Shown here: positions 1 to 64,000 of the stretch, in pieces
How positions within the stretch are numbered: the first letter of the stretch is position 1
Layout of the letters: every line of letters starts with the position of its first letter
Source: Alphaproteobacteria bacterium
GTDB taxonomy: Bacteria > Pseudomonadota > Alphaproteobacteria > CAAGCB01 > CAG-977
NCBI GenBank assembly: GCA_024407875.1
Contig: JAKSVT010000003.1
Location: 1 to 64,000, forward strand
DNA: 64,000 nt
Direction of reading: 5' to 3'
Position numbers and translations under genes: made by a program
The notes under the pieces: model-generated
Told to the model about the DNA's origin: nothing
Databases searched by the model: none
Seen by the model: only the letters and a program-made list of their open reading frames with translations

Positions 1-98
1 TGATTACACCAATCGCAATGGATGAAGGTTTACGCTTCGCTATTCGTGAAGGTGGCCACACAGTTGGCGCTGGCGTTGTATCCAAGATTATTGAGTAA
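1..98 (+). CDS. tuf: Elongation factor Tu, C-terminal end (partial)
   Basis: Only the last 31 complete codons are present; the reading frame begins at base 3. The peptide starts [18 protein letters not shown] and ends GVVSKIIE, which is the end of beta-barrel domain 3 of EF-Tu, the GTPase that carries aminoacyl-tRNA to the ribosome. The stop lies 18 bases before the rpsJ ATG, so tuf and the S10 genes are probably co-transcribed. There is no room for an S10 leader of the E. coli type between them. Confidence 0.95.
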
Positions 99-116
99 TA
101 ATAAGGATTATTGATC

Positions 117-425
117 ATGGAAGGTCAAAATATTAGAATTCGTCTGAAAGCTTTCGACCATAGGTTGTTAGATCAGTCGTCTCGTGATATTGTAAATACA
201 GCAAAGCGTACAGGGGCTCAGATCTGCGGACCTATTCCTCTGCCAACACTTGTTGAAAAATTTACTGTTAACCGTTCACCGCACGTCGATAAGAAGAGCC
301 GTGAACAATTTGAAATTCGTACACATAAACGTGTATTAGACATTATCGATCCAACTCCACAAACAGTTGATGCTTTAATGAAGCTCGACTTGGCTGCTGG
401 CGTTGACGTCGAAATTAAACTTTAA
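117..425 (+). CDS. rpsJ: 30S ribosomal protein S10 (NusE)
   Basis: A 102-residue protein of normal S10 length, with the conserved [14 protein letters not shown] start, the PIPLPT segment and the [17 protein letters not shown] stretch. S10 sits in the head of the small subunit and, as NusE, joins NusB in transcription antitermination. The ATG at 117 is preferred over an in-frame TTG at 111: homologues begin at this residue, and AAGGA at about 102-106 is suitably spaced from it. It is the first gene of the S10 cluster, directly behind tuf. Confidence 0.97.
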
Positions 426-439
426 AGGATTAAAGAGCC

Positions 440-1141
440 ATGCGTAGTGGTCTTATCGCTGAAAAAATCGGCATGACTCGCCTTTTTGCGGACGACGGGA
501 AACATGTTCCCGTCACCGTTTTGAAGGTTGAGGGATGCAAAGTCGTATCTGTCCGTACTATGGACAAAGACGGCTATACTGCGTTACAACTTGGCTTAGG
601 CGAAGCAAAAGCCAAACGTTTATCAAAGGCTGTTAAAGGTCATTTTGCTAAACAAAACGTTGAAATGAAACGCAAATTAGTTGAATTCCGGGTTAGTGAG
701 GACTGTGTTCTTAACCCCGGCGATGAATTGTCCGCAAATCATTTTGTTGCTGGTCAATTTGTTGATGTTGTAGGCACATCCTTAGGTAAAGGATTTGCCG
801 GTGCTATGAAGAGGCACAATTTTGCAGGTTTGGAAGCAACTCACGGTGTATCAATTTCTCACCGTTCATTAGGTTCAACGGGTAACCGTCAAGATCCTGG
901 TCGTGTTTTCAAAGGCAAAAAGATGCCAGGACATTTAGGTGCAGAACGTGTAACTGTTCAAAATTTAAAAGTTGTTGCAACAGACGTAGAACGTGGCTTA
1001 GTCATGGTTCGTGGTGCTGTTCCAGGATTTGAAGGCGCCTATGTCTTGATTAAAGATGCAGTAAAGAAAGCTTTACCTAAGGAAGCTCCAATTCCAGCAG
1101 GTTTAAAAGCAAAAGCTGCAGCTGCAGAAGTAAAGGAATAA
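440..1141 (+). CDS. rplC: 50S ribosomal protein L3
   Basis: A 233-residue L3 with the family signature around residues 140-170 ([20 protein letters not shown], then KGKKMPGH). The glutamine in GNRQDPG is the residue methylated by PrmB in E. coli. L3 is an early-assembling 23S rRNA binder whose loop reaches towards the peptidyl-transferase centre. The protein is somewhat longer than E. coli L3 because of a lysine/alanine-rich tail, a feature also seen in other alphaproteobacterial L3 proteins. It starts 14 bases after rpsJ. Confidence 0.97.
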
Positions 1142-1145
1142 GGCG

Positions 1146-1766
1146 ATGAAATTAGATATCGTCAATTTAGACAATAAGAACGTAGGTTCTATCGAATTAG
1201 CTGATAGCGTTTTCGCTGCAGAAGTTCGTACGGATGTTTTAGACCGTGTTGTCAACTGGCAATTAGCAAATCGTCGCGCTGGTACACATAAAACAAAGAC
1301 AATCGCTGAAGTTAGCGGTACAACCAAAAAGCCTTATAAGCAAAAAGGTACAGGTAACGCTCGTCAGGGTTCTTTGCGTGCTACACAATTCCGTGGCGGT
1401 GGTATCGTATTTGGTCCAGTTGTACGTTCTCATGAACAAGACTTACCAAAGAAAATCCGTCAATTAGGAATGTGCTGCGCATTATCTGCTAAAGCTAAAG
1501 AAGGTAAATTAGTAGTAGTCGATGATTTGAAGTTAGCTCAAATCAAAACTAAAGACTTGGTAAGCAAAATGAAAAAGATGGGATTAGAATCCACATTGTT
1601 TATCGGCGGTGCCGAATTAGACAAGAATTTCTGTCTCTCAGCAAACAACATTTATGATGTTGATGTTTTGCCTGCACAAGGGGCGAACGTTTATGATATT
1701 TTGCGCCGTGATACATTGGTTTTAACCAAAGAAGCGGTTGAAAAATTGGAGGCTCGTCTAAAATGA
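1146..1766 (+). CDS. rplD: 50S ribosomal protein L4
   Basis: A 206-residue L4 with the tunnel-lining extended loop (TTKKPYKQKGTGNARQGSLR, about residues 59-78) and the C-terminal Rossmann-like half. L4 binds 23S rRNA domain I and lines the exit tunnel with L22. In E. coli it also represses its own operon through the S10 leader, but no such leader is visible here. Its stop codon overlaps the rplW start (ATGA), implying translational coupling. Confidence 0.97.
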   Translation: MKLDIVNLDNKNVGSIELADSVFAAEVRTDVLDRVVNWQLANRRAGTHKTKTIAEVSGTTKKPYKQKGTGNARQGSLRATQFRGGGIVFGPVVRSHEQDLPKKIRQLGMCCALSAKAKEGKLVVVDDLKLAQIKTKDLVSKMKKMGLESTLFIGGAELDKNFCLSANNIYDVDVLPAQGANVYDILRRDTLVLTKEAVEKLEARLK

Positions 1767-2074
1767 GTAAGCAAGAAACAAAAATAACGGATAAAATGTA
1801 TGATGTATTGCTTTCACCTGTTCAAACAGAAAAAGCAATTAGATCCTCTGAAAATGGAACAGTTGTTTTCCGTATTCCGTTAACGGCTACAAAGAAAGAC
1901 GTTAAAGAAGCTGTTGAAGCTTTATTTAATGTAAAAGTAGAAGCAGTTAATACAGTTCGCACAAATGGTAAGACAAAACGTTTCCGTAATACTATTGGCA
2001 AACGTTCTGATACCAAGAAAGCTATTGTAAAATTAGCTGCTGGTAACACAATTGACTTTACGGCAGGAGTATAA
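1763..2074 (+). CDS. rplW: 50S ribosomal protein L23
   Basis: A 103-residue L23 with [15 protein letters not shown] near the N-terminus and the basic loop [20 protein letters not shown]23 lies at the tunnel exit and is the docking site for trigger factor and SRP. It overlaps rplD by four bases and is followed five bases later by rplB. The first 10 residues are poorly conserved, so the exact start is a little less certain than the gene itself. Confidence 0.96.
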
Positions 2075-2079
2075 TCGTT

Positions 2080-2919
2080 ATGGGTATTAAAACATATAAG
2101 GGTGTAACACCTAGCCGTCGTCACTTAGTTTTAATTGAACGTAGTGACTTGTACAAAGGTTCACCTGTTAAATCATTGACTGAAGGTTTGAGCAAAACTG
2201 GTGGTCGTAATAACAGAGGTCGTATGACAAGCCGCCGTATGGGTGGTGGTCATAAACGTTCTTATCGTATCATTGATTTCAAACGTAATAAGTTTGATAT
2301 GACAGCTACAGTAGAACGTTTAGAATACGATCCAAACCGTACAGCTTTCATCGCATTAATTAAATACGATGATGGTGAATTAAATTATATCTTGGCTCCA
2401 CAACGCTTGGCTGTTGGTGATGTTGTCGTTTCTGGCGACAAAGTTGACATTAAGCCGGGTAATGCAATGCCATTAAAGAACATGCCTGTTGGTACAATTG
2501 TTCATAACATTGAAATCAACCCAGGACACGGTGGTCAAATCGCTCGTTCTGCTGGTTGCTATGCACAATTGATTGGTAAAGACGCTGGTTATGCTCAATT
2601 ACGTTTGAATTCTGGCGAATTACGTTTAGTTCGCGGTGAATGCTTAGCATCAGTTGGTGCTGTATCAAACGCTGATAAGCAAAACCAAGACTTAGGTAAA
2701 GCTGGTCGTAACCGTTGGTTAGGCGTTCGCCCATCAGTTCGTGGTGTTGCTATGAACCCTGTTGATCACCCATTAGGCGGTGGTGAAGGACGTAGCTCAG
2801 GTGGTCGTCACCCAGTTACACCTTGGGGTAAGTGCACAAAAGGTAAGAAGACACGTACAAATAAGAGAACAAATGTTTATATTATGCGTACACGTCATGC
2901 TGCTAAGAACAAAGCTTAA
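2080..2919 (+). CDS. rplB: 50S ribosomal protein L2
   Basis: A 279-residue L2 with the SH3/OB core, the [21 protein letters not shown]-terminal signature and the C-terminal region [12 protein letters not shown] near the peptidyl-transferase centre. The histidine in VDHP, equivalent to E. coli His229, is kept. The second histidine of the usual DHPHGGGEG is leucine here, a position that also varies in other phyla. L2 bridges the two subunits. Confidence 0.97.
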
Positions 2920-2937
2920 TTAGGAGGATAATTAATT

Positions 2938-3216
2938 ATGTCTCGTTCCGTATGGAAAGGTCCTTTTGTTGATGGTTATCTTCTTAATAAAGCAGATAAG
3001 GTTAGCAAAGCAGGACGTAATGAAGTGATCAAAACATGGTCACGTCGTTCAACCATTCTACCACAATTTGTAGGCTTGACTTTTGGCGTTTATAATGGTA
3101 AAAAGTTTATTCCAGTTTTGGTTACTGAGAATATGATTGGTCACAAATTTGGCGAATTCGCTCCAACCCGTACATTCTACGGACACACAGCGAATGATTC
3201 AGCCACGAAGGGCTAA
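2938..3216 (+). CDS. rpsS: 30S ribosomal protein S19
   Basis: A 92-residue S19 with [15 protein letters not shown] at the N-terminus and the signature [19 protein letters not shown]. It sits in the head of the 30S subunit with S13. A strong Shine-Dalgarno sequence (AGGAGG, about 2922-2927) precedes the ATG. The gene lies 18 bases after rplB and 5 bases before rplV. Confidence 0.97.
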
Positions 3217-3221
3217 AAAAG

Positions 3222-3584
3222 ATGGTAAAGAAGAATATTAAAACAGCAATGGCCTGTGGCCGCGCAATTAGAACAAGCACCCGTAAGTTAAATTTGGTTG
3301 CTGCTTCGATTCGTGGTTTGGCAGTAGAAAAAGCTTTAACACAATTAGCTTTTTCACCACGCCGTATTGCAGGTGAAGTAAAAAAGGTATTACAATCAGC
3401 AGTCGCTAATGCTGAAAATAACCACAACCTTGACGTTGATAAATTGATCGTTGCCGAAGCTTATGTAGGTAAAGGTTTAGTTATGAAACGTTGGCAAGCC
3501 CGCGCTCGCGGTCGTGCAGGTCGTGTAGAAAAGATGTTTTCAAATTTGACTGTTGTTGTTCGTGAAAACGAGGAGAATCGTTAA
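3222..3584 (+). CDS. rplV: 50S ribosomal protein L22
   Basis: A 120-residue L22 with the C-terminal signature [20 protein letters not shown]. Its beta-hairpin lines the exit tunnel and is the classical site of macrolide-resistance mutations. The N-terminal part has the usual conserved [17 protein letters not shown]. The stop codon is directly followed by the rpsC ATG (ttaaaATG). Confidence 0.97.
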
Positions 3585-3585
3585 A

Positions 3586-4254
3586 ATGGGCCAGAAAGTT
3601 AACCCTATTGGTTTACGTTTGGGAATTAACCGTACATGGGATTCCCGTTGGTATGCAGATGCTGATTATGCTAAGCAATTACACGAAGATTTTAAGATTC
3701 GTGATTTAATCAATAGCACATTAGCAGAAGCAGGTGTTAGCCGTGTTGTTGTTGAACGTCCGGCTAAAAAAGCTCGCATTACGATTCATTGCGCTCGTCC
3801 TGGTTTCGTTATCGGTAAGAACGGTCAAGAAATTGAAAACTTGAAAAAGAAAATTCAAACAATGACCGGCAGTGAAGTTTTCTTGAACATTTTAGATGTT
3901 AAGAAACCTGATATTGATGCGACATTAGTAGCAAAGAGCATTGCTTCTCAATTAGAAAAGCGTGTTTCTTTCCGTCGTGCAATGAAGCGCTCTGTTCAAT
4001 CAGCTATGCGTCAAGGTGCAGAAGGTATTCGTATCAACTGCGGTGGCCGCTTAGGTGGTGCTGAAATTGCTAGAACAGAATGGTATCGTGAAGGTCGTGT
4101 ACCTTTACATACATTGCGTGCTGATGTTGATTATGGTATAGCTACAGCACATACAACATATGGTGCTTGCGGTATCAAAGTATGGATTTTCAAAGGTGAA
4201 ATCCTTGCTCATGATCCAATGGCTTCAGAAAAACGTATGTCTGAACAACGCTAA
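3586..4254 (+). CDS. rpsC: 30S ribosomal protein S3
   Basis: A 222-residue S3 starting [16 protein letters not shown], the universal S3 N-terminus. An upstream in-frame ATG at 3553 inside rplV is therefore rejected. The type II KH domain contains [12 protein letters not shown] (GKNG = GXXG loop), and the C-terminal domain has [18 protein letters not shown]3 forms part of the mRNA entry tunnel and its helicase activity. The SD sequence (GAGG) lies within the end of rplV. Confidence 0.97.
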
Positions 4255-4271
4255 GGAAGGAATCGTAAGAG

Positions 4272-4694
4272 ATGTTAAGTCCAAAGAGAACAAAGTTCCG
4301 TAAGCAATTTAAGGGCCGTATTCACGGTACTGCTAAAGGAGCTACAACTTTAGCTTTCGGATCTTTCGGTTTGAAAGCGTTAGAACCTGAACGTGTTACA
4401 GCACGTCAGATTGAAGCAGCTCGTCGTGCTATCGTACGTGCTATGAGACGTCAAGGACGTTTCTGGTTGCGTATGTTCCCAGATGTACCTGTTTCAAAGA
4501 AGCCACCTGAAATTCGTCAAGGTAAAGGTAAAGGTAATCCAGAATTCTGGATTTGCCGTATCAAACCTGGACGCATTATGTTTGAAATTGACGGCGTATC
4601 CGAAAAAATCGCTCGTGAGGCATTTGAATTAGCTTCTGCTAAATTGCCTATCAAGACGAAAATCGTTTGCCGCGATATGTCAGAGGAGGCCTAA
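4272..4694 (+). CDS. rplP: 50S ribosomal protein L16
   Basis: A 140-residue L16 beginning [16 protein letters not shown], with the two family signatures ([17 protein letters not shown] and [20 protein letters not shown]). It contacts A-site tRNA and the GTPase-associated centre and belongs to the late assembly proteins. The stop codon abuts the rpmC ATG with no spacer. Confidence 0.97.
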
Positions 4695-4898
4695 ATGGCT
4701 AAAATTAAAGATTTGCGTGCTAAGACTGATGATCAGTTGAATGAACAAATCGTGGCTTTGAAAAAAGAATCCATGAATTTGCGTTTTCAGCAAGTTGGCG
4801 GTCAATTGACAAATACAGATCGTATGCGTCAAGTGAAGCGTGAAGTTGCACAGATCAAAACAATCTTGGCTGAACGTAGTGTAGGGTCTAAGGAGTAA
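4695..4898 (+). CDS. rpmC: 50S ribosomal protein L29
   Basis: A 67-residue, mainly helical L29 with the conserved stretch KKESMNLRFQQVGGQLTNT. It sits at the tunnel exit beside L23. The start follows the rplP stop directly, and the SD for this gene (GAGGAGG) lies inside the end of rplP, so the two are probably translationally coupled. Confidence 0.95.
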   Translation: MAKIKDLRAKTDDQLNEQIVALKKESMNLRFQQVGGQLTNTDRMRQVKREVAQIKTILAERSVGSKE

Positions 4899-4903
4899 TA
4901 TAG

Positions 4904-5140
4904 ATGCCTAAACGTATTTTACAGGGTGTTGTTGTAAGCGACAAGATGGACAAGACAGTTGTTGTCAAAGTTGAACGTCGTGTTATGCACCCAATTTATA
5001 AGAAGTTCATCAAGCGCTCTAAGAAATATTCAGCACATGATGAAAACAATCAATACAAAGTTGGTGACGTAGTTCGCATTCGTGAATGCACACCATTTTC
5101 CAAGACAAAAACTTGGGAAGTATTGGTTGAAGCAGAATAA
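4904..5140 (+). CDS. rpsQ: 30S ribosomal protein S17
   Basis: A 78-residue OB-fold S17 with [19 protein letters not shown] and the signature that ends in [17 protein letters not shown]. It is a primary 16S rRNA-binding protein of the 30S body. It starts five bases after rpmC and precedes rplN by 24 bases. Confidence 0.96.
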
Positions 5141-5164
5141 TAGGGAAAGTGAAGGAATAATCCC

Positions 5165-5533
5165 ATGATTCAAATGCAAAGCAACCTGGAAGTCGCCGAT
5201 AATTCTGGTGCACGTAAAGTACAGTGCATTAAGGTATTAGGTGGTTCCAAACGTAAGACAGCGGATGTTGGCGACGTTATTGTTGTTTCTATTAAAGAAG
5301 CGATACCTCGCGGCCGCGTCAAAAAGGGTGATGTCGCCCGTGCAGTTATCGTTCGTACAAAATCTCCAATCCTTCGTAAAGATGGTCAAGCGATTCGTTT
5401 TGATACAAACGCAGCTGTATTGATTAGCAAAGACGGTGAACCTATTGGAACACGTATCTTTGGCCCGGTGACAAGAGAATTGCGTGAAAAGAAATATATG
5501 AAAATTATTTCTTTGGCACCAGAAGTTATCTAA
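5165..5533 (+). CDS. rplN: 50S ribosomal protein L14
   Basis: A 122-residue L14, exactly the typical length, beginning [18 protein letters not shown] and ending [15 protein letters not shown]...SLAPEVI. It binds 23S rRNA at the subunit interface and is the target of the silencing factor RsfS. It marks the beginning of the spc group in the E. coli arrangement; no promoter-like sequence is evident in front of it here. Confidence 0.97.
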
Positions 5534-5550
5534 TTTATTAGAGGGTCAAA

Positions 5551-5871
5551 ATGAAAATTAAAAAAGGTGATCAAGTCATCGTTACGACCGGTAAAGATAA
5601 AGGCAAAAAGGGCGAAGTTTTAGCTGCTATGCCTAAAGAAAATAAGGTCGTTGTCCAAGGTGTAAATATGGCAAAGCGCCACACTCGCCCATCACAGGCA
5701 AGTGCTGGCGGAATCATCTCTAAGGAAGCAGCTATCGACGTTTCTAACGTTGCATTAGTTGATCCAGAGACAGGAAAAGCCACACGCGTTGGTTTAAAAG
5801 TTGTTGACGGACAAAAAGTTCGCGTAGCTAAAAAGTCCGGCAAAGTTATTGAAACCAAAGCTAAGAAATAA
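5551..5871 (+). CDS. rplX: 50S ribosomal protein L24
   Basis: A 106-residue L24 with an N-terminal KOW motif ([20 protein letters not shown]) and the conserved [17 protein letters not shown]. It is one of the two assembly-initiator proteins of the large subunit. It lies 17 bases after rplN and 11 bases before rplE. Confidence 0.96.
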
Positions 5872-5882
5872 GGGAATGTGTT

Positions 5883-6428
5883 ATGACTGCAAGACTTTAT
5901 GAACATTATTTAAAAGTTGTTCGTCCAAAACTTGAACAAGAATTTGGATATAAGAATAAGTTGGAAATTCCCCGCTTGGAAAAAATCGTAATCAACATGG
6001 GCGTTGGTAGAGACGCCGTTGTTGATCGTAAAGCTGTTGACAATGCTGTCAAGGATTTAACAGCAATTTCAGGTCAAAAACCTGTTATTACATATGCTAA
6101 AAAATCCATTGCTTCTTTCAAATTACGTGAAGGAATGCCAATCGGCTGTAAAGTAACCTTGCGCCGTGAAAGAATGTACGAATTCTTGGATCGTTTAGTA
6201 ACATGTGCATTACCACGTGTTCGCGACTTCCGTGGAGTTCCAAACAAGAGCTTTGATGGTAGAGGAAACTATGCTATGGGTTTAAAAGAACAGATTATTT
6301 TCTTAGAAATTGATTATGATGCTGTTGACAAAATCCGTGGAATGGATATAGTATTCTGTACATCGGCAAAAACAGATAAAGAAGCTAAGGCTTTATTATC
6401 TGGTTTTGATATGCCGTTTGCAAAATAA
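5883..6428 (+). CDS. rplE: 50S ribosomal protein L5
   Basis: A 181-residue L5 with the signature [19 protein letters not shown] near residue 30 and [15 protein letters not shown]. It binds 5S rRNA and touches the P-site tRNA and S13. The ATG at 5883 gives the normal short N-terminus ([13 protein letters not shown]). Between this gene and rpsN there is a 28-base gap with an AAGGA SD. Confidence 0.97.
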
Positions 6429-6456
6429 TTTATAGAGCGAAGAAGGATAAAATATT

Positions 6457-6762
6457 ATGGCAAAAACAAGTGCTATTGAACGCAATTTAAAACGTGAACG
6501 TTTAGCTGCTAAATATCGTGCAAAACGTGAAGCTTTAAAAGCAAAGATCGCAGATCGCTCTTTATCTGAAGAAGAAAGATTTGCATGTGTATTGAAATTA
6601 GCTCAATTACCACGTAATTCAGCTTTTACACGTGTACATTCTCGTTGTGAATTGACAGGTCGTCCTCGCGGTAACTACCGTAAGTTCGGTTTGTCTCGTG
6701 TTGTGTTGAGAGATTTGGCCTCTGCAGGTCAAATTCCCGGCATGGTCAAGTCTAGTTGGTAA
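6457..6762 (+). CDS. rpsN: 30S ribosomal protein S14 (zinc-free type)
   Basis: A 101-residue S14 of the long, zinc-independent (C-) type: the CXXC pairs of the short S14 are absent. The C-terminal signature [19 protein letters not shown] is intact. It binds the 30S head late in assembly. The length and lack of cysteine pairs match proteobacterial S14 rather than the short S14 of Gram-positive bacteria. Confidence 0.97.
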
Positions 6763-6788
6763 TTTTTTTATATTAAGGAGATACTGCC

Positions 6789-7187
6789 ATGTCATTTTCC
6801 GATCCGTTGGGAGATATGTTGACTCGCATTCGTAACGGTCAACAGGCTCGTAAGAGCGACATTAAAGTGCCAGCTTCTAAATTACGTGAATCCGTATTGG
6901 AAGTTTTAAAGCGCGAAGGTTATATTCGTGGTTATTCACGCGTTAACGTTCGTAAAGGCATTGACGAAATTAAAGTTGAATTGAAATACTACGAAAATCG
7001 TCCTGTAATCAGTGAGATTACTCGTGTTTCTGCACCTGGACGTCGTGTATATTCATCTGTTAAAGACTTAAAGAAAGTTTATAACGGTTTAGGTATTTCA
7101 ATTTTGTCAACACCACGTGGTGTTATGTCAGATCATGAAGCTCGTACCGATAATGTCGGTGGCGAAGTTTTATGTACAGTATTCTAA
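6789..7187 (+). CDS. rpsH: 30S ribosomal protein S8
   Basis: A 132-residue S8 starting [18 protein letters not shown] and ending with the signature [13 protein letters not shown]...GGEVLCTVF. It is a primary 16S rRNA binder; in E. coli it is also the translational repressor of the spc operon, binding near rplE. I did not find a convincing copy of that mRNA site by eye. A strong SD (AAGGAG) precedes the ATG. Confidence 0.97.
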
Positions 7188-7207
7188 TTGAAGGGGAGTT
7201 TTGAAAC

Positions 7208-7744
7208 ATGTCTCGTGTTGGTAAATACCCTGTAGTTATTCCTGCTGGTGTAACAGTAGACATTAAAGGTCAAGCTGTTAAAGTTAAAGGAAAATTGGGT
7301 GAATTAGAATATGTTGCATCTGATGATGTAGATTTGAAGTTGGAAGATAACAAATTATGGGTATCTCCACGCAAATCAGAATTAGGAATTAATCGTTCTT
7401 CTTGGGGAACGAATCGTGCACGCTTGAATAACTGTGTTAAAGGCGTAACAGAAGGTTTTTCTAAGAAATTAGAAATTACTGGTGTTGGTTATAAGGCAGC
7501 TGTTCAAGGTAAAATCTTGAAAATGAGTTTAGGTTTCAGCCACGATGTTGATTTCGAAATCCCAGCTGGTTTGAAAGTTGCTTGTGCAACACCTAATGAT
7601 GTTACAATCACAGGTATTGATAAACAAGTTGTTGGTCAATTTGCAGCTGTAGTTCGTGCAAAACGCCCACCTGAACCATATAAAGGTAAAGGTATCAGAT
7701 ACGAAGGTGAATACATCATTCGTAAAGAAGGCAAGAAGAAGTAA
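7208..7744 (+). CDS. rplF: 50S ribosomal protein L6
   Basis: A 178-residue, two-domain L6 beginning [15 protein letters not shown], with the C-terminal signature [20 protein letters not shown]. It lies near the sarcin-ricin loop and the factor-binding site. The length is typical. It sits 20 bases after rpsH and 11 bases before rplR. Confidence 0.97.
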
Positions 7745-7755
7745 GGATTAAGAAA

Positions 7756-8112
7756 ATGGATAGAGTAAAATTTTTAAGTCGTCGTATCCGCACACGCGCA
7801 GATTTGCGTCGTAAAGCAAGTGATCGCGTACGTTTGTCTGTTTTCCGTTCTGCTCAGAACATCTATGCTCAAGTTATTGACGATAAACAAGGCAAAACCA
7901 TTGCTGCTGCTTCTACAGCAGAAAAGGAAATTAAAGCATCTTTAAAGAATGGCGCTAATATTGCTGCTGCTACTGTAGTTGGCAAAGCTGTTGCTGAACG
8001 TGCTTTAAAAGCCGGTGTTAAAGAAGTTTTCTTTGACCGCGGTGGTTATGTTTATCACGGTCGTGTAAAGGCTTTAGCCGATGCAGCCCGTGAAGCTGGT
8101 TTGTCATTCTAA
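7756..8112 (+). CDS. rplR: 50S ribosomal protein L18
   Basis: A 118-residue L18 with [19 protein letters not shown] and the C-terminal [26 protein letters not shown], the standard L18 ending. It binds 5S rRNA with L5. The short basic N-terminus is typical of the family. Confidence 0.97.
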
Positions 8113-8126
8113 GGGAAGTAAAGAAA

Positions 8127-8753
8127 ATGGCACGTACACCTAATACAGAACGCCGTAATGGCGAAAAAGAACGCGAAAATGAACAACGTTTCGACCGTCA
8201 TGCTGAAAGAGTAGAACATTCTACAGAAGCTCAAGATGAATTGGTTGATAAGTTAGTTTATGTTAACCGTGTTGCAAAAACAGTTAAAGGCGGTCGCCGT
8301 ATGGCTTTCGCTGCTTTGGTTGTTGTTGGTGACAAAAATGGTCGAGTCGGATTTGCTTCCGGTAAGGCTCGTGAAGTTCCAGAAGCAATTCGTAAAGCAA
8401 CTGATAAAGCAAAACGCGATATGATCCGTGTTGCTTTAAAAGAAAATAGAACATTGCATCACGATGTTTGCGGTAGATTTGGTGCTGGTTCTGTTATTTT
8501 AAGAACTGCTCCAGCTGGTACTGGTATCATTGCTGGTGGTCCTTTGCGCGCAGTATTTGAAGCTTTAGGCGTTCAAGATATTGTTGCAAAGTCAACAGGT
8601 TCACAGAATCCACATAATATGATTAAAGCAACTTTAGTGGCTTTGAAAGCTCTTAATGCTCCACGTTTGGTTGCGGCTAAACGCTCTAAGAAAGTAGCTG
8701 AAATTAATGCTCAAGTTCATAGTGGCGAAAAAGCTGTAGCAGAAAAGGAATAA
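8127..8753 (+). CDS. rpsE: 30S ribosomal protein S5
   Basis: A 208-residue S5, longer than E. coli S5 (about 167) because of a highly charged N-terminal extension of about 40 residues and a C-terminal tail. The dsRBD-like signature [20 protein letters not shown] and the [19 protein letters not shown] region are intact. S5 helps form the mRNA entry and decoding region. Charged N-terminal extensions of S5 are common in alphaproteobacteria. Confidence 0.96.
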
Positions 8754-8757
8754 GGTT

Positions 8758-8946
8758 ATGGCTAAGAAAAAGACATTAAAAGTAAAACAAATCGGTTCAT
8801 TAGCAGGTTGCACAAAAGTACAACGTGATACAGTTCGCGGTTTGGGATTGAGAAAAATTAATGCCGTTAAAGAATTAGAAGATACATCTTCTGTTCGCGG
8901 TATGATTGCCAAGGTTGCTCACTTAGTAACAGTGGTTGAAGACTAA
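8758..8946 (+). CDS. rpmD: 50S ribosomal protein L30
   Basis: A 62-residue L30 with [28 protein letters not shown], the family signature. The ATG lies four bases after the rpsE stop. The 61 bases that follow it carry a strong hairpin (see 8952-8981) before rplO, an unusual gap in this otherwise tightly packed operon. Confidence 0.95.
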
Positions 8947-8951
8947 TTAAA

Positions 8952-8981
8952 GTGACGGAGGTGTGTTTACATCTCCGTTAC
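8952..8981 (+). other. Strong hairpin between rpmD and rplO
   Basis: Bases 8952-8963 pair with 8970-8981 to give a 12-bp stem (two G.U pairs, no mismatches) closed by a TGTTTA loop. No T-run follows, so it is not an ordinary intrinsic terminator. It fills most of the only sizeable gap between rpmD and rplO. It could be an RNA-processing site, an mRNA-stability element or a binding site for a ribosomal protein. The structure is plain; the role is inference. Confidence 0.75.
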
Positions 8982-9007
8982 CCTAGAGAATATAGCGAGT
9001 TAAAGAA

Positions 9008-9466
9008 ATGAAATTAAACGAAATTCGTGATAATGAAGGCGCTCGTAAGTCTCGTATGCGTATTTGCCGTGGCATTGGTTCAGGCAAGCACAAAACAGGC
9101 GGACGCGGTGGCAAAGGTCAAACAGCCCGTACAGGCGTAGCAATCAACGGTTTTGAAGGCGGTCAAATGCCTTTATATCGTCGTTTGCCAAAACGCGGTT
9201 TCAATAATATTTTTGCAGTTAAATATGCAGAAGTAAATTTGGGATTGATACAGGCAGCGATTGACTCCGAAAGATTAGATGCATCCAAAGAAATTAACGC
9301 TGAAGCTTTAGTAGAAGCAGGTTTGTTAAAACACAGCTACGAAGGCGTTCGTTTGTTGGGTGATGGCGAATTGAAAGCCAAAATCAACATTAAGGTTGTT
9401 GGTGCTACTGCATCAGCAAAAGCTGCTGTTGAAAAAGTTGGTGGAACAGTTACGTTATTAAAATAA
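9008..9466 (+). CDS. rplO: 50S ribosomal protein L15
   Basis: A 152-residue L15 starting [18 protein letters not shown], with the glycine-rich basic segment [20 protein letters not shown] and the [18 protein letters not shown] signature. It is a late-assembling large-subunit protein. It is followed by a 173-base gap with a small hairpin before secY. Confidence 0.97.
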
Positions 9467-9500
9467 TGATTATCGGATCTTAAAATCAATTTTTTAGCAG

Positions 9501-9520
9501 AAGAGGGCTTTGTCCCTCTT
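9501..9520 (+). terminator. Possible attenuator or weak terminator between rplO and secY
   Basis: AAGAGGG (9501-9507) pairs perfectly with CCCTCTT (9514-9520) around a CTTTGT loop. Only a short T-run follows (TTTT overlapping the 3' arm, then GCC), so termination would be partial at best. Its position between the ribosomal genes and secY would let secY-adk be expressed at a lower level than the ribosomal proteins. Effect inferred, not shown. Confidence 0.5.
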
Positions 9521-9639
9521 TTGCCGTGTTTATTACTTGTATTGTTTTTAAATTTGATATAAATAAGCAATATAAATTTTTTACATTATTTATTTATATT
9601 AATTTTTTACTTAAACAACTTTATTTATGGATGAAGAAA

Positions 9640-10986
9640 ATGGCTTCAATGAATGATATGTCAACAGGATTAGGTTGGGAAACTTTTTCTAAGGCTACTG
9701 ACTTACAAAAGCGTTTGTTGTTTACTTTGGGAGCAATGATTGTTTACCGTTTAGGTACATTTATTCCATTACCAGGAATTAATTCTAGTATTTTAAATGA
9801 TATTTTTGCTCGTCAAGCTGGAGGCATTCTCGGCATGTTTAACATGTTTACGGGTGGTGCTTTGTCTCGTATGACATTATTTGCATTGAACATTATGCCT
9901 TATATTTCAGCATCAATTATTGTTCAATTAGGTGCTTCAGTTATTCCTTCTTTAATAGCTTTAAAGAAAGAGGGAGAATCTGGTCATAATAAAATGACAC
10001 AATATACACGTTATTTAACTGTTTTGATTACTATTGTTCAAGGTTATGGCTTAGCAATGGGTTTAGAAGCTATGACAGATGCTTCAGGTGCTAGTGCAGT
10101 TATAAATCCAGGAATGTTCTTTAGATTTACAACAGTTGTATCATTATTAGGTGGTACAATGTTTATTGTTTGGTTAGGCGATCAAATTACAGCCCGTGGT
10201 GTTGGTAATGGTTCCTCATTAATCATTACAGCTGGTATCGTTGCTGGTATTCCTATGGGTTTAGCTCAAACATTTGAATTAGCACGTGCTGGTTCATTGT
10301 CAACAGGAGCTTTATTATTCTTCATTTTCATGGCATTGTGCTTAGTATATTTTGTTGTATTTATTGAACGTGCTCAACGTAGAGTATTAATTCAATATCC
10401 AAAGCGTCAAGTTAATGGTCGTGTAATGAATGGTGAAAGTTCACATATGCCATTGAAGATTAACCCTACAGGAGTTATTCCTCCAATCTTTGCAAGTTCA
10501 TTATTGCTTTTACCTATGACAATTGTAAACTTTTCTGCTCAACAAGGAAAAGGTGCTGATTGGGTTGTTTCCTTATCTTCTTTATTAGCTCATGGAACAC
10601 CATTATACTTAGCATTGTATGCAGGTTTAATTATATTCTTTACATTCTTCTATACAGCAGTTGTATTTAATCCTGAAGAAACAGCTGATAATTTGAAACG
10701 TCATGGTGGTTTTATTGCAGGAATTCGTCCAGGTAAAAGTACAGCAGATTACTTAGATTACGTTTTAACACGTTTAACAGTTATTGGATCATTATATTTA
10801 GCTGCTATTTGCTGTTTCCCAGAAGTTATGATTGCTAAATTCTCAGTACCATTTGTATTAGGTGGAACAACATTGATGATCGTTGTATCAGTTGTTATGG
10901 AGTTTGCTACACAAATTCAATCTCACTTATTAGCTTATCAATATGAATCATTAATGAAAAAAGCTAAAATTAAAGGCAGATTATAA
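9640..10986 (+). CDS. secY: Protein translocase subunit SecY
   Basis: A 448-residue SecY with about 10 transmembrane helices and the hallmarks RLGTFIPLPGI (about residue 35) and the cytoplasmic loop VYFVVFIERAQRRVLIQYPKR. It forms the channel of the Sec translocon with SecE and SecG. The frame stays open to 9526, but homologues start with a short MAS-type N-terminus, so ATG 9640 is chosen; ATG 9631 (three residues longer) is possible. It is separated from rplO by a hairpin-containing gap and followed by adk. Confidence 0.95.
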   Translation: MASMNDMSTGLGWETFSKATDLQKRLLFTLGAMIVYRLGTFIPLPGINSSILNDIFARQAGGILGMFNMFTGGALSRMTLFALNIMPYISASIIVQLGASVIPSLIALKKEGESGHNKMTQYTRYLTVLITIVQGYGLAMGLEAMTDASGASAVINPGMFFRFTTVVSLLGGTMFIVWLGDQITARGVGNGSSLIITAGIVAGIPMGLAQTFELARAGSLSTGALLFFIFMALCLVYFVVFIERAQRRVLIQYPKRQVNGRVMNGESSHMPLKINPTGVIPPIFASSLLLLPMTIVNFSAQQGKGADWVVSLSSLLAHGTPLYLALYAGLIIFFTFFYTAVVFNPEETADNLKRHGGFIAGIRPGKSTADYLDYVLTRLTVIGSLYLAAICCFPEVMIAKFSVPFVLGGTTLMIVVSVVMEFATQIQSHLLAYQYESLMKKAKIKGRL

Positions 10987-11018
10987 TATAAATCTAATAT
11001 TTTAAATGGTGGTGTAAA

Positions 11019-11681
11019 GTGATTAGTTCAGGAAAACATCTTGTATTGATGGCTCCTCCAGGTGGGGGAAAGGGAACTCAATCAAGAATTTTGCGTGAGT
11101 TATTAGGTGTTCCTCACTTATCAACTGGAGATATGTTAAGAGAAGCTGGTCGTCAAGGAACTCCTCTTGGATTGGAAGCAAAAGCTTTAATTGATAAAGG
11201 TTGCTTTGTTCCTGATGAATTAATTATTAAAGTCATTTCAGAAAGATTAGATGAAGATGATTGTAAGGAAGGCTTTATTCTTGATGGATTCCCAAGAACT
11301 TTACCACAAGCTAAGGCTTTGGATTCTTTATTGTTTGAAAAGGGCCGTAGATTAGATCACGTTATTGAAATTCAAGTTCCTGATGATTTGATTATTCAAC
11401 GTATTATTGGTAGGTTTTCTTGTGCAGACTGTGGTGCGATGTATCATGATACGTTAAAACCTACTAAAGTTATGGGAAAATGCGACGATTGTGGCGGTTC
11501 TAATTTTATAAGAAGACAAGATGATAATTGGACAACAGTTGTATCTCGTTTAAAAACGTATTATAGTATAACTACACCGGTGCTACCTTATTATGAGTAT
11601 CAAGGATTGTTAACTACAATTGATGGTACTGGTGAGGTTGATGCTGTTGCTGAAAAGTTAAAGAAAATTATAGGAATTTAA
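11019..11681 (+). CDS. adk: Adenylate kinase with a zinc-binding lid
   Basis: A 220-residue protein with a GTG start. It interconverts AMP + ATP and 2 ADP. Visible motifs are the P-loop APPGGGKGT (residues 12-20), FILDGFPRT (86-94) and a LID domain with Cys135, Cys138, Cys155 and Cys158, the CXXC-X16-CXXC zinc site known from Gram-positive and some proteobacterial enzymes. The first P-loop position is alanine (Ala12) rather than the usual glycine. It follows secY as in the standard spc order, but rpsM, rpsK, rpoA and rplQ do not follow it. Confidence 0.95.
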   Translation: MISSGKHLVLMAPPGGGKGTQSRILRELLGVPHLSTGDMLREAGRQGTPLGLEAKALIDKGCFVPDELIIKVISERLDEDDCKEGFILDGFPRTLPQAKALDSLLFEKGRRLDHVIEIQVPDDLIIQRIIGRFSCADCGAMYHDTLKPTKVMGKCDDCGGSNFIRRQDDNWTTVVSRLKTYYSITTPVLPYYEYQGLLTTIDGTGEVDAVAEKLKKIIGI

Positions 11682-11698
11682 TTAATTAGGAGGTTCAT

Positions 11699-13000
11699 AT
11701 GCCAATAATAGATGAAGCTTTCAATGCTATAAATCAACCTATTATTCCATGGGAAGAACCAAAGATTCCTTTTAAAATTGCGGATGGTGATGAACAACAT
11801 CGTTGCCGTATTGCTAAGCTTGTTAATGATGCTTATGAAAATTCTCCTATAGCTAGAGAGATTCTTGAGAGTGCTCATAAAGGAGGATTCTCTATTGCTA
11901 TGGAAAGCACACCTGGTATATGTGGGTATACGAGCAATGAAGACAAACTTATTTGTTTAAATTCAGCAATGAGTGATCATGAAAATTTTTCAACGTTAAT
12001 TCATGAAGCAAGACATGCTCAACAATTACAAGTATTTCCTGAATGCGATAAATTTGGTTCTTTTGATATAAAATCTGAGATTATGATTGAAAGAGCAACA
12101 GAAGCTGATGCTCAAGCTATCTCATTAGCAGCTTGTGCTGAAGTATATAATAAGACAGGTGATAATTCTTACATTATTGGTTTCAAAGATCATGATCCGA
12201 TAATTTCTGGTGCTTTTTTTGCTGCAGGAGAAAAAGGATCAAAAGAAGTTAGTGACAAGCAAATTCAAGCAGCTTTTAATGCTTGGTATAAAGAAACTGA
12301 AATAGTACAATCTTATGAAGAAGGCTATCTTTCTTCTCGTATGCATTATTCTATGTCGACAAAAGACTATGAGAAATATCCTTATAGCGAACATTTAGAA
12401 TCTGAGAATATTGTACAAGCAATTTGTAAAAATGGTAAAGGCGAATGCTATTGGGCAGATGATTTAACTATTTTAACAGATAGAGAAAAAACATTCGTTC
12501 ATGAAGATACTATAAAAGATATTAAAAAGTATATGAAAGCTCGTGAAAAAGACACAGGCATTGAACCTAATGAAGATTATAAAGACTTGAAGGTTTATGA
12601 TGCTTATAAATCATATTCTGAGTCATTTAATGATTTAAAACATGTATTTTCTAAAGATTATATGTCAAATTGGGGTAGAGATAAACATGAACCTATTGGT
12701 TTTGAAAAAGAAACTACACCATTTGAAGGCAAGAGATTAAATCACGTAATTAATGAACTTTGTCAAGATGAAGAAACAAAGAAGTCGTTGCAAGCAATGA
12801 AAGATGCTGGGTATAAATTGACATTTGAACCTTTGCAAAAGCCTGGCAGTTGTATTGATCCTCGTCGTAAATATGTAATTTTTGCAAACTCATGCAATGA
12901 TGAACAATTGACAAATGAATTTGTAAAACAAGCAAATGAAGTAAAGAAACAAGAGAATATTAAATCAGCTTTGTTATTAAAAGGTGCAAAGCAAAGATAG
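11699..13000 (+). CDS. Putative HEXXH metallopeptidase-like protein (paralogue A)
   Basis: A 433-residue protein with no signal peptide or membrane segment. Residues 102-106 are HEARH, a zincin HEXXH motif, in the context LIHEARHAQQ. A second conserved stretch, RATEADAQ (Glu135), lies 29 residues on, at the distance expected for a third, gluzincin-like ligand. The same two blocks occur in the proteins at 45968 and 47106. The domain resembles families annotated only as putative metallopeptidase (DUF6782-like, from memory). It sits 17 bases after adk behind an AGGAGG SD, so it probably shares the spc transcript. Activity and substrate are unknown. Confidence 0.7.
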   Translation: MPIIDEAFNAINQPIIPWEEPKIPFKIADGDEQHRCRIAKLVNDAYENSPIAREILESAHKGGFSIAMESTPGICGYTSNEDKLICLNSAMSDHENFSTLIHEARHAQQLQVFPECDKFGSFDIKSEIMIERATEADAQAISLAACAEVYNKTGDNSYIIGFKDHDPIISGAFFAAGEKGSKEVSDKQIQAAFNAWYKETEIVQSYEEGYLSSRMHYSMSTKDYEKYPYSEHLESENIVQAICKNGKGECYWADDLTILTDREKTFVHEDTIKDIKKYMKAREKDTGIEPNEDYKDLKVYDAYKSYSESFNDLKHVFSKDYMSNWGRDKHEPIGFEKETTPFEGKRLNHVINELCQDEETKKSLQAMKDAGYKLTFEPLQKPGSCIDPRRKYVIFANSCNDEQLTNEFVKQANEVKKQENIKSALLLKGAKQR

Positions 13001-13013
13001 CAGGGGATGTTTT

Positions 13014-13949
13014 ATGCATAAAACAAATCTCAAAAAGATAGTAGAAAACAAAATAAAAGAATTATTGAAAAAAATTAAGAAATTTAGAGATTCTCATCCT
13101 AATTGTCCGTGTAATGTTTGCTGTAAAGCTTGTAAAAAATTATGTGGTACAAGACTTTGTGCTGTACATCAAAAAATTAAAGATGTTTTTTCAACTTTAG
13201 TTAAGAAAGTAAATTTAAAAGAAAAAGCTAATCGTTTTTTGAAATATGTTAGCAAATTAACTGTAAAAAGTTTTTTTGAGGATGTTTATCATAAACTTAT
13301 AAGGATTTCTAAGGAACAACCAAGAACAGCGCTGTTGGTATATGTTTTGTTGTTATCAGCCTTTTTTGCAGCATTTATAGATGTTCCTTTTGCAAATTAT
13401 AGATTACATACTAAATCAACATTTTTATGGACTTCCTTAGCTTCAATAAATCCAGGATGCTGGACAATTTTGATTTTAGCTCTAATTTGGTTAGGATTAA
13501 TGATGCTAGCAGGAAGTTCCATAACTTCTACAAAATTTGAATTTTATGCTTCTAGTGTTAAAATTATAAATTATATAGGGTTTTCTGTATTATTCTGCAC
13601 TGTATTTTGTGCAATTTTAAAGTTTATTGTTGGCAGATATTCTCCTGAAATAGCGGAGCAATCATCAAAATCGTCAGGATTTACATTAAATTTTGCTAAG
13701 ACATCCTGTCCATCATATGGTGTTGCTAGTATTTTTGTTTTAGCTTTTACATTAAAAGAATTCTTTAATAAATATAATTTGTATTTATTATGTGGAGCAT
13801 CAATTATTTCATTATCATTATTGTTAGTAGCAAAATGTTATATAAGTGATGCTATATTAGGAGCTTATATTGGTTATTTATCATCAAGAGCTACAAAGTG
13901 GTTTTTTGATCAAAATAAAGAAAATTTTCCTATATTTACGAGAAAATAG
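13014..13949 (+). CDS. Degenerate PAP2-like membrane protein with an N-terminal Cys cluster
   Basis: A 311-residue protein. ATG 13014 is chosen because AGGGG lies 7 bases upstream; an earlier in-frame ATG at 12984 would overlap the previous gene. Residues 31-49 hold seven cysteines in a basic cytosolic segment. About six transmembrane helices follow, with a PAP2-like KFIVGRYSP (motif 1), SCPSYGVAS in place of PSGH (motif 2) and CYISDAILGAYIG in place of an HYxSD-type motif 3. Both catalytic histidines therefore appear to be missing, so it may be a non-catalytic relative of lipid-phosphate phosphatases. It ends 2 bases from the convergent MATE gene. Confidence 0.6.
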   Translation: MHKTNLKKIVENKIKELLKKIKKFRDSHPNCPCNVCCKACKKLCGTRLCAVHQKIKDVFSTLVKKVNLKEKANRFLKYVSKLTVKSFFEDVYHKLIRISKEQPRTALLVYVLLLSAFFAAFIDVPFANYRLHTKSTFLWTSLASINPGCWTILILALIWLGLMMLAGSSITSTKFEFYASSVKIINYIGFSVLFCTVFCAILKFIVGRYSPEIAEQSSKSSGFTLNFAKTSCPSYGVASIFVLAFTLKEFFNKYNLYLLCGASIISLSLLLVAKCYISDAILGAYIGYLSSRATKWFFDQNKENFPIFTRK

Positions 13950-13951
13950 TT

Positions 13952-15313
13952 CTATTTCTTTTTCTTTCTTAAGCTAAAGGTTAGTTGTTTTAGTGATAGG
14001 TTTTTGTACTTATAAATTAACAAAGCTAAACCTATGTTTGCTATTCCGTAAACTAACCAAAGGCCTTTTATTCCAAAAAATTTAGGCATGATGAATAAGA
14101 AAGGTATTTGTACAAACATATTAACAATAGATAGTGTTGCAGAACGTTTGCAGTTCTCTACAGATTGGAAATAGATAATACCAAGTAAGATATAACTCTC
14201 TAAAAAGATGCCTATTAAAAACAGTCTTAAACCTTCAGCTGTAGCTTTAGCTAAAGCCATATCTTCTTTGTTAAATATTAGAGCTATATCTAAAGCAAAT
14301 ATCTCAATAAGGATTATATAAATTGTATATAGAATAAATAAAAACTTTGTAGCTTGTTTATCTATTCTTCGAATATTGAAGTATTTTTGAGAACCATAAA
14401 AATAACTAAATAGTGGTTGAACACCATTTGTTGTGCCTTCTGAAATAAAGTAATATATACCAGAAACATAGTTTACAATAGTGTACGCGGCTACGTAAGT
14501 TGTTCCACCATAGCGATCAAATAATTTATTGTATAATATTCCTATTATGCTCCAATACAGTGTCATTAAAAAAGAAGAGGATCCTATTTTTATAATTCTA
14601 AAAAAATATTTGTAATCTAAAATAAAATTTGAAATAGTTAATTTGAAACTAGATTGATTAGATAAGAAATAAATGATTCCATAAATAGAAATGATAGCTT
14701 GAGAAATTATAGTTGCAATTGCAGCACCCTCAATACCTTTGCCTAATTTGGCAACAAAAATATAATCTAAACCTATATTAAATATTGATGTGAATATCAT
14801 TAAAGCTGTTGCTAAATTTGGCTTTTCATCATTACGAATAAGCATAGGGGTCATTACAGCTAAAATAGTAAATATACTATTTTTTCTAAAAATATTTATA
14901 TATGTGTCACCAAGATTAATAACGTTAGCGTTATCATTGATTTGTAATAAATTTAAATCATGTGCAAATAGTTTAATAACATGGGATAAAATTATCGCTA
15001 GAATAATAGCTACAATAAAGCCATTAAATAGGCTTTTTTTGCAGTTATCATAATTTTGTTTTCCTTTTTCTATTGAAAATATTGCACATGTACCATTTCC
15101 AATTAAAGCTCCTGTACCTAATAAAAGCCCAAAGGAAATAAAAGATATATTTACTGCAGCAAGGCCTTCTGCACCAACAAATCTTCCTACGAATATTCCA
15201 TCTACCATTACATATAGGCTATTAGCAATCATAGCCATAATAGTAGGAATGGTATATTTCCAAAATAATTTTCTAACAGGTGTTTTATCTATTAAAGAAG
15301 AAAAATTTTTCAT
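13952..15313 (-). CDS. MATE family multidrug/Na+ antiporter
   Basis: A 453-residue membrane protein with about 12 transmembrane helices. The N-terminal stretch IPTIMAMIANSLYVMVDGIFVGRFVG and the mid-protein repeat of the same pattern are typical of MATE (NorM/MepA-like) exporters, which expel cationic compounds in exchange for Na+ or H+. It is 31 bases downstream of the large Aas-like gene on the same strand, so the two may be one operon. The real substrate cannot be read from sequence. Confidence 0.85.
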   Translation of the reverse strand: MKNFSSLIDKTPVRKLFWKYTIPTIMAMIANSLYVMVDGIFVGRFVGAEGLAAVNISFISFGLLLGTGALIGNGTCAIFSIEKGKQNYDNCKKSLFNGFIVAIILAIILSHVIKLFAHDLNLLQINDNANVINLGDTYINIFRKNSIFTILAVMTPMLIRNDEKPNLATALMIFTSIFNIGLDYIFVAKLGKGIEGAAIATIISQAIISIYGIIYFLSNQSSFKLTISNFILDYKYFFRIIKIGSSSFLMTLYWSIIGILYNKLFDRYGGTTYVAAYTIVNYVSGIYYFISEGTTNGVQPLFSYFYGSQKYFNIRRIDKQATKFLFILYTIYIILIEIFALDIALIFNKEDMALAKATAEGLRLFLIGIFLESYILLGIIYFQSVENCKRSATLSIVNMFVQIPFLFIMPKFFGIKGLWLVYGIANIGLALLIYKYKNLSLKQLTFSLRKKKK

Positions 15314-15344
15314 CTTAAATACTCAAGAAAGTTTAAAAAGTAAA

Positions 15345-18300
15345 TTATTCTTCTTTAAATTTTTCTTCAGCCATCTTTGTAGCACTTACATAGTCAAATT
15401 TTCCAGTTCCTAATAAAGGAGGTTCTTTAACTACCATAATTTTTGCAGGACTTCCAAGATCGTTTAAGCCAGCAGATTTAATATGTACTTTAATTTCAGA
15501 AACGTCAGCTTTTTCACATGTTGTGATTAAAACTAATTGTTCGCCCTTCTTTGGGTCTGAAATAGCTACCACGCCATTTATAAAGCCTTCATATAATGAA
15601 TTTATTGCTTGTTCAACAGCGGTTAAAGAAATCATTTCACCACCAATTTTTGCAAAGCGTTTTGCTCTACCAAGAATAGTAATAAATCCATCGTTATCGA
15701 TATCAACGATATCTCCTGTATCATGCCATCCATCTTCAGGAGGCAATAATTTTCCAGGATTGTCGCATTTCATATATCCGCGCATAATGTTGTCGCCACG
15801 AACAAATAAACGCTTTCCGTTTTCAATTCCCGGAACTTCTTCTAATTTTGATTCCATTCCTGGTAATAAACGACCTACAGAACCTTTCTTAACATACATT
15901 GGTGTATTTACAGAAATAATTGGAGAACATTCTGTAGCGCCATAACCTTCAAGAATTCTAATACCAAATTTATCATTCCATAACTTAGCTGTTGTTTCTT
16001 TTAATTTTTCAGCACCAACAATTGCTAAACGTAATGAATAGAAGTCATAAGGGTGAGCTGAATTTGCATAACCAGCAAAAAATGTATCTGTACCACAAAT
16101 GATTGTAGCATTTGATGCATAAGCTAATTCAGGAATAACTCTGAAATGTAAAGGTGATGGATAGTAGAATGATTTCATACCAACAGATGTTGTAAATATT
16201 GTGCCAACACCTAAACCAAATGAGTGGAACATAGGTAGAGCATTGAAGAATACATCAGATGGTGTAATTCCTAAAACGCTCATAATTTGGTTTTTGTTTG
16301 CTTGGAAGTTTCTATGTGAAAGTAAAACTGCTTTAGGCATACCTTCTGATCCTGAAGTAAATAAAATTACAGCAGTGTCAGATGCTTGGCGTCTTGGTTT
16401 ACTCTTGATAAGCATTCTTATAATGCCTTTTGTTTTATCCTTAGAGTTAACGCTAGCACCAATATCTTCCATATAAAGAATTTTAATTCCAGCTTCTAAA
16501 ATAGCTTCTTCTAATTTTTCAAGTTTACCGTTTTCAATAAATTTATGAGATGTAATAACAGTTTTAATTTGAACAGTTGATATACATGATAATACTTGCT
16601 TGATACCACTAGAGAAGTTCAACATGGCAGGAACTTTATCTATACCAAACAATGAATATATTAAGACCAAGTTTGCTAATACGTTAGGCATCATAACAGC
16701 AATGTTTTCTTCTGTTGCTGGTAATGAACGTTTTAATGTTTGTCCTAATGCATAACTTTTTAGAATTAATTGACGATATGTTAATGTTTTTCTAGAAATA
16801 TCTTCTGCAATTATATGGTTTTTGCCATAAATAATTGAAGCGTTTAACATTGTTTTGAATAAGTTTTCTTCTAACTTTGCAGATGAAAACTTCATGTCGG
16901 TCATCATATTGTATAATTGTAATGAAATTTCATGTGTGCGACGACGACCTGTTAATTCAGGAGCAACGTTAAAACGTTTTGGTGGCATAATAGAGATGCT
17001 GATTTTTGGGAAAAATACAGTTTTTGTTTGATGTTTTAATAATGAAAACTTTGAATATTGGGCACCATTAATGCAGATAGGTAAAATATTTGCATTAGCT
17101 TTTTCAGCAACAACTCCAGCGCCTTCGTAAACTTTCATTAAGCCACCGTTTACGGAAACACGTTGTTCTGGGAAAATCATTACTTTTGTATTTTTCTTTA
17201 AGATATCAACTAAAGCACGCATTGTTAAGGCATTGTTCATATCTAAAGGAACTACATCAACCATTAACTTAAAGATTTTTGTAAACCAACGATCTTTCCA
17301 TTCCGGCTTAATTACAAATGTAATTTTTTCAGGCATAAAAGCACCAATTAATAAACCATCTAATAAGGAAGTGTGGTTAGCAATAATTAATACACGCTTT
17401 CCTGCTTCTTCAAAATGAGGAAGGCCTTTAACTCTTACACGATATGCAAATTCAAGTATTGTTTGAACTAAAGAACGAACTAAAGCATCTGGAATAATAG
17501 AAATATTATAAATAGAAACAATGCAGCAGAATAAAGCATAAATCATAAATATGCCTTGAATTCCGATGTCTAAACGACGGCATACTGCAAAGAATACACC
17601 CATTACTGCGATTGCACATGAGTTAATTATAGTTTGAATAGCAAATACTTGAGCTCTGTTTGCATCTGTTGTCTTTTGATTAATCATCATATTAATTGGA
17701 GCAACATACATACCGGAGCAGAATGCTAATCCAAAATAAACCATACTAAAGATTAATGGACGAGGTTGGAAAATAAAATCTCTAAATCTTACTTGAATAT
17801 CAGGCGTATTATATTTAAATGTTAATAATGTTAAGCATACAAAACATAAGGCAACTCCTAAAGCTGCTAATGGAACATATGTTGCATTGGCAATGCCTCT
17901 CATTAAGCGAGTGCAATATTTAATACCACAACCTACACCAATTGCATAAATAATTAAAAAGTAAGCAACTGCAGCTTCAGGTCTTGTAGCAAAAGTATTT
18001 CTTACAAGAGGATATACAGATAATAAAATTAATAATCCAATAGCCCAAAACCAAGATGTACCAGCAATACATCTAAAAATTAAAGGATAGTGATAAACAG
18101 TATGTAAACTTTTCTTTACAGAAGAGAATAATTCTCTATCAAATTTTAATTTTGGTTCAATTAATGAAGGTTTGTCTTCTTCTTTTTCTAATATAGATGT
18201 AAATTTAGAAATTAAATAACCGATAATAGCAAATACCATTAATACTAAAGCAGACAAGCGAACAGGAAGTAATGTACCGACGATAATTGCTAAAATGATT

Positions 18301-18749
18301 GCACAATATGTTGTCTTTCTTGTAGAAACTTTTACAGTTCTAAATGATTTTTCATCTAAATGTTCAGGATGAAATACAAAGCGAATAGGGCCATTTACGC
18401 ATGAAGTAATGCCAATTGCAATTGGTAATAAAATCATAGCTAAAGGTTGTTTTGTCATGAATAATAATCCAGCAAATACCATTATGCATAATTCTGTTAA
18501 TAAAACAGAACTTGTTGCATTAGCTCTTCCGTATCTTTTTGCTAAAACAGTAGCTCTTGCTGAAAAAATAAAGAAAGGTAGAAGAAATAATCCCGCAATA
18601 ATGTTTGCAGGAGTGCTTGAATCTTGTGTAATACGAACAGCTATTAAAGCTAATAATACAGCTTTAAATAGCCCATTTGTAAAACTATCAAGAAGCCACT
18701 TGCCAATTTTTCTCACAATTTCGTTAATTTTTGAAGAACTAAAAGACAT
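15345..18749 (-). CDS. LplT-PlsC-Aas type three-domain acyl-ACP synthetase / lysophospholipid acyltransferase
   Basis: An 1134-residue fusion. Residues 1 to about 430 are an MFS-type transporter (LplT-like, about 12 helices). About 440-640 is a PlsC acyltransferase with NHTSLLD (about 457-463) and FPEQR. About 650-1134 is an AMP-forming acyl synthetase with TSGSEGMPKAV (about 793-803), GYGATECSP (about 935) and DTGDI. In E. coli LplT flips lysophospholipid inward and Aas re-acylates it; the fusion would do both in the inner membrane. It is encoded upstream of the MATE gene and 89 bases below ctrA. Confidence 0.9.
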   Translation of the reverse strand: MSFSSSKINEIVRKIGKWLLDSFTNGLFKAVLLALIAVRITQDSSTPANIIAGLFLLPFFIFSARATVLAKRYGRANATSSVLLTELCIMVFAGLLFMTKQPLAMILLPIAIGITSCVNGPIRFVFHPEHLDEKSFRTVKVSTRKTTYCAIILAIIVGTLLPVRLSALVLMVFAIIGYLISKFTSILEKEEDKPSLIEPKLKFDRELFSSVKKSLHTVYHYPLIFRCIAGTSWFWAIGLLILLSVYPLVRNTFATRPEAAVAYFLIIYAIGVGCGIKYCTRLMRGIANATYVPLAALGVALCFVCLTLLTFKYNTPDIQVRFRDFIFQPRPLIFSMVYFGLAFCSGMYVAPINMMINQKTTDANRAQVFAIQTIINSCAIAVMGVFFAVCRRLDIGIQGIFMIYALFCCIVSIYNISIIPDALVRSLVQTILEFAYRVRVKGLPHFEEAGKRVLIIANHTSLLDGLLIGAFMPEKITFVIKPEWKDRWFTKIFKLMVDVVPLDMNNALTMRALVDILKKNTKVMIFPEQRVSVNGGLMKVYEGAGVVAEKANANILPICINGAQYSKFSLLKHQTKTVFFPKISISIMPPKRFNVAPELTGRRRTHEISLQLYNMMTDMKFSSAKLEENLFKTMLNASIIYGKNHIIAEDISRKTLTYRQLILKSYALGQTLKRSLPATEENIAVMMPNVLANLVLIYSLFGIDKVPAMLNFSSGIKQVLSCISTVQIKTVITSHKFIENGKLEKLEEAILEAGIKILYMEDIGASVNSKDKTKGIIRMLIKSKPRRQASDTAVILFTSGSEGMPKAVLLSHRNFQANKNQIMSVLGITPSDVFFNALPMFHSFGLGVGTIFTTSVGMKSFYYPSPLHFRVIPELAYASNATIICGTDTFFAGYANSAHPYDFYSLRLAIVGAEKLKETTAKLWNDKFGIRILEGYGATECSPIISVNTPMYVKKGSVGRLLPGMESKLEEVPGIENGKRLFVRGDNIMRGYMKCDNPGKLLPPEDGWHDTGDIVDIDNDGFITILGRAKRFAKIGGEMISLTAVEQAINSLYEGFINGVVAISDPKKGEQLVLITTCEKADVSEIKVHIKSAGLNDLGSPAKIMVVKEPPLLGTGKFDYVSATKMAEEKFKEE

Positions 18750-18838
18750 AACAAAACCTATCTAAATAAACAATCGTTTTAATATTAACATCGCCCCATA
18801 AATATAAGGGGCAATGTAAAATTTTTTATCAAATAAAA

Positions 18839-19525
18839 TTAACCTTCTTTTTTAGGCTCGCGGAGTACATAACCACGTCCCCAAACAGTTTCGATATAAT
18901 CATCTCCACCGGCAGCATCTTTAATTTTCTTACGTAATTTACAAATAAATACGTCAATGATTTTTAATTCTGGCTCATCCATACCATTGTATAAATGATT
19001 TAAGAACTGTTCTTTTGAAAGAGTTGTTCCTTTTGATAAGGATAATCTTTCTAAGATGCCATATTCACGGCCTGTTAAATGTAAAGGTTTCTTATTAACA
19101 TAAGCCATTCTTGTATCTAAATTAACTTCGATAGCACCTGTTTTAATGATTGATTCAGAATGTCCTTTTGAACGACGAACTAAAGCACGAATTCTTGCAA
19201 TTAATTCTTCTTTATCAAATGGCTTTGTTAAATAATCGTCGGCACCATTAGTTAAACCTTTAATTTTCTTTTCAACTGATGATAAGCCTGACAAAATTAA
19301 AACTGGTGTTTGGATTTTTGATGCACGTAATCCTTTTAATACTTCATATCCATCAATATCTGGCAACATCAAATCCAAAATTATAATATCATAATCATAA
19401 ATTTTACCGATTTCTAAACCGTCTTCTCCTAAAACGGTAGCATCGACAACCATATTTTCCTTTTTTAAGACCGCTTCTATAGTTTTGGAAGTAGCTTGAT
19501 CGTCTTCAACTAATAAAACACGCAT
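18839..19525 (-). CDS. ctrA: Cell-cycle response regulator CtrA
   Basis: A 228-residue OmpR-type regulator nearly collinear with Caulobacter CtrA. The receiver has Asp51 as phospho-acceptor ([10 protein letters not shown]) and the TKPF lysine. The winged helix contains [19 protein letters not shown] and the ending [15 protein letters not shown], almost diagnostic for CtrA. In alphaproteobacteria it is phosphorylated through CckA-ChpT and controls flagellar and division genes. The C-terminus is KKEG, not the Ala-Ala end needed for ClpXP turnover in Caulobacter. It is divergent from fliI; the 213-base gap contains a candidate CtrA box. Confidence 0.95.
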
Positions 19526-19568
19526 ATATTGGTCCCCTTTATTTAATATTTAGGATGGTTAATAAAAA

Positions 19569-19583
19569 TTAATTTTTAATTAA
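19569..19583. promoter_or_regulatory. Candidate CtrA box (TTAA-N7-TTAA)
   Basis: TTAA at 19569-19572 and TTAA at 19580-19583 are separated by exactly seven bases, matching the CtrA consensus. They lie between ctrA and fliI, both plausible CtrA targets. The surrounding 19526-19738 gap is extremely AT-rich, so chance TTAA pairs are common and the call is weak. Nothing else is clear in this gap. Confidence 0.3.
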
Positions 19584-19738
19584 ATTTAAGATTTATTAAT
19601 AAAAAGTGCAAGCAAAAAAAATTAAAAAAGTTAATTTTTTTTACAATATTTTTAATATAATTGTTTTTTATGTTTATTTTTTAGCTAAGTTAAGTATATT
19701 GAATTTAAAAAGTTTAGAGATTTTAGAGTGTTTCTTAA

Positions 19739-21115
19739 ATGGATGATCGCTTAAAAAGTTTAATAGACGATATAAATCAATTGCCTGAATGCAAGAGTTT
19801 CGGGCAAGTTTGCTCTGTTAAAGGGATGCTTGTTGAAATTACGGGCGTTCGTTCAGAATTATCTGTTGGCGATCAATGCTTTATTATAGCAAGAGGTGGA
19901 AAAAGGGTTCCTGCTGAAGTTGTAGGCTTCAATTATAAATCAGATAAAGTTTTGTTAATGCCATTTACAAATTTAGATGGTGTAGGTCCAGGTAATCCAG
20001 TAGATGTTAGCACTAAATTACCAGTTTTATATCCTGATGAAAGCTGGTTAGGCAGAGTTATTAATGCAATGGGTGAGCCTGTTGATGGTAAAGGTCCATT
20101 AAAGAAAGGAAATATTCCTTGTTTAATTCATAATATGCCTCCTCCTGCTAATTCTCGTGAACGTGTTGCTGGAAAGGCTGATTTAGGTGTTCGTGCTATT
20201 AATACGTTTTTGACTTTGTGTAAAGGCCAACGTATGGGTATTTTTGCGGGATCTGGTGTTGGAAAATCTTCATTAATGTCTATGATGGCAAGACATACAA
20301 AATTAGACGTTACAGTTTTAGGTTTAATTGGCGAACGTGGAAGAGAAGCAAGAGAATTTATTGAAGATGACTTAGGTCCAGAGGGTATGAGCCGAAGCAT
20401 TGTTGTTGTTGCAACATCCGATGAAAGTCCATTAATGCGCCGTCAAGCAGCACACGTTGCTATGACAATTTCTGAATATTTTAGAGATAAAAAACAAAAT
20501 GTTCTTTGTATGATGGATAGTATTACTCGTTTTGCAATGGCACAACGTGAGATTTCATTATCTGCTGGTGAACCTCCTGCAACAAAAGGTTATACTCCGA
20601 CAGTGTTTGCAGAGCTGCCTAGATTGCTTGAACGTGCAGGTCCAGGACCGATTGGAAAAGGTTCTATTACAGGATTGTTTACAGTGTTGGTTGATGGTGA
20701 TGATCATAATGAGCCTATTGCTGATGCTGTTCGTGGTATTTTAGATGGACATATTGTTTTAGAGCGTTCTATTGCTGAAAGAAATAGATATCCTGCAGTA
20801 AATATTTTGCGTAGTATTTCAAGAACCATGCCTGGTTGTAATAATGATGAGGAAAATGCTTTAGTTAATAAAGCAAGATCTTTAATTTCAGCATATGAAG
20901 ATATGGCAGAACTTATTCGTTTAGGTGCTTACATTGAAGGCTCAAATGAAAAAGTTGATGAAGCTATTTTCTATTATGATAAAATTGAAGCGTTTTTATC
21001 ACAGAAAAAGAAAGAAAAAGTTGATTTTGCAACAGGTTATAAACAATTAGCTGATATATTAAATGAAAAGCGTGGTCAATCTACGCAAAATCCAAATACA
21101 ACAATACAACGATAA
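19739..21115 (+). CDS. fliI: Flagellum-specific export ATPase FliI
   Basis: A 458-residue FliI, the F1-beta-like hexameric ATPase that drives flagellar type III export. It has the Walker A GIFAGSGVGKSS (about residues 166-177), the conserved LIGERGREAREFIEDDL and the type III ATPase block GSITGLFTVLVDGDDHNEPIAD. It is followed 12 bases later by fliJ, its normal partner, and starts 213 bases from the divergent ctrA. The SD is weak (AGAG). Confidence 0.97.
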   Translation: MDDRLKSLIDDINQLPECKSFGQVCSVKGMLVEITGVRSELSVGDQCFIIARGGKRVPAEVVGFNYKSDKVLLMPFTNLDGVGPGNPVDVSTKLPVLYPDESWLGRVINAMGEPVDGKGPLKKGNIPCLIHNMPPPANSRERVAGKADLGVRAINTFLTLCKGQRMGIFAGSGVGKSSLMSMMARHTKLDVTVLGLIGERGREAREFIEDDLGPEGMSRSIVVVATSDESPLMRRQAAHVAMTISEYFRDKKQNVLCMMDSITRFAMAQREISLSAGEPPATKGYTPTVFAELPRLLERAGPGPIGKGSITGLFTVLVDGDDHNEPIADAVRGILDGHIVLERSIAERNRYPAVNILRSISRTMPGCNNDEENALVNKARSLISAYEDMAELIRLGAYIEGSNEKVDEAIFYYDKIEAFLSQKKKEKVDFATGYKQLADILNEKRGQSTQNPNTTIQR

Positions 21116-21127
21116 TATAGTCGATAA

Positions 21128-21589
21128 ATGGCTGGCGAACGTAGTATAAAAACTTTGATAAAACTTGAAAAGACCAGGTTAGATGAAAAACAAAGGGCTT
21201 TAGGTCGTTTATTACGTTTTGAAAAATCTCTTAAAAATCGTAAAATTTTGTTAGCAAATCAATTTATAGAAGAAGAAAAAGTTGCTAAAATAGACCAAGT
21301 AGCTGCTTTGACTTTTGGTGCATATGTTGATTGGAATATCAATGAAAATAAACGTGTTGATAAAGCACTAGCCGAAACAAAATCTGAAATTCGTGTTATG
21401 AGAATTGATATTCGTGAATCTTTTAGAGAAATTAAGACACTAGAGATTGTTTTGGAAAATAGAAGAAAGCGTGCAAGAATGGAACAAGAGAGAAAAGATA
21501 ATGCTTTCTTGGACGAAGTTGGTCTTAATTTGTATAGAAGAAGACAAGAAGAAGATAGAGAAGAAAATGGTGAGACTGAAGACGAATAA
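21128..21589 (+). CDS. fliJ: Flagellar export chaperone FliJ
   Basis: A 153-residue, highly charged, almost entirely coiled-coil protein directly downstream of fliI. Size, helical heptads and position identify it as FliJ, the stalk-like partner that inserts into the FliI hexamer and contacts FlhA. Sequence identity in this family is low, so the call rests mainly on context and composition. Confidence 0.85.
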   Translation: MAGERSIKTLIKLEKTRLDEKQRALGRLLRFEKSLKNRKILLANQFIEEEKVAKIDQVAALTFGAYVDWNINENKRVDKALAETKSEIRVMRIDIRESFREIKTLEIVLENRRKRARMEQERKDNAFLDEVGLNLYRRRQEEDREENGETEDE

Positions 21590-21663
21590 GTGCTTTAGTT
21601 AGTGTAACCTAATATAAGTTTTTCCGTTATATAATTAAGGAATAATTTGGTAGATTATGTGTC

Positions 21664-21846
21664 ATGGAAAAAGAAAATATGATTAATGCTTCAGATTTAG
21701 AAAAATCAGAAATAGTTGAATTGTCTGATGATAATTTAAATGACATTTCTGCAGGAAATAATGGCGGAAAAATAGATAAACTACAAAATATATCATTAGA
21801 AGATTTATATAAGAATGGCCATGTGGGTGTTTATTTAGGACATTAA
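21664..21846 (+). CDS. Small peptide with a RiPP/bacteriocin-leader-like N-terminus
   Basis: A 60-residue peptide. Residues 17-32 read VELSDDNLNDISAGNN, close to the LSxxELxxIxGG pattern of double-glycine and nitrile-hydratase-type RiPP leaders, followed by a core of about 28 residues rich in Gly, Asn and Lys and ending GVYLGH. No C39 peptidase-transporter, cyclase or immunity gene is visible in the window. The SD is weak. It lies between fliJ and the AbiE operon. It is either an orphan precursor or an unrelated small protein with a chance leader match. Confidence 0.4.
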   Translation: MEKENMINASDLEKSEIVELSDDNLNDISAGNNGGKIDKLQNISLEDLYKNGHVGVYLGH

Positions 21847-21880
21847 AATCTTATAAATTATGTTAAAAATGCTTGATGTT

Positions 21881-21915
21881 CTCCATATAGTCCATTATAA
21901 TTGGACTATGAGGAG
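21881..21915 (+). promoter_or_regulatory. Inverted repeat overlapping the abiEi ribosome binding site
   Basis: ATAGTCCA (21887-21894) is repeated inverted as TGGACTAT (21902-21909), and CTCC (21881-21884) is complementary to GGAG (21912-21915), which is the SD of the following gene. It could be a DNA operator, since AbiEi antitoxins are known to bind inverted repeats in their own promoter. In RNA it would also hide the SD. Both readings are inference. Confidence 0.6.
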
Positions 21916-21920
21916 AAAAT

Positions 21921-22508
21921 ATGATATATTCTTATGATGATTTAAAAATTAAATTTAGCGATTATGCTAAAATTAAAGACAAAATATGTAGAGAAGTGCA
22001 ATCAGGAAAATTAATTCCTATTGTGCGAGAGCTATATGAATCAGATGCGGCAACAGATGGAAAATATTTAGCCAGTCGTATTTATGGACCGTCATATTTA
22101 TCTTTTGATTTTGCATTATATGTTTATTCGCTTATACCAGAAGCTGTATATAAAACATATACTTCCGCAACATTTAATAAGCGCCGAACTAAAAAGTATC
22201 AAAATCATTTTGGAATTTATACTTATAGAGATGTTCCTTCAAAGGTTTATTCTTTAGGCGTTCTTATCCATGAAGAAAATGGCTATTCTTATCAAATAGC
22301 AACTCCTGAAAAGGCTTTGTGTGATAAGTTATATACAATTTCCCCTGTTAGTAATTTAAAAGAATTAAAAGAACTTTTGTTCGAAGATTTACGTATAGAT
22401 GAAAGTGATTTTGTAAAGTTAGATATGAAAGTATTAGAAACTTTGTCTCCTTTGTATCATTCAACAAATCTTTATTTGTTAGCTAAGCTTATAAGGAAGT
22501 TTATTTAA
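21921..22508 (+). CDS. AbiEi-type antitoxin of a type IV toxin-antitoxin system
   Basis: A 195-residue protein with an N-terminal winged-helix region and the C-terminal portion typical of AbiEi / transcriptional-regulator-like antitoxins (YQIATPEKALCDKLYTI is the conserved block). The protein represses its own promoter and neutralises the nucleotidyltransferase toxin without binding it. Its stop overlaps the toxin ATG by one base. An inverted repeat sits at its SD. It interrupts the flagellar region, suggesting acquisition. Confidence 0.85.
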   Translation: MIYSYDDLKIKFSDYAKIKDKICREVQSGKLIPIVRELYESDAATDGKYLASRIYGPSYLSFDFALYVYSLIPEAVYKTYTSATFNKRRTKKYQNHFGIYTYRDVPSKVYSLGVLIHEENGYSYQIATPEKALCDKLYTISPVSNLKELKELLFEDLRIDESDFVKLDMKVLETLSPLYHSTNLYLLAKLIRKFI

Positions 22509-23365
22509 TGCAAACAATTTTAACTCAGATGTTATCTAGATATGATGCGAATAATATTGAAGAAAAGAAAAATGCTATAAAAGAAGTCGTGCAAGAAATT
22601 GCTTTATGTGGTTTGGCAAGAGCGGGCTTTTTTAAACAAGCTGCTTTTTATGGAGGTACAGCTCTTCGTATATTTTACGGCCTTGATAGATTTTCTGAAG
22701 ATTTAGATTTTTCTCTTATAACGTCAAATCTTGATTTTGAATTGTCTCCTTATTTTAGTGGTTTAAAAAAGGAATTAGCTTCAGTTGGCCTTAATTTCCA
22801 AATAGAAGAAAAATTAAAATCTAATGATTCTTATATTAGATCAGCTTTTTTAAAAGGAAATACAAAGGAACATATTATTAGCATTTATGATGAACAAAAT
22901 AATTATATAAATCCTAATGAAGTTATCAAAATAAAATTTGAGATTGATGTCAATCCTCCAAAGTTTGCAACTTTTGAAAATAAATATAGGCTATTACCAT
23001 CACCATACGAAGTTAAACTTTATGATAAGTCTTCTTTATTTGCCGGTAAAGTTCATGCTGTAATTTGTAGATCTTGGAAAAATCGCATTAAAGGTAGAGA
23101 TTTATATGATTATGTTTTTTATTTATCTAATCAAATAAAAATAAATTTACCTCATTTACGTGCTAGATTAGAAGATAGTGATGTTTTAAAAGAAGAAAGT
23201 TTGTTTACAATGGATATTTTAAAGCAAATGTTAATTGATAGATTTGACATAATTGATTTTGATGCGGCAAAAAATGATGTAATTCAGTTTACTAAAGATC
23301 CTAGTAAATTAGATTTATGGAGCAAAGATTTTTTCGTAAAAATAACTGAAAACTTTTTAGAATAA
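22508..23365 (+). CDS. AbiEii/AbiGii-type nucleotidyltransferase toxin
   Basis: A 285-residue protein with the DNA polymerase beta-like nucleotidyltransferase motif FYGGTALRIFYGLDRFSEDLDFSL (GG...T and DxDF, about residues 49-72), the hallmark of AbiEii toxins, plus conserved KIKFEIDVNPP and the GRDLYDY block. Family members block growth by modifying tRNA or other targets with nucleotides. It is coupled to the antitoxin by overlapping stop and start. It ends 3 bases from the convergent hydrolase-like gene with no terminator between them. Confidence 0.88.
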   Translation: MQTILTQMLSRYDANNIEEKKNAIKEVVQEIALCGLARAGFFKQAAFYGGTALRIFYGLDRFSEDLDFSLITSNLDFELSPYFSGLKKELASVGLNFQIEEKLKSNDSYIRSAFLKGNTKEHIISIYDEQNNYINPNEVIKIKFEIDVNPPKFATFENKYRLLPSPYEVKLYDKSSLFAGKVHAVICRSWKNRIKGRDLYDYVFYLSNQIKINLPHLRARLEDSDVLKEESLFTMDILKQMLIDRFDIIDFDAAKNDVIQFTKDPSKLDLWSKDFFVKITENFLE

Positions 23366-23368
23366 TAA

Positions 23369-24253
23369 TTACCAGTTTTCTTGGTAAGAATTGCTTTTTT
23401 TAGAAACTTTACCTGTTGCAAAATTTGCAGTTGTAATAAAATTATAAGCTAAATCACAAATAATTTTATCTTTAAGCAATCCAATCCTTGGTTTGTTAAT
23501 TGCCAAATAAGACAGTCTAGCTTTGGGATCTTTCATATCACATACAGGAACAAAACCATCGTTATCCATTTTAAACCATGGTGTGAAACCTTTTTTATCT
23601 CCTTTTCCACCATAGATAGTGGCATAATCTTTATTCATATCTGGTATTAATTCAATATTCTTTTCAAGTAATAAATAACGAGCTTCACCAAATAAGAATT
23701 TAAACCAGAGCTTATTATGTTGGCTTTGGAAAATTTTATATCCTTTTGTTGCACATGATATGAATACTGATCTATTGTATTTTTCCAACCAAGCTGGGTC
23801 TTTTGAAATAGCTTGTCTTAATATAAAAGCACCTGTTCCACTACATACAAAAGAAATTTCTGTCAAATCTCCACGAGAGTTTAATAAAGCATTTAATAAT
23901 TCTGCATTGTGAATAAAATCATGTCTGAGCATTGGATAAGAGAAATATATAATTTCATATTTCTTTTTAAATTTTAAAGCCATTTCATCAAATTGGGCAG
24001 GTCTTTCATGAAGTCCATGGATAAAGACTATAGCTCTAGATGAAACAGGCTTTTGTAATTTCCAACGCTCTTCTATGTATTCTAGTTTATCTTTGCAAGC
24101 ATCAAATTTCCCACTAAATCTACGTATTTGGTAAGGATCTAATAATCTGCAACGTTTAGTCCAAATGTTACGTTGAATACGCCAACCATTGAAAGTATAT
24201 ACATCAATCCAATAATACATACCCCCAAATGTAAAAAATTGAAAATTCAACAT
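23369..24253 (-). CDS. Alpha/beta-hydrolase-fold protein lacking the usual nucleophile
   Basis: A 294-residue protein. AIVFIHGLHERP (residues 74-85) matches the strand-turn with the HG oxyanion element of alpha/beta hydrolases. At the nucleophile elbow, where GHSxGG is expected, residues 137-142 read CSGTGA, so the serine position is glycine (139). A late DGFVP could be the acid turn. It may be inactive or use a shifted residue. There is no signal peptide. The SD AGGAG supports the first ATG. It is 14 bases downstream of flhA, probably in the same transcript. Confidence 0.55.
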   Translation of the reverse strand: MLNFQFFTFGGMYYWIDVYTFNGWRIQRNIWTKRCRLLDPYQIRRFSGKFDACKDKLEYIEERWKLQKPVSSRAIVFIHGLHERPAQFDEMALKFKKKYEIIYFSYPMLRHDFIHNAELLNALLNSRGDLTEISFVCSGTGAFILRQAISKDPAWLEKYNRSVFISCATKGYKIFQSQHNKLWFKFLFGEARYLLLEKNIELIPDMNKDYATIYGGKGDKKGFTPWFKMDNDGFVPVCDMKDPKARLSYLAINKPRIGLLKDKIICDLAYNFITTANFATGKVSKKSNSYQENW

Positions 24254-24267
24254 ATTGAACTCCTTTA

Positions 24268-26379
24268 TTATAATTGTCCTAACATACGTATTTTTGCTCT
24301 AGAATGTACTTCTGCTTGGCTCATGACAAATGTTGATGGGCGAGAACGACGAATTATTTGTCTTACATAAGGTCTAATTTGTGGACTTGTAAGTAATACA
24401 GGTGTTTCACCTTTTGCAGCTAAGTCTTCAAATACTGCTCTTACACGTTGTGTAAATTGTTGAATTTGTGTTGGAGGCAATTGTAGAGACTTTTCGTCAC
24501 CTTGTCCAACCAAGTTTTCTTGGAAAGCTTGTTCCCATTGACCACCTAATTGTACAAATGGTAAAAATCCATTGCTATCTAAATAAGCGTTTGTAATTTG
24601 TCTTGATAACTTAATTCTACAAAGTTCTGTCATTACCATTAAACTTTGGGTTGAACCATGAGCTTCGCCAATACCTTCTAAAATTGTAGGTAAATCACGA
24701 ATGGAAACACGTTCTTCTAATAGATTTTGTAAGATATGTTGAATAGTTACAATATTAGTATGCTTCAGAATTTCTTTTACTAATTCTTGTTGTTCTTTAT
24801 CTAAATCATCAATTAACTTCTTGGTTTCAGTAAAGCTTAATAATTCAGACATATTAGCTTTTACCATTTCTGTAATATGAGTTGTGATAATTGTTGGACA
24901 ATCAACAACAGTGTATCCTCTAAATGAAGCGTCTTCACGCATGGATGTATCAATCCACGTTGCAGGTAATCCAAAAGTAGGTTCTTTTGTTTCTTCACCA
25001 GGAATAGCAATCTTTTGTCCCATAGGATCCATAACTAATAATTTGTTAGGACGTAATTCTCCTCTACCAACTTCTGTTTCTTTAATTAAAATAACATATT
25101 GGTTTTGTGATAAACGCATATTATCTTGAATACGAACAGAAGGCATTACAAAACCCATTTCTTGTGCAAGGTTTCTACGCAACGCCTTAATTTGTTCTGT
25201 TAATCTTCTGTTAGAAGTATCATTAATTAACGATAATAGGCTATATCCTAATTCCAAACGAACCAAGTCCATCTTTAAAATTTCTGGCATTGGTGTTTCA
25301 ACAGCAGGAGGAGGTGTTTCTGGAGGTTTTTCCATAGCACGACGTGCTTCTTCTTTCTTTGCTTTTTCATGGCTAGAATAAAGAAAATATGCAATTCCAC
25401 CTGTAACCGAACTTAATAAAATAAAAGGAATAGCAGGAGTTCCAGGTAACGTTGCAAGCATGAATGACAAGAAAGATGTCATACCTAATGATTTAGGATA
25501 GTGAGATAATTGTCCAAATAAAACTTTTTCTGTTCCACCAGAGATACCAGCTTTAGAAACCATGATACCAGCAGCAACAGAAACAATCAAAGCAGGAACT
25601 TGAGAAACTAGACCATCACCAACAGTTAATCGCATGTAGGTGTTAGCAGCTTTCATAAATTCCATATTTTGTTGGATAACACCAATTAAAATACCAGCAA
25701 TAATATTAATTGCTGTAATAATTAAGCCAGCAATAGCATCTCCACGTACGAATTTAGAGGCACCATCCATAGCTCCGTAGAATGAAGATTCTTGTTGTAA
25801 TTCATCGCGTCTAACTCTTGCAGTAGGTTCATCAATTAAACCACTCGATAAGTCAGCATCAATAGCCATTTGTTTACCAGGCATAGCATCTAATGCAAAA
25901 CGAGCAGCAACTTCAGCGATACGACCAGAACCTTTAGTAATAACCATGAAGTTAACCAATACTAAGATTGCGAAAACGATAACACCGATAATAAAGTTGC
26001 CACGCATGATAAATCCACCAAATGCAGCAATAACATTACCAGCAGCGGCAGGGCCTTTATAACCATCAGATAGAATAAGTCTAGTTGATGATAAGTTTAG
26101 TGCTAGACGGTACAATGTGGTTAACAACAAAATCAAAGGGAAAGATGTAAATTGAATAGGTTTCTCAATGAAAATTGATGTCATTAAAACCAATACAGAT
26201 ATTGTAATAGATAAAGCTAATGCAATATCTAACATCCATGTTGCTAAAGGTAAAATCAAAATTACCAATAAGCAAACAATAAAAAAAGCTAAGGCAATAT
26301 CTTTACGTTTTGCTAATATGCCTAAACTGTTTTTAATATTACTAACATTTGCTTTAGGTAATGCTGGAGTATCTGCCAT
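24268..26379 (-). CDS. flhA: Flagellar export gate protein FlhA
   Basis: A 703-residue FlhA: about eight N-terminal transmembrane helices, then the FHIPEP-family signature AEVAARFALDAMPGKQMAID (about residues 147-166), a linker and a large cytosolic domain that forms the nonameric export ring. It accepts chaperone-substrate complexes from FliI/FliJ. It begins five bases after flbD, matching the Caulobacter fliFG-flbE-fliN-flbD-flhA order. Confidence 0.97.
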   Translation of the reverse strand: MADTPALPKANVSNIKNSLGILAKRKDIALAFFIVCLLVILILPLATWMLDIALALSITISVLVLMTSIFIEKPIQFTSFPLILLLTTLYRLALNLSSTRLILSDGYKGPAAAGNVIAAFGGFIMRGNFIIGVIVFAILVLVNFMVITKGSGRIAEVAARFALDAMPGKQMAIDADLSSGLIDEPTARVRRDELQQESSFYGAMDGASKFVRGDAIAGLIITAINIIAGILIGVIQQNMEFMKAANTYMRLTVGDGLVSQVPALIVSVAAGIMVSKAGISGGTEKVLFGQLSHYPKSLGMTSFLSFMLATLPGTPAIPFILLSSVTGGIAYFLYSSHEKAKKEEARRAMEKPPETPPPAVETPMPEILKMDLVRLELGYSLLSLINDTSNRRLTEQIKALRRNLAQEMGFVMPSVRIQDNMRLSQNQYVILIKETEVGRGELRPNKLLVMDPMGQKIAIPGEETKEPTFGLPATWIDTSMREDASFRGYTVVDCPTIITTHITEMVKANMSELLSFTETKKLIDDLDKEQQELVKEILKHTNIVTIQHILQNLLEERVSIRDLPTILEGIGEAHGSTQSLMVMTELCRIKLSRQITNAYLDSNGFLPFVQLGGQWEQAFQENLVGQGDEKSLQLPPTQIQQFTQRVRAVFEDLAAKGETPVLLTSPQIRPYVRQIIRRSRPSTFVMSQAEVHSRAKIRMLGQL

Positions 26380-26384
26380 TTAGA

Positions 26385-27722
26385 TTAATCCATCATATTA
26401 TTTGGTGCAGGTGGAATATCTACGCCGTGAGCAGAATATTGGTTTAATTTATTACGTAATGTTCTTATAGAAATGCCAAGAATTGTAGCGGCATGTGTTC
26501 TATTTCCATAAGTGCTTTTTAATGTATCTAAAATTAAATCTTGTTCAACTTCAGCAACTGTTCTTCCAACTAAATTTGAGACACCTTCATTATTTTCTTG
26601 GATGTTTGTTGTTGTACCTTCTTCAGCTTCAGATAAAATTATGTCTTCAGGCATAATTTGTGGTGTAATTGATAAAATTACAGCACGTTGAACAGTATTT
26701 TCTAATTCACGAACATTTCCTGGCCATGAATAGTTTTCTAATTTTGTTTTAGCTTCTAAAGATAATTCCTTTTTCTTTACATCATTTAATTCAGAGTAAA
26801 TATCAATAAAGTGATTTACTAAAGGAATTATATCGCCTTTTCTTTCTCTTAAAGCTGGCAAAGCCAAGTTAACAACGTTCAATCTAAAATATAAGTCTTC
26901 TCTGAATGTTTTATTTTGAACTTCTGTTTTCATATTTCTATTTGATGTTGCCAAAATTCTGACATCAACTTTTACAGGAGCTTTTCCTCCTAATCTATCT
27001 ACTTGTCTTTCTTGGATTACACGTAATAATTTTGCTTGTAATCTTAGATCCATTTCAGAAATTTCATCTAATAAAATTGTTCCGCCATTAGCTTCTTCAA
27101 ATTTACCAATATGCCTTGAAACAGCACCTGTAAATGCACCTTTTTCATAACCAAAAAGTTCAGATTCTAATAAATTTTCTGGAATAGCAGCACAGTTTAC
27201 AGCAACAAATGGACCGCTAGCACGTTTTGAATTTTCATGTAAAAATCTTGCAAAAACTTCTTTACCTGTTCCTGACTCACCAGTAATTAAAACACTAGCT
27301 GTTGAAGGGGCTATTTGTTTTGCCATTTGCAATACACGTTCTGTTTTTGGATCAGCATAAACAACAGGATGTTTTTCTTCTGTGAATGATGCAAGTACAG
27401 CACCGATTAATTCAGCATCAGGAGGTAATGGTATATATTCTTTAGCACCAGCTTTAATGGCTCGAACAGCTGTTTGTGCATCTTGGGCAATACCACAAGC
27501 AATAACAGGAATTACTCTTTTTTCATCATTTAGGGCTTCTGTTAATTTGCTAATATCCTCTTTAACGTCGCACATGATGACGTCAACAGATAATCCATTA
27601 TGAAATTTATCTAATGCATCATTAATATCATTGGCTAAATTAACAGTGCCTCCCTTGGCCAGCGCAATTTTCCCCGCTGCCCCAATTTGACCGTTCATAG
27701 ATCCAATTAATAATAAACGCAT
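26385..27722 (-). CDS. flbD: Sigma-54-dependent flagellar transcriptional activator FlbD
   Basis: A 445-residue protein. An atypical N-terminal receiver (about 1-115) ends in AGAKEYIPLPPDAELIGAVL, characteristic of FlbD. The AAA+ domain has Walker A GESGTGKE, the sigma-54-contacting GAFTGA loop and Walker B GGTILLDEISEMD. A Fis-type helix-turn-helix lies at the C-terminus (AATILGISIRTLRNKL). FlbD activates late flagellar promoters with RpoN. The clear sigma-54 site at 32157 in front of fliK is its most likely target here. Confidence 0.95.
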   Translation of the reverse strand: MRLLLIGSMNGQIGAAGKIALAKGGTVNLANDINDALDKFHNGLSVDVIMCDVKEDISKLTEALNDEKRVIPVIACGIAQDAQTAVRAIKAGAKEYIPLPPDAELIGAVLASFTEEKHPVVYADPKTERVLQMAKQIAPSTASVLITGESGTGKEVFARFLHENSKRASGPFVAVNCAAIPENLLESELFGYEKGAFTGAVSRHIGKFEEANGGTILLDEISEMDLRLQAKLLRVIQERQVDRLGGKAPVKVDVRILATSNRNMKTEVQNKTFREDLYFRLNVVNLALPALRERKGDIIPLVNHFIDIYSELNDVKKKELSLEAKTKLENYSWPGNVRELENTVQRAVILSITPQIMPEDIILSEAEEGTTTNIQENNEGVSNLVGRTVAEVEQDLILDTLKSTYGNRTHAATILGISIRTLRNKLNQYSAHGVDIPPAPNNMMD

Positions 27723-27739
27723 TTATTCTGAATTCCTTA

Positions 27740-28087
27740 TTATTTGTCAGATTTAATAATTTCTGTCATTGTCACGCCAAGGTTGCCAGTAGAAGTAATC
27801 AAAGCTTCACCACGAGCAACTAATCTATTGTTTACGTAAATATCAATAGATTCACCAACTTTTCTATCTAATTTTACAACGCTGCCACGACCCAATTTTA
27901 ACAATTCATGAACTTCCATTGTTGCTTTTCCCAATACTGTTGAAACAGCAACAGGAATATCATAAACAGCTTCTAGATCTGAAGATGATTTTGGCTTTTC
28001 TGGTAATGGCTTTTCATATTTTGATAATTTATCTTCATTACCTGATAAGTCACTTAAATTTTCATCTTTTATTGTTTCATCAGCCAT
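27740..28087 (-). CDS. fliN: Flagellar motor switch protein FliN
   Basis: A 115-residue protein: an acidic, low-complexity N-terminus of about 35 residues, then the SpoA domain (IPVAVSTVLGKATMEVHELLKLGRGSVVKL and VNNRLVARGEAL). It is part of the C-ring with FliM and FliG, sets rotation direction and anchors FliH. fliM is not in the window. It is encoded between fliH and flbD. Confidence 0.95.
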   Translation of the reverse strand: MADETIKDENLSDLSGNEDKLSKYEKPLPEKPKSSSDLEAVYDIPVAVSTVLGKATMEVHELLKLGRGSVVKLDRKVGESIDIYVNNRLVARGEALITSTGNLGVTMTEIIKSDK

Positions 28088-28144
28088 TTTATTGTCCTCA
28101 TTAAACTTTTTATTATAACGTTATAATAATTTGTTTGTGTTAAA

Positions 28145-29233
28145 TTATTCCTTAAAAGTATCTACTAATTTTTCAGTCTCTTCTACTAAATCTGATACAC
28201 TTCTTTTTAAAAATCCATGATTCCATTCAACTATGCAATCAGATAACCCTAATTTTCCATCCTTTAATAACGCCAATTTTCCCGAATATCCATTAGATTT
28301 AACCAATTCAGATAGTCTTGGCTTTATTCCTTCTAAGATATCGGGATTTATTTTTAAAGTGATTTTAGGCTCTTCTCTTAAAAAATGGAAGTTTTTTTCT
28401 AACATATTTACAATTTCATCGATACCATGGTCTTTTTCTAAAGTAGGAAAAAGCTTTTTTATTATAGATAATGCTAAATTTGTTGTAGTATCAAAAGAAT
28501 TGTTTGCACTGTTAGATATTAATTCGCCTTGTTTATCAATTTCTTCACAAATATGACTTAAAGAGTTCTGTATTGATGTTTCATTAGCTTGTTGTGCGTC
28601 ATTTGTTCCTAAAGCATATCCATCAGCTTTTCCTTTGTTATAAGCTTCTTCTTTTGTTGCTTCAATGGCTTCATTTAGTCTAGCTTCAAGTTCTTCTTTT
28701 GTATAAAGTAGGCCTTGTTTTCTTAATTCATTTACAGGTTCAGGCAAGACTTCTTTTTTAGGCTCTTCTTGAGGAACTTCATTATCTGTAGTCTCTTCTT
28801 TTGCATCAGTTGAGACTAAATTTTCATCTGCTGACTTGGGTTCTTCTTGGTAGATTTCTTGAGAAGTTTCGTTATTTTCTTGAATAGCAGGTTCTTCTAT
28901 GGAAGGCTTTTTTTCCTCATGGAGTTCATCATCAAGCTTTTTTTCTTCTTCTAATTCTGTCTTTGATTTAGAATGCTTTCCAATATTAACACGATCTTCA
29001 GTAATTTGACCTTCAGTTCTTAATTTTTTAATTTCATCAGTATCTAAATCTTTATCAGTATCTAATACTAATTTTGAGTTTATAGATCCTAATAAATCAG
29101 AGATACTTATCATTCCAGATGGAGTTTCCTCTTTTTTGCCTGAAGAATTTTCTTCTAGTTCAGGTACAAATTCATAAACTTCATCCGGATCATCAAAATC
29201 ACGATCGAACATAAATCGTAACTTATCTGCCAT
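28145..29233 (-). CDS. fliH: FliH-like flagellar assembly protein (FlbE)
   Basis: A 362-residue protein. The first about 190 residues are strongly acidic and repetitive (many EE, KK and PE stretches). From about residue 190 there is a coiled coil and a C-terminal FliH/V-ATPase-E-like domain (HFLREEPKITLKINPDILEGI). FliH regulates FliI and docks it to FliN. The position between fliG and fliN equals flbE of Caulobacter. The long acidic N-terminus makes it larger than most FliH proteins. Confidence 0.8.
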   Translation of the reverse strand: MADKLRFMFDRDFDDPDEVYEFVPELEENSSGKKEETPSGMISISDLLGSINSKLVLDTDKDLDTDEIKKLRTEGQITEDRVNIGKHSKSKTELEEEKKLDDELHEEKKPSIEEPAIQENNETSQEIYQEEPKSADENLVSTDAKEETTDNEVPQEEPKKEVLPEPVNELRKQGLLYTKEELEARLNEAIEATKEEAYNKGKADGYALGTNDAQQANETSIQNSLSHICEEIDKQGELISNSANNSFDTTTNLALSIIKKLFPTLEKDHGIDEIVNMLEKNFHFLREEPKITLKINPDILEGIKPRLSELVKSNGYSGKLALLKDGKLGLSDCIVEWNHGFLKRSVSDLVEETEKLVDTFKE

Positions 29234-29264
29234 TTATAAATTCCTATAAACTCATATATTAAGA

Positions 29265-30299
29265 CTAGTAAACTACTTGGCCATCTTCACCATCATCCAA
29301 GACGATGATTGTACCTTCATCTTTCAAGCGTTTAGCAACAGCCAATACACTTTGTTGTGCTGCATCGATATCTCTTAATCTCATCATAGGCAAAGCTTTG
29401 ATGTTTTCTTCCATCATCTGACGTTGACGTTGAGACATAGATTCGAAGAACAAATTGCGCAAGATTTCTGAAGCGCCCTTCAAAGCCTTTGCCAAATCTG
29501 TAGCATCTGCTTGTTCGATCAAAGATGCAATACCTTGAGGTGGAACACGAGTAAGGTCTTCGAATCTGAACATGAATTTTTGAATCTTTTCTGCTGCTTG
29601 AGAGTTTCTTTCTGTTAAAGCATTTAAGAACTTTGAAGACTTTTCTTGATCCATTGAGTTGAAGATATGAGCAACAAATTCGTGAGGTTCTTGTCTTTGT
29701 GCATGTGTTAAGTTTGACATGAATTCAGCACGCAATGTTTTTTCAACGTTGTCTAAAACATCTTTTTGAATTGCATCGATTTGAAGTAAACGGAAAATTA
29801 CTTCTAATGCTAAGTCTTGTTTAAAGTTAAATAAGTTAACTAAAACACGGCCGGCATGATCAGCTTTAATCTTTGATAAAATAACGGCAATTGTTTGTGG
29901 GTATTCGTTTTTCAAATAGTTCGATAAAATTTGATCTGGAATATTGCCAAGTTTTTCCCACATGGTTTTACCTTTAGGACCATTCAAGTCATCTAACAAC
30001 ATTTGAGCTTGATCAGAGCTAAATGCTGATTCCAACAATTTTCTCGTTGTGTTGTAGTTACCTACTGTACCTGATTGACCTGTTGCGTGTTCAGCAAATT
30101 CACGAAAAATCTTTTCGATATCTTTTGGAAGAACGTGTCCGATTTCGTTCATGGTTCCTGTAACTTCACGAACTTCATCCATTTCCAATCTTTTTAATAC
30201 CTCAGCTGCAACTGAGTCTGGTAAAGACATTAAAAACACAGCAGCCTTTTGAGGGCCTGTCATCATTTCATATGTTATGGTAGCTTTACTTCCAGCCAT
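29265..30299 (-). CDS. fliG: Flagellar motor switch protein FliG
   Basis: A 344-residue FliG with the usual three domains. The middle domain contains NEYPQTIAVILSKIKADHAGRVL. The C-terminal torque domain contains MFRFEDLTRVPPQGIASLIEQ and carries charged residues that meet the stator. It binds FliF by its N-terminus and the MotA ring by its C-terminus. It lies 23 bases downstream of fliF. Confidence 0.97.
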   Translation of the reverse strand: MAGSKATITYEMMTGPQKAAVFLMSLPDSVAAEVLKRLEMDEVREVTGTMNEIGHVLPKDIEKIFREFAEHATGQSGTVGNYNTTRKLLESAFSSDQAQMLLDDLNGPKGKTMWEKLGNIPDQILSNYLKNEYPQTIAVILSKIKADHAGRVLVNLFNFKQDLALEVIFRLLQIDAIQKDVLDNVEKTLRAEFMSNLTHAQRQEPHEFVAHIFNSMDQEKSSKFLNALTERNSQAAEKIQKFMFRFEDLTRVPPQGIASLIEQADATDLAKALKGASEILRNLFFESMSQRQRQMMEENIKALPMMRLRDIDAAQQSVLAVAKRLKDEGTIIVLDDGEDGQVVY

Positions 30300-30322
30300 T
30301 GTTATATCTTCCTTCTATTTAG

Positions 30323-31942
30323 CTATTTATTGCCTTTTGTGTATAGCCATTCTCGAATAATATCAACAGCCGTTTCTGGGTGTTCTTCAATTAATTCACT
30401 AATACGTTTTGATGTAGATGATCCTACTCTGTTTTCTACTTTTGCAATATCAATCAAATCGTCTAATTTATCACTATCTGTCAATGCTGTTCCTCCAGGT
30501 CCTGCAAGAGACTTTTGTTCTCCATCTGGGCCCATAATCAATTTTTCTTCGTCGTCATCATTAGATTGTTCAAACGCTTTAACAACTAAAGGCCTTACAA
30601 CTAATAAGATTACTAATACAGAAACAATTGCTACGCCAATACCTTCAACCATTTTCATAACTTCCGCTTTTGTGAAACCCATAAATAATACAGGATCTTC
30701 TAATCGTAAAAGATCTTCAGGATTGAAGAACTGCATATTAACAATATCTACTACGTCGCCTCTATCAGCATCATAGCCAACAGCGCTTCTTGTTAATGTA
30801 GCTAATTGTTCGAGTTCTTCTTCGGTTCTTGGAATATACTCTTTTGATCCATCTGGATTCATTTTGTAATTTCCATCAACAATTACAGCAACACTAATAC
30901 GTTTTATGATTCCTTGTTTACGTATTTGACTTGTTGTCTTTTTAGAGATTTCGTAATTGTTTGTTTCTTTCGTTCTATTTGCTTGAGATTGAACTTGATT
31001 TATATTCTTTCCTTCAGCATCAGGAATGTTTTCTTGAACACTTACAATAGGTTCTCTTTCATCTGTTTTAGATGTTTCTTCTTCTGTAACTGATGAACGC
31101 AAAACTTGTTCATCTGGATTATATGTCTCGTTATTAATTACTATTTGGTCAAAATCCATATCTAAAGTTACAGTTACCAAAACTTTTTCTTGTCCAACGG
31201 ATTGTGCCAATAATTTTTGAACAGCTTGACGCAAACGTCTTTCTTGGTCTCTACGCATTTCTTCATTAGAGTTCATTTGTGCTTGTTCATCATCTTCGTA
31301 GTTGCTTGTTAATAAAGCTCCTGTTGTATCCATAATAGAAACGCTCTTTGTTTCCATTTTTGGTACAGCAGCGGCAACTAATTTTTGAATTGCTTCAACA
31401 TTTTTAGGAGTTAACTTAAATTTTTCTTCCATTCTAATAATTACGGAAGCAGATGGCTTTTGTTCATCTTTGGAAAATAATTCTCTTTGTGGTAAAACTA
31501 AGTGAACTCTGGCTGTTTTAACGTGATCAATAGCGCCGATAGTTCTTGATAATTCTCCTTCTAAAGCACGAAGCATTTGTAATTTTAATACTTCTTGACC
31601 AACGCCAGGTGATTGAGCTTTATCGAAAATTTCATAGCCTACAACGCTACCTGCACCAACAGTTTCTGCTAATTGTACACGAAGCTTTAAAGCCGTTTCA
31701 ATTGGAACTAAAATTTCAGTTCCGGATTTTGTTAAACGGTATTCAACGTTTTGCTCTTCTAATTTTGTAATAATTTTTTTAGCGTCAGCTGTGTCTAATT
31801 CATTGAAAAGAACAGCCATTTCTTTTTTGCCTAAGTTTGTTGCTAAGAAAATCAAAAAGCCCATTAAAAACAAGGCTACCGCGCAAAGGGCAACAATTTT
31901 AGATGTTCCTAAATTTTTTAAACTAGTTAGAAAAGAATTCAT
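30323..31942 (-). CDS. fliF: Flagellar MS-ring protein FliF
   Basis: A 539-residue FliF: transmembrane helix at about 18-38, a periplasmic YscJ-like ring-building region with TARVHLVLPQRELFS, a second helix at about 440-462 (GIGVAIVSVLVILLVVRPLV), and a C-terminal FliG-binding tail. It builds the MS ring in the inner membrane. It is the first gene of the fliF-flhA operon; no sigma-54 element faces it, so a CtrA- or sigma-70-type promoter is more likely in the 31943-32207 gap. Confidence 0.97.
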   Translation of the reverse strand: MNSFLTSLKNLGTSKIVALCAVALFLMGFLIFLATNLGKKEMAVLFNELDTADAKKIITKLEEQNVEYRLTKSGTEILVPIETALKLRVQLAETVGAGSVVGYEIFDKAQSPGVGQEVLKLQMLRALEGELSRTIGAIDHVKTARVHLVLPQRELFSKDEQKPSASVIIRMEEKFKLTPKNVEAIQKLVAAAVPKMETKSVSIMDTTGALLTSNYEDDEQAQMNSNEEMRRDQERRLRQAVQKLLAQSVGQEKVLVTVTLDMDFDQIVINNETYNPDEQVLRSSVTEEETSKTDEREPIVSVQENIPDAEGKNINQVQSQANRTKETNNYEISKKTTSQIRKQGIIKRISVAVIVDGNYKMNPDGSKEYIPRTEEELEQLATLTRSAVGYDADRGDVVDIVNMQFFNPEDLLRLEDPVLFMGFTKAEVMKMVEGIGVAIVSVLVILLVVRPLVVKAFEQSNDDDEEKLIMGPDGEQKSLAGPGGTALTDSDKLDDLIDIAKVENRVGSSTSKRISELIEEHPETAVDIIREWLYTKGNK

Positions 31943-32156
31943 TTTGCAAATCCAAATATTTACACTTATTCTAAGCTATAATATCGAAATTAGTTTAAAA
32001 ATCTATTATAATTTTCATTTTTTTTGCTTTTTTCTAGTAATTTTGATGATTTTTTTGTTTTTGTCTTAATTTTTGTAAAAATATATATTTTTAATCTTAA
32101 AATTTTTATGTTTTTTAACGTTAAATTATATCAATTTTTAATGTTTGATTTTTGAA

Positions 32157-32174
32157 TTGGCATAGAATTTGCAT
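32157..32174 (+). promoter_or_regulatory. Sigma-54 (RpoN) promoter of the fliK-flgD-flgE operon
   Basis: TTGGCATAGAATTTGCAT matches the -24/-12 consensus: GG at 32159-32160 and GC at 32171-32172 are separated by exactly 10 bases, with TGGCA and TTGCA boxes. Initiation would fall near 32184, leaving a leader of about 24 bases with a GAGGTG SD before fliK. The upstream activator FlbD is encoded in the window. The rest of the 31943-32156 gap is AT-rich with no other clear signal. Confidence 0.85.
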
Positions 32175-32207
32175 CTTTATAACTAAATTTAATGTGCGAG
32201 GTGTGCC

Positions 32208-34226
32208 ATGGATTTATCGTTGTTTAATGTTTTGATTAGTACAAATAATGTAGATGCGGCTAATTCTATGCCGTTTGGCGTATCTCCTTTGCCAGAAAAT
32301 CAAGATCAAACACTCGCTGAGGGAGTGGGCAAAAGTGATGCATTTTTAAAGATTTTAGAAAATGCAAAATTAAATAAAACGGATAGTTCTAGTGAAATTG
32401 TATTCAATTCTATGAGTGCTAGTGCTGAAAATGGTAAAAATGCTAGATTGATAGCTGCAGGTCGTGAAGTTACAAAAGATACAAAAATTGTTAAATTGTC
32501 TATTAAAAGAACACGTCCTTCAGAAATGTATGCTGATAAAAGAACTTTACGTAGAATTGAAAACGCTCAAAGAAGAGAAGTAGCTAAAGCAAGTGATGAA
32601 ACTGTTCCTCAAAGTGAATTTAGTACGTTTAGTTCTCAAACTGTTGAGGATACTTATAATTTAGTTGAACAACCACAAATGGTTCAAAATAATGAGGTTG
32701 TAACTACTAAACAAGGTGTTGAATTTAAAAATGATTTAGCTTGTGCTGATAATTTTAACATGGAAAATTCTTCTCATGAACCAACACAATTTTTTGTTTC
32801 TGAAAATGGTCGTATTGAGATTAAAGATAATGAAGTTGAATTAAAGGTTGAAGAGAATAATAATCCTAAACAAATTCATTTTGGAAAAAAAGAAATTAAA
32901 ACAAAAGATGTATCAGAATTACCTGAAAATATTGATGCTATATCTTCTCAGGTTATAAGTGTAAAAACTAATGAAATGAATAAATTAAATATCGAAGATG
33001 TAAAAATACACTTACCTGAAGATATTAAAGAAGCTAAAGTAAATGAAAGTGAAAAAGTAATTGAAAATGTTAACGATAATTTTGTTGATGAAAATAATGT
33101 TGAGACTAAAGAAACGAATTTTGAACCTTTAGTTAATGAAAATAAGAAAAGTGAAAATAAAACTCCAATTAAAGCAGAAAATCATAAAACTGTTAAGGTC
33201 GATAATGATGTCCAAATAGATAATGAACAAGAAATTGATTCCCAGTTTGATTTTGATAACAAGGAATCTTTTACCCAGTTAGATACAAAAACAAAACATC
33301 ATCAAGCTGCTATTATATCTGAAATGCTTCCTGAGGATGTTAATGTTAATATAAAAGTTCAAACTTTTGGCTTTTCAGAAAAATTAAATAAAAAAGATGT
33401 CGGCGAAAAACATGATACTAGAGATGCTTTAGTAGAACAAAAGAAAGATACTTTTGATACAAATGCTTTATTTAAAAATGTTGAACAAAAAGATGAAGCA
33501 TCTAAAACAAATGTTAATGAAAAACATGAAGAATTGTTCAAATCATTAGATGGAAAAGCTATAAATAATACACAAACTAAATCAAATGATGATTTTACTA
33601 AATTAGTTTTACCTACAATGAACAATGTAGAAAAGGTTGAAAATACAACTACGGTACAAGCAGCAAAAGCTGGCGTTTCTATGGTCGGTGAAACAAATAA
33701 TGTTCAAACAAATGTTTTAGCAGAAGGCCAAAAGAATTTAAAAACATCTCCAAATGCGCAAAAAACTAATAATCAGCCTCAAATGCAAAAACAAACATAT
33801 GAATTAGCTGATCAAATTAAAGTTAAGATTACAAAAGCTTTAAAATCAGGAATAAGCCGTGTTGAGGTTATTTTAAAACCAAAAGAATTAGGAACTGTAA
33901 AAGTTCAAATTGTAACAAAAGATGGAAGAACGGATATTCATTTAGTTGCTTCACGTGAAGAAACAATGAAAGTTTTATCTAATGATATTCAAGTATTAAA
34001 ACAATCACTAGCTGATGCTGGTATGAATATGGAAAACAGTACGTTTTCGTTTAGTTATGCAGGTCAATTTGCTGAAAAAAATAATCAACAAAATCAAGGA
34101 AATGATGCTGATAATAAAAAAATGGCACGGGATTTGCATGATGATAAACAGATAGCAGAAGTATCTGCAACAGAACAAAAAGCCACGACGGTTTTAGGCA
34201 ATCACGCTTTAAACATTCGGGTGTAG
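32208..34226 (+). CDS. fliK: Flagellar hook-length control protein FliK
   Basis: A 672-residue protein. The first about 520 residues are low-complexity, rich in Asn, Lys, Glu and Val, as expected for the disordered ruler part. About residues 525-610 form the FliK C-terminal substrate-switching domain (VEVILKPKELGTVKVQI then the LKQSLADAGMN region). FliK measures the hook and switches export from hook to filament. The first gene behind the sigma-54 promoter and next to flgD and flgE, which fits. It is longer than E. coli FliK (about 400). Confidence 0.88.
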   Translation: MDLSLFNVLISTNNVDAANSMPFGVSPLPENQDQTLAEGVGKSDAFLKILENAKLNKTDSSSEIVFNSMSASAENGKNARLIAAGREVTKDTKIVKLSIKRTRPSEMYADKRTLRRIENAQRREVAKASDETVPQSEFSTFSSQTVEDTYNLVEQPQMVQNNEVVTTKQGVEFKNDLACADNFNMENSSHEPTQFFVSENGRIEIKDNEVELKVEENNNPKQIHFGKKEIKTKDVSELPENIDAISSQVISVKTNEMNKLNIEDVKIHLPEDIKEAKVNESEKVIENVNDNFVDENNVETKETNFEPLVNENKKSENKTPIKAENHKTVKVDNDVQIDNEQEIDSQFDFDNKESFTQLDTKTKHHQAAIISEMLPEDVNVNIKVQTFGFSEKLNKKDVGEKHDTRDALVEQKKDTFDTNALFKNVEQKDEASKTNVNEKHEELFKSLDGKAINNTQTKSNDDFTKLVLPTMNNVEKVENTTTVQAAKAGVSMVGETNNVQTNVLAEGQKNLKTSPNAQKTNNQPQMQKQTYELADQIKVKITKALKSGISRVEVILKPKELGTVKVQIVTKDGRTDIHLVASREETMKVLSNDIQVLKQSLADAGMNMENSTFSFSYAGQFAEKNNQQNQGNDADNKKMARDLHDDKQIAEVSATEQKATTVLGNHALNIRV

Positions 34227-34244
34227 AGGGAAAGGATTAGAAAG

Positions 34245-35072
34245 ATGACTACGACAGCGACAGGTATTCAGACGCTTTCGAATGCTGTATCTAACGGAAC
34301 AGATTCGTCGTCTTCAAAAACAAAATTGTTCGATGATATGCAAGCGTTCTTGTATTTGCTTACACAACAATTGCAATATCAGGATCCATTGGACCCAATG
34401 GATACAGCAGAATATACCAATCAATTGGTACAATATGCTGAAGTTGAACAATCTATTCAACAGAACTCATATTTAGAGACTATCATTAATCAAAATATTA
34501 ATGCTATGTCAGCTCAATCTGTTAATTACATGGATAAAACAGTTCAAGCTTTATCTGATAAAGTTCCTTTACAAGACGGATATGCAAAATTTGCCTACGT
34601 ATTAGAAGATGATGCACAAAATTGTACAGTAACAATTACAGATGCTTCAGGCAACTATGTAAAAAGTATTAATACGGAAACAACATCTGGCCGTCATGAG
34701 TTATCATGGGATGGTAAAGATAATAATGGTAATCAATTACCTGATGGGGCATATAAGATTATTGTTACAGCTTCAAATCATTCTGGTGAAACAGTTGGTG
34801 TTAAAAAATATGCTTACGGTAAAGTTACGGGTGTTGCATATGATGGTGCTGATGTGGCTGTAGCAATGGGTGATGTTGCAGTAGATATGAATAGTGTTGT
34901 GGCTATCCATCCAAATTCAATTTTAGATCATGGAAATTCACAACAAAGAGCTGCAACAGATGAAATCTTAGACAAAGTTGAAGAGATTTCTCAAAACGTT
35001 GCTCAATTCGTAAATCAATATAATACAAATTTAGATAATAAAACCTCAGGAACGGCTGATGCCGCTGTCTAA
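34245..35072 (+). CDS. flgD: Flagellar hook cap protein FlgD
   Basis: A 275-residue FlgD: N-terminal export region, then FLYLLTQQLQYQDPLDPMD, the family signature (about residues 37-55), then the FlgD Ig-like domain with GRHELSWDGKDNNGNQLPDG. It scaffolds polymerisation of the hook protein. It lies 19 bases after fliK and 30 bases before flgE. Confidence 0.95.
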   Translation: MTTTATGIQTLSNAVSNGTDSSSSKTKLFDDMQAFLYLLTQQLQYQDPLDPMDTAEYTNQLVQYAEVEQSIQQNSYLETIINQNINAMSAQSVNYMDKTVQALSDKVPLQDGYAKFAYVLEDDAQNCTVTITDASGNYVKSINTETTSGRHELSWDGKDNNGNQLPDGAYKIIVTASNHSGETVGVKKYAYGKVTGVAYDGADVAVAMGDVAVDMNSVVAIHPNSILDHGNSQQRAATDEILDKVEEISQNVAQFVNQYNTNLDNKTSGTADAAV

Positions 35073-35102
35073 AACAAAGAAATTTTTTAAGGAGTAAAAA
35101 CA

Positions 35103-38100
35103 ATGAGTTTATTTGGTGCTTTAAAAACAGGTGTTTCAGGATTAACGGCTCAATCTTCTTCAATGACCATTATTTCTGATAATATTGCGAACGTAAATAC
35201 AGTTGGCTATAAAGCTAATTCTGCAAGCTTTTCAACTTTAGTTACAAAACAAACATCTTCAACAAATTATTCTAGTGGTGGTGTTTTCTGCCGTGTACGT
35301 GAAGGTATTGATGCACAAGGTTTGTTGTCATCAACATCTAACGCAACAGATATTGCTATTTCTGGGGATGGTTTCTTTGTAACAACAGCCGTAAGTGTAC
35401 CTGACGGTGATGATATGTATTCATATACACGTGCAGGTTCCTTTGGTATTGATAAAGAAGGTTATTTGGTTAACGAAAATGGCCAATATTTACAAGCATG
35501 GACTTTAATGAGCTATGATGGTACATCTACAGCAAATACAATTACTGTAAACAACAATACCTATATGAAAGCTTATACAGATACAAGAGGTAAAACGGTT
35601 TATATTAATGATAACATCATTGATGCTGAAAACTTGCAAGCTGTTAACTTAAATCGTATTGGTGGTACAGCTCAAGAAACAACAGAAATTCAATTCGGTG
35701 CTAACTTACCAGCTGACGATCCTATTTTTGATCCAGGTAATCCTGAAGCTGGTGGTCGTTATACATCTGCTGTATTAATGTATGACTCTTTAGGTAATTC
35801 TCACAACGTTGAAATGATCTTTACAAAGACAGGTACAGGAGCATGGGACGTTGATATGGGATTGCCAACAGGGGTATCATCATTAGTTTCTTACTCAAAT
35901 GCAGAATCAACAAATGATGCAAGTCCAGATGTTTATGCTGCAGCAGCTCAATTAGAATTCAATAAAATTCCATCAAACCACTCAACAATTGGTATTGAAA
36001 TTGAGGGAATTAACTATGTATTTGAATTCTCTTCAGATGGAACAAAATCATATAATCCATTACCAAATGAACAAGTTATTATGGTTGATACTTCAGCTGG
36101 TATTGTAACAGTAGAAGATGCTGTAAAAGCTTTATATACTGAAATGCAAGGAATTTTACCAGGAGCAGGTAGATTTTCTATGGGCTCAAATGGTATGTCA
36201 ATTCAAGTACGTCAATCAACAGCAGGTTCATCTGTAAGATTTAATTGTTCTGGATGTTATGCTTGTTTACAATCTCAAACAAATCCAGATCCACAAACAG
36301 GTATTGCAACAGGTTATTTTGAAATGCCTGAGATCGACTGGGATGTAAAAAATACAGCACGTATTGAATTTACATCAACGAAGTCAAGCGACTACTTAAA
36401 CAAAACTATTACTCTTGGCCAAAATATTTATAAATTTACAAATAAAGATGAAGTTTCTGATGGTATAATTTGCGTAAATATTGATAGTGCTGTTGATAGA
36501 GTAACAAATACTGTTGACGTAGTTAAAATGGTTGGTTTGTTAAAAGCAAAAATCAATGATATAGAATTGGATCCAGAACGCTTTATAGCAAGTGGTTCAA
36601 CATTAGAAATTGAACCAAATCCAACAGGTGAAAATATTTTATTAAATACAAGTGCTGGTTCAGCTTTAGTATTTACATGTAATATTTTAGCATCATATGC
36701 TAACCAAGTTGTAAATATTAATGGCAAACAATATAAATTTATTAAAGATGATTCTCATGCAACAGGTGATGTTGATGGTGATACAGTATTTGTAAGCTTG
36801 GCAGGATTAGCTGGTCAAGATAGAACAGATGCATTGCCAATAGCTGTTGTTAATGAACTTAAAAATGCAATTGATGCTTACTATGCAAAGAATAATGACT
36901 TTGATACAGCAAACTATTTTGCTATTAAAGGAAATAAGATTACTGCAGCATCTGATGATATGAGCATGAGTGTTGAATCTATTCCTTCTTATAAAAAGAC
37001 ATTAACATTTAGTGAAACTAATGCAAAAAATTATGATAATAAGACAATTGATATTGATGGAATAACATATAGATTTTCTTTATGGGATCAAACAGGTACT
37101 GAAGCTGATGGTACAGTAACAGTAGGTTTGTTAGATAAGGGAGCTATTAGTACAGAAAAATTAGATTTCGTATCTAGTGATGGTGTATTCCATTTTGATA
37201 AAAATCTTGTAGGTAAAAACCTAACAATAGGTAACAAAATTTACGGATTTAAGAAATATGGAGCTATTTCAGGAAATGAAATTGCTTTAGTCCAAGATCA
37301 ACAAATTAAATTAGATAGTGTAGCAGCGGGTGATACATTAGTAATTAAAGGAACAACATACACATTTAAAAATAATGCAGATGCTTCTGTAAAAACAGAT
37401 GTTTATAAGAGTGATGCTACACATTGTTGTATTGCTAATGGAAGAACATTTGAAATTCCTGATAAAACAGGTACTGGTACAATTACATATACTTTCTATG
37501 ATCCAGCAAATTATGAAGCACATAAGACAGAAGATAACGTGTTTAAAGTAGATTATACAGGTTTGGATTTGGGAACAGAAAATGGTGTGCAAGCAGCTTT
37601 GGCACGTACATCTAACTATTTAAAGAGTTTGATGTCTGCATTACCTGATAGTTTAGGCAAATCATCAGTATCAGAAACAGCAAGCACAGTTTCTTTATCA
37701 TTCTCTCCATATTGCTATGTTGATTTAGATACATCAAATTTAGGAGAAACATTCTCAAGAAATATTAATAAGTTAGATAGCAATACTCCAGCTTCATATT
37801 CAGATGGGACAACAGTAAACTTATCAGGAACAACGCTTGGAAAAATTACAGGAACAGGAAGTTTTTCAAATGGAGCAGTTGGTACTGAAGGAAATACTGA
37901 AGATGGTTCAATTAAAAATGTAACTGAATATATGACAAATTCACTTAAGACATTAGCTACGTTAACAGGAGGTAGTTATAGTGCAGGTGTAATTACATAT
38001 AATGATAGTAACTGCTTAAAATTAGAAAAGGCTGCATCTATCGGTGATGATGTTTGTGCAATTAGTTTAACAACAACATCTAATGCAGCAATGAATGCTT

Positions 38101-39002
38101 TAGGGGATGCTGCTGGTAAATTAGCATATGTTACATCTAATACAATGAATATTACATACGTTAGAGGTGAAGATGATCCAATTCCTGCTGAAAAAGCATT
38201 AATTGGTGATGTTAACCAAACAACAGATGGCAATATTACACCAGTAAATGTAACAGCAAATCAACAAGGATTGCAAAGTGCAGTTACAGTAACAGGTAAA
38301 AATAATGGTAACCAATCAGGTCAACCAGTAACATTTGGAGCTGGAGAAAAATCAACAGCTGGTAAGTTAGTATTAACTAATAAATTTAGCTTTAATAACA
38401 TTAAAGCATCACAGGTTGGTAATAAAATTGCAGGTGTTTCATTTAACGCAGATGGTACTCCTTCAGCAGTTAATATCAATAATTTAGCTTTCGAATGGTG
38501 TAATGGTGCAGCTGATATGACAGGAAACTATTACGAAAGTACACAAGTTAATTTGTTCTTAGGTAATGAGAATACAGCAACAGGCTTGACTCAATTATCT
38601 GGAGCGTTTACAACAAACTTTATTAGCCAAAATGGTGCAAAGTTTGGTTCATATACAGGCGTTTCAATATCAGAAGACGGTGTTGTAACAGCAATCTTTG
38701 ACAATGGTCAAACACGTCCTATTGCTCAAATTCCTGTGGCTACATTTGTAAACGCAAACTCTATGGAAGCTTTGACAGGTAATATTTGGATTGAAACAAC
38801 CGGTTCTGGCAATGCAACACTTCGTACTGCTGGAGAAGGAGGTTCCGGTACAATTACTGCCTCATCTTTGGAAGATTCAACCGTTGATATCGCTAACGAA
38901 TTTACAAATATGATTACGACACAACGTGCTTATTCCGCAGCTTCAAAGATTATTACTACATCTGATGATATGTTGGAAGAATTGATTAACATCAAACGTT
39001 AG
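35103..39002 (+). CDS. flgE: Giant flagellar hook protein FlgE
   Basis: A 1299-residue hook protein, against about 400-600 in most bacteria. The N-terminus (MSLFGALKTGVSGL, then SDNIANVNTVGYK) and the C-terminus (EFTNMITTQRAYSAASKIITTSDDMLEELINI) are the standard axial D0/D1 parts. Between about residues 290 and 800 a beta motif of the type hxhxGxxYxF recurs six or seven times (for example near 296, 435, 536, 648, 706 and 745), looking like duplicated surface domains. It has 12 cysteines, including NCSGCYAC near residue 384, unusual for a hook. The AGAAW hairpin array follows it. Confidence 0.93.
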   Translation: MSLFGALKTGVSGLTAQSSSMTIISDNIANVNTVGYKANSASFSTLVTKQTSSTNYSSGGVFCRVREGIDAQGLLSSTSNATDIAISGDGFFVTTAVSVPDGDDMYSYTRAGSFGIDKEGYLVNENGQYLQAWTLMSYDGTSTANTITVNNNTYMKAYTDTRGKTVYINDNIIDAENLQAVNLNRIGGTAQETTEIQFGANLPADDPIFDPGNPEAGGRYTSAVLMYDSLGNSHNVEMIFTKTGTGAWDVDMGLPTGVSSLVSYSNAESTNDASPDVYAAAAQLEFNKIPSNHSTIGIEIEGINYVFEFSSDGTKSYNPLPNEQVIMVDTSAGIVTVEDAVKALYTEMQGILPGAGRFSMGSNGMSIQVRQSTAGSSVRFNCSGCYACLQSQTNPDPQTGIATGYFEMPEIDWDVKNTARIEFTSTKSSDYLNKTITLGQNIYKFTNKDEVSDGIICVNIDSAVDRVTNTVDVVKMVGLLKAKINDIELDPERFIASGSTLEIEPNPTGENILLNTSAGSALVFTCNILASYANQVVNINGKQYKFIKDDSHATGDVDGDTVFVSLAGLAGQDRTDALPIAVVNELKNAIDAYYAKNNDFDTANYFAIKGNKITAASDDMSMSVESIPSYKKTLTFSETNAKNYDNKTIDIDGITYRFSLWDQTGTEADGTVTVGLLDKGAISTEKLDFVSSDGVFHFDKNLVGKNLTIGNKIYGFKKYGAISGNEIALVQDQQIKLDSVAAGDTLVIKGTTYTFKNNADASVKTDVYKSDATHCCIANGRTFEIPDKTGTGTITYTFYDPANYEAHKTEDNVFKVDYTGLDLGTENGVQAALARTSNYLKSLMSALPDSLGKSSVSETASTVSLSFSPYCYVDLDTSNLGETFSRNINKLDSNTPASYSDGTTVNLSGTTLGKITGTGSFSNGAVGTEGNTEDGSIKNVTEYMTNSLKTLATLTGGSYSAGVITYNDSNCLKLEKAASIGDDVCAISLTTTSNAAMNALGDAAGKLAYVTSNTMNITYVRGEDDPIPAEKALIGDVNQTTDGNITPVNVTANQQGLQSAVTVTGKNNGNQSGQPVTFGAGEKSTAGKLVLTNKFSFNNIKASQVGNKIAGVSFNADGTPSAVNINNLAFEWCNGAADMTGNYYESTQVNLFLGNENTATGLTQLSGAFTTNFISQNGAKFGSYTGVSISEDGVVTAIFDNGQTRPIAQIPVATFVNANSMEALTGNIWIETTGSGNATLRTAGEGGSGTITASSLEDSTVDIANEFTNMITTQRAYSAASKIITTSDDMLEELINIKR

Positions 39003-39104
39003 TAATTAAGAACAATAAAATAATTCAGAAAGTGTTTTGGTAGAATTTCAAAACAAAAAAAGGAAGAATTCCTTAAAATATAAATAGAATGTTTAGAAAT
39101 TTAT

Positions 39105-39161
39105 GCCAGAATGGCGATAGCAGAAAGCTGTATTTCAATAGAATATTGTCGCCAGAATGGT
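39105..39161 (+). repeat. Structured repeat unit, copy 1
   Basis: A 57-base unit of four AGAAW hairpins: GCC/GGC, ATAGC/GCTGT, CAAT/ATTG and GCC/GGT arms. GGCGA (39113-39117) can instead pair with TCGCC (39149-39153), closing hairpins two and three into a three-way junction. Copy 2 lies 119 bases downstream. Confidence 0.75.
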
Positions 39162-39223
39162 ATACTTATTAGGTAAAGATATAGAATAATATCATATAAA
39201 AAATAGAATATTTGGTTTAGAAA

Positions 39224-39278
39224 GCTAGAAAGGTGATAGCAGAAAGCTGTTTCGACAGAATGTTGTCGCCAGAAAGGT
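39224..39278 (+). repeat. Structured repeat unit, copy 2
   Basis: A 55-base unit matching copy 1 at about 48 of 55 aligned positions with one 2-base gap. The CAAT/ATTG arms become CGAC/GTTG and still pair, including one full T-A to C-G swap. The outer GGCGA/TCGCC stem becomes GGTGA/TCGCC with a G.U pair. Loops remain AGAAW. The pattern of change supports a conserved RNA fold. Confidence 0.75.
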
Positions 39279-39308
39279 AAAAAATCAAAATAGAATATTT
39301 ACAAAATT

Positions 39309-39335
39309 GGGGTGCAAAGAATGGCACTCCATTTT
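39309..39335 (+). terminator. Intrinsic terminator of the fliK-flgD-flgE operon
   Basis: GGGGTGC (39309-39315) pairs with GCACTCC (39324-39330; one G.U) and is followed by ATTTTTG and further T-rich sequence. The 8-base loop contains AGAAT, making it also the last element of the hairpin array. Confidence 0.8.
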
Positions 39336-39363
39336 TGTTTTTGAAATTATGGTAAATAAAAAA

Positions 39364-39383
39364 CCCGTCAAAATCTTGACGGG
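39364..39383 (-). terminator. Intrinsic terminator of rpmB (bidirectional shape)
   Basis: CCCGTCAA (39364-39371) and TTGACGGG (39376-39383) form a perfect 8-bp stem with a four-base loop. On the minus strand it is followed by a run of T, directly behind rpmB. On the plus strand it is followed by CTTTT, so it may also back up the flgE terminator. Confidence 0.9.
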
Positions 39384-39407
39384 CTTTTAAATTCTTCAAA
39401 CAAGCGA

Positions 39408-39710
39408 TTATTTTGCTTCAGCTGTTTTCTTTTGTGCTGCTGACAAAACGCTCTTCTTTAAGCATTTTGCATCATAAGACAAGCGGCTGTTTGGTGTGCT
39501 GATTAAGAAAGCATCCAATCCACCGTTAGCTTCGATTGTGCGTAATCCACGTGTTGAAACACGTAAAGCAACTGTTTTACCGAGAGCTTCACTTAACAAT
39601 GAAACAACTTGCAAATTTGGTAAAAATCTGCGACGTGTTTTGTTGTTAGCATGAGAAACATTGTTTCCTGTTTGTACGCCTGTTCCTGTAATAATGCAAC
39701 GTCTGGACAT
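39408..39710 (-). CDS. rpmB: 50S ribosomal protein L28
   Basis: A 100-residue L28 starting [29 protein letters not shown], the typical N-terminus, with [28 protein letters not shown] further on. It is a single-gene unit with its own terminator and a plausible promoter at 39747-39775. Only one cysteine is present, so it is the zinc-free form. It separates the motility region from the efflux operon. Confidence 0.96.
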
Positions 39711-39746
39711 ATCTTTAATTCCTTTTAAACAAAATGTTGTACGCGC

Positions 39747-39775
39747 TTTTTACATTTATTTTGCGATAAAGTCAA
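39747..39775 (-). promoter_or_regulatory. Probable sigma-70-type promoter of rpmB
   Basis: On the minus strand TTGACT (39775-39770) and TAAAAA (39752-39747) are 17 bases apart, upstream of the rpmB ATG at 39710 and its AAGGA SD. The -10 match is moderate. Confidence 0.45.
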
Positions 39776-39942
39776 GTAAAAACAATCAATAGAAGGAAAA
39801 TTATTTTTTCCTTTGTTTGATTTTAAAATTTTTCAATGAGATATAAGCATATATATACTCTATATTTAATATTTGTTGAAATTCTAGAAAAATTTGATAA
39901 AAATATGTAAATTTTAATTTTTTATTAATAAGGCTAAATGAA

Positions 39943-41103
39943 ATGAAAGTTGGAAGAATTAAAGTAAGCAATGTAGTACTCCACACATTTATGATGGGAC
40001 TATGTTTTGGAGTAGGTTGGGAACTTAAAGAAAAGTTGACACCTAAGAGTGATATGTCATGGGCTTTTCAGACTCCTTACGTTGTAACAGCTCAGGTTGA
40101 AACAAAAACCATAGCTCCAGAGAAAAAGTATATTGCTTCTGTTGAAGCTATCAATGGTGTTGATGTTAAAGCACAAGTTACAGGCTATTTAGATAAAATC
40201 TTATTTACTGAAGGTGCTTATGTTAGAAAAGGTGATGTTCTTTTTGTTATTGAACAATCAAAATATATTGAAGCTGTAAATTCTGCTGAAGCTGATGTTG
40301 CTCGTATTTCTGCTGACTATAAGCGCGTTTCCAACGATCATAAGAGAAATATGGTTTTATACAAACAAGAGGTTTTGACAGCAAGTGAAATTGAAGCTTC
40401 CGAATCCGAATTGCAACAAACAAGAGCTGCTTTAAAAGCTGCTCAAGCAGGATTAGAAGTTGCAAAAATTAACTTAGGCTATACAGAAGTAAAATCTCCA
40501 ATTAATGGTTATATTGGTAAGGCCTTAATCACAAAAGGAAACTTCGTTGATATGTCAGGAAAAGCTATGGCAAGAATAGTTCAAATATCACCGATTCGTG
40601 TTTCTTTTTCTATTTCTGATCGTGATCGTTTAGAAGCAATCAAAAATATGAAAAATAATAAAATTGATATTAAGAAAAATTTTAAAGTTCGTTTGCCTGA
40701 TAATGAAATTATGCCATTTAATGTAATTGATGTTTTCTTTGATTCTGAAATTAATGCAGCAACAGCTACAGTAGCTTCTTATTTGGATGTTGAAAATCCA
40801 GATAAATTATTGTTGCCAGGAAACCATGTTGATGCAATTTTAGTTGTTGGTGAAAATAAAGATTATTTATTAATTCCTCAAGGAGCTATTGTCCAAGATG
40901 AATTAGGAGTTTTCGTTTATAGAGTTGATACAAAGGAAAATGGCAAAAAGGTTGCTGTTAAAGCTTATATCAAAACTGGAGAACAAATTGACGATAAAAT
41001 TATCGTAACAGAAGGCTTGAATCCATCTGATAAAATTATTGTTCAAGGTCTTCAAAAAGTTGATAACGGTGTTGAAGTTAATACTTCTGACTTAGTTAAG
41101 TAA
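39943..41103 (+). CDS. RND efflux periplasmic adaptor subunit
   Basis: A 386-residue membrane-fusion protein: an N-terminal hydrophobic anchor (about 9-25), then barrel-sandwich halves (VKAQVTGYLDKILFTEGAYVRKGDVLFVIE and YTEVKSPINGYIGKALITKGNFV) flanking a coiled-coil hairpin at about 105-165, then beta-barrel and membrane-proximal parts. It links an RND pump to a TolC-type channel across the periplasm. It is the first gene of a three-gene efflux operon. Confidence 0.93.
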   Translation: MKVGRIKVSNVVLHTFMMGLCFGVGWELKEKLTPKSDMSWAFQTPYVVTAQVETKTIAPEKKYIASVEAINGVDVKAQVTGYLDKILFTEGAYVRKGDVLFVIEQSKYIEAVNSAEADVARISADYKRVSNDHKRNMVLYKQEVLTASEIEASESELQQTRAALKAAQAGLEVAKINLGYTEVKSPINGYIGKALITKGNFVDMSGKAMARIVQISPIRVSFSISDRDRLEAIKNMKNNKIDIKKNFKVRLPDNEIMPFNVIDVFFDSEINAATATVASYLDVENPDKLLLPGNHVDAILVVGENKDYLLIPQGAIVQDELGVFVYRVDTKENGKKVAVKAYIKTGEQIDDKIIVTEGLNPSDKIIVQGLQKVDNGVEVNTSDLVK

Positions 41104-41117
41104 AAGGTTTATTAAAA

Positions 41118-44100
41118 ATGTTTTCTGAATTCTTTTTGAAACGTCCTCGTTTTGCTATAGTTATTTCAATTATAATGTGTATTGCTGGTATTGTTTCAAT
41201 AAAACAATTACCTGTTGCATTATATCCTGAAATTACACCTCCAGTTGTTAAAGTTAGAGCAAATTATCCTGGAGCTTCTGCAGATGTTATTGCTAAGACT
41301 GTTGCTATTCCTATTGAAAAGGAAGTAAACGGTGTTGAAGATATGTTATACATGGAATCATCATCTCAAGATACAGTTTACGAATTAACAGTTACCTTTA
41401 AAACAGGTGTTGATCCTGATATGGCTCAAGTTAAGGTTCAAAACCGTGTTCAAATTGCTAGCGCATCTTTACCTGAAGAAGTTTCTCGTCAAGGTGTTAC
41501 TGTAACACGTGAATCAACAAATATGTTGGCAATGATTTCATTTGCTTCACCTGATTTAAGTGTAGATAAATTAAAAATATCAGATTTCGTTATTGATAAC
41601 GTAAAACAATCCCTTGCTCGTGTTGAAGGTGTTGGTGGTGTTCAAATTTATGCTTCAAACTCATCTATGCGTGTTTGGTTAAACTCAGATAAAATGGCTC
41701 AATTAGGCTTAACAGCTAGTGATATTCGTGTAGCTATTTCTTCTCAGAACTATCAACCAAGTTTAGGTAAATTAGGTGCAGCACCAAATGAAAATGCACA
41801 AATGATTTATCCTTTAAAAACTTTGGGCCGTATTAATGAGGTTGAAGACTTTAAGAATATTATTGTTAGAACAGCTGAACATGGTGGTTTAGTACGTTTA
41901 AAAGATATCGCTAGAGTTGAAATCGGTGAAGAAAATTATGGTATTACAGCATATGCAAATAATAAAGATGCTGTAGCTCTCATGGTTAACTTATCTTCAG
42001 GAGCAAATGCTCTTGATTGTATTAAGAAAGTTCGTAATGAATTAAAACGTTTGGAACAATATATGCCAAAAGGAGTTGAATACCATATCAACTTTGACTC
42101 AACTGATTATATTAATGCTTCTATTCATGAAGTTGTTGAAACATTAGTTGAAACATTCTTGTTGGTTGTTTTAGTTTGTTGGATTTTCTTACAAAACTGG
42201 AGAACAACATTAGTTCCATCTATTGCAATTCCTGTATCATTGTTAGCAACATTTGGAGTTATGCTTGCTTGTGGCTATTCAATCAATATGTTTACATTAT
42301 TTGGTTTGGTTTTAGCTATTGGCTCCGTTGTGGACGATGCGATTGTTGTTGTTGAACGTGTTGCGGTTTTAATGAATGATGAAAATATGGAACCAATGGA
42401 TGCTACTCGTAAGACAATGAAAGAAGTTTCAGGAGCTTTGGTTGCAACAACTCTTGTTATGGTTGCTATTTTCGTTCCTATTGCATGTATGGGTGGTATT
42501 ACTGGTCGTATTTATCAACAATTTGCTATTACAATTTCAACGGCTTTGTGTTTCTCAACATTAAATGCTCTTACATTATCTCCAGTTTTATGTTCAACAA
42601 TTTTGAAACGTTATACTGTTCCAAAACATGGACCATTTGCATGGTTTAACTCAATTTTGCATAGATCAAACAAATATTATACAAGAGCAACAGCTTTGTT
42701 TGCAAGAAAGGTTGCTGTTATTGCAATATTTTTCTTTGTTATTTTAGGTATAAATGGAGCTTTATTTAAAGTAAGTGGTACATCATTTGTTCCTAATGAA
42801 GACCAAGGTGTTTATGTGGTTGATGTTGCTTTGCCAGAAGGTGCTTCTTTCTCAAGAACACGTGATGCTATACAAAGTATGACAAAAGATATTTTAAAAG
42901 ATTTCGGTGATAAAGGTGGTGTTAAAGACACTACAACTGTTGCTGGTGTATCTATTATTGGTGGTAGAGCAGAAAATGCAGGTTTAATTATTGTTGGTTT
43001 GAAAAATTGGGAAATTCGTAAATCTCCAGATAAATATTCAACTACAATGATGACACAAAGATGTACTCAATTAAAAGCATCTTATCCTGGTGCTAATATC
43101 AACTGTTTTGAATTCCCTGCTATTATGGGGTTAGGTAGTCAAGGCGGTATGGATTTTAGATTACAAATGGTTGATGGTATGGATTATACCAAATTGGATA
43201 ATGCAGCTACTAAATTTTTAGGAGCTGTAAATAGTGAATATGCTTATTTCAAATATGGATTTACAACATTTACATCTAAGACTCCAGCAATGTACATTGA
43301 AATTAACCGTGAAAAAGCTGAAGCTTTGAATGTTCCAGTTGGAACAATTTATTCAACTTTAGAAGCTTATTTAGGTTCTATGTACGTAAATGATATTAAC
43401 TTTGGTACTCAAGTAAATAAGGTTGTTGTTCAATCTGATGCTTTATTCCGTGATAATGTAGATAGTTTAAATAAGATTTATGTTCAATCTACAAGTGGAC
43501 AAGAGGTGCCATTAGGTTCATTAATTTCATTAAGAAAAGTAATGTCTCCTCGTGTTATTACTCGTTATAACCAATTTCCTAGTGCAACAATTAATGCAAT
43601 GCAAAGTGATTCTGTTTCATCAGGTGAAGCTATGAGCAAAATGGAAAGTTTAATGAAAATGTTCCATGGTGACTTTACATTCGATTGGTCAAGTATGAGT
43701 TGGCAAGAAAAGAATAACCAAGGACAAATTATTATATTGGTAACTTTGGCAGTTTTGTTTGCTTACTTGTTCTTGGTTGCACAGTATGAAAGTTGGACGT
43801 TGCCATTATCTGTTTTGATGTCAGTTTCTGTTGCATCTGCAGGTGCTTTAGCAGGTTTAATTTTTACAGGTTTGCCATTATCAATTTATTCTCAATTAGG
43901 AATTGTTTTGTTAGTTGGTCTAGCTTCTAAGAATGCTATTTTAATTGTTGAATTTGCACGTGATGCTCATAGTACAAAATCAATAGCTGCATCTGCTATA
44001 TATGCATTAAAAGAACGTTTTCGTCCTGTATTGATGACAGCTTTAACATTCGTTTTAGGTGTATGGCCTATGTTGATTGCTAATGGAGCTGGTGCAAACA

Positions 44101-44240
44101 GCCGTCGAGCAATTGGCACACCAGTATTTTGGGGAATGTTATTTGGTACTTTTATCGGATTGTTTATAATTCCATTACTTTATGTTTTAGTTCAAACATT
44201 AACTGAAAAATTCAGTAAAAAGAATGTATCTAATAAGTAG
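41118..44240 (+). CDS. RND multidrug efflux transporter (AcrB/MexF type)
   Basis: A 1040-residue HAE1-type RND pump with 12 transmembrane helices and two large periplasmic loops. The N-terminus FSEFFLKRPRFAIVISI and the proton-relay helix 4 with GSVVDDAIVVVERV (adjacent aspartates) are typical, as is the helix 10-12 region LLVGLASKNAILIVEFA. It exports hydrophobic compounds using the proton gradient. It lies 14 bases downstream of the adaptor gene and just ahead of the TolC-like gene. Confidence 0.96.
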   Translation: MFSEFFLKRPRFAIVISIIMCIAGIVSIKQLPVALYPEITPPVVKVRANYPGASADVIAKTVAIPIEKEVNGVEDMLYMESSSQDTVYELTVTFKTGVDPDMAQVKVQNRVQIASASLPEEVSRQGVTVTRESTNMLAMISFASPDLSVDKLKISDFVIDNVKQSLARVEGVGGVQIYASNSSMRVWLNSDKMAQLGLTASDIRVAISSQNYQPSLGKLGAAPNENAQMIYPLKTLGRINEVEDFKNIIVRTAEHGGLVRLKDIARVEIGEENYGITAYANNKDAVALMVNLSSGANALDCIKKVRNELKRLEQYMPKGVEYHINFDSTDYINASIHEVVETLVETFLLVVLVCWIFLQNWRTTLVPSIAIPVSLLATFGVMLACGYSINMFTLFGLVLAIGSVVDDAIVVVERVAVLMNDENMEPMDATRKTMKEVSGALVATTLVMVAIFVPIACMGGITGRIYQQFAITISTALCFSTLNALTLSPVLCSTILKRYTVPKHGPFAWFNSILHRSNKYYTRATALFARKVAVIAIFFFVILGINGALFKVSGTSFVPNEDQGVYVVDVALPEGASFSRTRDAIQSMTKDILKDFGDKGGVKDTTTVAGVSIIGGRAENAGLIIVGLKNWEIRKSPDKYSTTMMTQRCTQLKASYPGANINCFEFPAIMGLGSQGGMDFRLQMVDGMDYTKLDNAATKFLGAVNSEYAYFKYGFTTFTSKTPAMYIEINREKAEALNVPVGTIYSTLEAYLGSMYVNDINFGTQVNKVVVQSDALFRDNVDSLNKIYVQSTSGQEVPLGSLISLRKVMSPRVITRYNQFPSATINAMQSDSVSSGEAMSKMESLMKMFHGDFTFDWSSMSWQEKNNQGQIIILVTLAVLFAYLFLVAQYESWTLPLSVLMSVSVASAGALAGLIFTGLPLSIYSQLGIVLLVGLASKNAILIVEFARDAHSTKSIAASAIYALKERFRPVLMTALTFVLGVWPMLIANGAGANSRRAIGTPVFWGMLFGTFIGLFIIPLLYVLVQTLTEKFSKKNVSNK

Positions 44241-44253
44241 AAGGATGAATAAA

Positions 44254-45807
44254 ATGTATGATTTAAGAAAATTTAGCGTTGCATTGGGTACATTACTTTT
44301 AATAACTTCAGGAGCTTATGCAGAAGAAAATTCTGATAATGCTCAGGCTAGTGAGCAATCCCAAGCTGTTGAACAAAATCAGGTTGAACAAAATCAAACA
44401 GCTATTCAAGAACAAAAAGAAGCTAATGCTAATAATGAAACAGTAGAAGCTAGTAAGGAAGAAGATAAGACACAAGACCAACCTGTTAAAGAGGAAAAAT
44501 CTTCTGAATTAAAACGTCCAGGGCAATGGGGTGATTGTGAATTTGATATAAATAAAAAATTGACTTTAGAAGATTTAAGATCAATAGGAATTTGTAAAAA
44601 CCCTGATTTAAGAAGAGGGTATATGTCTGCAAAAGCTGCAGAATCTCAAGTGGGGTCTGCTAGAGCTGCATATTTTCCAACTTTAAATTTAAATGCTGAA
44701 GCAGGTGCTTCTCATTATAAAGGTCAATTTAGATCAGATGAAGCAAATATACAAAAAGATTCTAAGGCAAAACCTTATTCCGTTAATTTGGCTTTACATT
44801 GGATGTTAATTGATTTTGGACGTGGATCTAAAGTTGATATGTATAAGGCTTATAAGGAAGTTTCTCGTTATGGATTTAATTCAGTTTGGAATGATACTCT
44901 TCTCGGAATTAATGGAGCTTATTTAGATTTATTAAGTGCTCAAGAAACTCTTGAAAGCGCAAAGAAAACTGTTGAAGCATATAAAGAATTCTATGAAGAA
45001 ACAGAAAAGAAATTTAATGTTGGTAAAGCTAATAAATCTGATTTATTGCTAGCTAAAACCACATATTTAAAATCTCAATTGCAAGTAACTTCTACAGAAA
45101 ATACTATTGAAAAGAATAGGGCTAATTTAGCAAGACTTTTGAATATGGATCCTGATACTAAATTTGAATTAGAAGTTCCTGAAAAGACAGAAGAAAGTAT
45201 ATCTTTAAATGAAGAAACAACTATTAGTGATTACATTAAAATTGCTTTAGAAAATAGACCTGAATTACAATCTTCTAAACAACAAGAATATGCTACAGAA
45301 AAAGCAATTGGTGCAGCAAAGGCAAATTTTGGCCCGACATTAGCTTTTGTAGGAAAAGCATCTTATTCAGATAGATGGAAAGATAATAAGCCATTTAAAG
45401 AAGATGGATATCCTTGGAAAAAAGAAGGCTATGTAGGATTAGCATTAGATATGCCTTTGTTTAATGGTTTGTCTGATATGTATAATGTTCAAAAAGCTAA
45501 ATATGAGAACCGTGCAGCCAAAGCTAATATAAAGAGCACTGAAGATATGGTTAAATCTGAAGTTTGGGATGCATATCAAGACTATAAAACAGCTTTAGAA
45601 TCATTCAGAATTAACGGCGATGTTTTAGCTTCTGCTGTAGAAAATGAACGTGTATCTCACGTTTCATATAGAGCGGGTAAAGAAACATTGTTGAATTTGC
45701 TTACAATTCAAGCAAGAAAATCAGAAGCAGAAATTGGCTTGATTGTTTCTTTTTATGGCGTTTTGTATGCAAAAGCTAATTTATACAGAGCTGTAGGAAA
45801 TATGTAA
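44254..45807 (+). CDS. TolC family outer membrane efflux protein
   Basis: A 517-residue protein starting at ATG 44254, chosen for the AAGGA SD 8 bases upstream and because it gives a clean signal peptide ending SGAYA. The frame is open further up (44224), overlapping the pump gene. After the signal there is a Gln/Glu/Asn-rich linker of about 65 residues, then two outer-membrane-efflux repeats with long helices. It completes the tripartite pump. A terminator follows at 45840. Confidence 0.9.
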   Translation: MYDLRKFSVALGTLLLITSGAYAEENSDNAQASEQSQAVEQNQVEQNQTAIQEQKEANANNETVEASKEEDKTQDQPVKEEKSSELKRPGQWGDCEFDINKKLTLEDLRSIGICKNPDLRRGYMSAKAAESQVGSARAAYFPTLNLNAEAGASHYKGQFRSDEANIQKDSKAKPYSVNLALHWMLIDFGRGSKVDMYKAYKEVSRYGFNSVWNDTLLGINGAYLDLLSAQETLESAKKTVEAYKEFYEETEKKFNVGKANKSDLLLAKTTYLKSQLQVTSTENTIEKNRANLARLLNMDPDTKFELEVPEKTEESISLNEETTISDYIKIALENRPELQSSKQQEYATEKAIGAAKANFGPTLAFVGKASYSDRWKDNKPFKEDGYPWKKEGYVGLALDMPLFNGLSDMYNVQKAKYENRAAKANIKSTEDMVKSEVWDAYQDYKTALESFRINGDVLASAVENERVSHVSYRAGKETLLNLLTIQARKSEAEIGLIVSFYGVLYAKANLYRAVGNM

Positions 45808-45839
45808 TTTTCTATTAAAAATTTAAATTTTAAAAAAAT

Positions 45840-45872
45840 AGAGGATATTCTTTGAGTATTCTCTGTTTTTTT
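45840..45872 (+). terminator. Intrinsic terminator of the RND efflux operon
   Basis: Bases 45840-45849 pair with 45855-45864 (10 bp including two G.U pairs) around a CTTTG loop and are followed by G and seven T. Confidence 0.85.
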
Positions 45873-45967
45873 ATAGTTTTTTATATTATTTTTGCGAAAA
45901 AATATAGACAAAATGGAAAAATAAGAGTAGAAATAAATTAAAATATATATTTTAAGGTAGGCTAGCT

Positions 45968-47089
45968 ATGTCATTTTTATCAGATATATTCTCAAAAAAG
46001 AAAGAAGTTAATGAACAACCGATTACATTAACTAGAGAAGATTTAGAAAATAAATTGGTTGTTGATTATCAACAAGAATATGTTGCTGGATATCGTTCTT
46101 TTGTAAGATGTCAACGTAGAGATGCAAATGAAGAGGAAGCTAAGGAGTTAAAACAGGTTTTTGATTTAATTTCCTCTGTTCCAGAAGGTAAGAAGCTTAT
46201 TGATGAAGTTGCTAAAGCAGGTTTCCAATTTTCATTACAGGCATTTAGTGGAAATAATGATGGGTGTATGTATGGCCAAAGAAAATTGATTATGCTTTGC
46301 CCTGTAAATCATAATAGCATTGCAAGTCTTGCAACTACAGCTTTTCATGAAATGGTTCACGCTGTCCAAGATACAAGAACAAATCAATTACTAAGTAATT
46401 CTTCAAAATTAAATATAGCTGATCAATTTAAATTTCAAAGAGCTTGTGAAGCTGCCGCTTGGACAGAAGAAGCTAGATTTGCATATCAAATATCAAAGGA
46501 TCATCCTGAAGTATTGAAACATGTTTCTCAATTTCCTATGTATCAAGCATTTGATGAAGAAATGAAAAAATCAAATGATATGGATAAAGCAGGAAATGCA
46601 GCATTTAAAGCTTGGTATAATTATCCTCATTATCAACAAGCTTATGAAAAAGATCATATTGCAAATATCACTTTTGGTTTAAAAAATGCAGAGAACGCTT
46701 ATAATAGAAAGTGCTTAAGAGAATCAATTTCAAATGAACAAGTAATGGATAGTATTTTCTTAACAGATAGTTTGAAAAAAGCCGTTGAGCCTGAATATTT
46801 AACAAGTCCAGAAGCTTTATCAATCACTCCAGCAGGACTAGACAGAATTAAAAAAGCTGAAAGCAAATACACATCTATTTTCTTTTTTAAAGATAATGAT
46901 AAATCTTATATGAGTATGTATTCTACAGAAAATAAAAAGAGATTTGATGATGTTGAAAATGATCCGAGCGCTATGTTATGTGCAAGTCATAATTCTTTGC
47001 AATCAAAATTAAACGCTACTGCTTCTTCTAAACAAGAAACTAAAAAGAACTTAGTTCAAAAAGCTCTTATTAATAATATGGGAAGATAA
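45968..47089 (+). CDS. Putative HEXXH metallopeptidase-like protein (paralogue B)
   Basis: A 373-residue cytosolic-looking protein. HEMVH (127-131) is the zincin motif, in FHEMVHAVQD. CEAAAW (Glu161) occupies the place of the TEADAQ block of its paralogues, 30 residues after the motif end. Upstream, GCMYGQRKLIMLCP mirrors the strand before the active helix in paralogues A and C. It starts after the efflux-operon terminator with an AAGGTAGG SD and is 16 bases from paralogue C. It is the most diverged of the three. Function unknown. Confidence 0.65.
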   Translation: MSFLSDIFSKKKEVNEQPITLTREDLENKLVVDYQQEYVAGYRSFVRCQRRDANEEEAKELKQVFDLISSVPEGKKLIDEVAKAGFQFSLQAFSGNNDGCMYGQRKLIMLCPVNHNSIASLATTAFHEMVHAVQDTRTNQLLSNSSKLNIADQFKFQRACEAAAWTEEARFAYQISKDHPEVLKHVSQFPMYQAFDEEMKKSNDMDKAGNAAFKAWYNYPHYQQAYEKDHIANITFGLKNAENAYNRKCLRESISNEQVMDSIFLTDSLKKAVEPEYLTSPEALSITPAGLDRIKKAESKYTSIFFFKDNDKSYMSMYSTENKKRFDDVENDPSAMLCASHNSLQSKLNATASSKQETKKNLVQKALINNMGR

Positions 47090-47105
47090 GATTTAAAGGT
47101 GTATT

Positions 47106-48506
47106 ATGGGAGCTTTATCAGACGCTTATTTGGAAGCCTTAAAACCAAAAGAAGTTGCAAAATCTTGGGAAATTGAAGGCATCGAAGTAGTTTGTAAACA
47201 ATCAGATTATGAAATGATGGAAAAAATTGTTCAATCAATGAATTCCATTCCTACTGGGCGTGAAACATTAAATGAAATGAGAAAATATGAAACACCTCTA
47301 CATTTAATGGACGATATGGGTACATCTGCAGGATGTTATTATCCAGGACAAAATAAAATTGCTTTAAATAAATCAACAGGCGTTGATAAAATGCGTGGAT
47401 GCTTAGTACATGAAGCGCGCCATTTGTGGCAAGACCATGCTGGTCGTGGTGCTTATGAAAATCAAAATTTAGATTATGAAACCACACAAATGATTTATCG
47501 TGCAACAGAAGCTGATGCACAATCACAGTCATATAAAGCATGTAATGAATGGGCTGAATTGGGAGATGAAGGACCAAAGAAAGCTTTTGCTGATCGTTAT
47601 ACTCAAATTGCTAGTGGATGGGAAAAAGAAGGTATAGCTGGAGCATATAAAGGCTGGTATGATGATGAAAGAATTACAGCAGCCTATGAAAATGGATATG
47701 ATATAGAGCCTGCAATTTATGCTTTAACTCATAACCAATATCAAAAAGGCAATTTTGTACATGGAACTCCTTCACAAGTTAAAGCTTTTTGTGGTGGTGA
47801 TAAAGTTCCTAATTTTGAAGAGTTTGTATCATCTGATTACGCTAAACAAATTCATAAAATCACACAAGCTATATTAGGCGTTTATAATGTTGGTCAAGCT
47901 TCATTTGGTAATAATTGTGATGAAACTGTAGAAAAAATGCCTTTGCGTAAGTTGGAAGAAAATACAGCTGATCAAATGTATAGTGATAAATATATTACTC
48001 AAACACGTGAAAATATTGCTAAAAAATGTTCTTTTGCTCCTAGAGAAGATAAGCCTATTTATATGTCAATCTTAAGAACAATTAGTGCTGCAGAAAAAGT
48101 TGCTAATGCTGACAAAAAAGGCGAAAAGGATTTAGATGCAGAACAAGATATTCAAGATGAAAAACTATATTTGTTTATGGCTAAAAGAATAAAAATAGGA
48201 TTAAATCCTGATGGCCTTGATAAATTTGAATTGCCTGCTAGAGTTTTTGATAGACTTAAAACAGATTCAAAAAGTCTATATACATATGATATTAAATATG
48301 ATGTTAATGATGATGCTATTGATAGTATCAAAAAGGATATGAGCAAATTAAATTATAAAACAATAATAGAGCGTTCTAGTGAGGAACCTAAAGTTCAAAA
48401 TGCTCCAAAAGAATCTTTGTTGCAAAAATCTTTGAAAAATATTCCTGAAAGAAATGATATAAAAGATTGTGTTGCAAAATATATTTCTAAAAATAGAGAA
48501 AGATAG
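47106..48506 (+). CDS. Putative HEXXH metallopeptidase-like protein (paralogue C)
   Basis: A 466-residue protein with HEARH at 102-106 and RATEADAQ with Glu135, the same residue numbers as in paralogue A at 11699. GCYYPGQNKIALN precedes the motif. The C-terminal two thirds are charged, helical and without recognised domains. There is no signal peptide. It is probably co-transcribed with paralogue B and ends at a terminator at 48525. Activity unproven. Confidence 0.68.
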   Translation: MGALSDAYLEALKPKEVAKSWEIEGIEVVCKQSDYEMMEKIVQSMNSIPTGRETLNEMRKYETPLHLMDDMGTSAGCYYPGQNKIALNKSTGVDKMRGCLVHEARHLWQDHAGRGAYENQNLDYETTQMIYRATEADAQSQSYKACNEWAELGDEGPKKAFADRYTQIASGWEKEGIAGAYKGWYDDERITAAYENGYDIEPAIYALTHNQYQKGNFVHGTPSQVKAFCGGDKVPNFEEFVSSDYAKQIHKITQAILGVYNVGQASFGNNCDETVEKMPLRKLEENTADQMYSDKYITQTRENIAKKCSFAPREDKPIYMSILRTISAAEKVANADKKGEKDLDAEQDIQDEKLYLFMAKRIKIGLNPDGLDKFELPARVFDRLKTDSKSLYTYDIKYDVNDDAIDSIKKDMSKLNYKTIIERSSEEPKVQNAPKESLLQKSLKNIPERNDIKDCVAKYISKNRER

Positions 48507-48524
48507 ATTTTTAATGAACAAATT

Positions 48525-48551
48525 TTAAAGGAGCCTAAATGGCACCTTTAA
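48525..48551 (+). terminator. Intrinsic terminator after paralogue C
   Basis: Bases 48525-48535 pair with 48541-48551 with one A.A mismatch around a TAAAT loop, followed by an ATTTT run. Confidence 0.7.
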
Positions 48552-48580
48552 TTTTAAAATTTAAGGAAATGTGTAAAATA

Positions 48581-48745
48581 ACGCTTTGAAGCCTTATATT
48601 AAAGAGTGCTATAACAAACTTCAACTACTGGGACAAGCTCTTCATAGAAAGGCCATGAATTTATTTAAGCAATATTTGATGGAATCCCTTCTCAATTGTC
48701 TCATAGTGAAAAGAAATATAGAATTTCATCATTAGATAAATTTTT
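48581..48745 (+). pseudogene. Possible decayed gene remnant
   Basis: The stretch between the terminator and the minus-strand gene has protein-like character broken across frames. One frame reads KPYIKECYNKLQLLGQALHR; another, after a stop, reads AIFDGIPSQLSHSEKKYRI and then SSLDKFF to a stop at about 48750. A frameshift plus a stop would join them into one C-terminal fragment. I do not recognise the family. Confidence 0.3.
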
Positions 48746-49403
48746 TTGATTTTATTTGTGAAAAATAATATTCAATTGAAGCAAAAAAAATCAATATATA
48801 TCCTTCTAATTCAATAGCTTCTTCAATCATTCTTCGTACAGTGCTAATTTCTGAATATGTTCCCAAAATTGCCATTATAAAATTTTTATGCCCAATAGCT
48901 TGTGCAATAGGAATTATTAAAATTATAGCAGTCATCATAAGATTATAAGAAAAAGATTTAAAAAATTTTGAAAGACTACGTCTAAATTGTTTCGGATATT
49001 TGATAATATATCCAAAAACAAAGGAAGGAAAAATCCATCCAAATTTCCATCCTATTAAAGGAATTAAATCATCAAAATAAGCATCTAATTCACGTACAAT
49101 TGCAATTAAAGTAAATGATCCTAGTAGTATTGATAATTCAAAATTTTTTGGAAATTTATAGCCTAAAAAAAAGAATATTAATGTGGATAAAATTAAAAAT
49201 AAAATTTGTAAGTTTTCAATAATTTGATGTTCATCAAATAAATTTTGATGATAAAAATCACCCATTTTCCACATTATTAAAATGTTGAATATTAAAAAAA
49301 TAATATAAATAAATTGACGCAATAAACTTAAGCAGATTTCATTTTCTGTTTTTATAAAATATTTAATTTCGTTGAAAAAAGACGATATTATTAACTTTTT
49401 CAT
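48732..49403 (-). CDS. Polytopic membrane protein of unknown function
   Basis: A 223-residue protein with about six transmembrane helices (roughly 27-47, 63-83, 88-105, 118-135, 150-170 and 195-215), a conserved-looking IVRELDAYFDDL after helix 3 and an acidic EEAIELEGYILIFFASIEYY in the last helix. I cannot name the family with confidence. It stands alone, and its promoter region contains a C10/G10 tract that may switch its expression. The SD is weak. Confidence 0.65.
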   Translation of the reverse strand: MKKLIISSFFNEIKYFIKTENEICLSLLRQFIYIIFLIFNILIMWKMGDFYHQNLFDEHQIIENLQILFLILSTLIFFFLGYKFPKNFELSILLGSFTLIAIVRELDAYFDDLIPLIGWKFGWIFPSFVFGYIIKYPKQFRRSLSKFFKSFSYNLMMTAIILIIPIAQAIGHKNFIMAILGTYSEISTVRRMIEEAIELEGYILIFFASIEYYFSQIKSKKFI

Positions 49404-49535
49404 AAGTTGATACTTTCAAAAATAACATTAACAGAAATTGAATATGCTATAAAAGGCGATACTATAAAAGACGTAATAAAATACTAAGATTTAAATGTCT
49501 ATTCACAATCTTTATTATATAGAATATTTTAGAGT

Positions 49536-49565
49536 AAATTACCCCCCCCCCAGGCATATTGTCAA
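49536..49565 (-). promoter_or_regulatory. Probable phase-variable promoter with a G10 spacer tract
   Basis: On the minus strand TTGACA (49565-49560) and TAATTT (49541-49536) are separated by 18 bases, ten of which are an unbroken G run (C10 at 49542-49551 on the plus strand). Losing one G would give the optimal 17-base spacer. It would drive the membrane protein ending at 48732 with a leader of about 125 bases. The rest of the 342-base gap 49404-49745 is AT-rich apart from the hydG terminator. Confidence 0.7.
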
Positions 49566-49700
49566 GTTTTTTAGAAAATAGCTTTTTGAAAATTTTGATA
49601 AATTTAGACTTAATAATTAAATCTTTTGAATTTTTTTTTCAAATAGATAAGCACCTCTGTATAATTATTCACTAATATGACATCTTTGTTGTAATAAAAA

Positions 49701-49724
49701 AACGGCAGAATAAATTCTGCCGTT
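49701..49724 (-). terminator. Intrinsic terminator of hydG (bidirectional shape)
   Basis: AACGGCAGAA (49701-49710) and TTCTGCCGTT (49715-49724) form a perfect 10-bp stem with a TAAA loop. T runs flank it on both strands. It lies just behind the hydG stop. Confidence 0.92.
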
Positions 49725-49745
49725 TTTAAACTTTTTTTATTTAAA

Positions 49746-51155
49746 TTAGAATCTAAAATCACGTTCACCTTTTGCAATATGATCTAAATGATCAATACAA
49801 ACTTCTTTTACTTTAGGATTTGTAATGTTTTCTAATTCACGTTTGATTAATTCTAATCCTACAGCTTTTGTTTCAGGAGAAGCATAGTCTTCTAAATATT
49901 CTTTTAATGTCATTAATGCGTTTGGATGGCAACAATTTAAAATTTGCTTTGTTTTGCATAAAGACATAAATCTATCACCTGTTCTTCCTGCACGATAACA
50001 AGCAGTACAGAAACTTGGAATATAGTTCATATCCATCAACCATTTGATTACTTCATCAAGTGTTCTTGTATCAGCACGATCAAATTGAGCTGTTTCTGTT
50101 TCGCGAACAACATAACCACCAACAGATGTTGATGAAGCACCTGAAATTTGAGAAATACCCAAGTGCAATGCACGTTCACGCATTTGTTGTGATTCACGTG
50201 TTGAAATAATCATGCCTGTATATGGTGTTGAAATACGAATACAAGCAATAATTTTTGCAAAGATATCATCAGGTAAAGCATTCTTAAATGATTTTGGGTC
50301 GATATCATCAGCAGGACAAATACGAGGTACAGAAATTGTGTGAGGTCCAACACCATGAACTGCTTCTAAGTGCTCTGCATGCATCAATATACCTGCAAAT
50401 TCATAAGCGTAGTTTTCTAAGCCATATAATACGCCTAAACCTACATCATCAATTCCGCCTTCCATAGCACGATCCATTGCTTCTGTATGGTAAGCATAAT
50501 CATGTTTTGGACCAGCTGGATGCAATACTTCATAAGATTCTTTGTTGTAAGTTTCTTGGAATAAAATATATGTACCAATTCCTGCATCGTGTAATTTTTT
50601 ATAATTTTCAACTGTTGTGGCAGCAATGTTAACATTAACACGACGGATTGAACCATTTTTGTGCTTTATTGAATAAATTGTTTTGATACTTTCTAAAATA
50701 TATTCAATAGGGTTATTAACAGGATCTTCACCAGCTTCTAAAGCTAAACGTTTATGACCCATATCCTGTAAAGCAATAACTTCAGCTTTGATTTGTTCTT
50801 GCGTTAATTTTTTACGAGGAATGTGCTTGTTCTTAATGTGGTAAGGACAATATACACAACTATTAATGCAATAGTTTGACAAATACAAAGGAGCAAATAA
50901 AACTATACGATTTCCATAGAAATCTTTCTTTAATTGTTCTGCTAATTTAAAAATTTGTTCGTTTCTATCTTCTAATTCGCAGGCTAAAAGAACAGATGCT
51001 TCACGGTGTGTTAAACCATGCCATAATTTTGCTTTTGCAATAATTTCATCAATTAATTTAGCGTTTGTTTTATTATCTTGTGCGTATTTAAGAGTTTCTA
51101 AAATCTCTTCATGACTTATGAACTCTTCAGCTTTTAATGATTTTGGATTATACAT
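49746..51155 (-). CDS. hydG: [FeFe]-hydrogenase maturation radical SAM enzyme HydG
   Basis: A 469-residue HydG. The radical SAM cluster motif is CINSCVYC (CX3CX2C), and the C-terminal auxiliary-cluster motif is CTAC...CC (CX2CX22C) followed by HPNALMTLKEYL. This second motif separates HydG from the related thiamine enzyme ThiH. It cleaves tyrosine to make the CO and cyanide ligands of the H-cluster. It is preceded by a TM1266-like gene 25 bases upstream. hydE, hydF and the hydrogenase are not in the window. Confidence 0.95.
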   Translation of the reverse strand: MYNPKSLKAEEFISHEEILETLKYAQDNKTNAKLIDEIIAKAKLWHGLTHREASVLLACELEDRNEQIFKLAEQLKKDFYGNRIVLFAPLYLSNYCINSCVYCPYHIKNKHIPRKKLTQEQIKAEVIALQDMGHKRLALEAGEDPVNNPIEYILESIKTIYSIKHKNGSIRRVNVNIAATTVENYKKLHDAGIGTYILFQETYNKESYEVLHPAGPKHDYAYHTEAMDRAMEGGIDDVGLGVLYGLENYAYEFAGILMHAEHLEAVHGVGPHTISVPRICPADDIDPKSFKNALPDDIFAKIIACIRISTPYTGMIISTRESQQMRERALHLGISQISGASSTSVGGYVVRETETAQFDRADTRTLDEVIKWLMDMNYIPSFCTACYRAGRTGDRFMSLCKTKQILNCCHPNALMTLKEYLEDYASPETKAVGLELIKRELENITNPKVKEVCIDHLDHIAKGERDFRF

Positions 51156-51180
51156 TTTAAAATGCCTTTAAAGTAATGTA

Positions 51181-51426
51181 TTATATTTCAGCGTAAACTG
51201 TTTTTACTGTAATGCCATCTAATTGGCCAATCTTTCCTGATAAAGAAGAAATTTCATCATTTGTTGCATCTAATGCAACAGAAATCAAATTTACACCTTT
51301 TGCATGATTTGGAATTCCCATACGACCAATTATAATTGAGCCATATTCGTGCAATAATGCATTTAAATCCATTATTGATTTGCTGTTAGATACAGCAATA
51401 GCCATCATAGCTAATCTTTTTTCCAT
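51181..51426 (-). CDS. TM1266-type iron-only hydrogenase system regulator
   Basis: An 81-residue ferredoxin-like/ACT-fold protein with RLAMMAIAVSNSKSIMDLNALLHEYGSIIIGRMG, the pattern of the small TM1266 family that accompanies [FeFe]-hydrogenase maturation genes. It is assumed to be regulatory. A GAGGAG SD supports the start. It is co-transcribed with hydG; a short dyad at 51449 precedes it. Confidence 0.85.
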   Translation of the reverse strand: MEKRLAMMAIAVSNSKSIMDLNALLHEYGSIIIGRMGIPNHAKGVNLISVALDATNDEISSLSGKIGQLDGITVKTVYAEI

Positions 51427-51448
51427 ATTGTAAACTCCTCTTGTTCGC

Positions 51449-51462
51449 AGGGAAAATTCCCT
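51449..51462 (-). promoter_or_regulatory. Dyad in the hydG operon leader
   Basis: AGGGAA (51449-51454) and TTCCCT (51457-51462) form a two-fold symmetric element 23 bases upstream of the operon's first start codon. It is GC-rich against its surroundings. It could be an operator or a small leader hairpin. No regulator can be assigned. Confidence 0.4.
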
Positions 51463-51665
51463 TTGGCTTCAGATAATTTAACTTATACTACTAAAAAATT
51501 TAAAAGCAACTTTTATGTTAAAATATTAACGAATGCTTAGATTGTAATTTGGATTAAAAAGTTGTGATGGTATAGTGTTTTGAATATCGTCAAATTTAAA
51601 TTGATTTTTTCTAAATATGATGCAGAATAATTATAAATAGATTAACTATAAAATAGGAGGAAGCT

Positions 51666-52466
51666 TTGAAGATTTTTCCTTTGATATTATTTCTATTTTG
51701 CTGTTGTTTCTTTAATAAAAGCTATGCTTATTATGAAACCGTCTATCCTAGACCATTAGAAAATTTTTCAGGCTTGTCTGTGCAAGAAATTTTATCAAAA
51801 AGAAAAGCAGCAGTTCAATCATCAAAATACTTTGGTGAATTAGATTATTCTCCAAGCTACCAAGTGTTCCAGATAGAAGATCATTTGCCTTGGATTAGTG
51901 CTCATGAAATATCTTGTAATGGCCTCAGTAAATCAAGAGACATTAGCAAAGGACCTTCCCGTGAAAGCGTTGGTATTTTAAATCCTGAACTTCTTTATTA
52001 TGTTAATATTTCAACAATTCCTATTCGTGTAAATGATGCACCTTGTTCATCAGAAGATTATTTTATTCCTTACGATATTCAATTGGATAAGTTTGATAAG
52101 AAAATTACAGCACGAATCAACTATAGTGCTTTTTATAACAAAAATGGGGCAGGTTCCAGACTTATCTTAAGTGATTCAAATGCACGAGATTTTGGATATA
52201 ACTATGCTTATGCAGATTATAATCCAAATCTTCGTTTTTCTAGTAACTACAACATTTCAACAGGGCTAATTACAACAAGAGGTTTTTATCATCGAGGAGG
52301 TTCTTGTAGATTGCCATCAGGTTGTAATAATTATTCCCCATACAACAAAGCAATTGAGTTTTACGTACTAGAAACACCAGCAACTCTTCGTATAAAATTG
52401 TGGAAAAAAGCTCCAATAAGTATATCAGAGCCGGCTGATATCACATACATTATGGAATTTGAATAA
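51666..52466 (+). CDS. Secreted protein of unknown function
   Basis: A 266-residue protein with a TTG start, supported by AGGAG five bases upstream. The N-terminal signal peptide (about 1-21) ends in KSYA before YYE. The mature part is rich in Tyr, Ser and Asn, predicted mainly beta, with four cysteines, two of them in a tight GGSCRLPSGCNN. I recognise no family. It stands alone between hydG and hppA and ends at a shared terminator. Confidence 0.65.
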   Translation: MKIFPLILFLFCCCFFNKSYAYYETVYPRPLENFSGLSVQEILSKRKAAVQSSKYFGELDYSPSYQVFQIEDHLPWISAHEISCNGLSKSRDISKGPSRESVGILNPELLYYVNISTIPIRVNDAPCSSEDYFIPYDIQLDKFDKKITARINYSAFYNKNGAGSRLILSDSNARDFGYNYAYADYNPNLRFSSNYNISTGLITTRGFYHRGGSCRLPSGCNNYSPYNKAIEFYVLETPATLRIKLWKKAPISISEPADITYIMEFE

Positions 52467-52500
52467 AAAATGAGTTTTAACAAATTGTTTTAAGGTAAAA

Positions 52501-52530
52501 AATAAAGCGGAAGTTTTCTTCCGCTTTATT
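52501..52530. terminator. Bidirectional terminator between the secreted-protein gene and hppA
   Basis: Bases 52501-52513 and 52518-52530 form a perfect 13-bp stem, with GCGGAAG at its core, around a TTTT loop. A/T runs flank both sides. It serves the two convergent genes. Confidence 0.9.
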
Positions 52531-52537
52531 CTAAAAA

Positions 52538-54931
52538 TTATTTGTTATCTTCAATAACTGGGATACGCATTCCGTAGAATGATCGAACAATAAAGTATAA
52601 CCCAAATAAGAAGAATGCACCGCCAATGTACCAAGCCGTTTGTCCTGCTTCAACAGCAATTTCAACTGCTAATAAGCCAAACAATGTTGTAAACTTAATA
52701 ATTGGGTTTAATGCAACTGAGGATGTGTCTTTGAACGGGTCGCCAACTGTATCACCAACAACTGTTGCTGCATGTAAATCTGTATTCTTTTCATGCATAT
52801 CAACTTCAACTAACTTTTTAGCGTTATCCCAAGCACCACCAGCATTTGCCATGAATATTGCTTGATATAAGCCAAAGATAGCAATTGAAATTAAATAGCT
52901 AGCAAAGAAAGTCGGATCAAAGCAAGCATATGCTAAAGTGAAGCAGAATAAAGCTCCGAAGATGTTAATCATGCCATATTGAGCATATACTGTGCAGATG
53001 CGAACAACTTTTGTAGAATCTTCTGTTGAAGCTCTTGTTGCTGTGCTGTCTAAATGAATGTTGTCTTTAATGAATTGAACAGCACGGTATGCACCAGTTG
53101 TAACTGCTTGAATAGAAGCACCACAGAACCAGTAAATTAAAGCACCACCAGCCATAAATCCAATTAATACTCTAGGGTCTAATAAGCTTAATTGTAAGTT
53201 CAACATTAAAATGATTGAGAAAATCATTGTTGTTGCACCCATAACAGCTGTACCAATTAAAACAGGTTTTGCTGTAGCTTTAAATGTATTACCAGCTGAA
53301 TCATTTTCTTCAAGGAAATATTTGCCTTTTTCAAAATCTGGATCAAATCCAAAATCACGTTTGATTTCTTCTTTAATTCCTGGAATTTGTTCAATTTGTG
53401 ATAATTCAAATACTGATTGGGCGTTATCTGTAACAGGACCATAAGAGTCAACAGCAATTGTAACAGGTCCCATTGATAACATACCAAATGCAACTAAACC
53501 AAATGCAAAAATTGTAGGATAAATCATAAAGTGATCTAAGCCTTTTGCACTTGCAATATAAGCAATCAACATTAATAATGTTAATGTCATACCTTTCCAG
53601 AATGCACTGAAGTTACCAGCAACAATACCTGATAAAATTGATAATGAAGCACCACCTTCACGTCCAGCGTTAACAACTTCATGAACGTGTTTTGAATTTG
53701 ATGATGTGAATGCTTTTGTCAATTCAGGAATTAATGCTGCAGCTAATGTTCCACAGCTAATGATTGTTGCTAAACGTAACCATACACATCCCATTGAGCT
53801 TAATAATGCATAGCTAATACCAAATGTCATAGCTATAGCTAAAATTGAGCTTAACCATACTAATGTAGTTAAAGGTAATTCAAAATTGAATTTTTCTTTC
53901 ATAAAAGCATTAGCAATTTTGCCATTAATTAAATAAGCAAAAACAGATGTGATTACCATAACAATACGCATAGCGAAAATCCAAACTATTAAACGTGCTT
54001 GAATATCGCTTGAGCCTTCAATAGAAACAATTCCTGCATCATTTGCAATTTTACCAACTGCTAAAATAATGAATGTGATTAAAGCTACGCCTGTTACGCC
54101 GTATGTTTCAAAACCATCAGCTGTAGGTCCAACTGAGTCACCAGCATTATCACCGGTGCAATCTGCTGTAACACCAGGGTTTCTTGCATCATCTTCACCA
54201 ATCTTAAAGAAAATTTTCATTAAGTCAGCGCCAATATCAGCAATCTTTGTGAAAATACCACCACAAATACGTAAAACGCTAGCTCCTAAAGATTCACCAA
54301 TAGCAAATCCAATAAAGCATGAACCTGCATTTTCTGGAGATACAAACAATAAGATTGATAACATCATTACTAATTCAACGCAAATTAATACAACGCCGAT
54401 AGACATTCCTGAACGAAGAGGAATAGCTAATACAGGTGCAGGTTTGCCTTTTAATGATTCAAATGCTGTTCTGCAGTTTGCCCAGTTGTTAATCGTAATA
54501 CCAAATGCTGCAACACAAACGGATCCAGCAATGCCTAATAAAGACCATAAGAAAATTACAATAACACGTGAGAAAGCAAAACCACGTAAGTACCAGAAGT
54601 AATAAAATAAAGCTAAACCAATTAAAACTTCTAATTTTGCTAATAACTTAATTTGTTGAATTAAGTATGTGTTGCATGTGTTGTGAATTAATATTGAAGT
54701 GTTTTCCATTGAGGAATGTAACTTCATATTTTTGATTTTTTTGAATTCTAATAAGCCAAAAGCAATGCCTAAAATACAAACAACTAAACCAATTTCAAAA
54801 ATGCAGTTGCCTGTTAAAGAACCATTTGTCATTTGGATATTGAAGTTAGGTAAAATTAAATCAGCTTCACTAGCAAAAGCTTGAGAAGTTGTAGAAAATA
54901 AACCTAATAAAAATAAAGCTATAAAACGCAT
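52538..54931 (-). CDS. hppA: Membrane-bound ion-translocating pyrophosphatase HppA
   Basis: A 797-residue protein from ATG 54931 (AGGAC SD upstream; the frame is open to 55012 but that adds an unlikely N-terminus before the hydrophobic signal-like start). It has about 16 transmembrane helices and the catalytic loop DDARNPGVTADCTGDNAGDSVGPTADGFETYG. It couples PPi hydrolysis to H+ or Na+ export. The SVGPTADGFETYG form differs from the GDCAGMAADLFETY form of R. rubrum-type enzymes, so ion specificity is uncertain. A PPi-driven pump suits a fermentative anaerobe. Confidence 0.93.
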   Translation of the reverse strand: MRFIALFLLGLFSTTSQAFASEADLILPNFNIQMTNGSLTGNCIFEIGLVVCILGIAFGLLEFKKIKNMKLHSSMENTSILIHNTCNTYLIQQIKLLAKLEVLIGLALFYYFWYLRGFAFSRVIVIFLWSLLGIAGSVCVAAFGITINNWANCRTAFESLKGKPAPVLAIPLRSGMSIGVVLICVELVMMLSILLFVSPENAGSCFIGFAIGESLGASVLRICGGIFTKIADIGADLMKIFFKIGEDDARNPGVTADCTGDNAGDSVGPTADGFETYGVTGVALITFIILAVGKIANDAGIVSIEGSSDIQARLIVWIFAMRIVMVITSVFAYLINGKIANAFMKEKFNFELPLTTLVWLSSILAIAMTFGISYALLSSMGCVWLRLATIISCGTLAAALIPELTKAFTSSNSKHVHEVVNAGREGGASLSILSGIVAGNFSAFWKGMTLTLLMLIAYIASAKGLDHFMIYPTIFAFGLVAFGMLSMGPVTIAVDSYGPVTDNAQSVFELSQIEQIPGIKEEIKRDFGFDPDFEKGKYFLEENDSAGNTFKATAKPVLIGTAVMGATTMIFSIILMLNLQLSLLDPRVLIGFMAGGALIYWFCGASIQAVTTGAYRAVQFIKDNIHLDSTATRASTEDSTKVVRICTVYAQYGMINIFGALFCFTLAYACFDPTFFASYLISIAIFGLYQAIFMANAGGAWDNAKKLVEVDMHEKNTDLHAATVVGDTVGDPFKDTSSVALNPIIKFTTLFGLLAVEIAVEAGQTAWYIGGAFFLFGLYFIVRSFYGMRIPVIEDNK

Positions 54932-55146
54932 TATAAATGTCCTAACTATAATAAAATTTGACACCAATATCAAAATTTTTTGAATCTTAACAGATTTGTT
55001 TATAGTAGGCAAATCAATTTTTAACTTTAGGTGTAGATTCTATATTATATATAAATAATTTCTCTTTCTTTATTAATGTGACACAAAATGACGTACTTCT
55101 GTTTTATTTTATAAATAATGAAGGAATTTATGAAGTGGAAAAAAAT

Positions 55147-57183
55147 ATGAATGAAGATTTTGAATTATATAAGTTGGCTCAATATTTAATAAAAGCTATA
55201 GACAGTAATCTTATTTGTGAATTTCATTTTGATGATTTGTTTTCTTGGTTTGAAAGAAAAGGATTTAAGTATTTTAAAATAAGTAAAAAAGAAATTGGAA
55301 TGAAAAACACTGTTATCGGAATTAATCGAAAATTCGATAATGGAGAAAAGGAATTTCGAAAGCTTTTAACAAGTTTAAATAATGCATTAAAAGTTAAGTA
55401 TAAAAAAAATTGCAAAGTTTCAAAGCTAGAGCGTAATTTGATTTATATTAAAGAGTGTTTAAATTTAGATAAAGAACAAGCAGAATTGTTAGGCTTTTAT
55501 GCTAGAACGAGTTTGGATAAAACAGCCAAAAGTTTGTTTTCGGGAATAAATGAATGGATTAATTCTGAAGATATTGAAAATGTTATTATAAATTCATCAA
55601 ATGAAGAAATTAAAAAAGCAAAAAAGAACCTTTTAAAATATCATTTGATTTATTTTGTAAACTTTCGTGAGGAAATTGCTTTGTCAAGTTTTGCAGTTGA
55701 TTTGCTTAAAATTGATGCAAACAATGTAGAAGAATTTAAAAGAAAATTTATTGGAGATTCTTTGCATTCTTCTTTAAGTTGGAAAGATTTTAAACATGTT
55801 CCTAATATTGATTACATAGCAGATTTAATAAAAATGGCTATAAAAAAGAAACAAAAGGGGGTGAATATATTATTATATGGAGAACCAGGAACCGGAAAGA
55901 CTGAATTTGTCAAAGCTTTAGCAGATAAAATTAAAGTTCCTATTTTTTCAATGGAAGATAATGAAGATAGTGATGATAATGAATATTTTCATAGAGGCAG
56001 AAAAAATAACAGATATGCAAAACTTATGTTTTCTCAAAAATTAGTGAGCAAAATAAATAAAGTATGTTTGTTTTTTGATGAGGCTGAAGATCTGTTTTTT
56101 AGAGAAAGATTTGGTGACGATGATGAAGGAGGCATTTCTAAACTTCAAATAAATAGATTGTTAGAGGAAAATACAAAACCAATTATTTGGACAACTAACG
56201 TTCTAATGAAGGATGCAGCATTTGCCAGAAGGTTTACGTTTTCACAAGAGTTTGAGAAACCTAGTGAAAATATGAGAGTGAGAATGTGGCAAAAAGCTCT
56301 TAAAGAAAATGATTTGCCTTGTTCAAAAAAAATAGCAGAAAAGTTTTCTAAAAAATATAAAATCCCACCTGCATTTATTTCTAATGCAACTAAATCAGCA
56401 AATTTAGTTAATGGTGGATTAGATAAAGTAGAAAAAACTTTAGAATCTATGCAAAAAATTTGTGCAATTAATACTTGTGAAGAAGAAATTAAATCGGTAA
56501 AGGAATTTAATACAGATTTGATTAATACTGATGTTGATTTAGTTCAATTATCTTCAAGAATTAAGCAACTACATTTAAAAAGATTTTCATTATGTTTGTA
56601 TGGAGCACCGGGAACGGGTAAATCGGCTTATGCAATTTGGCTTGCTAAACAACTAAATATGCCGGTTGTTCATAAAAAATGTTCTGATTTGTTGAGTATG
56701 TATGTTGGAGAAACCGAAGAAAAAATAGCTTTAGCATTTAAAGAAGCAAAAGAACAGGGGGCTTTATTGGTGTTTGACGAAGCTGATAGCTTTTTAAATG
56801 ATAGATCAAAAGTATTTAGATCTTGGGAAAAGACACAAGTAAATGAAATGCTAACACAAATGGAAAATGCAACAACTCCATTTGTTTGTACAACAAATTT
56901 AATGGATGGACTTGATAAAGCTGCTCTACGTAGATTCACATTTAAAGTAAAGTATGATTTTATGAGTGAAGCGCAGAAAACAAAAGCTTTTAAATATTTT
57001 TTTGGCTTTAATAAAGTTGACTTAACTGATTTGCAAAATTTGTCTCCAGCAGATTTTGAACTAACTTATAGAAAGGCTGAAATTTTAGGATATCTTAAAA
57101 ATAAGGATGAAATTATAAAACTATTAAAAGCTGAAGAAAAAGAAGACGAAAATAAAAAGACGAAAATAGGTTTCAATATTTAG
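55147..57183 (+). CDS. Tandem AAA+ ATPase of unknown role
   Basis: A 678-residue protein from ATG 55147 (GGAA six bases upstream); a GTG at 55078 would add 23 residues. It has an N-terminal helical domain of about 230 residues, then AAA domain 1 with GEPGTGKTE (about 244) and LFFDEAED, and AAA domain 2 with GAPGTGKSA (about 485) and LVFDEADS plus a TTNLMDGLDKAALRRF sensor/arginine-finger region. The two-domain layout recalls Cdc48/ClpA-like remodelers, but no specific family is recognised. It is a monocistronic-looking gene. Confidence 0.8.
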   Translation: MNEDFELYKLAQYLIKAIDSNLICEFHFDDLFSWFERKGFKYFKISKKEIGMKNTVIGINRKFDNGEKEFRKLLTSLNNALKVKYKKNCKVSKLERNLIYIKECLNLDKEQAELLGFYARTSLDKTAKSLFSGINEWINSEDIENVIINSSNEEIKKAKKNLLKYHLIYFVNFREEIALSSFAVDLLKIDANNVEEFKRKFIGDSLHSSLSWKDFKHVPNIDYIADLIKMAIKKKQKGVNILLYGEPGTGKTEFVKALADKIKVPIFSMEDNEDSDDNEYFHRGRKNNRYAKLMFSQKLVSKINKVCLFFDEAEDLFFRERFGDDDEGGISKLQINRLLEENTKPIIWTTNVLMKDAAFARRFTFSQEFEKPSENMRVRMWQKALKENDLPCSKKIAEKFSKKYKIPPAFISNATKSANLVNGGLDKVEKTLESMQKICAINTCEEEIKSVKEFNTDLINTDVDLVQLSSRIKQLHLKRFSLCLYGAPGTGKSAYAIWLAKQLNMPVVHKKCSDLLSMYVGETEEKIALAFKEAKEQGALLVFDEADSFLNDRSKVFRSWEKTQVNEMLTQMENATTPFVCTTNLMDGLDKAALRRFTFKVKYDFMSEAQKTKAFKYFFGFNKVDLTDLQNLSPADFELTYRKAEILGYLKNKDEIIKLLKAEEKEDENKKTKIGFNI

Positions 57184-57300
57184 TCTATTTAGATTTAAAA
57201 AATCACTAATACTAAAGAAAATAACTTTATATTAAAGCAAAATTACTCTATATTATGCGTAATTATGTTAATATAAATAATCTTTGGGACTTTTAAAGTT

Positions 57301-57696
57301 ATGGATTTAGCTGAATTAGAAGATAATTTCTCTTTCTTGGATGATTGGGAAGCAAGGTATTCATATTTAATTGAATTGGGCAACCAATTGCCTAAATTGG
57401 CAGATGAAGATAAGAATGACGCAAACAAAGTTGACGGGTGTATGAGCCAAGTTTGGTTAAAAACAAAAGTTGACGGTGATGTTTTAACTTTTGATGGCGA
57501 AAGTGATGCTCATATTGTAAGAGGTTTGATTGCTGTTTTACAAATTATGCTTTCAGGAAAAACAAAATCTGAAATTTTAAATACAGATGTTCCTTCTGTT
57601 TTTGCAAAATTAGGTCTTGATGCTCATTTAAGTCCAACAAGAAGAAATGGTTTTTTCTCAATGGTGGAAAGAATTAAGCAAGTAGCTAGTAAATAA
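57301..57696 (+). CDS. sufE: Cysteine desulfuration protein SufE
   Basis: A 131-residue SufE with the sulfur-accepting Cys47 in VDGCMSQVWL and the conserved LSPTRRNGFFSM near the C-terminus. SufE takes sulfur from SufS and passes it to the Suf scaffold for Fe-S assembly. It stands apart from any other suf gene and 20 bases before the cysteine-rich gene. Confidence 0.94.
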   Translation: MDLAELEDNFSFLDDWEARYSYLIELGNQLPKLADEDKNDANKVDGCMSQVWLKTKVDGDVLTFDGESDAHIVRGLIAVLQIMLSGKTKSEILNTDVPSVFAKLGLDAHLSPTRRNGFFSMVERIKQVASK

Positions 57697-57716
57697 TTTT
57701 ATAATTTGGAAAAATA

Positions 57717-59594
57717 ATGATTTTACGCCTTATTTCTTTTTTAGTTTTTACAATGTTTTCTAGTTTTGCTTATGGCAAAATGCCTGAGAATGCAATTAAG
57801 TGTTTGGGTGATTGGGAATGTCCTAATGGATGGTTCTGCTATCATGAAGATGAAGACTATTATTGTAAGCAATTATGTTTAGAACCAAAAACAAAAAGCG
57901 GTGAAATTTGTGAAGGTATTACTCCTGCATGTTTTGAATCTCAAACAGGTCATGATTCATATTGTGGATGTGTAGATGATTCATGCCCAAGTGGAATGAT
58001 TTGTAAAGGTACAAAATGTGTTCCTTGTCCGAAAGGTTATGTAGACTACGATAATTCTTCTTGCAATTGTCCTCCAGGAAGAGCAGCAAATGGTAAAGGA
58101 AGTTGTGGTATTTGTGGTCCGCATCAAAATTGTCATTGCCCAGATAAAAAAGTTACAAATGGTGAGGGTAATTGCGTTACATGTGTTTCCGGAGATGATT
58201 GTGGGGATTACGGATTTAAATGTATTAATCCTGGAAAATTTGATTCATCATGTGGAAGACTTGTTTGTGAGGAAGGTGAATACATTAAGGGAAATGAATG
58301 TGTAAATTGTCCTGAAGGATGTGGAGCTTGTGAAAATGAAAAAGTATGTACAAAAGGTGCTCCAGGATATTTTATAATTGATGGCAAGCCTTATAATTGT
58401 CCAGTTGGATTAGGAGAAGGCTGTGCTGAGTGTTCAGGATTTGCTGCAAAAGTTTGTGATAAATGCAAAATTGGTTTTGAAAAAAATGAAAATAACTATT
58501 GTGTTAGAATTCAATGTCCAGATGATTCATTTTTAGTTGGTGATTCTTGTGTAAAGTGCAGTGATTTGGTTCCTAATTGCCATTTTTGTGATAGTGAAAC
58601 ACAATGTAAAGTATGTAATTTACCAGGCTACCAATTAAGTGTTGATAAGCAATGTGTTTGCCATGATGGTTATCATTTAGCTCAAGATGGCGTTTCTTGT
58701 GAAATAGATAAATGTGATTTCGGTAAATTCCATAATGGTAATGGATGCGCTAATTGTATTGAAGGATGTAATGTTTGTCAGGATCAATTCCAGTGTATGT
58801 TATGCGATGAATATAACGGATATCAATTGGTAAATAATATTTGTCAGAAGGTATTTTGCCCAGTAGGTACATACAGAAGTGGTATTGATTGTCCTTCTTG
58901 TTCGTCAGCAATGCCAAATTGTACAGAGTGTTCAGAAAATGGCAAAATATGCAATAGTTGTATGATTGGATTTAAATTAAAAGAAGATAATTCTGGCTGC
59001 GAACCTATTGTATGTAAAGATAATGAATATTTGCTAGGAAATGATTGTTTGTCTTGTTCTGAAAAATATTCGTTCTGTTCAAGATGTAATCAATTTGAAT
59101 GTTTAGAATGTGATAAGTTTTACATTAATAAAATAGATCATTGTGAATTACAAACATGTCTACCAAAACATTATTTAAGTGAAGAAACTTTGGGATGTGA
59201 ACTATGTCCAGTAGGAACAAATCCTTCGGCAGATTTACGTTCTTGTGAACCAATCGTATGTCCAGATGGTCAGTATTTGTTTGAAGATTCTTGTGTCGAT
59301 TGCCATGAATCTTGTGCAACATGTTCAAGTAGTGCAGATTGTGATACATGTAAACCTGGTTTAGGTCGTTATGAAGATAGCGATTATTGTGAAGTATGCA
59401 AATTAGGATATTACTTAGAAGATGAGGTTTGCTATACTTGTGATACATCTATTCCAGGTTGTGAAGAATGTTCAAGTGATGGTAAAGTTTGTATGGATTG
59501 TGGCAAGTATAAAATAAGCGTTTTAAATAAATGCATTATTGATGATAAACCAAAAAAATCTAAAGCAAAACAGAAGAAAGAGGATAATAAATGA
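57717..59594 (+). CDS. Secreted cysteine-rich protein with furin/EGF-like repeats
   Basis: A 625-residue protein with a signal peptide (about 1-20, ending FAYG). About 90 cysteines (some 14%) are arranged in CxxC and CxxxC pairs in roughly a dozen repeats of 40-50 residues (NCxxCxxxxxCxxCxxGY-type), like the growth-factor-receptor or furin-like repeats of eukaryotes. The lysine-rich tail has no anchor. Its stop overlaps the next start (ATGA). Bacterial examples exist but are rare, and the function is unknown. It probably needs a disulfide-forming envelope or binds metal. Confidence 0.75.
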   Translation: MILRLISFLVFTMFSSFAYGKMPENAIKCLGDWECPNGWFCYHEDEDYYCKQLCLEPKTKSGEICEGITPACFESQTGHDSYCGCVDDSCPSGMICKGTKCVPCPKGYVDYDNSSCNCPPGRAANGKGSCGICGPHQNCHCPDKKVTNGEGNCVTCVSGDDCGDYGFKCINPGKFDSSCGRLVCEEGEYIKGNECVNCPEGCGACENEKVCTKGAPGYFIIDGKPYNCPVGLGEGCAECSGFAAKVCDKCKIGFEKNENNYCVRIQCPDDSFLVGDSCVKCSDLVPNCHFCDSETQCKVCNLPGYQLSVDKQCVCHDGYHLAQDGVSCEIDKCDFGKFHNGNGCANCIEGCNVCQDQFQCMLCDEYNGYQLVNNICQKVFCPVGTYRSGIDCPSCSSAMPNCTECSENGKICNSCMIGFKLKEDNSGCEPIVCKDNEYLLGNDCLSCSEKYSFCSRCNQFECLECDKFYINKIDHCELQTCLPKHYLSEETLGCELCPVGTNPSADLRSCEPIVCPDGQYLFEDSCVDCHESCATCSSSADCDTCKPGLGRYEDSDYCEVCKLGYYLEDEVCYTCDTSIPGCEECSSDGKVCMDCGKYKISVLNKCIIDDKPKKSKAKQKKEDNK

Positions 59595-61234
59595 AATTAA
59601 GTAAATCATTATTAGTAGCATCAGGATTGTTAATATCTGTAAATGCTAATGCAAATGTTAATAATGTTGTTTCTAAAATTGATAGTGTAATTGTTTATAC
59701 AGATCAAGCAGATGTTTCTAGAATAGCCTTTGTTGATTTGCCTGTTGGTAAATCTGTTATTGTCTTTAAACAAATGCCTTATTCTATGATTAAAGATTCT
59801 GTTCGTATATCAGGAATTGGTAATTCTGCCTTTGATATTGGTTCTGTTGAAATTAAAGAAGTTTTTTTGACAGATGAACAACGTGCTAAAAATGATGAAT
59901 TACAAAATAAGTTGATGGCATTAAAAGATAAAAAGTCATTAATTCAATCACAAATTGAAGCAACGAATGCTTCTATGAATTTTATTAAAAATATTCAACT
60001 CGGAAAGAATGATTTAAGTTTAAATCAAAATAGTTGGCAAGCTGCTTGGCAAAATGTAAAAAATGGAATGAATACATTAGGCAAAGAAAATGTAAACTTA
60101 AATATCCAATTAAGAAAAATTGATGATGAAATCAAGACTTTAGAAAAGCAAATCAACTCTTCAAATGCCAATAATAAAAGAACGTTTGATATTAATGTAA
60201 ATGTTGAAACTAAAGCATTAACTAAAGCTAATATTAATTTAAAATATCGTGTTCGCGGAGTTTTTTGGCATCCTGAATATGAAGCTAAATTAGATAGTGC
60301 TACTCAAAGTGTTCAAATTGAACAATATGGTGTTATTTCTCAAAAATCAGGCGAAGATTGGAAAAATGTAAGTTTAGAGTTATCAACAGGAAGACCTACA
60401 CAAACAACACGTCCTCCAGAATTGTATCCATCATATGTTGATGTTCAAGACCAAGTAGATATGGCAGATAATTCAGTTCAAATGCCTTTGCGTAAAAAAA
60501 TGATGGTAAAAACAAGAGCTTTAAATTCTGTTGCCATGAATGAAGAAATGGATATGGTTGCAGCTGCGCCAGCACCAATGTTATATGCTGCTAATACAGT
60601 CAAAGCTACTGAAGAGAGTAATGATTATACACAAAGCTTTAAAATTCCAGGATTGAATAATGTTCAAGCAGATGGAAGTGAAAAGAAATTAAATATTAAT
60701 GCTATTAAAACAAGTGCTGAATTATCTATTGAAACTGTTCCATCTTTAGATTCTGCAGCTTATGTTTTAGCTGAGTTAACATTTAATGGTAATACAAATA
60801 ATTTACCAGGTAAGATGTCTTTATATAGAGATGGCGCATATATTGGTAATACATATGTAAATATGATGTTGCCAGGTGAAAAAACAAAAGTTTATTTTGG
60901 CCAAGATGATAGTATTAAAGTTCAATACAAAGTTTTGGGCGAGAAGAAGCATGATGCAGGTATGATTGCAAAATTAAACCAAAATGAAAGCTCTGCACAA
61001 ACAAAGGTTCAAAATATGCATAAAAAACCAATTAAATTGGTTGTTTATGAAAGAATTCCTGTTTCTAAAAATGATAGTGTTGAAGTTAAAGTTGTTAAAA
61101 CAAAAACAACTCCTGATTACATAAGTGAACAAGGTGTAATTAAATGGGAATACACTTTACAACCTAATGAAGCTAAGACATATGATTTTGATTACATAAT
61201 TTCTTGGCCAAAGGATAAAATGTTAATTAAATAA
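59591..61234 (+). CDS. DUF4139/MuiA-like envelope protein
   Basis: A 547-residue protein with signal peptide (about 1-21, ending NANA). The N-terminal DUF4140-like part (VSKIDSVIVYTDQADVSRIAFVDLPVG) is followed by a coiled coil at about 95-195 and a DUF4139 domain (YRVRGVFWHPEYEAKL, then SGEDWKNVSLELSTGRP). Such proteins are annotated as mucoidy inhibitor MuiA-like, with no firm biochemical role. It overlaps the cysteine-rich gene by four bases, so the two products may act together in the envelope. Confidence 0.82.
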   Translation: MKLSKSLLVASGLLISVNANANVNNVVSKIDSVIVYTDQADVSRIAFVDLPVGKSVIVFKQMPYSMIKDSVRISGIGNSAFDIGSVEIKEVFLTDEQRAKNDELQNKLMALKDKKSLIQSQIEATNASMNFIKNIQLGKNDLSLNQNSWQAAWQNVKNGMNTLGKENVNLNIQLRKIDDEIKTLEKQINSSNANNKRTFDINVNVETKALTKANINLKYRVRGVFWHPEYEAKLDSATQSVQIEQYGVISQKSGEDWKNVSLELSTGRPTQTTRPPELYPSYVDVQDQVDMADNSVQMPLRKKMMVKTRALNSVAMNEEMDMVAAAPAPMLYAANTVKATEESNDYTQSFKIPGLNNVQADGSEKKLNINAIKTSAELSIETVPSLDSAAYVLAELTFNGNTNNLPGKMSLYRDGAYIGNTYVNMMLPGEKTKVYFGQDDSIKVQYKVLGEKKHDAGMIAKLNQNESSAQTKVQNMHKKPIKLVVYERIPVSKNDSVEVKVVKTKTTPDYISEQGVIKWEYTLQPNEAKTYDFDYIISWPKDKMLIK

Positions 61235-61257
61235 TTTTTAAAAATTATGAGAAAATG

Positions 61258-61291
61258 CACACTTTTCAATATGTTTGAAAAGTGTGTTTTT
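61258..61291 (+). terminator. Intrinsic terminator before gpmI
   Basis: CACACTTTTCAA (61258-61269) and TTGAAAAGTGTG (61275-61286) form a perfect 12-bp stem with a TATGT loop, followed by five T. It ends the cysteine-rich/DUF4139 operon. Confidence 0.92.
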
Positions 61292-61399
61292 CTTTTAATG
61301 AAAATTGATAATAGTTTTGTTAAATTTTTGTTTTGTTTATAGGGGTTTTGTTGTATATTCAACGCAAAATTAATTGTCTTTTATAAGGAGTTTAATAAA

Positions 61400-62944
61400 G
61401 TGAGTGAACAAAATAAACGTCCACATCCTGTAATGCTTTGTATTTTGGATGGTTGGGGAAATCGTGAAAGTAAAGAAAATAATGCTATTGAAATTGGAAA
61501 TACTCCAGTTTGGCATGATTTGGTAAAAAATAATCCTCATACATTAATTGCTACATCAGGATTAGATGTAGGATTGCCAGATGGACAAATGGGTAATTCA
61601 GAAGTTGGTCATACAAATATCGGTGCTGGTCGTGTTGTTATGCAAGACTTGCCAAAGATTGATCAAGCAAGTAAAGATGGTTCTTTAGCTAAAAGACCTG
61701 CTGTTGTTGAATTGATTGAAAATTTAAAGAAAACAAATGGTACTTGCCATTTAATGGGATTGATGAGCCCAGGTGGTGTTCATTCTCATATGAACCATAT
61801 TGTTGCTTTAGCTGAAATTTTAGATAAAGCTGGTGTTAAGGTTGCTGTTCATGCATTTTTAGATGGTCGTGATACTCCTCCAGATTCAGCAAAAGATTAT
61901 GTTGCTGATTTTGAAAATAGAACAGAAGCATTCAAGAATGTTAAAGTTGCAACAGTTTCTGGTCGTTATTATGCAATGGATCGTGATAACCGTTGGGAAC
62001 GTGTAACACTCGCATTTGAAGCTTTAATGAATGGAAAAGGCAAAACAGCAAATACTGCTGCAGAAGCAATTAAAGCATCTTATGATGAAAAAGTTTTTGA
62101 TGAATTCGTAATCCCATGTGTCGTTGGTGATTATGATGGTATGAAAGATGGCGATGCTATTTTGTTTGCTAATTTCCGCGCTGATCGTGCTCGCGAAATT
62201 ATGTATATTTTAGCTGATAAAGAATTCACAAAATGTGAACGCTCAAAAACAGTTAAGTTCTGTGCAGTTGTTGGAATGACACAATATTCTGCAGATCATG
62301 ATAGATTTGTAAAAGCTATTTATCCACCAGAACAATTAGTAAATATTTTCGGCGAAGTTGTATCTAAAGCTGGATTAAAACAATTACGTATTGCAGAAAC
62401 AGAAAAATATGCTCACGTAACATTCTTCTTCAATGGTGGTGAAGAAAAATTGTTCCCAGGTGAAGATCGTATTTTAATACCTTCTCCAAAGGTAGCAACA
62501 TATGATTTACAACCAGAAATGAGTGCATATGAAGTATGTGATGCTTTAGTAAAAGCTATTAAAGATGAAAAATTTGACACAATCATTGTAAACTTTGCTA
62601 ATGGCGATATGGTAGGTCATACAGGCGTTTTAGAAGCAGCTGTTAAAGCAACAGAAGCTGTTGATAAATGCTTAGGAAAATTGACAAAAGCTATTGAAGA
62701 AGTTGGTGGTGTAATGTTGGTAACAGCAGATCACGGAAACTGTGAAATGATGAAAGATGAAAAAACAGGTGCTCCATACACAGCACATACAACTTTCAAA
62801 GTTCCTGCTGTTTTATTTAATGCTGACAAAGAATTGAAATTGCGTGACGGTGGTCGCTTAGCTGATTTAGCTCCTACATTGTTAGAACTATTAGGCTTAA
62901 AACAACCTGCTGAAATGACAGGAAAATCCTTGTTGGTAAAATAA
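61400..62944 (+). CDS. gpmI: 2,3-bisphosphoglycerate-independent phosphoglycerate mutase
   Basis: A 514-residue enzyme with a GTG start preceded by AAGGAG. It interconverts 3- and 2-phosphoglycerate in glycolysis, using two Mn2+ and a serine nucleophile. Motifs: MLCILDGWGNR, GNSEVGHTNIGAGR (with the serine), NFRADRARE and VTADHGNCEMM. The length is typical. Its stop overlaps the start of the EnvC-like gene by one base, so the two are likely co-translated. Confidence 0.96.
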   Translation: MSEQNKRPHPVMLCILDGWGNRESKENNAIEIGNTPVWHDLVKNNPHTLIATSGLDVGLPDGQMGNSEVGHTNIGAGRVVMQDLPKIDQASKDGSLAKRPAVVELIENLKKTNGTCHLMGLMSPGGVHSHMNHIVALAEILDKAGVKVAVHAFLDGRDTPPDSAKDYVADFENRTEAFKNVKVATVSGRYYAMDRDNRWERVTLAFEALMNGKGKTANTAAEAIKASYDEKVFDEFVIPCVVGDYDGMKDGDAILFANFRADRAREIMYILADKEFTKCERSKTVKFCAVVGMTQYSADHDRFVKAIYPPEQLVNIFGEVVSKAGLKQLRIAETEKYAHVTFFFNGGEEKLFPGEDRILIPSPKVATYDLQPEMSAYEVCDALVKAIKDEKFDTIIVNFANGDMVGHTGVLEAAVKATEAVDKCLGKLTKAIEEVGGVMLVTADHGNCEMMKDEKTGAPYTAHTTFKVPAVLFNADKELKLRDGGRLADLAPTLLELLGLKQPAEMTGKSLLVK

Positions 62945-64000
62945 TGAATAAACAACAGCGTTTTAAAATTTATAATGTTATGGCCACATTCCTGATTTTT
63001 TCAGGAATGTTGGTCGTTACAAATAATGCTGTTTCAAAACCTATTATTTTAACAAATTCTAGTAGTAAAAATACTACAGCATCTAAGAAAACTGCTAAAA
63101 AATCTTCAAAAGAAACAAAGAAAAAAGATACATCAGTTAACAATGCAAAAGTTGGCCAAACTAAAAAAGAATTATCTCAAATTAATTCTAAAATTCAGGC
63201 TGAAAAAGATAAGCAAACACAATTAGATAAAAAAGTTGAATTAACAAAAAAAGAAATTCTTGAAGTTCAGCGTAAAATGGTTGTTGCTGCAGGGTCTATT
63301 CAAGAGCAAGAAGAAAGTTTAGGTAGACTAGAACAAAAAATGCATGAATTCGAAACAGGCTTAGCTCAAATGAAACAATGTCTAAGTGTTAGAAAAAAAC
63401 AACGTATTTACGTTTTAGCTGCTTTGCAAAATTTAGCATGGAAACCGACAGAAGCTTTGTTTATTCAACCTTTGCCAGCAGAATATACTTTAAGAAGTGC
63501 TCTTTTGTTAAGAGAAGTTGTTCCAAGGCTTGAATATACAACAGATGAGTTAAATGAAGATATTGCAAAAGTTTCTAGTTTAACTGGGGCTATTAAAGCT
63601 CAATACGCGCAAATTAAAACATATGCTAAGCGTTTGGAAGAAAAACGTAAAAATATGGATGGTTTGTTGCTTCAAAAAACGAAATTACAAAATATGTTTG
63701 CTCAAGAAAGTAAGCAGGCAAAATTACGTGCAGAAAATTTGGCTAAACAAGCAAGCGATTTGAAAGATTTGGTTGCAAAGTTAGAACAAGAAAGTATGAA
63801 ACGTAAGAAAGAAAAGAAAAAAGTTAAAACTGAAGAAACTGGTGCATTTATGGCATCTAAAGGAAAAATTCCATATCCTGTAAAAGGTACAATTGTTAAA
63901 AATTATGGAGATGCTACTGACACAGGGCCTTCAAAGGGAATTGTTATTCAAACCCGTGGTAATGCACAAGTTATTTCACCATTTGATGGAACAGTTTTGT
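62944..64000 (+). CDS. EnvC-like murein hydrolase activator (partial)
   Basis: An open frame running off the window (352 codons seen). A signal peptide or anchor at about 10-31 is followed by a Lys/Ser-rich linker, long coiled coils at about 70-135 and 195-285, and the start of an M23/LytM domain (IPYPVKGTIVKNYGD ... VISPFDGTV). EnvC-type proteins activate amidases at the division septum. A gpmI-envC order is seen in other proteobacteria. The catalytic LytM residues lie beyond the window, so activity cannot be judged. Confidence 0.88.
   Translation, partial: MNKQQRFKIYNVMATFLIFSGMLVVTNNAVSKPIILTNSSSKNTTASKKTAKKSSKETKKKDTSVNNAKVGQTKKELSQINSKIQAEKDKQTQLDKKVELTKKEILEVQRKMVVAAGSIQEQEESLGRLEQKMHEFETGLAQMKQCLSVRKKQRIYVLAALQNLAWKPTEALFIQPLPAEYTLRSALLLREVVPRLEYTTDELNEDIAKVSSLTGAIKAQYAQIKTYAKRLEEKRKNMDGLLLQKTKLQNMFAQESKQAKLRAENLAKQASDLKDLVAKLEQESMKRKKEKKKVKTEETGAFMASKGKIPYPVKGTIVKNYGDATDTGPSKGIVIQTRGNAQVISPFDGTVL

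What the first reader, a model, noticed from the sequence alone, without database searches (positions are those of the whole stretch)
39027..39330. Dense array of mini-hairpins sharing an AGAA(A/T) loop downstream of the hook gene
Eighteen AGAAW pentamers occur in under 300 bases, and most sit between short complementary arms that differ from hairpin to hairpin (AAGGA/TCCTT, GCC/GGC, ATAGC/GCTGT, CAAT/ATTG, GATAT/ATATC, AAAT/ATTT). Even the terminator loop carries AGAAT. A constant loop on variable stems is what a loop-reading RNA- or DNA-binding protein would select for. I know no described element with this form. It could be a 3'-UTR regulator of the hook transcript, a protein-titrating RNA, or a chromosomal binding array.
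Basis: partly seen in the sequence, partly recalled or inferred. Interest (0 to 1): 0.88.

Follow-up and report, generated by a model that had tools for sequence, protein, structure and literature searches.

The report
Hook-gene tail RNA decoying flagellin regulator
Just after the flagellar hook gene of an uncultured gut alphaproteobacterium lies a roughly 300-base RNA stretch packed with tiny hairpins that share one loop (AGAA) on changing stems; a sister species has the same thing with other stems, and the same loop recurs in front of flagellin genes, so it looks like a decoy that soaks up the regulator of flagellin synthesis.

Summary
Eighteen AGAAW pentamers lie at 39027-39322, thirteen in mini-hairpins. 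Eleven 5-nt-loop AGAA hairpins compare with at most 3 in 2000 shuffles, and no other tetramer scores above 1. The closest sister species (flgE C-terminal part 82% identical) has an AGAAN hairpin array in the same place with entirely different stems; its terminator loop is also AGAAC. Two diverged copies inside the array keep every AGAA and the pairing of the stems, including one compensatory change. Other family members lack the array at this place. The same loop sits in flagellin 5' leaders of the two array species (3 of 5, against 0 of 40 window gene leaders). Across 51 alphaproteobacterial genomes, flagellin leaders are rich in A-N-R-A-N pentaloop hairpins (35/105 against 1/114 other leaders). 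CsrA was not detected in any of 12 family genomes; FlbT, the flagellin-leader regulator of Caulobacter, is in all 12. Best reading: a CsrB-like multi-site decoy in the hook-gene 3' UTR, with CAGAANG where CsrB has CAGGANG, titrating the flagellin-leader-binding protein, most likely FlbT. Protein binding is untested, and part of the class-wide leader signal probably reflects CsrA-FliW systems in other lineages.

The parts
35103..39002 (+). flgE, flagellar hook protein gene (1299 aa); its 3' UTR carries the array
   Evidence: ORF list; C-terminal 200 aa conserved in all 12 family genomes
39027..39322 (+). AGAAW mini-hairpin array (18 AGAAW)
   Evidence: sister array in L114:4627-4843
39060..39074 (+). 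hairpin AAGGA-AGAAT-TCCTT
39081..39095 (+). hairpin TAAAT-AGAAT-GTTTA
39104..39116 (+). hairpin TGCC-AGAAT-GGCG
39117..39131 (+). hairpin ATAGC-AGAAA-GCTGT
39136..39148 (+). hairpin CAAT-AGAAT-ATTG
39151..39161 (+). hairpin GCC-AGAAT-GGT
39178..39193 (+). hairpin GATAT-AGAATA-ATATC (6-nt loop)
39201..39213 (+). hairpin AAAT-AGAAT-ATTT
39224..39234 (+). hairpin GCT-AGAAA-GGT (two wobble pairs)
39235..39251 (+). hairpin GATAGC-AGAAA-GCTGTT
39253..39265 (+). hairpin CGAC-AGAAT-GTTG (covaries with 39136-39148)
39268..39278 (+). hairpin GCC-AGAAA-GGT
39288..39300 (+). hairpin AAAT-AGAAT-ATTT
39308..39341 (+). intrinsic terminator TGGGGTGC-AAAGAATG-GCACTCCA + T-run; loop contains AGAAT
39098..39168 (+). 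internal duplicate, copy 1
39219..39285 (+). internal duplicate, copy 2
39408..39710 (-). convergent neighbour rpmB (ribosomal protein L28); not part of the element
   Evidence: ORF and 12/12 family matches; the name is from the sequence as I recognise it

Best explanation
The array is a multi-site RNA decoy carried by the 3' UTR of the hook (flgE) transcript, either left on the mRNA or released as a 3'-UTR-derived RNA. Each mini-hairpin presents the loop AGAAN, often closed by C-G, to a protein that reads the loop and not the stem sequence. The same loop is present as single hairpins in flagellin leaders of the same genomes, so transcription of flgE would draw the flagellin-leader-binding regulator off flagellin mRNA and couple hook-gene expression to the later switch-on of flagellin. 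FlbT is the most likely protein. Shown here: the array, its constant loop and variable stems, its conservation in a sister species, matching leader hairpins, FlbT present, CsrA not detected. Inferred: that a protein binds, that it is FlbT, and that titration is the effect.
For: Non-chance array (fold z -7). Sister-species array at the same place with the same loop and unrelated stems, terminator loop AGAAC. Internal duplicate keeps all four AGAA and the stem pairing, with one compensatory change. AGAA-loop hairpins in 3 of 5 flagellin leaders of the two array species against 0 of 40 window leaders and 0 of 9 flagellin leaders of array-less relatives. A-N-R-A-N pentaloop hairpins in 35 of 105 flagellin leaders class-wide against 1 of 114 other leaders. 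FlbT in 12 of 12 family genomes, CsrA in 0 of 12. FlbT acts on flagellin 5' UTRs in Caulobacter (PMC4347634, PMC3930126). A flagellar mRNA that titrates its own regulator has a precedent, C. jejuni flaA and CsrA (PMC4894983).
Against: No binding or expression data. Two of the three leader hairpins are paralogous, and the third AGAA flagellin leader of the two species' five is in the other genome; two leaders have none. The array is missing downstream of flgE in the other family genomes that also have FlbT. Near other alphaproteobacterial flagellins with AGGAN or ATGAA leader loops, FliW rather than FlbT was often found, so part of the class-wide leader signal may be CsrA sites. The global fold does not form all mini-hairpins at once. 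Whether the array is transcribed is unknown.
Confidence: 0.5

Rival explanations
1. A local (cis) 3'-UTR element: protein bound along the array stabilises, localises or times decay of the flgE mRNA itself, without titrating anything.
For: The array starts about 20 nt after the flgE stop in both species and ends in the terminator; no separate promoter-like site was found.
Against: Does not by itself explain why the same loop recurs in flagellin leaders, nor why so many copies are kept.
Confidence: 0.22
2. A true CsrB-type sponge for a diverged or undetected CsrA whose loop preference shifted from AGGA to AGAA.
For: Same form as CsrB, CAGGA(U/A/C)G against CAGAA(U/A/C)G (PMC7652899). PrrB_RsmZ is among the better sub-threshold Rfam hits (E 0.0072, 21.7 bits against cut-off 44). 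FliW occurs beside AGGAN-leader flagellins in other alphaproteobacteria.
Against: CsrA (PF02599) in 0 of 12 family genomes in a search that rings in three control genomes; GGA to AAA in the C. jejuni flaA leader abolishes CsrA binding (PMC4894983).
Confidence: 0.1
3. The array titrates another RNA-binding protein (for example Hfq through A-rich loops, or an unknown loop reader) with no special link to flagellin.
For: Loops are A-rich; the partner is not identified; Hfq was not searched for.
Against: Loop identity AGAAN with frequent C-G closing is more specific than an ARN repeat, and flagellar transcripts are where AGAA-loop hairpins were found in the stretches of the two genomes that were scanned.
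Confidence: 0.12
4. A chromosomal DNA element (protein-binding array, cruciform array) or a neutral repeat expansion.
For: Part of the array arose by internal duplication.
Against: Stems differ from hairpin to hairpin and between species while loops stay. Substitutions between the duplicates create G-U pairs on the flgE-sense strand only; overall G-U 11 against A-C 3, though the way hairpins were chosen favours G-U. Both arrays have the same orientation and end in a terminator.
Confidence: 0.06

Closest known systems
CsrB/CsrC and RsmX/Y/Z (Rfam PrrB_RsmZ) protein-sequestering RNAs
   Same: Many short hairpins with one loop motif on variable stems, ending in an intrinsic terminator; about 18 copies of CAGGA(U/A/C)G in CsrB (PMC7652899) against 18 AGAAW here.
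   Different: Loop AGAA instead of AGGA; CsrA not detected in the lineage; lies directly behind a protein gene rather than being a known separate RNA gene; scores below the Rfam cut-off.
C. jejuni flaA mRNA, which titrates CsrA (PMC4894983)
   Same: A flagellar mRNA that is proposed to titrate a regulator of flagellar mRNAs.
   Different: There two GGA hairpins in the 5' leader of flagellin and CsrA; here more than ten AGAAN hairpins in the 3' UTR of the hook gene.
Caulobacter FlbT and flagellin 5' UTR
   Same: FlbT encoded in all family genomes; flagellin leaders carry hairpins.
   Different: No decoy RNA for FlbT and no RNA motif of FlbT is described in the papers read (PMC4347634).
E. coli sigma-28 flagellar sRNAs from UTRs (MotR, FliX, FlgO; from memory)
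   Same: Regulatory RNA from the untranslated end of a flagellar gene.
   Different: Those are described as Hfq-dependent base-pairing RNAs, not arrays of one loop (from memory, not tested).

Membership tests
CsrB/RsmZ family | Many hairpins with one loop motif on variable stems | tested here: met
CsrB/RsmZ family | Loop motif contains GGA (CAGGANG) | tested here: not met
   Loops are AGAAN in both species
CsrB/RsmZ family | Match to the Rfam model above its curated score | tested here: not met
   PrrB_RsmZ 21.7 bits against 44
CsrB/RsmZ family | CsrA/RsmA encoded in the genome | tested here: not met
   PF02599 in 0 of 12 family genomes, own included; the genome is 96.6% complete
CsrB/RsmZ family | Intrinsic terminator at the 3' end | tested here: met
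   39308-39341; L114:4830
FlbT-flagellin leader system | FlbT encoded in the genome | tested here: met
   PF07378 in 12 of 12
FlbT-flagellin leader system | Same loop hairpin in flagellin leaders of the array species | tested here: inconclusive
   3 of 5 leaders, two of them paralogous
FlbT-flagellin leader system | FlbT binds the loop | not testable with these tools
   needs a binding assay
CsrA fold (for FlbT) | Detectable sequence-profile or fold similarity of FlbT to CsrA | tested here: not met

The most novel reading that the evidence does not exclude
Alphaproteobacterial flagellin mRNAs are controlled through a loop code, A-N-R-A-N pentaloops on arbitrary stems, read by FlbT where CsrA is absent; and these gut alphaproteobacteria evolved, in the hook gene's 3' UTR, an independent CsrB-like sponge for FlbT that couples hook transcription to flagellin synthesis.
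Probability: 0.33. Interest if true: 0.85.

Novelty: new variant of a known kind. Interest (0 to 1): 0.74.

Why it matters
How FlbT recognises flagellin mRNA is listed as unresolved in the review read here, which gives no RNA motif for it (PMC4347634). The constant loop of this array, found again in flagellin leaders, is a concrete and easily tested candidate motif. If right, this is a protein-titrating RNA of CsrB form in a lineage where CsrA is not detected, built into the hook transcript at the point where flagellar assembly switches to flagellin.

Tried and rejected
BLAST of the array against its own genome and 60 relatives gave only weak chance-like hits; stems evolve too fast, so the sister array was found only by reading downstream of flgE. 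Pattern scans for three nearby CAGAANG in 385 class genomes gave matches that mostly look like coding or tandem repeats; among the loci held from them only one repeat-like cluster of three hairpins appeared (L150). A loose AGAAW triple pattern is common by chance: 230 forward and 145 reverse against 153 and 121 for the control. Rfam: nothing above cut-off for the array, nothing up to E 0.5 for 20 flagellin loci. FlbT as a CsrA-fold protein: attractive by eye, not supported. The idea that hairpins of this species simply prefer AGAA loops: rejected, since among terminator-like hairpins scanned the AGAA loops are those of the two flgE ends, one flagellin terminator and one flagellin leader. The reading that all class-wide leader hairpins are FlbT sites was withdrawn, because several AGGAN/ATGAA leaders sit near fliW. 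A test of loop type against flagellin neighbours in 20-kb stretches was too sparse to decide.

Full report
What is there. The window lies in a 1.77-Mb alphaproteobacterial genome (G000, 47 contigs, 96.6% complete). Its nearest relatives by flgE are MAGs of gut and rumen alphaproteobacteria. flgE ends at 39002. From 39027 to 39322 there are 18 AGAAW pentamers; 13 of them are loops of short hairpins whose stems differ. An intrinsic terminator at 39308-39341 has AGAAT in its loop. rpmB lies convergent beyond it. No sigma-70-like promoter was found in the region (other promoter types are not covered), so the array is most simply the 3' UTR of flgE.

It is not chance. With a 5-nt loop, at least 3 bp and a score cut-off, 11 AGAA hairpins are present. 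In 2000 dinucleotide shuffles the mean is 0.16 and the maximum 3. Holding AGAAN in place and shuffling the rest gives a mean of 0.63 and a maximum of 6. No other 4-mer exceeds 1. The RNA folds 7 standard deviations better than shuffles. The minimum-energy fold uses some long-range pairs that compete with mini-hairpins, so the structure in the cell remains open.

Conservation. In the relatives whose flgE 3' end could be read, flgE is followed by an ordinary terminator and no array. The exception is the closest relative, G003, whose contig is the same as L114 (JAKSVU010000003.1, horse faeces; flgE C-terminal part 82% identical; identity of the two loci). There an AGAAN hairpin array starts about 20 nt after the flgE stop. 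Its stems include GAC-AGAAC-GTC, ATTCC-AGAAA-GGAAT, AAAC-AGAAC-GTTT and GAC-AGAAA-GTC, and its terminator is AGGGAGTTC-AGAAC-GAACTCCCT. Seven hairpins pass the same cut-off against a shuffle maximum of 2; fold z-score -4.5. The stems are unrelated to those of the window; the loop and the place are the same. Pattern searches found no second array in either genome, within what such a pattern can see.

Divergence inside the array says the same. Block 39098-39168 and its copy 39219-39285 differ at several stem positions. All four AGAA are kept. CAAT-AGAAT-ATTG against CGAC-AGAAT-GTTG is one compensatory T-A to C-G change and one A-T to G-T wobble. GCC/GGC against GCT/GGT is two wobbles. In the loops only the last base varies. 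The wobbles pair on the flgE-sense strand only, which points to RNA rather than DNA.

Link to flagellin. I asked whether the loop occurs in leaders of likely targets. Of five flagellin leaders read in the two array species, three have an AGAA hairpin about 33-79 nt before the ATG: L178 AAATTC-AGAAT-GAGTTT, L173 AATTT-AGAAT-GAATT, L174 CGTTATCGC-AGAA-GCGGTGATG. None of 40 other gene leaders of the window does, nor any of nine flagellin leaders of relatives without the array; random 140-nt segments of the window do so at 1.3% (Fisher P 0.0007 for 3/5 against 0/40). Two of the three are paralogues, so this is suggestive rather than final. In relatives the leader hairpin at a similar place has loops such as CGAAGC, GAAA, TGAAGG or AGGAC, mostly sharing G-R-A. 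Among the terminator-like hairpins scanned in sequence held from the two genomes, AGAA loops are those of the two flgE ends, one flagellin terminator (L221:4495-4522) and one flagellin leader.

Class-wide. I read 105 flagellin leaders from 51 alphaproteobacterial genomes. Hairpins with a pentaloop A-N-R-A-N occur in 35 leaders (28 genomes), against 6 on the reverse strand and 3.5 on average (maximum 8) in 100 shuffles. They occur in 1 of 114 non-flagellin leaders (Fisher P = 7e-12) and 39 of 1240 control tiles. AGGAN (11 leaders) and AGAAN (7) are the main forms, each with 0 on the reverse strand; AAAAN and ATGAA follow. The closing pair is C-G in 28 of 41. Of 40 stretches of up to 20 kb around these flagellins, a FliW-like protein (antagonist of CsrA) was found in 6, five of which belong to genomes with AGGAN or ATGAA leaders (FliW named from its sequence, not from a curated model); so part of the signal may be CsrA sites. 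FlbT was found in 7 to 8 stretches from 7 genomes, with leader loops including AGGAT, AAAAT, AGAAA and AGGAG. Which protein reads which loop is therefore unresolved outside this family.

The reader protein. Within the family CsrA is not detected (PF02599, 0 of 12; it rings in E. coli, B. subtilis and T. maritima) and FlbT is universal (PF07378, 12 of 12). FlbT acts on flagellin 5' UTRs in Caulobacter, and the review read lists no RNA motif for it (PMC4347634, PMC3930126); translational repression there also involves the flagellin FljJ (PMC7591256). A predicted FlbT model has five strands followed by helices, but neither profile comparison nor Foldseek links it to CsrA or to a clear RNA-binding fold.

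Comparison with the known. CsrB carries about 18 copies of CAGGA(U/A/C)G, in hairpin loops or other single-stranded regions (PMC7652899). Here the formula is AGAA(U/A/C), often as CAGAANG. In form, and presumably in action, it is CsrB-like. It is not a member of the CsrB family: no GGA loop, below the Rfam cut-off, no CsrA detected. C. jejuni flaA mRNA is a precedent for a flagellar mRNA that titrates its own regulator (PMC4894983).

Verdict. The identity of the protein (FlbT) and the titration effect are inference. Evidence of conservation rests on two species.

Noticed in passing
L229-L338 flagellin leaders (51 alphaproteobacterial genomes): Flagellin 5' leaders carry a hairpin with a pentaloop A-N-R-A-N (AGGAN, AGAAN, AAAAN, ATGAA) on variable stems, usually 30-66 nt before the ATG; no Rfam match up to E 0.5 in the 20 loci tested.
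   Followed up: yes
L345, L346, L351, L361, L363, L371: A FliW-like gene lies within about 10 kb of flagellins in several alphaproteobacteria, mostly those with AGGAN or ATGAA leader loops, which suggests a CsrA-FliW system there; CsrA itself was not found in those stretches.
   Followed up: partly
L217:3917-4321 and the flagellin-like ORF 4340-5893: flbT lies next to a flagellin-like gene of about 515 aa in both array species (also L218); it could be a co-repressor like Caulobacter FljJ.
   Followed up: no
L221:4495-4522: The terminator of one flagellin gene of the same genome also has an AGAA loop (GGCAGACGGGAC-AGAA-GTCCCGTTTGTT).
   Followed up: partly
L114:4890-5175; downstream of flgE in L055, L057, L059: Repeated intergenic stretches around the motif AATTGATTTTAG / TAAAATCAATTT, possibly a REP-like repeat family in this lineage.
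   Followed up: no
window 35103-39002: The hook protein is very long (1299 aa); relatives have open frames of about 1066-1301 aa there where the contig is long enough.
   Followed up: no
window 39359-39391: Terminator-like hairpin between the array and convergent rpmB, readable on both strands (AAAAGCCCGTCAA-GATT-TTGACGGGTTTTT).
   Followed up: no
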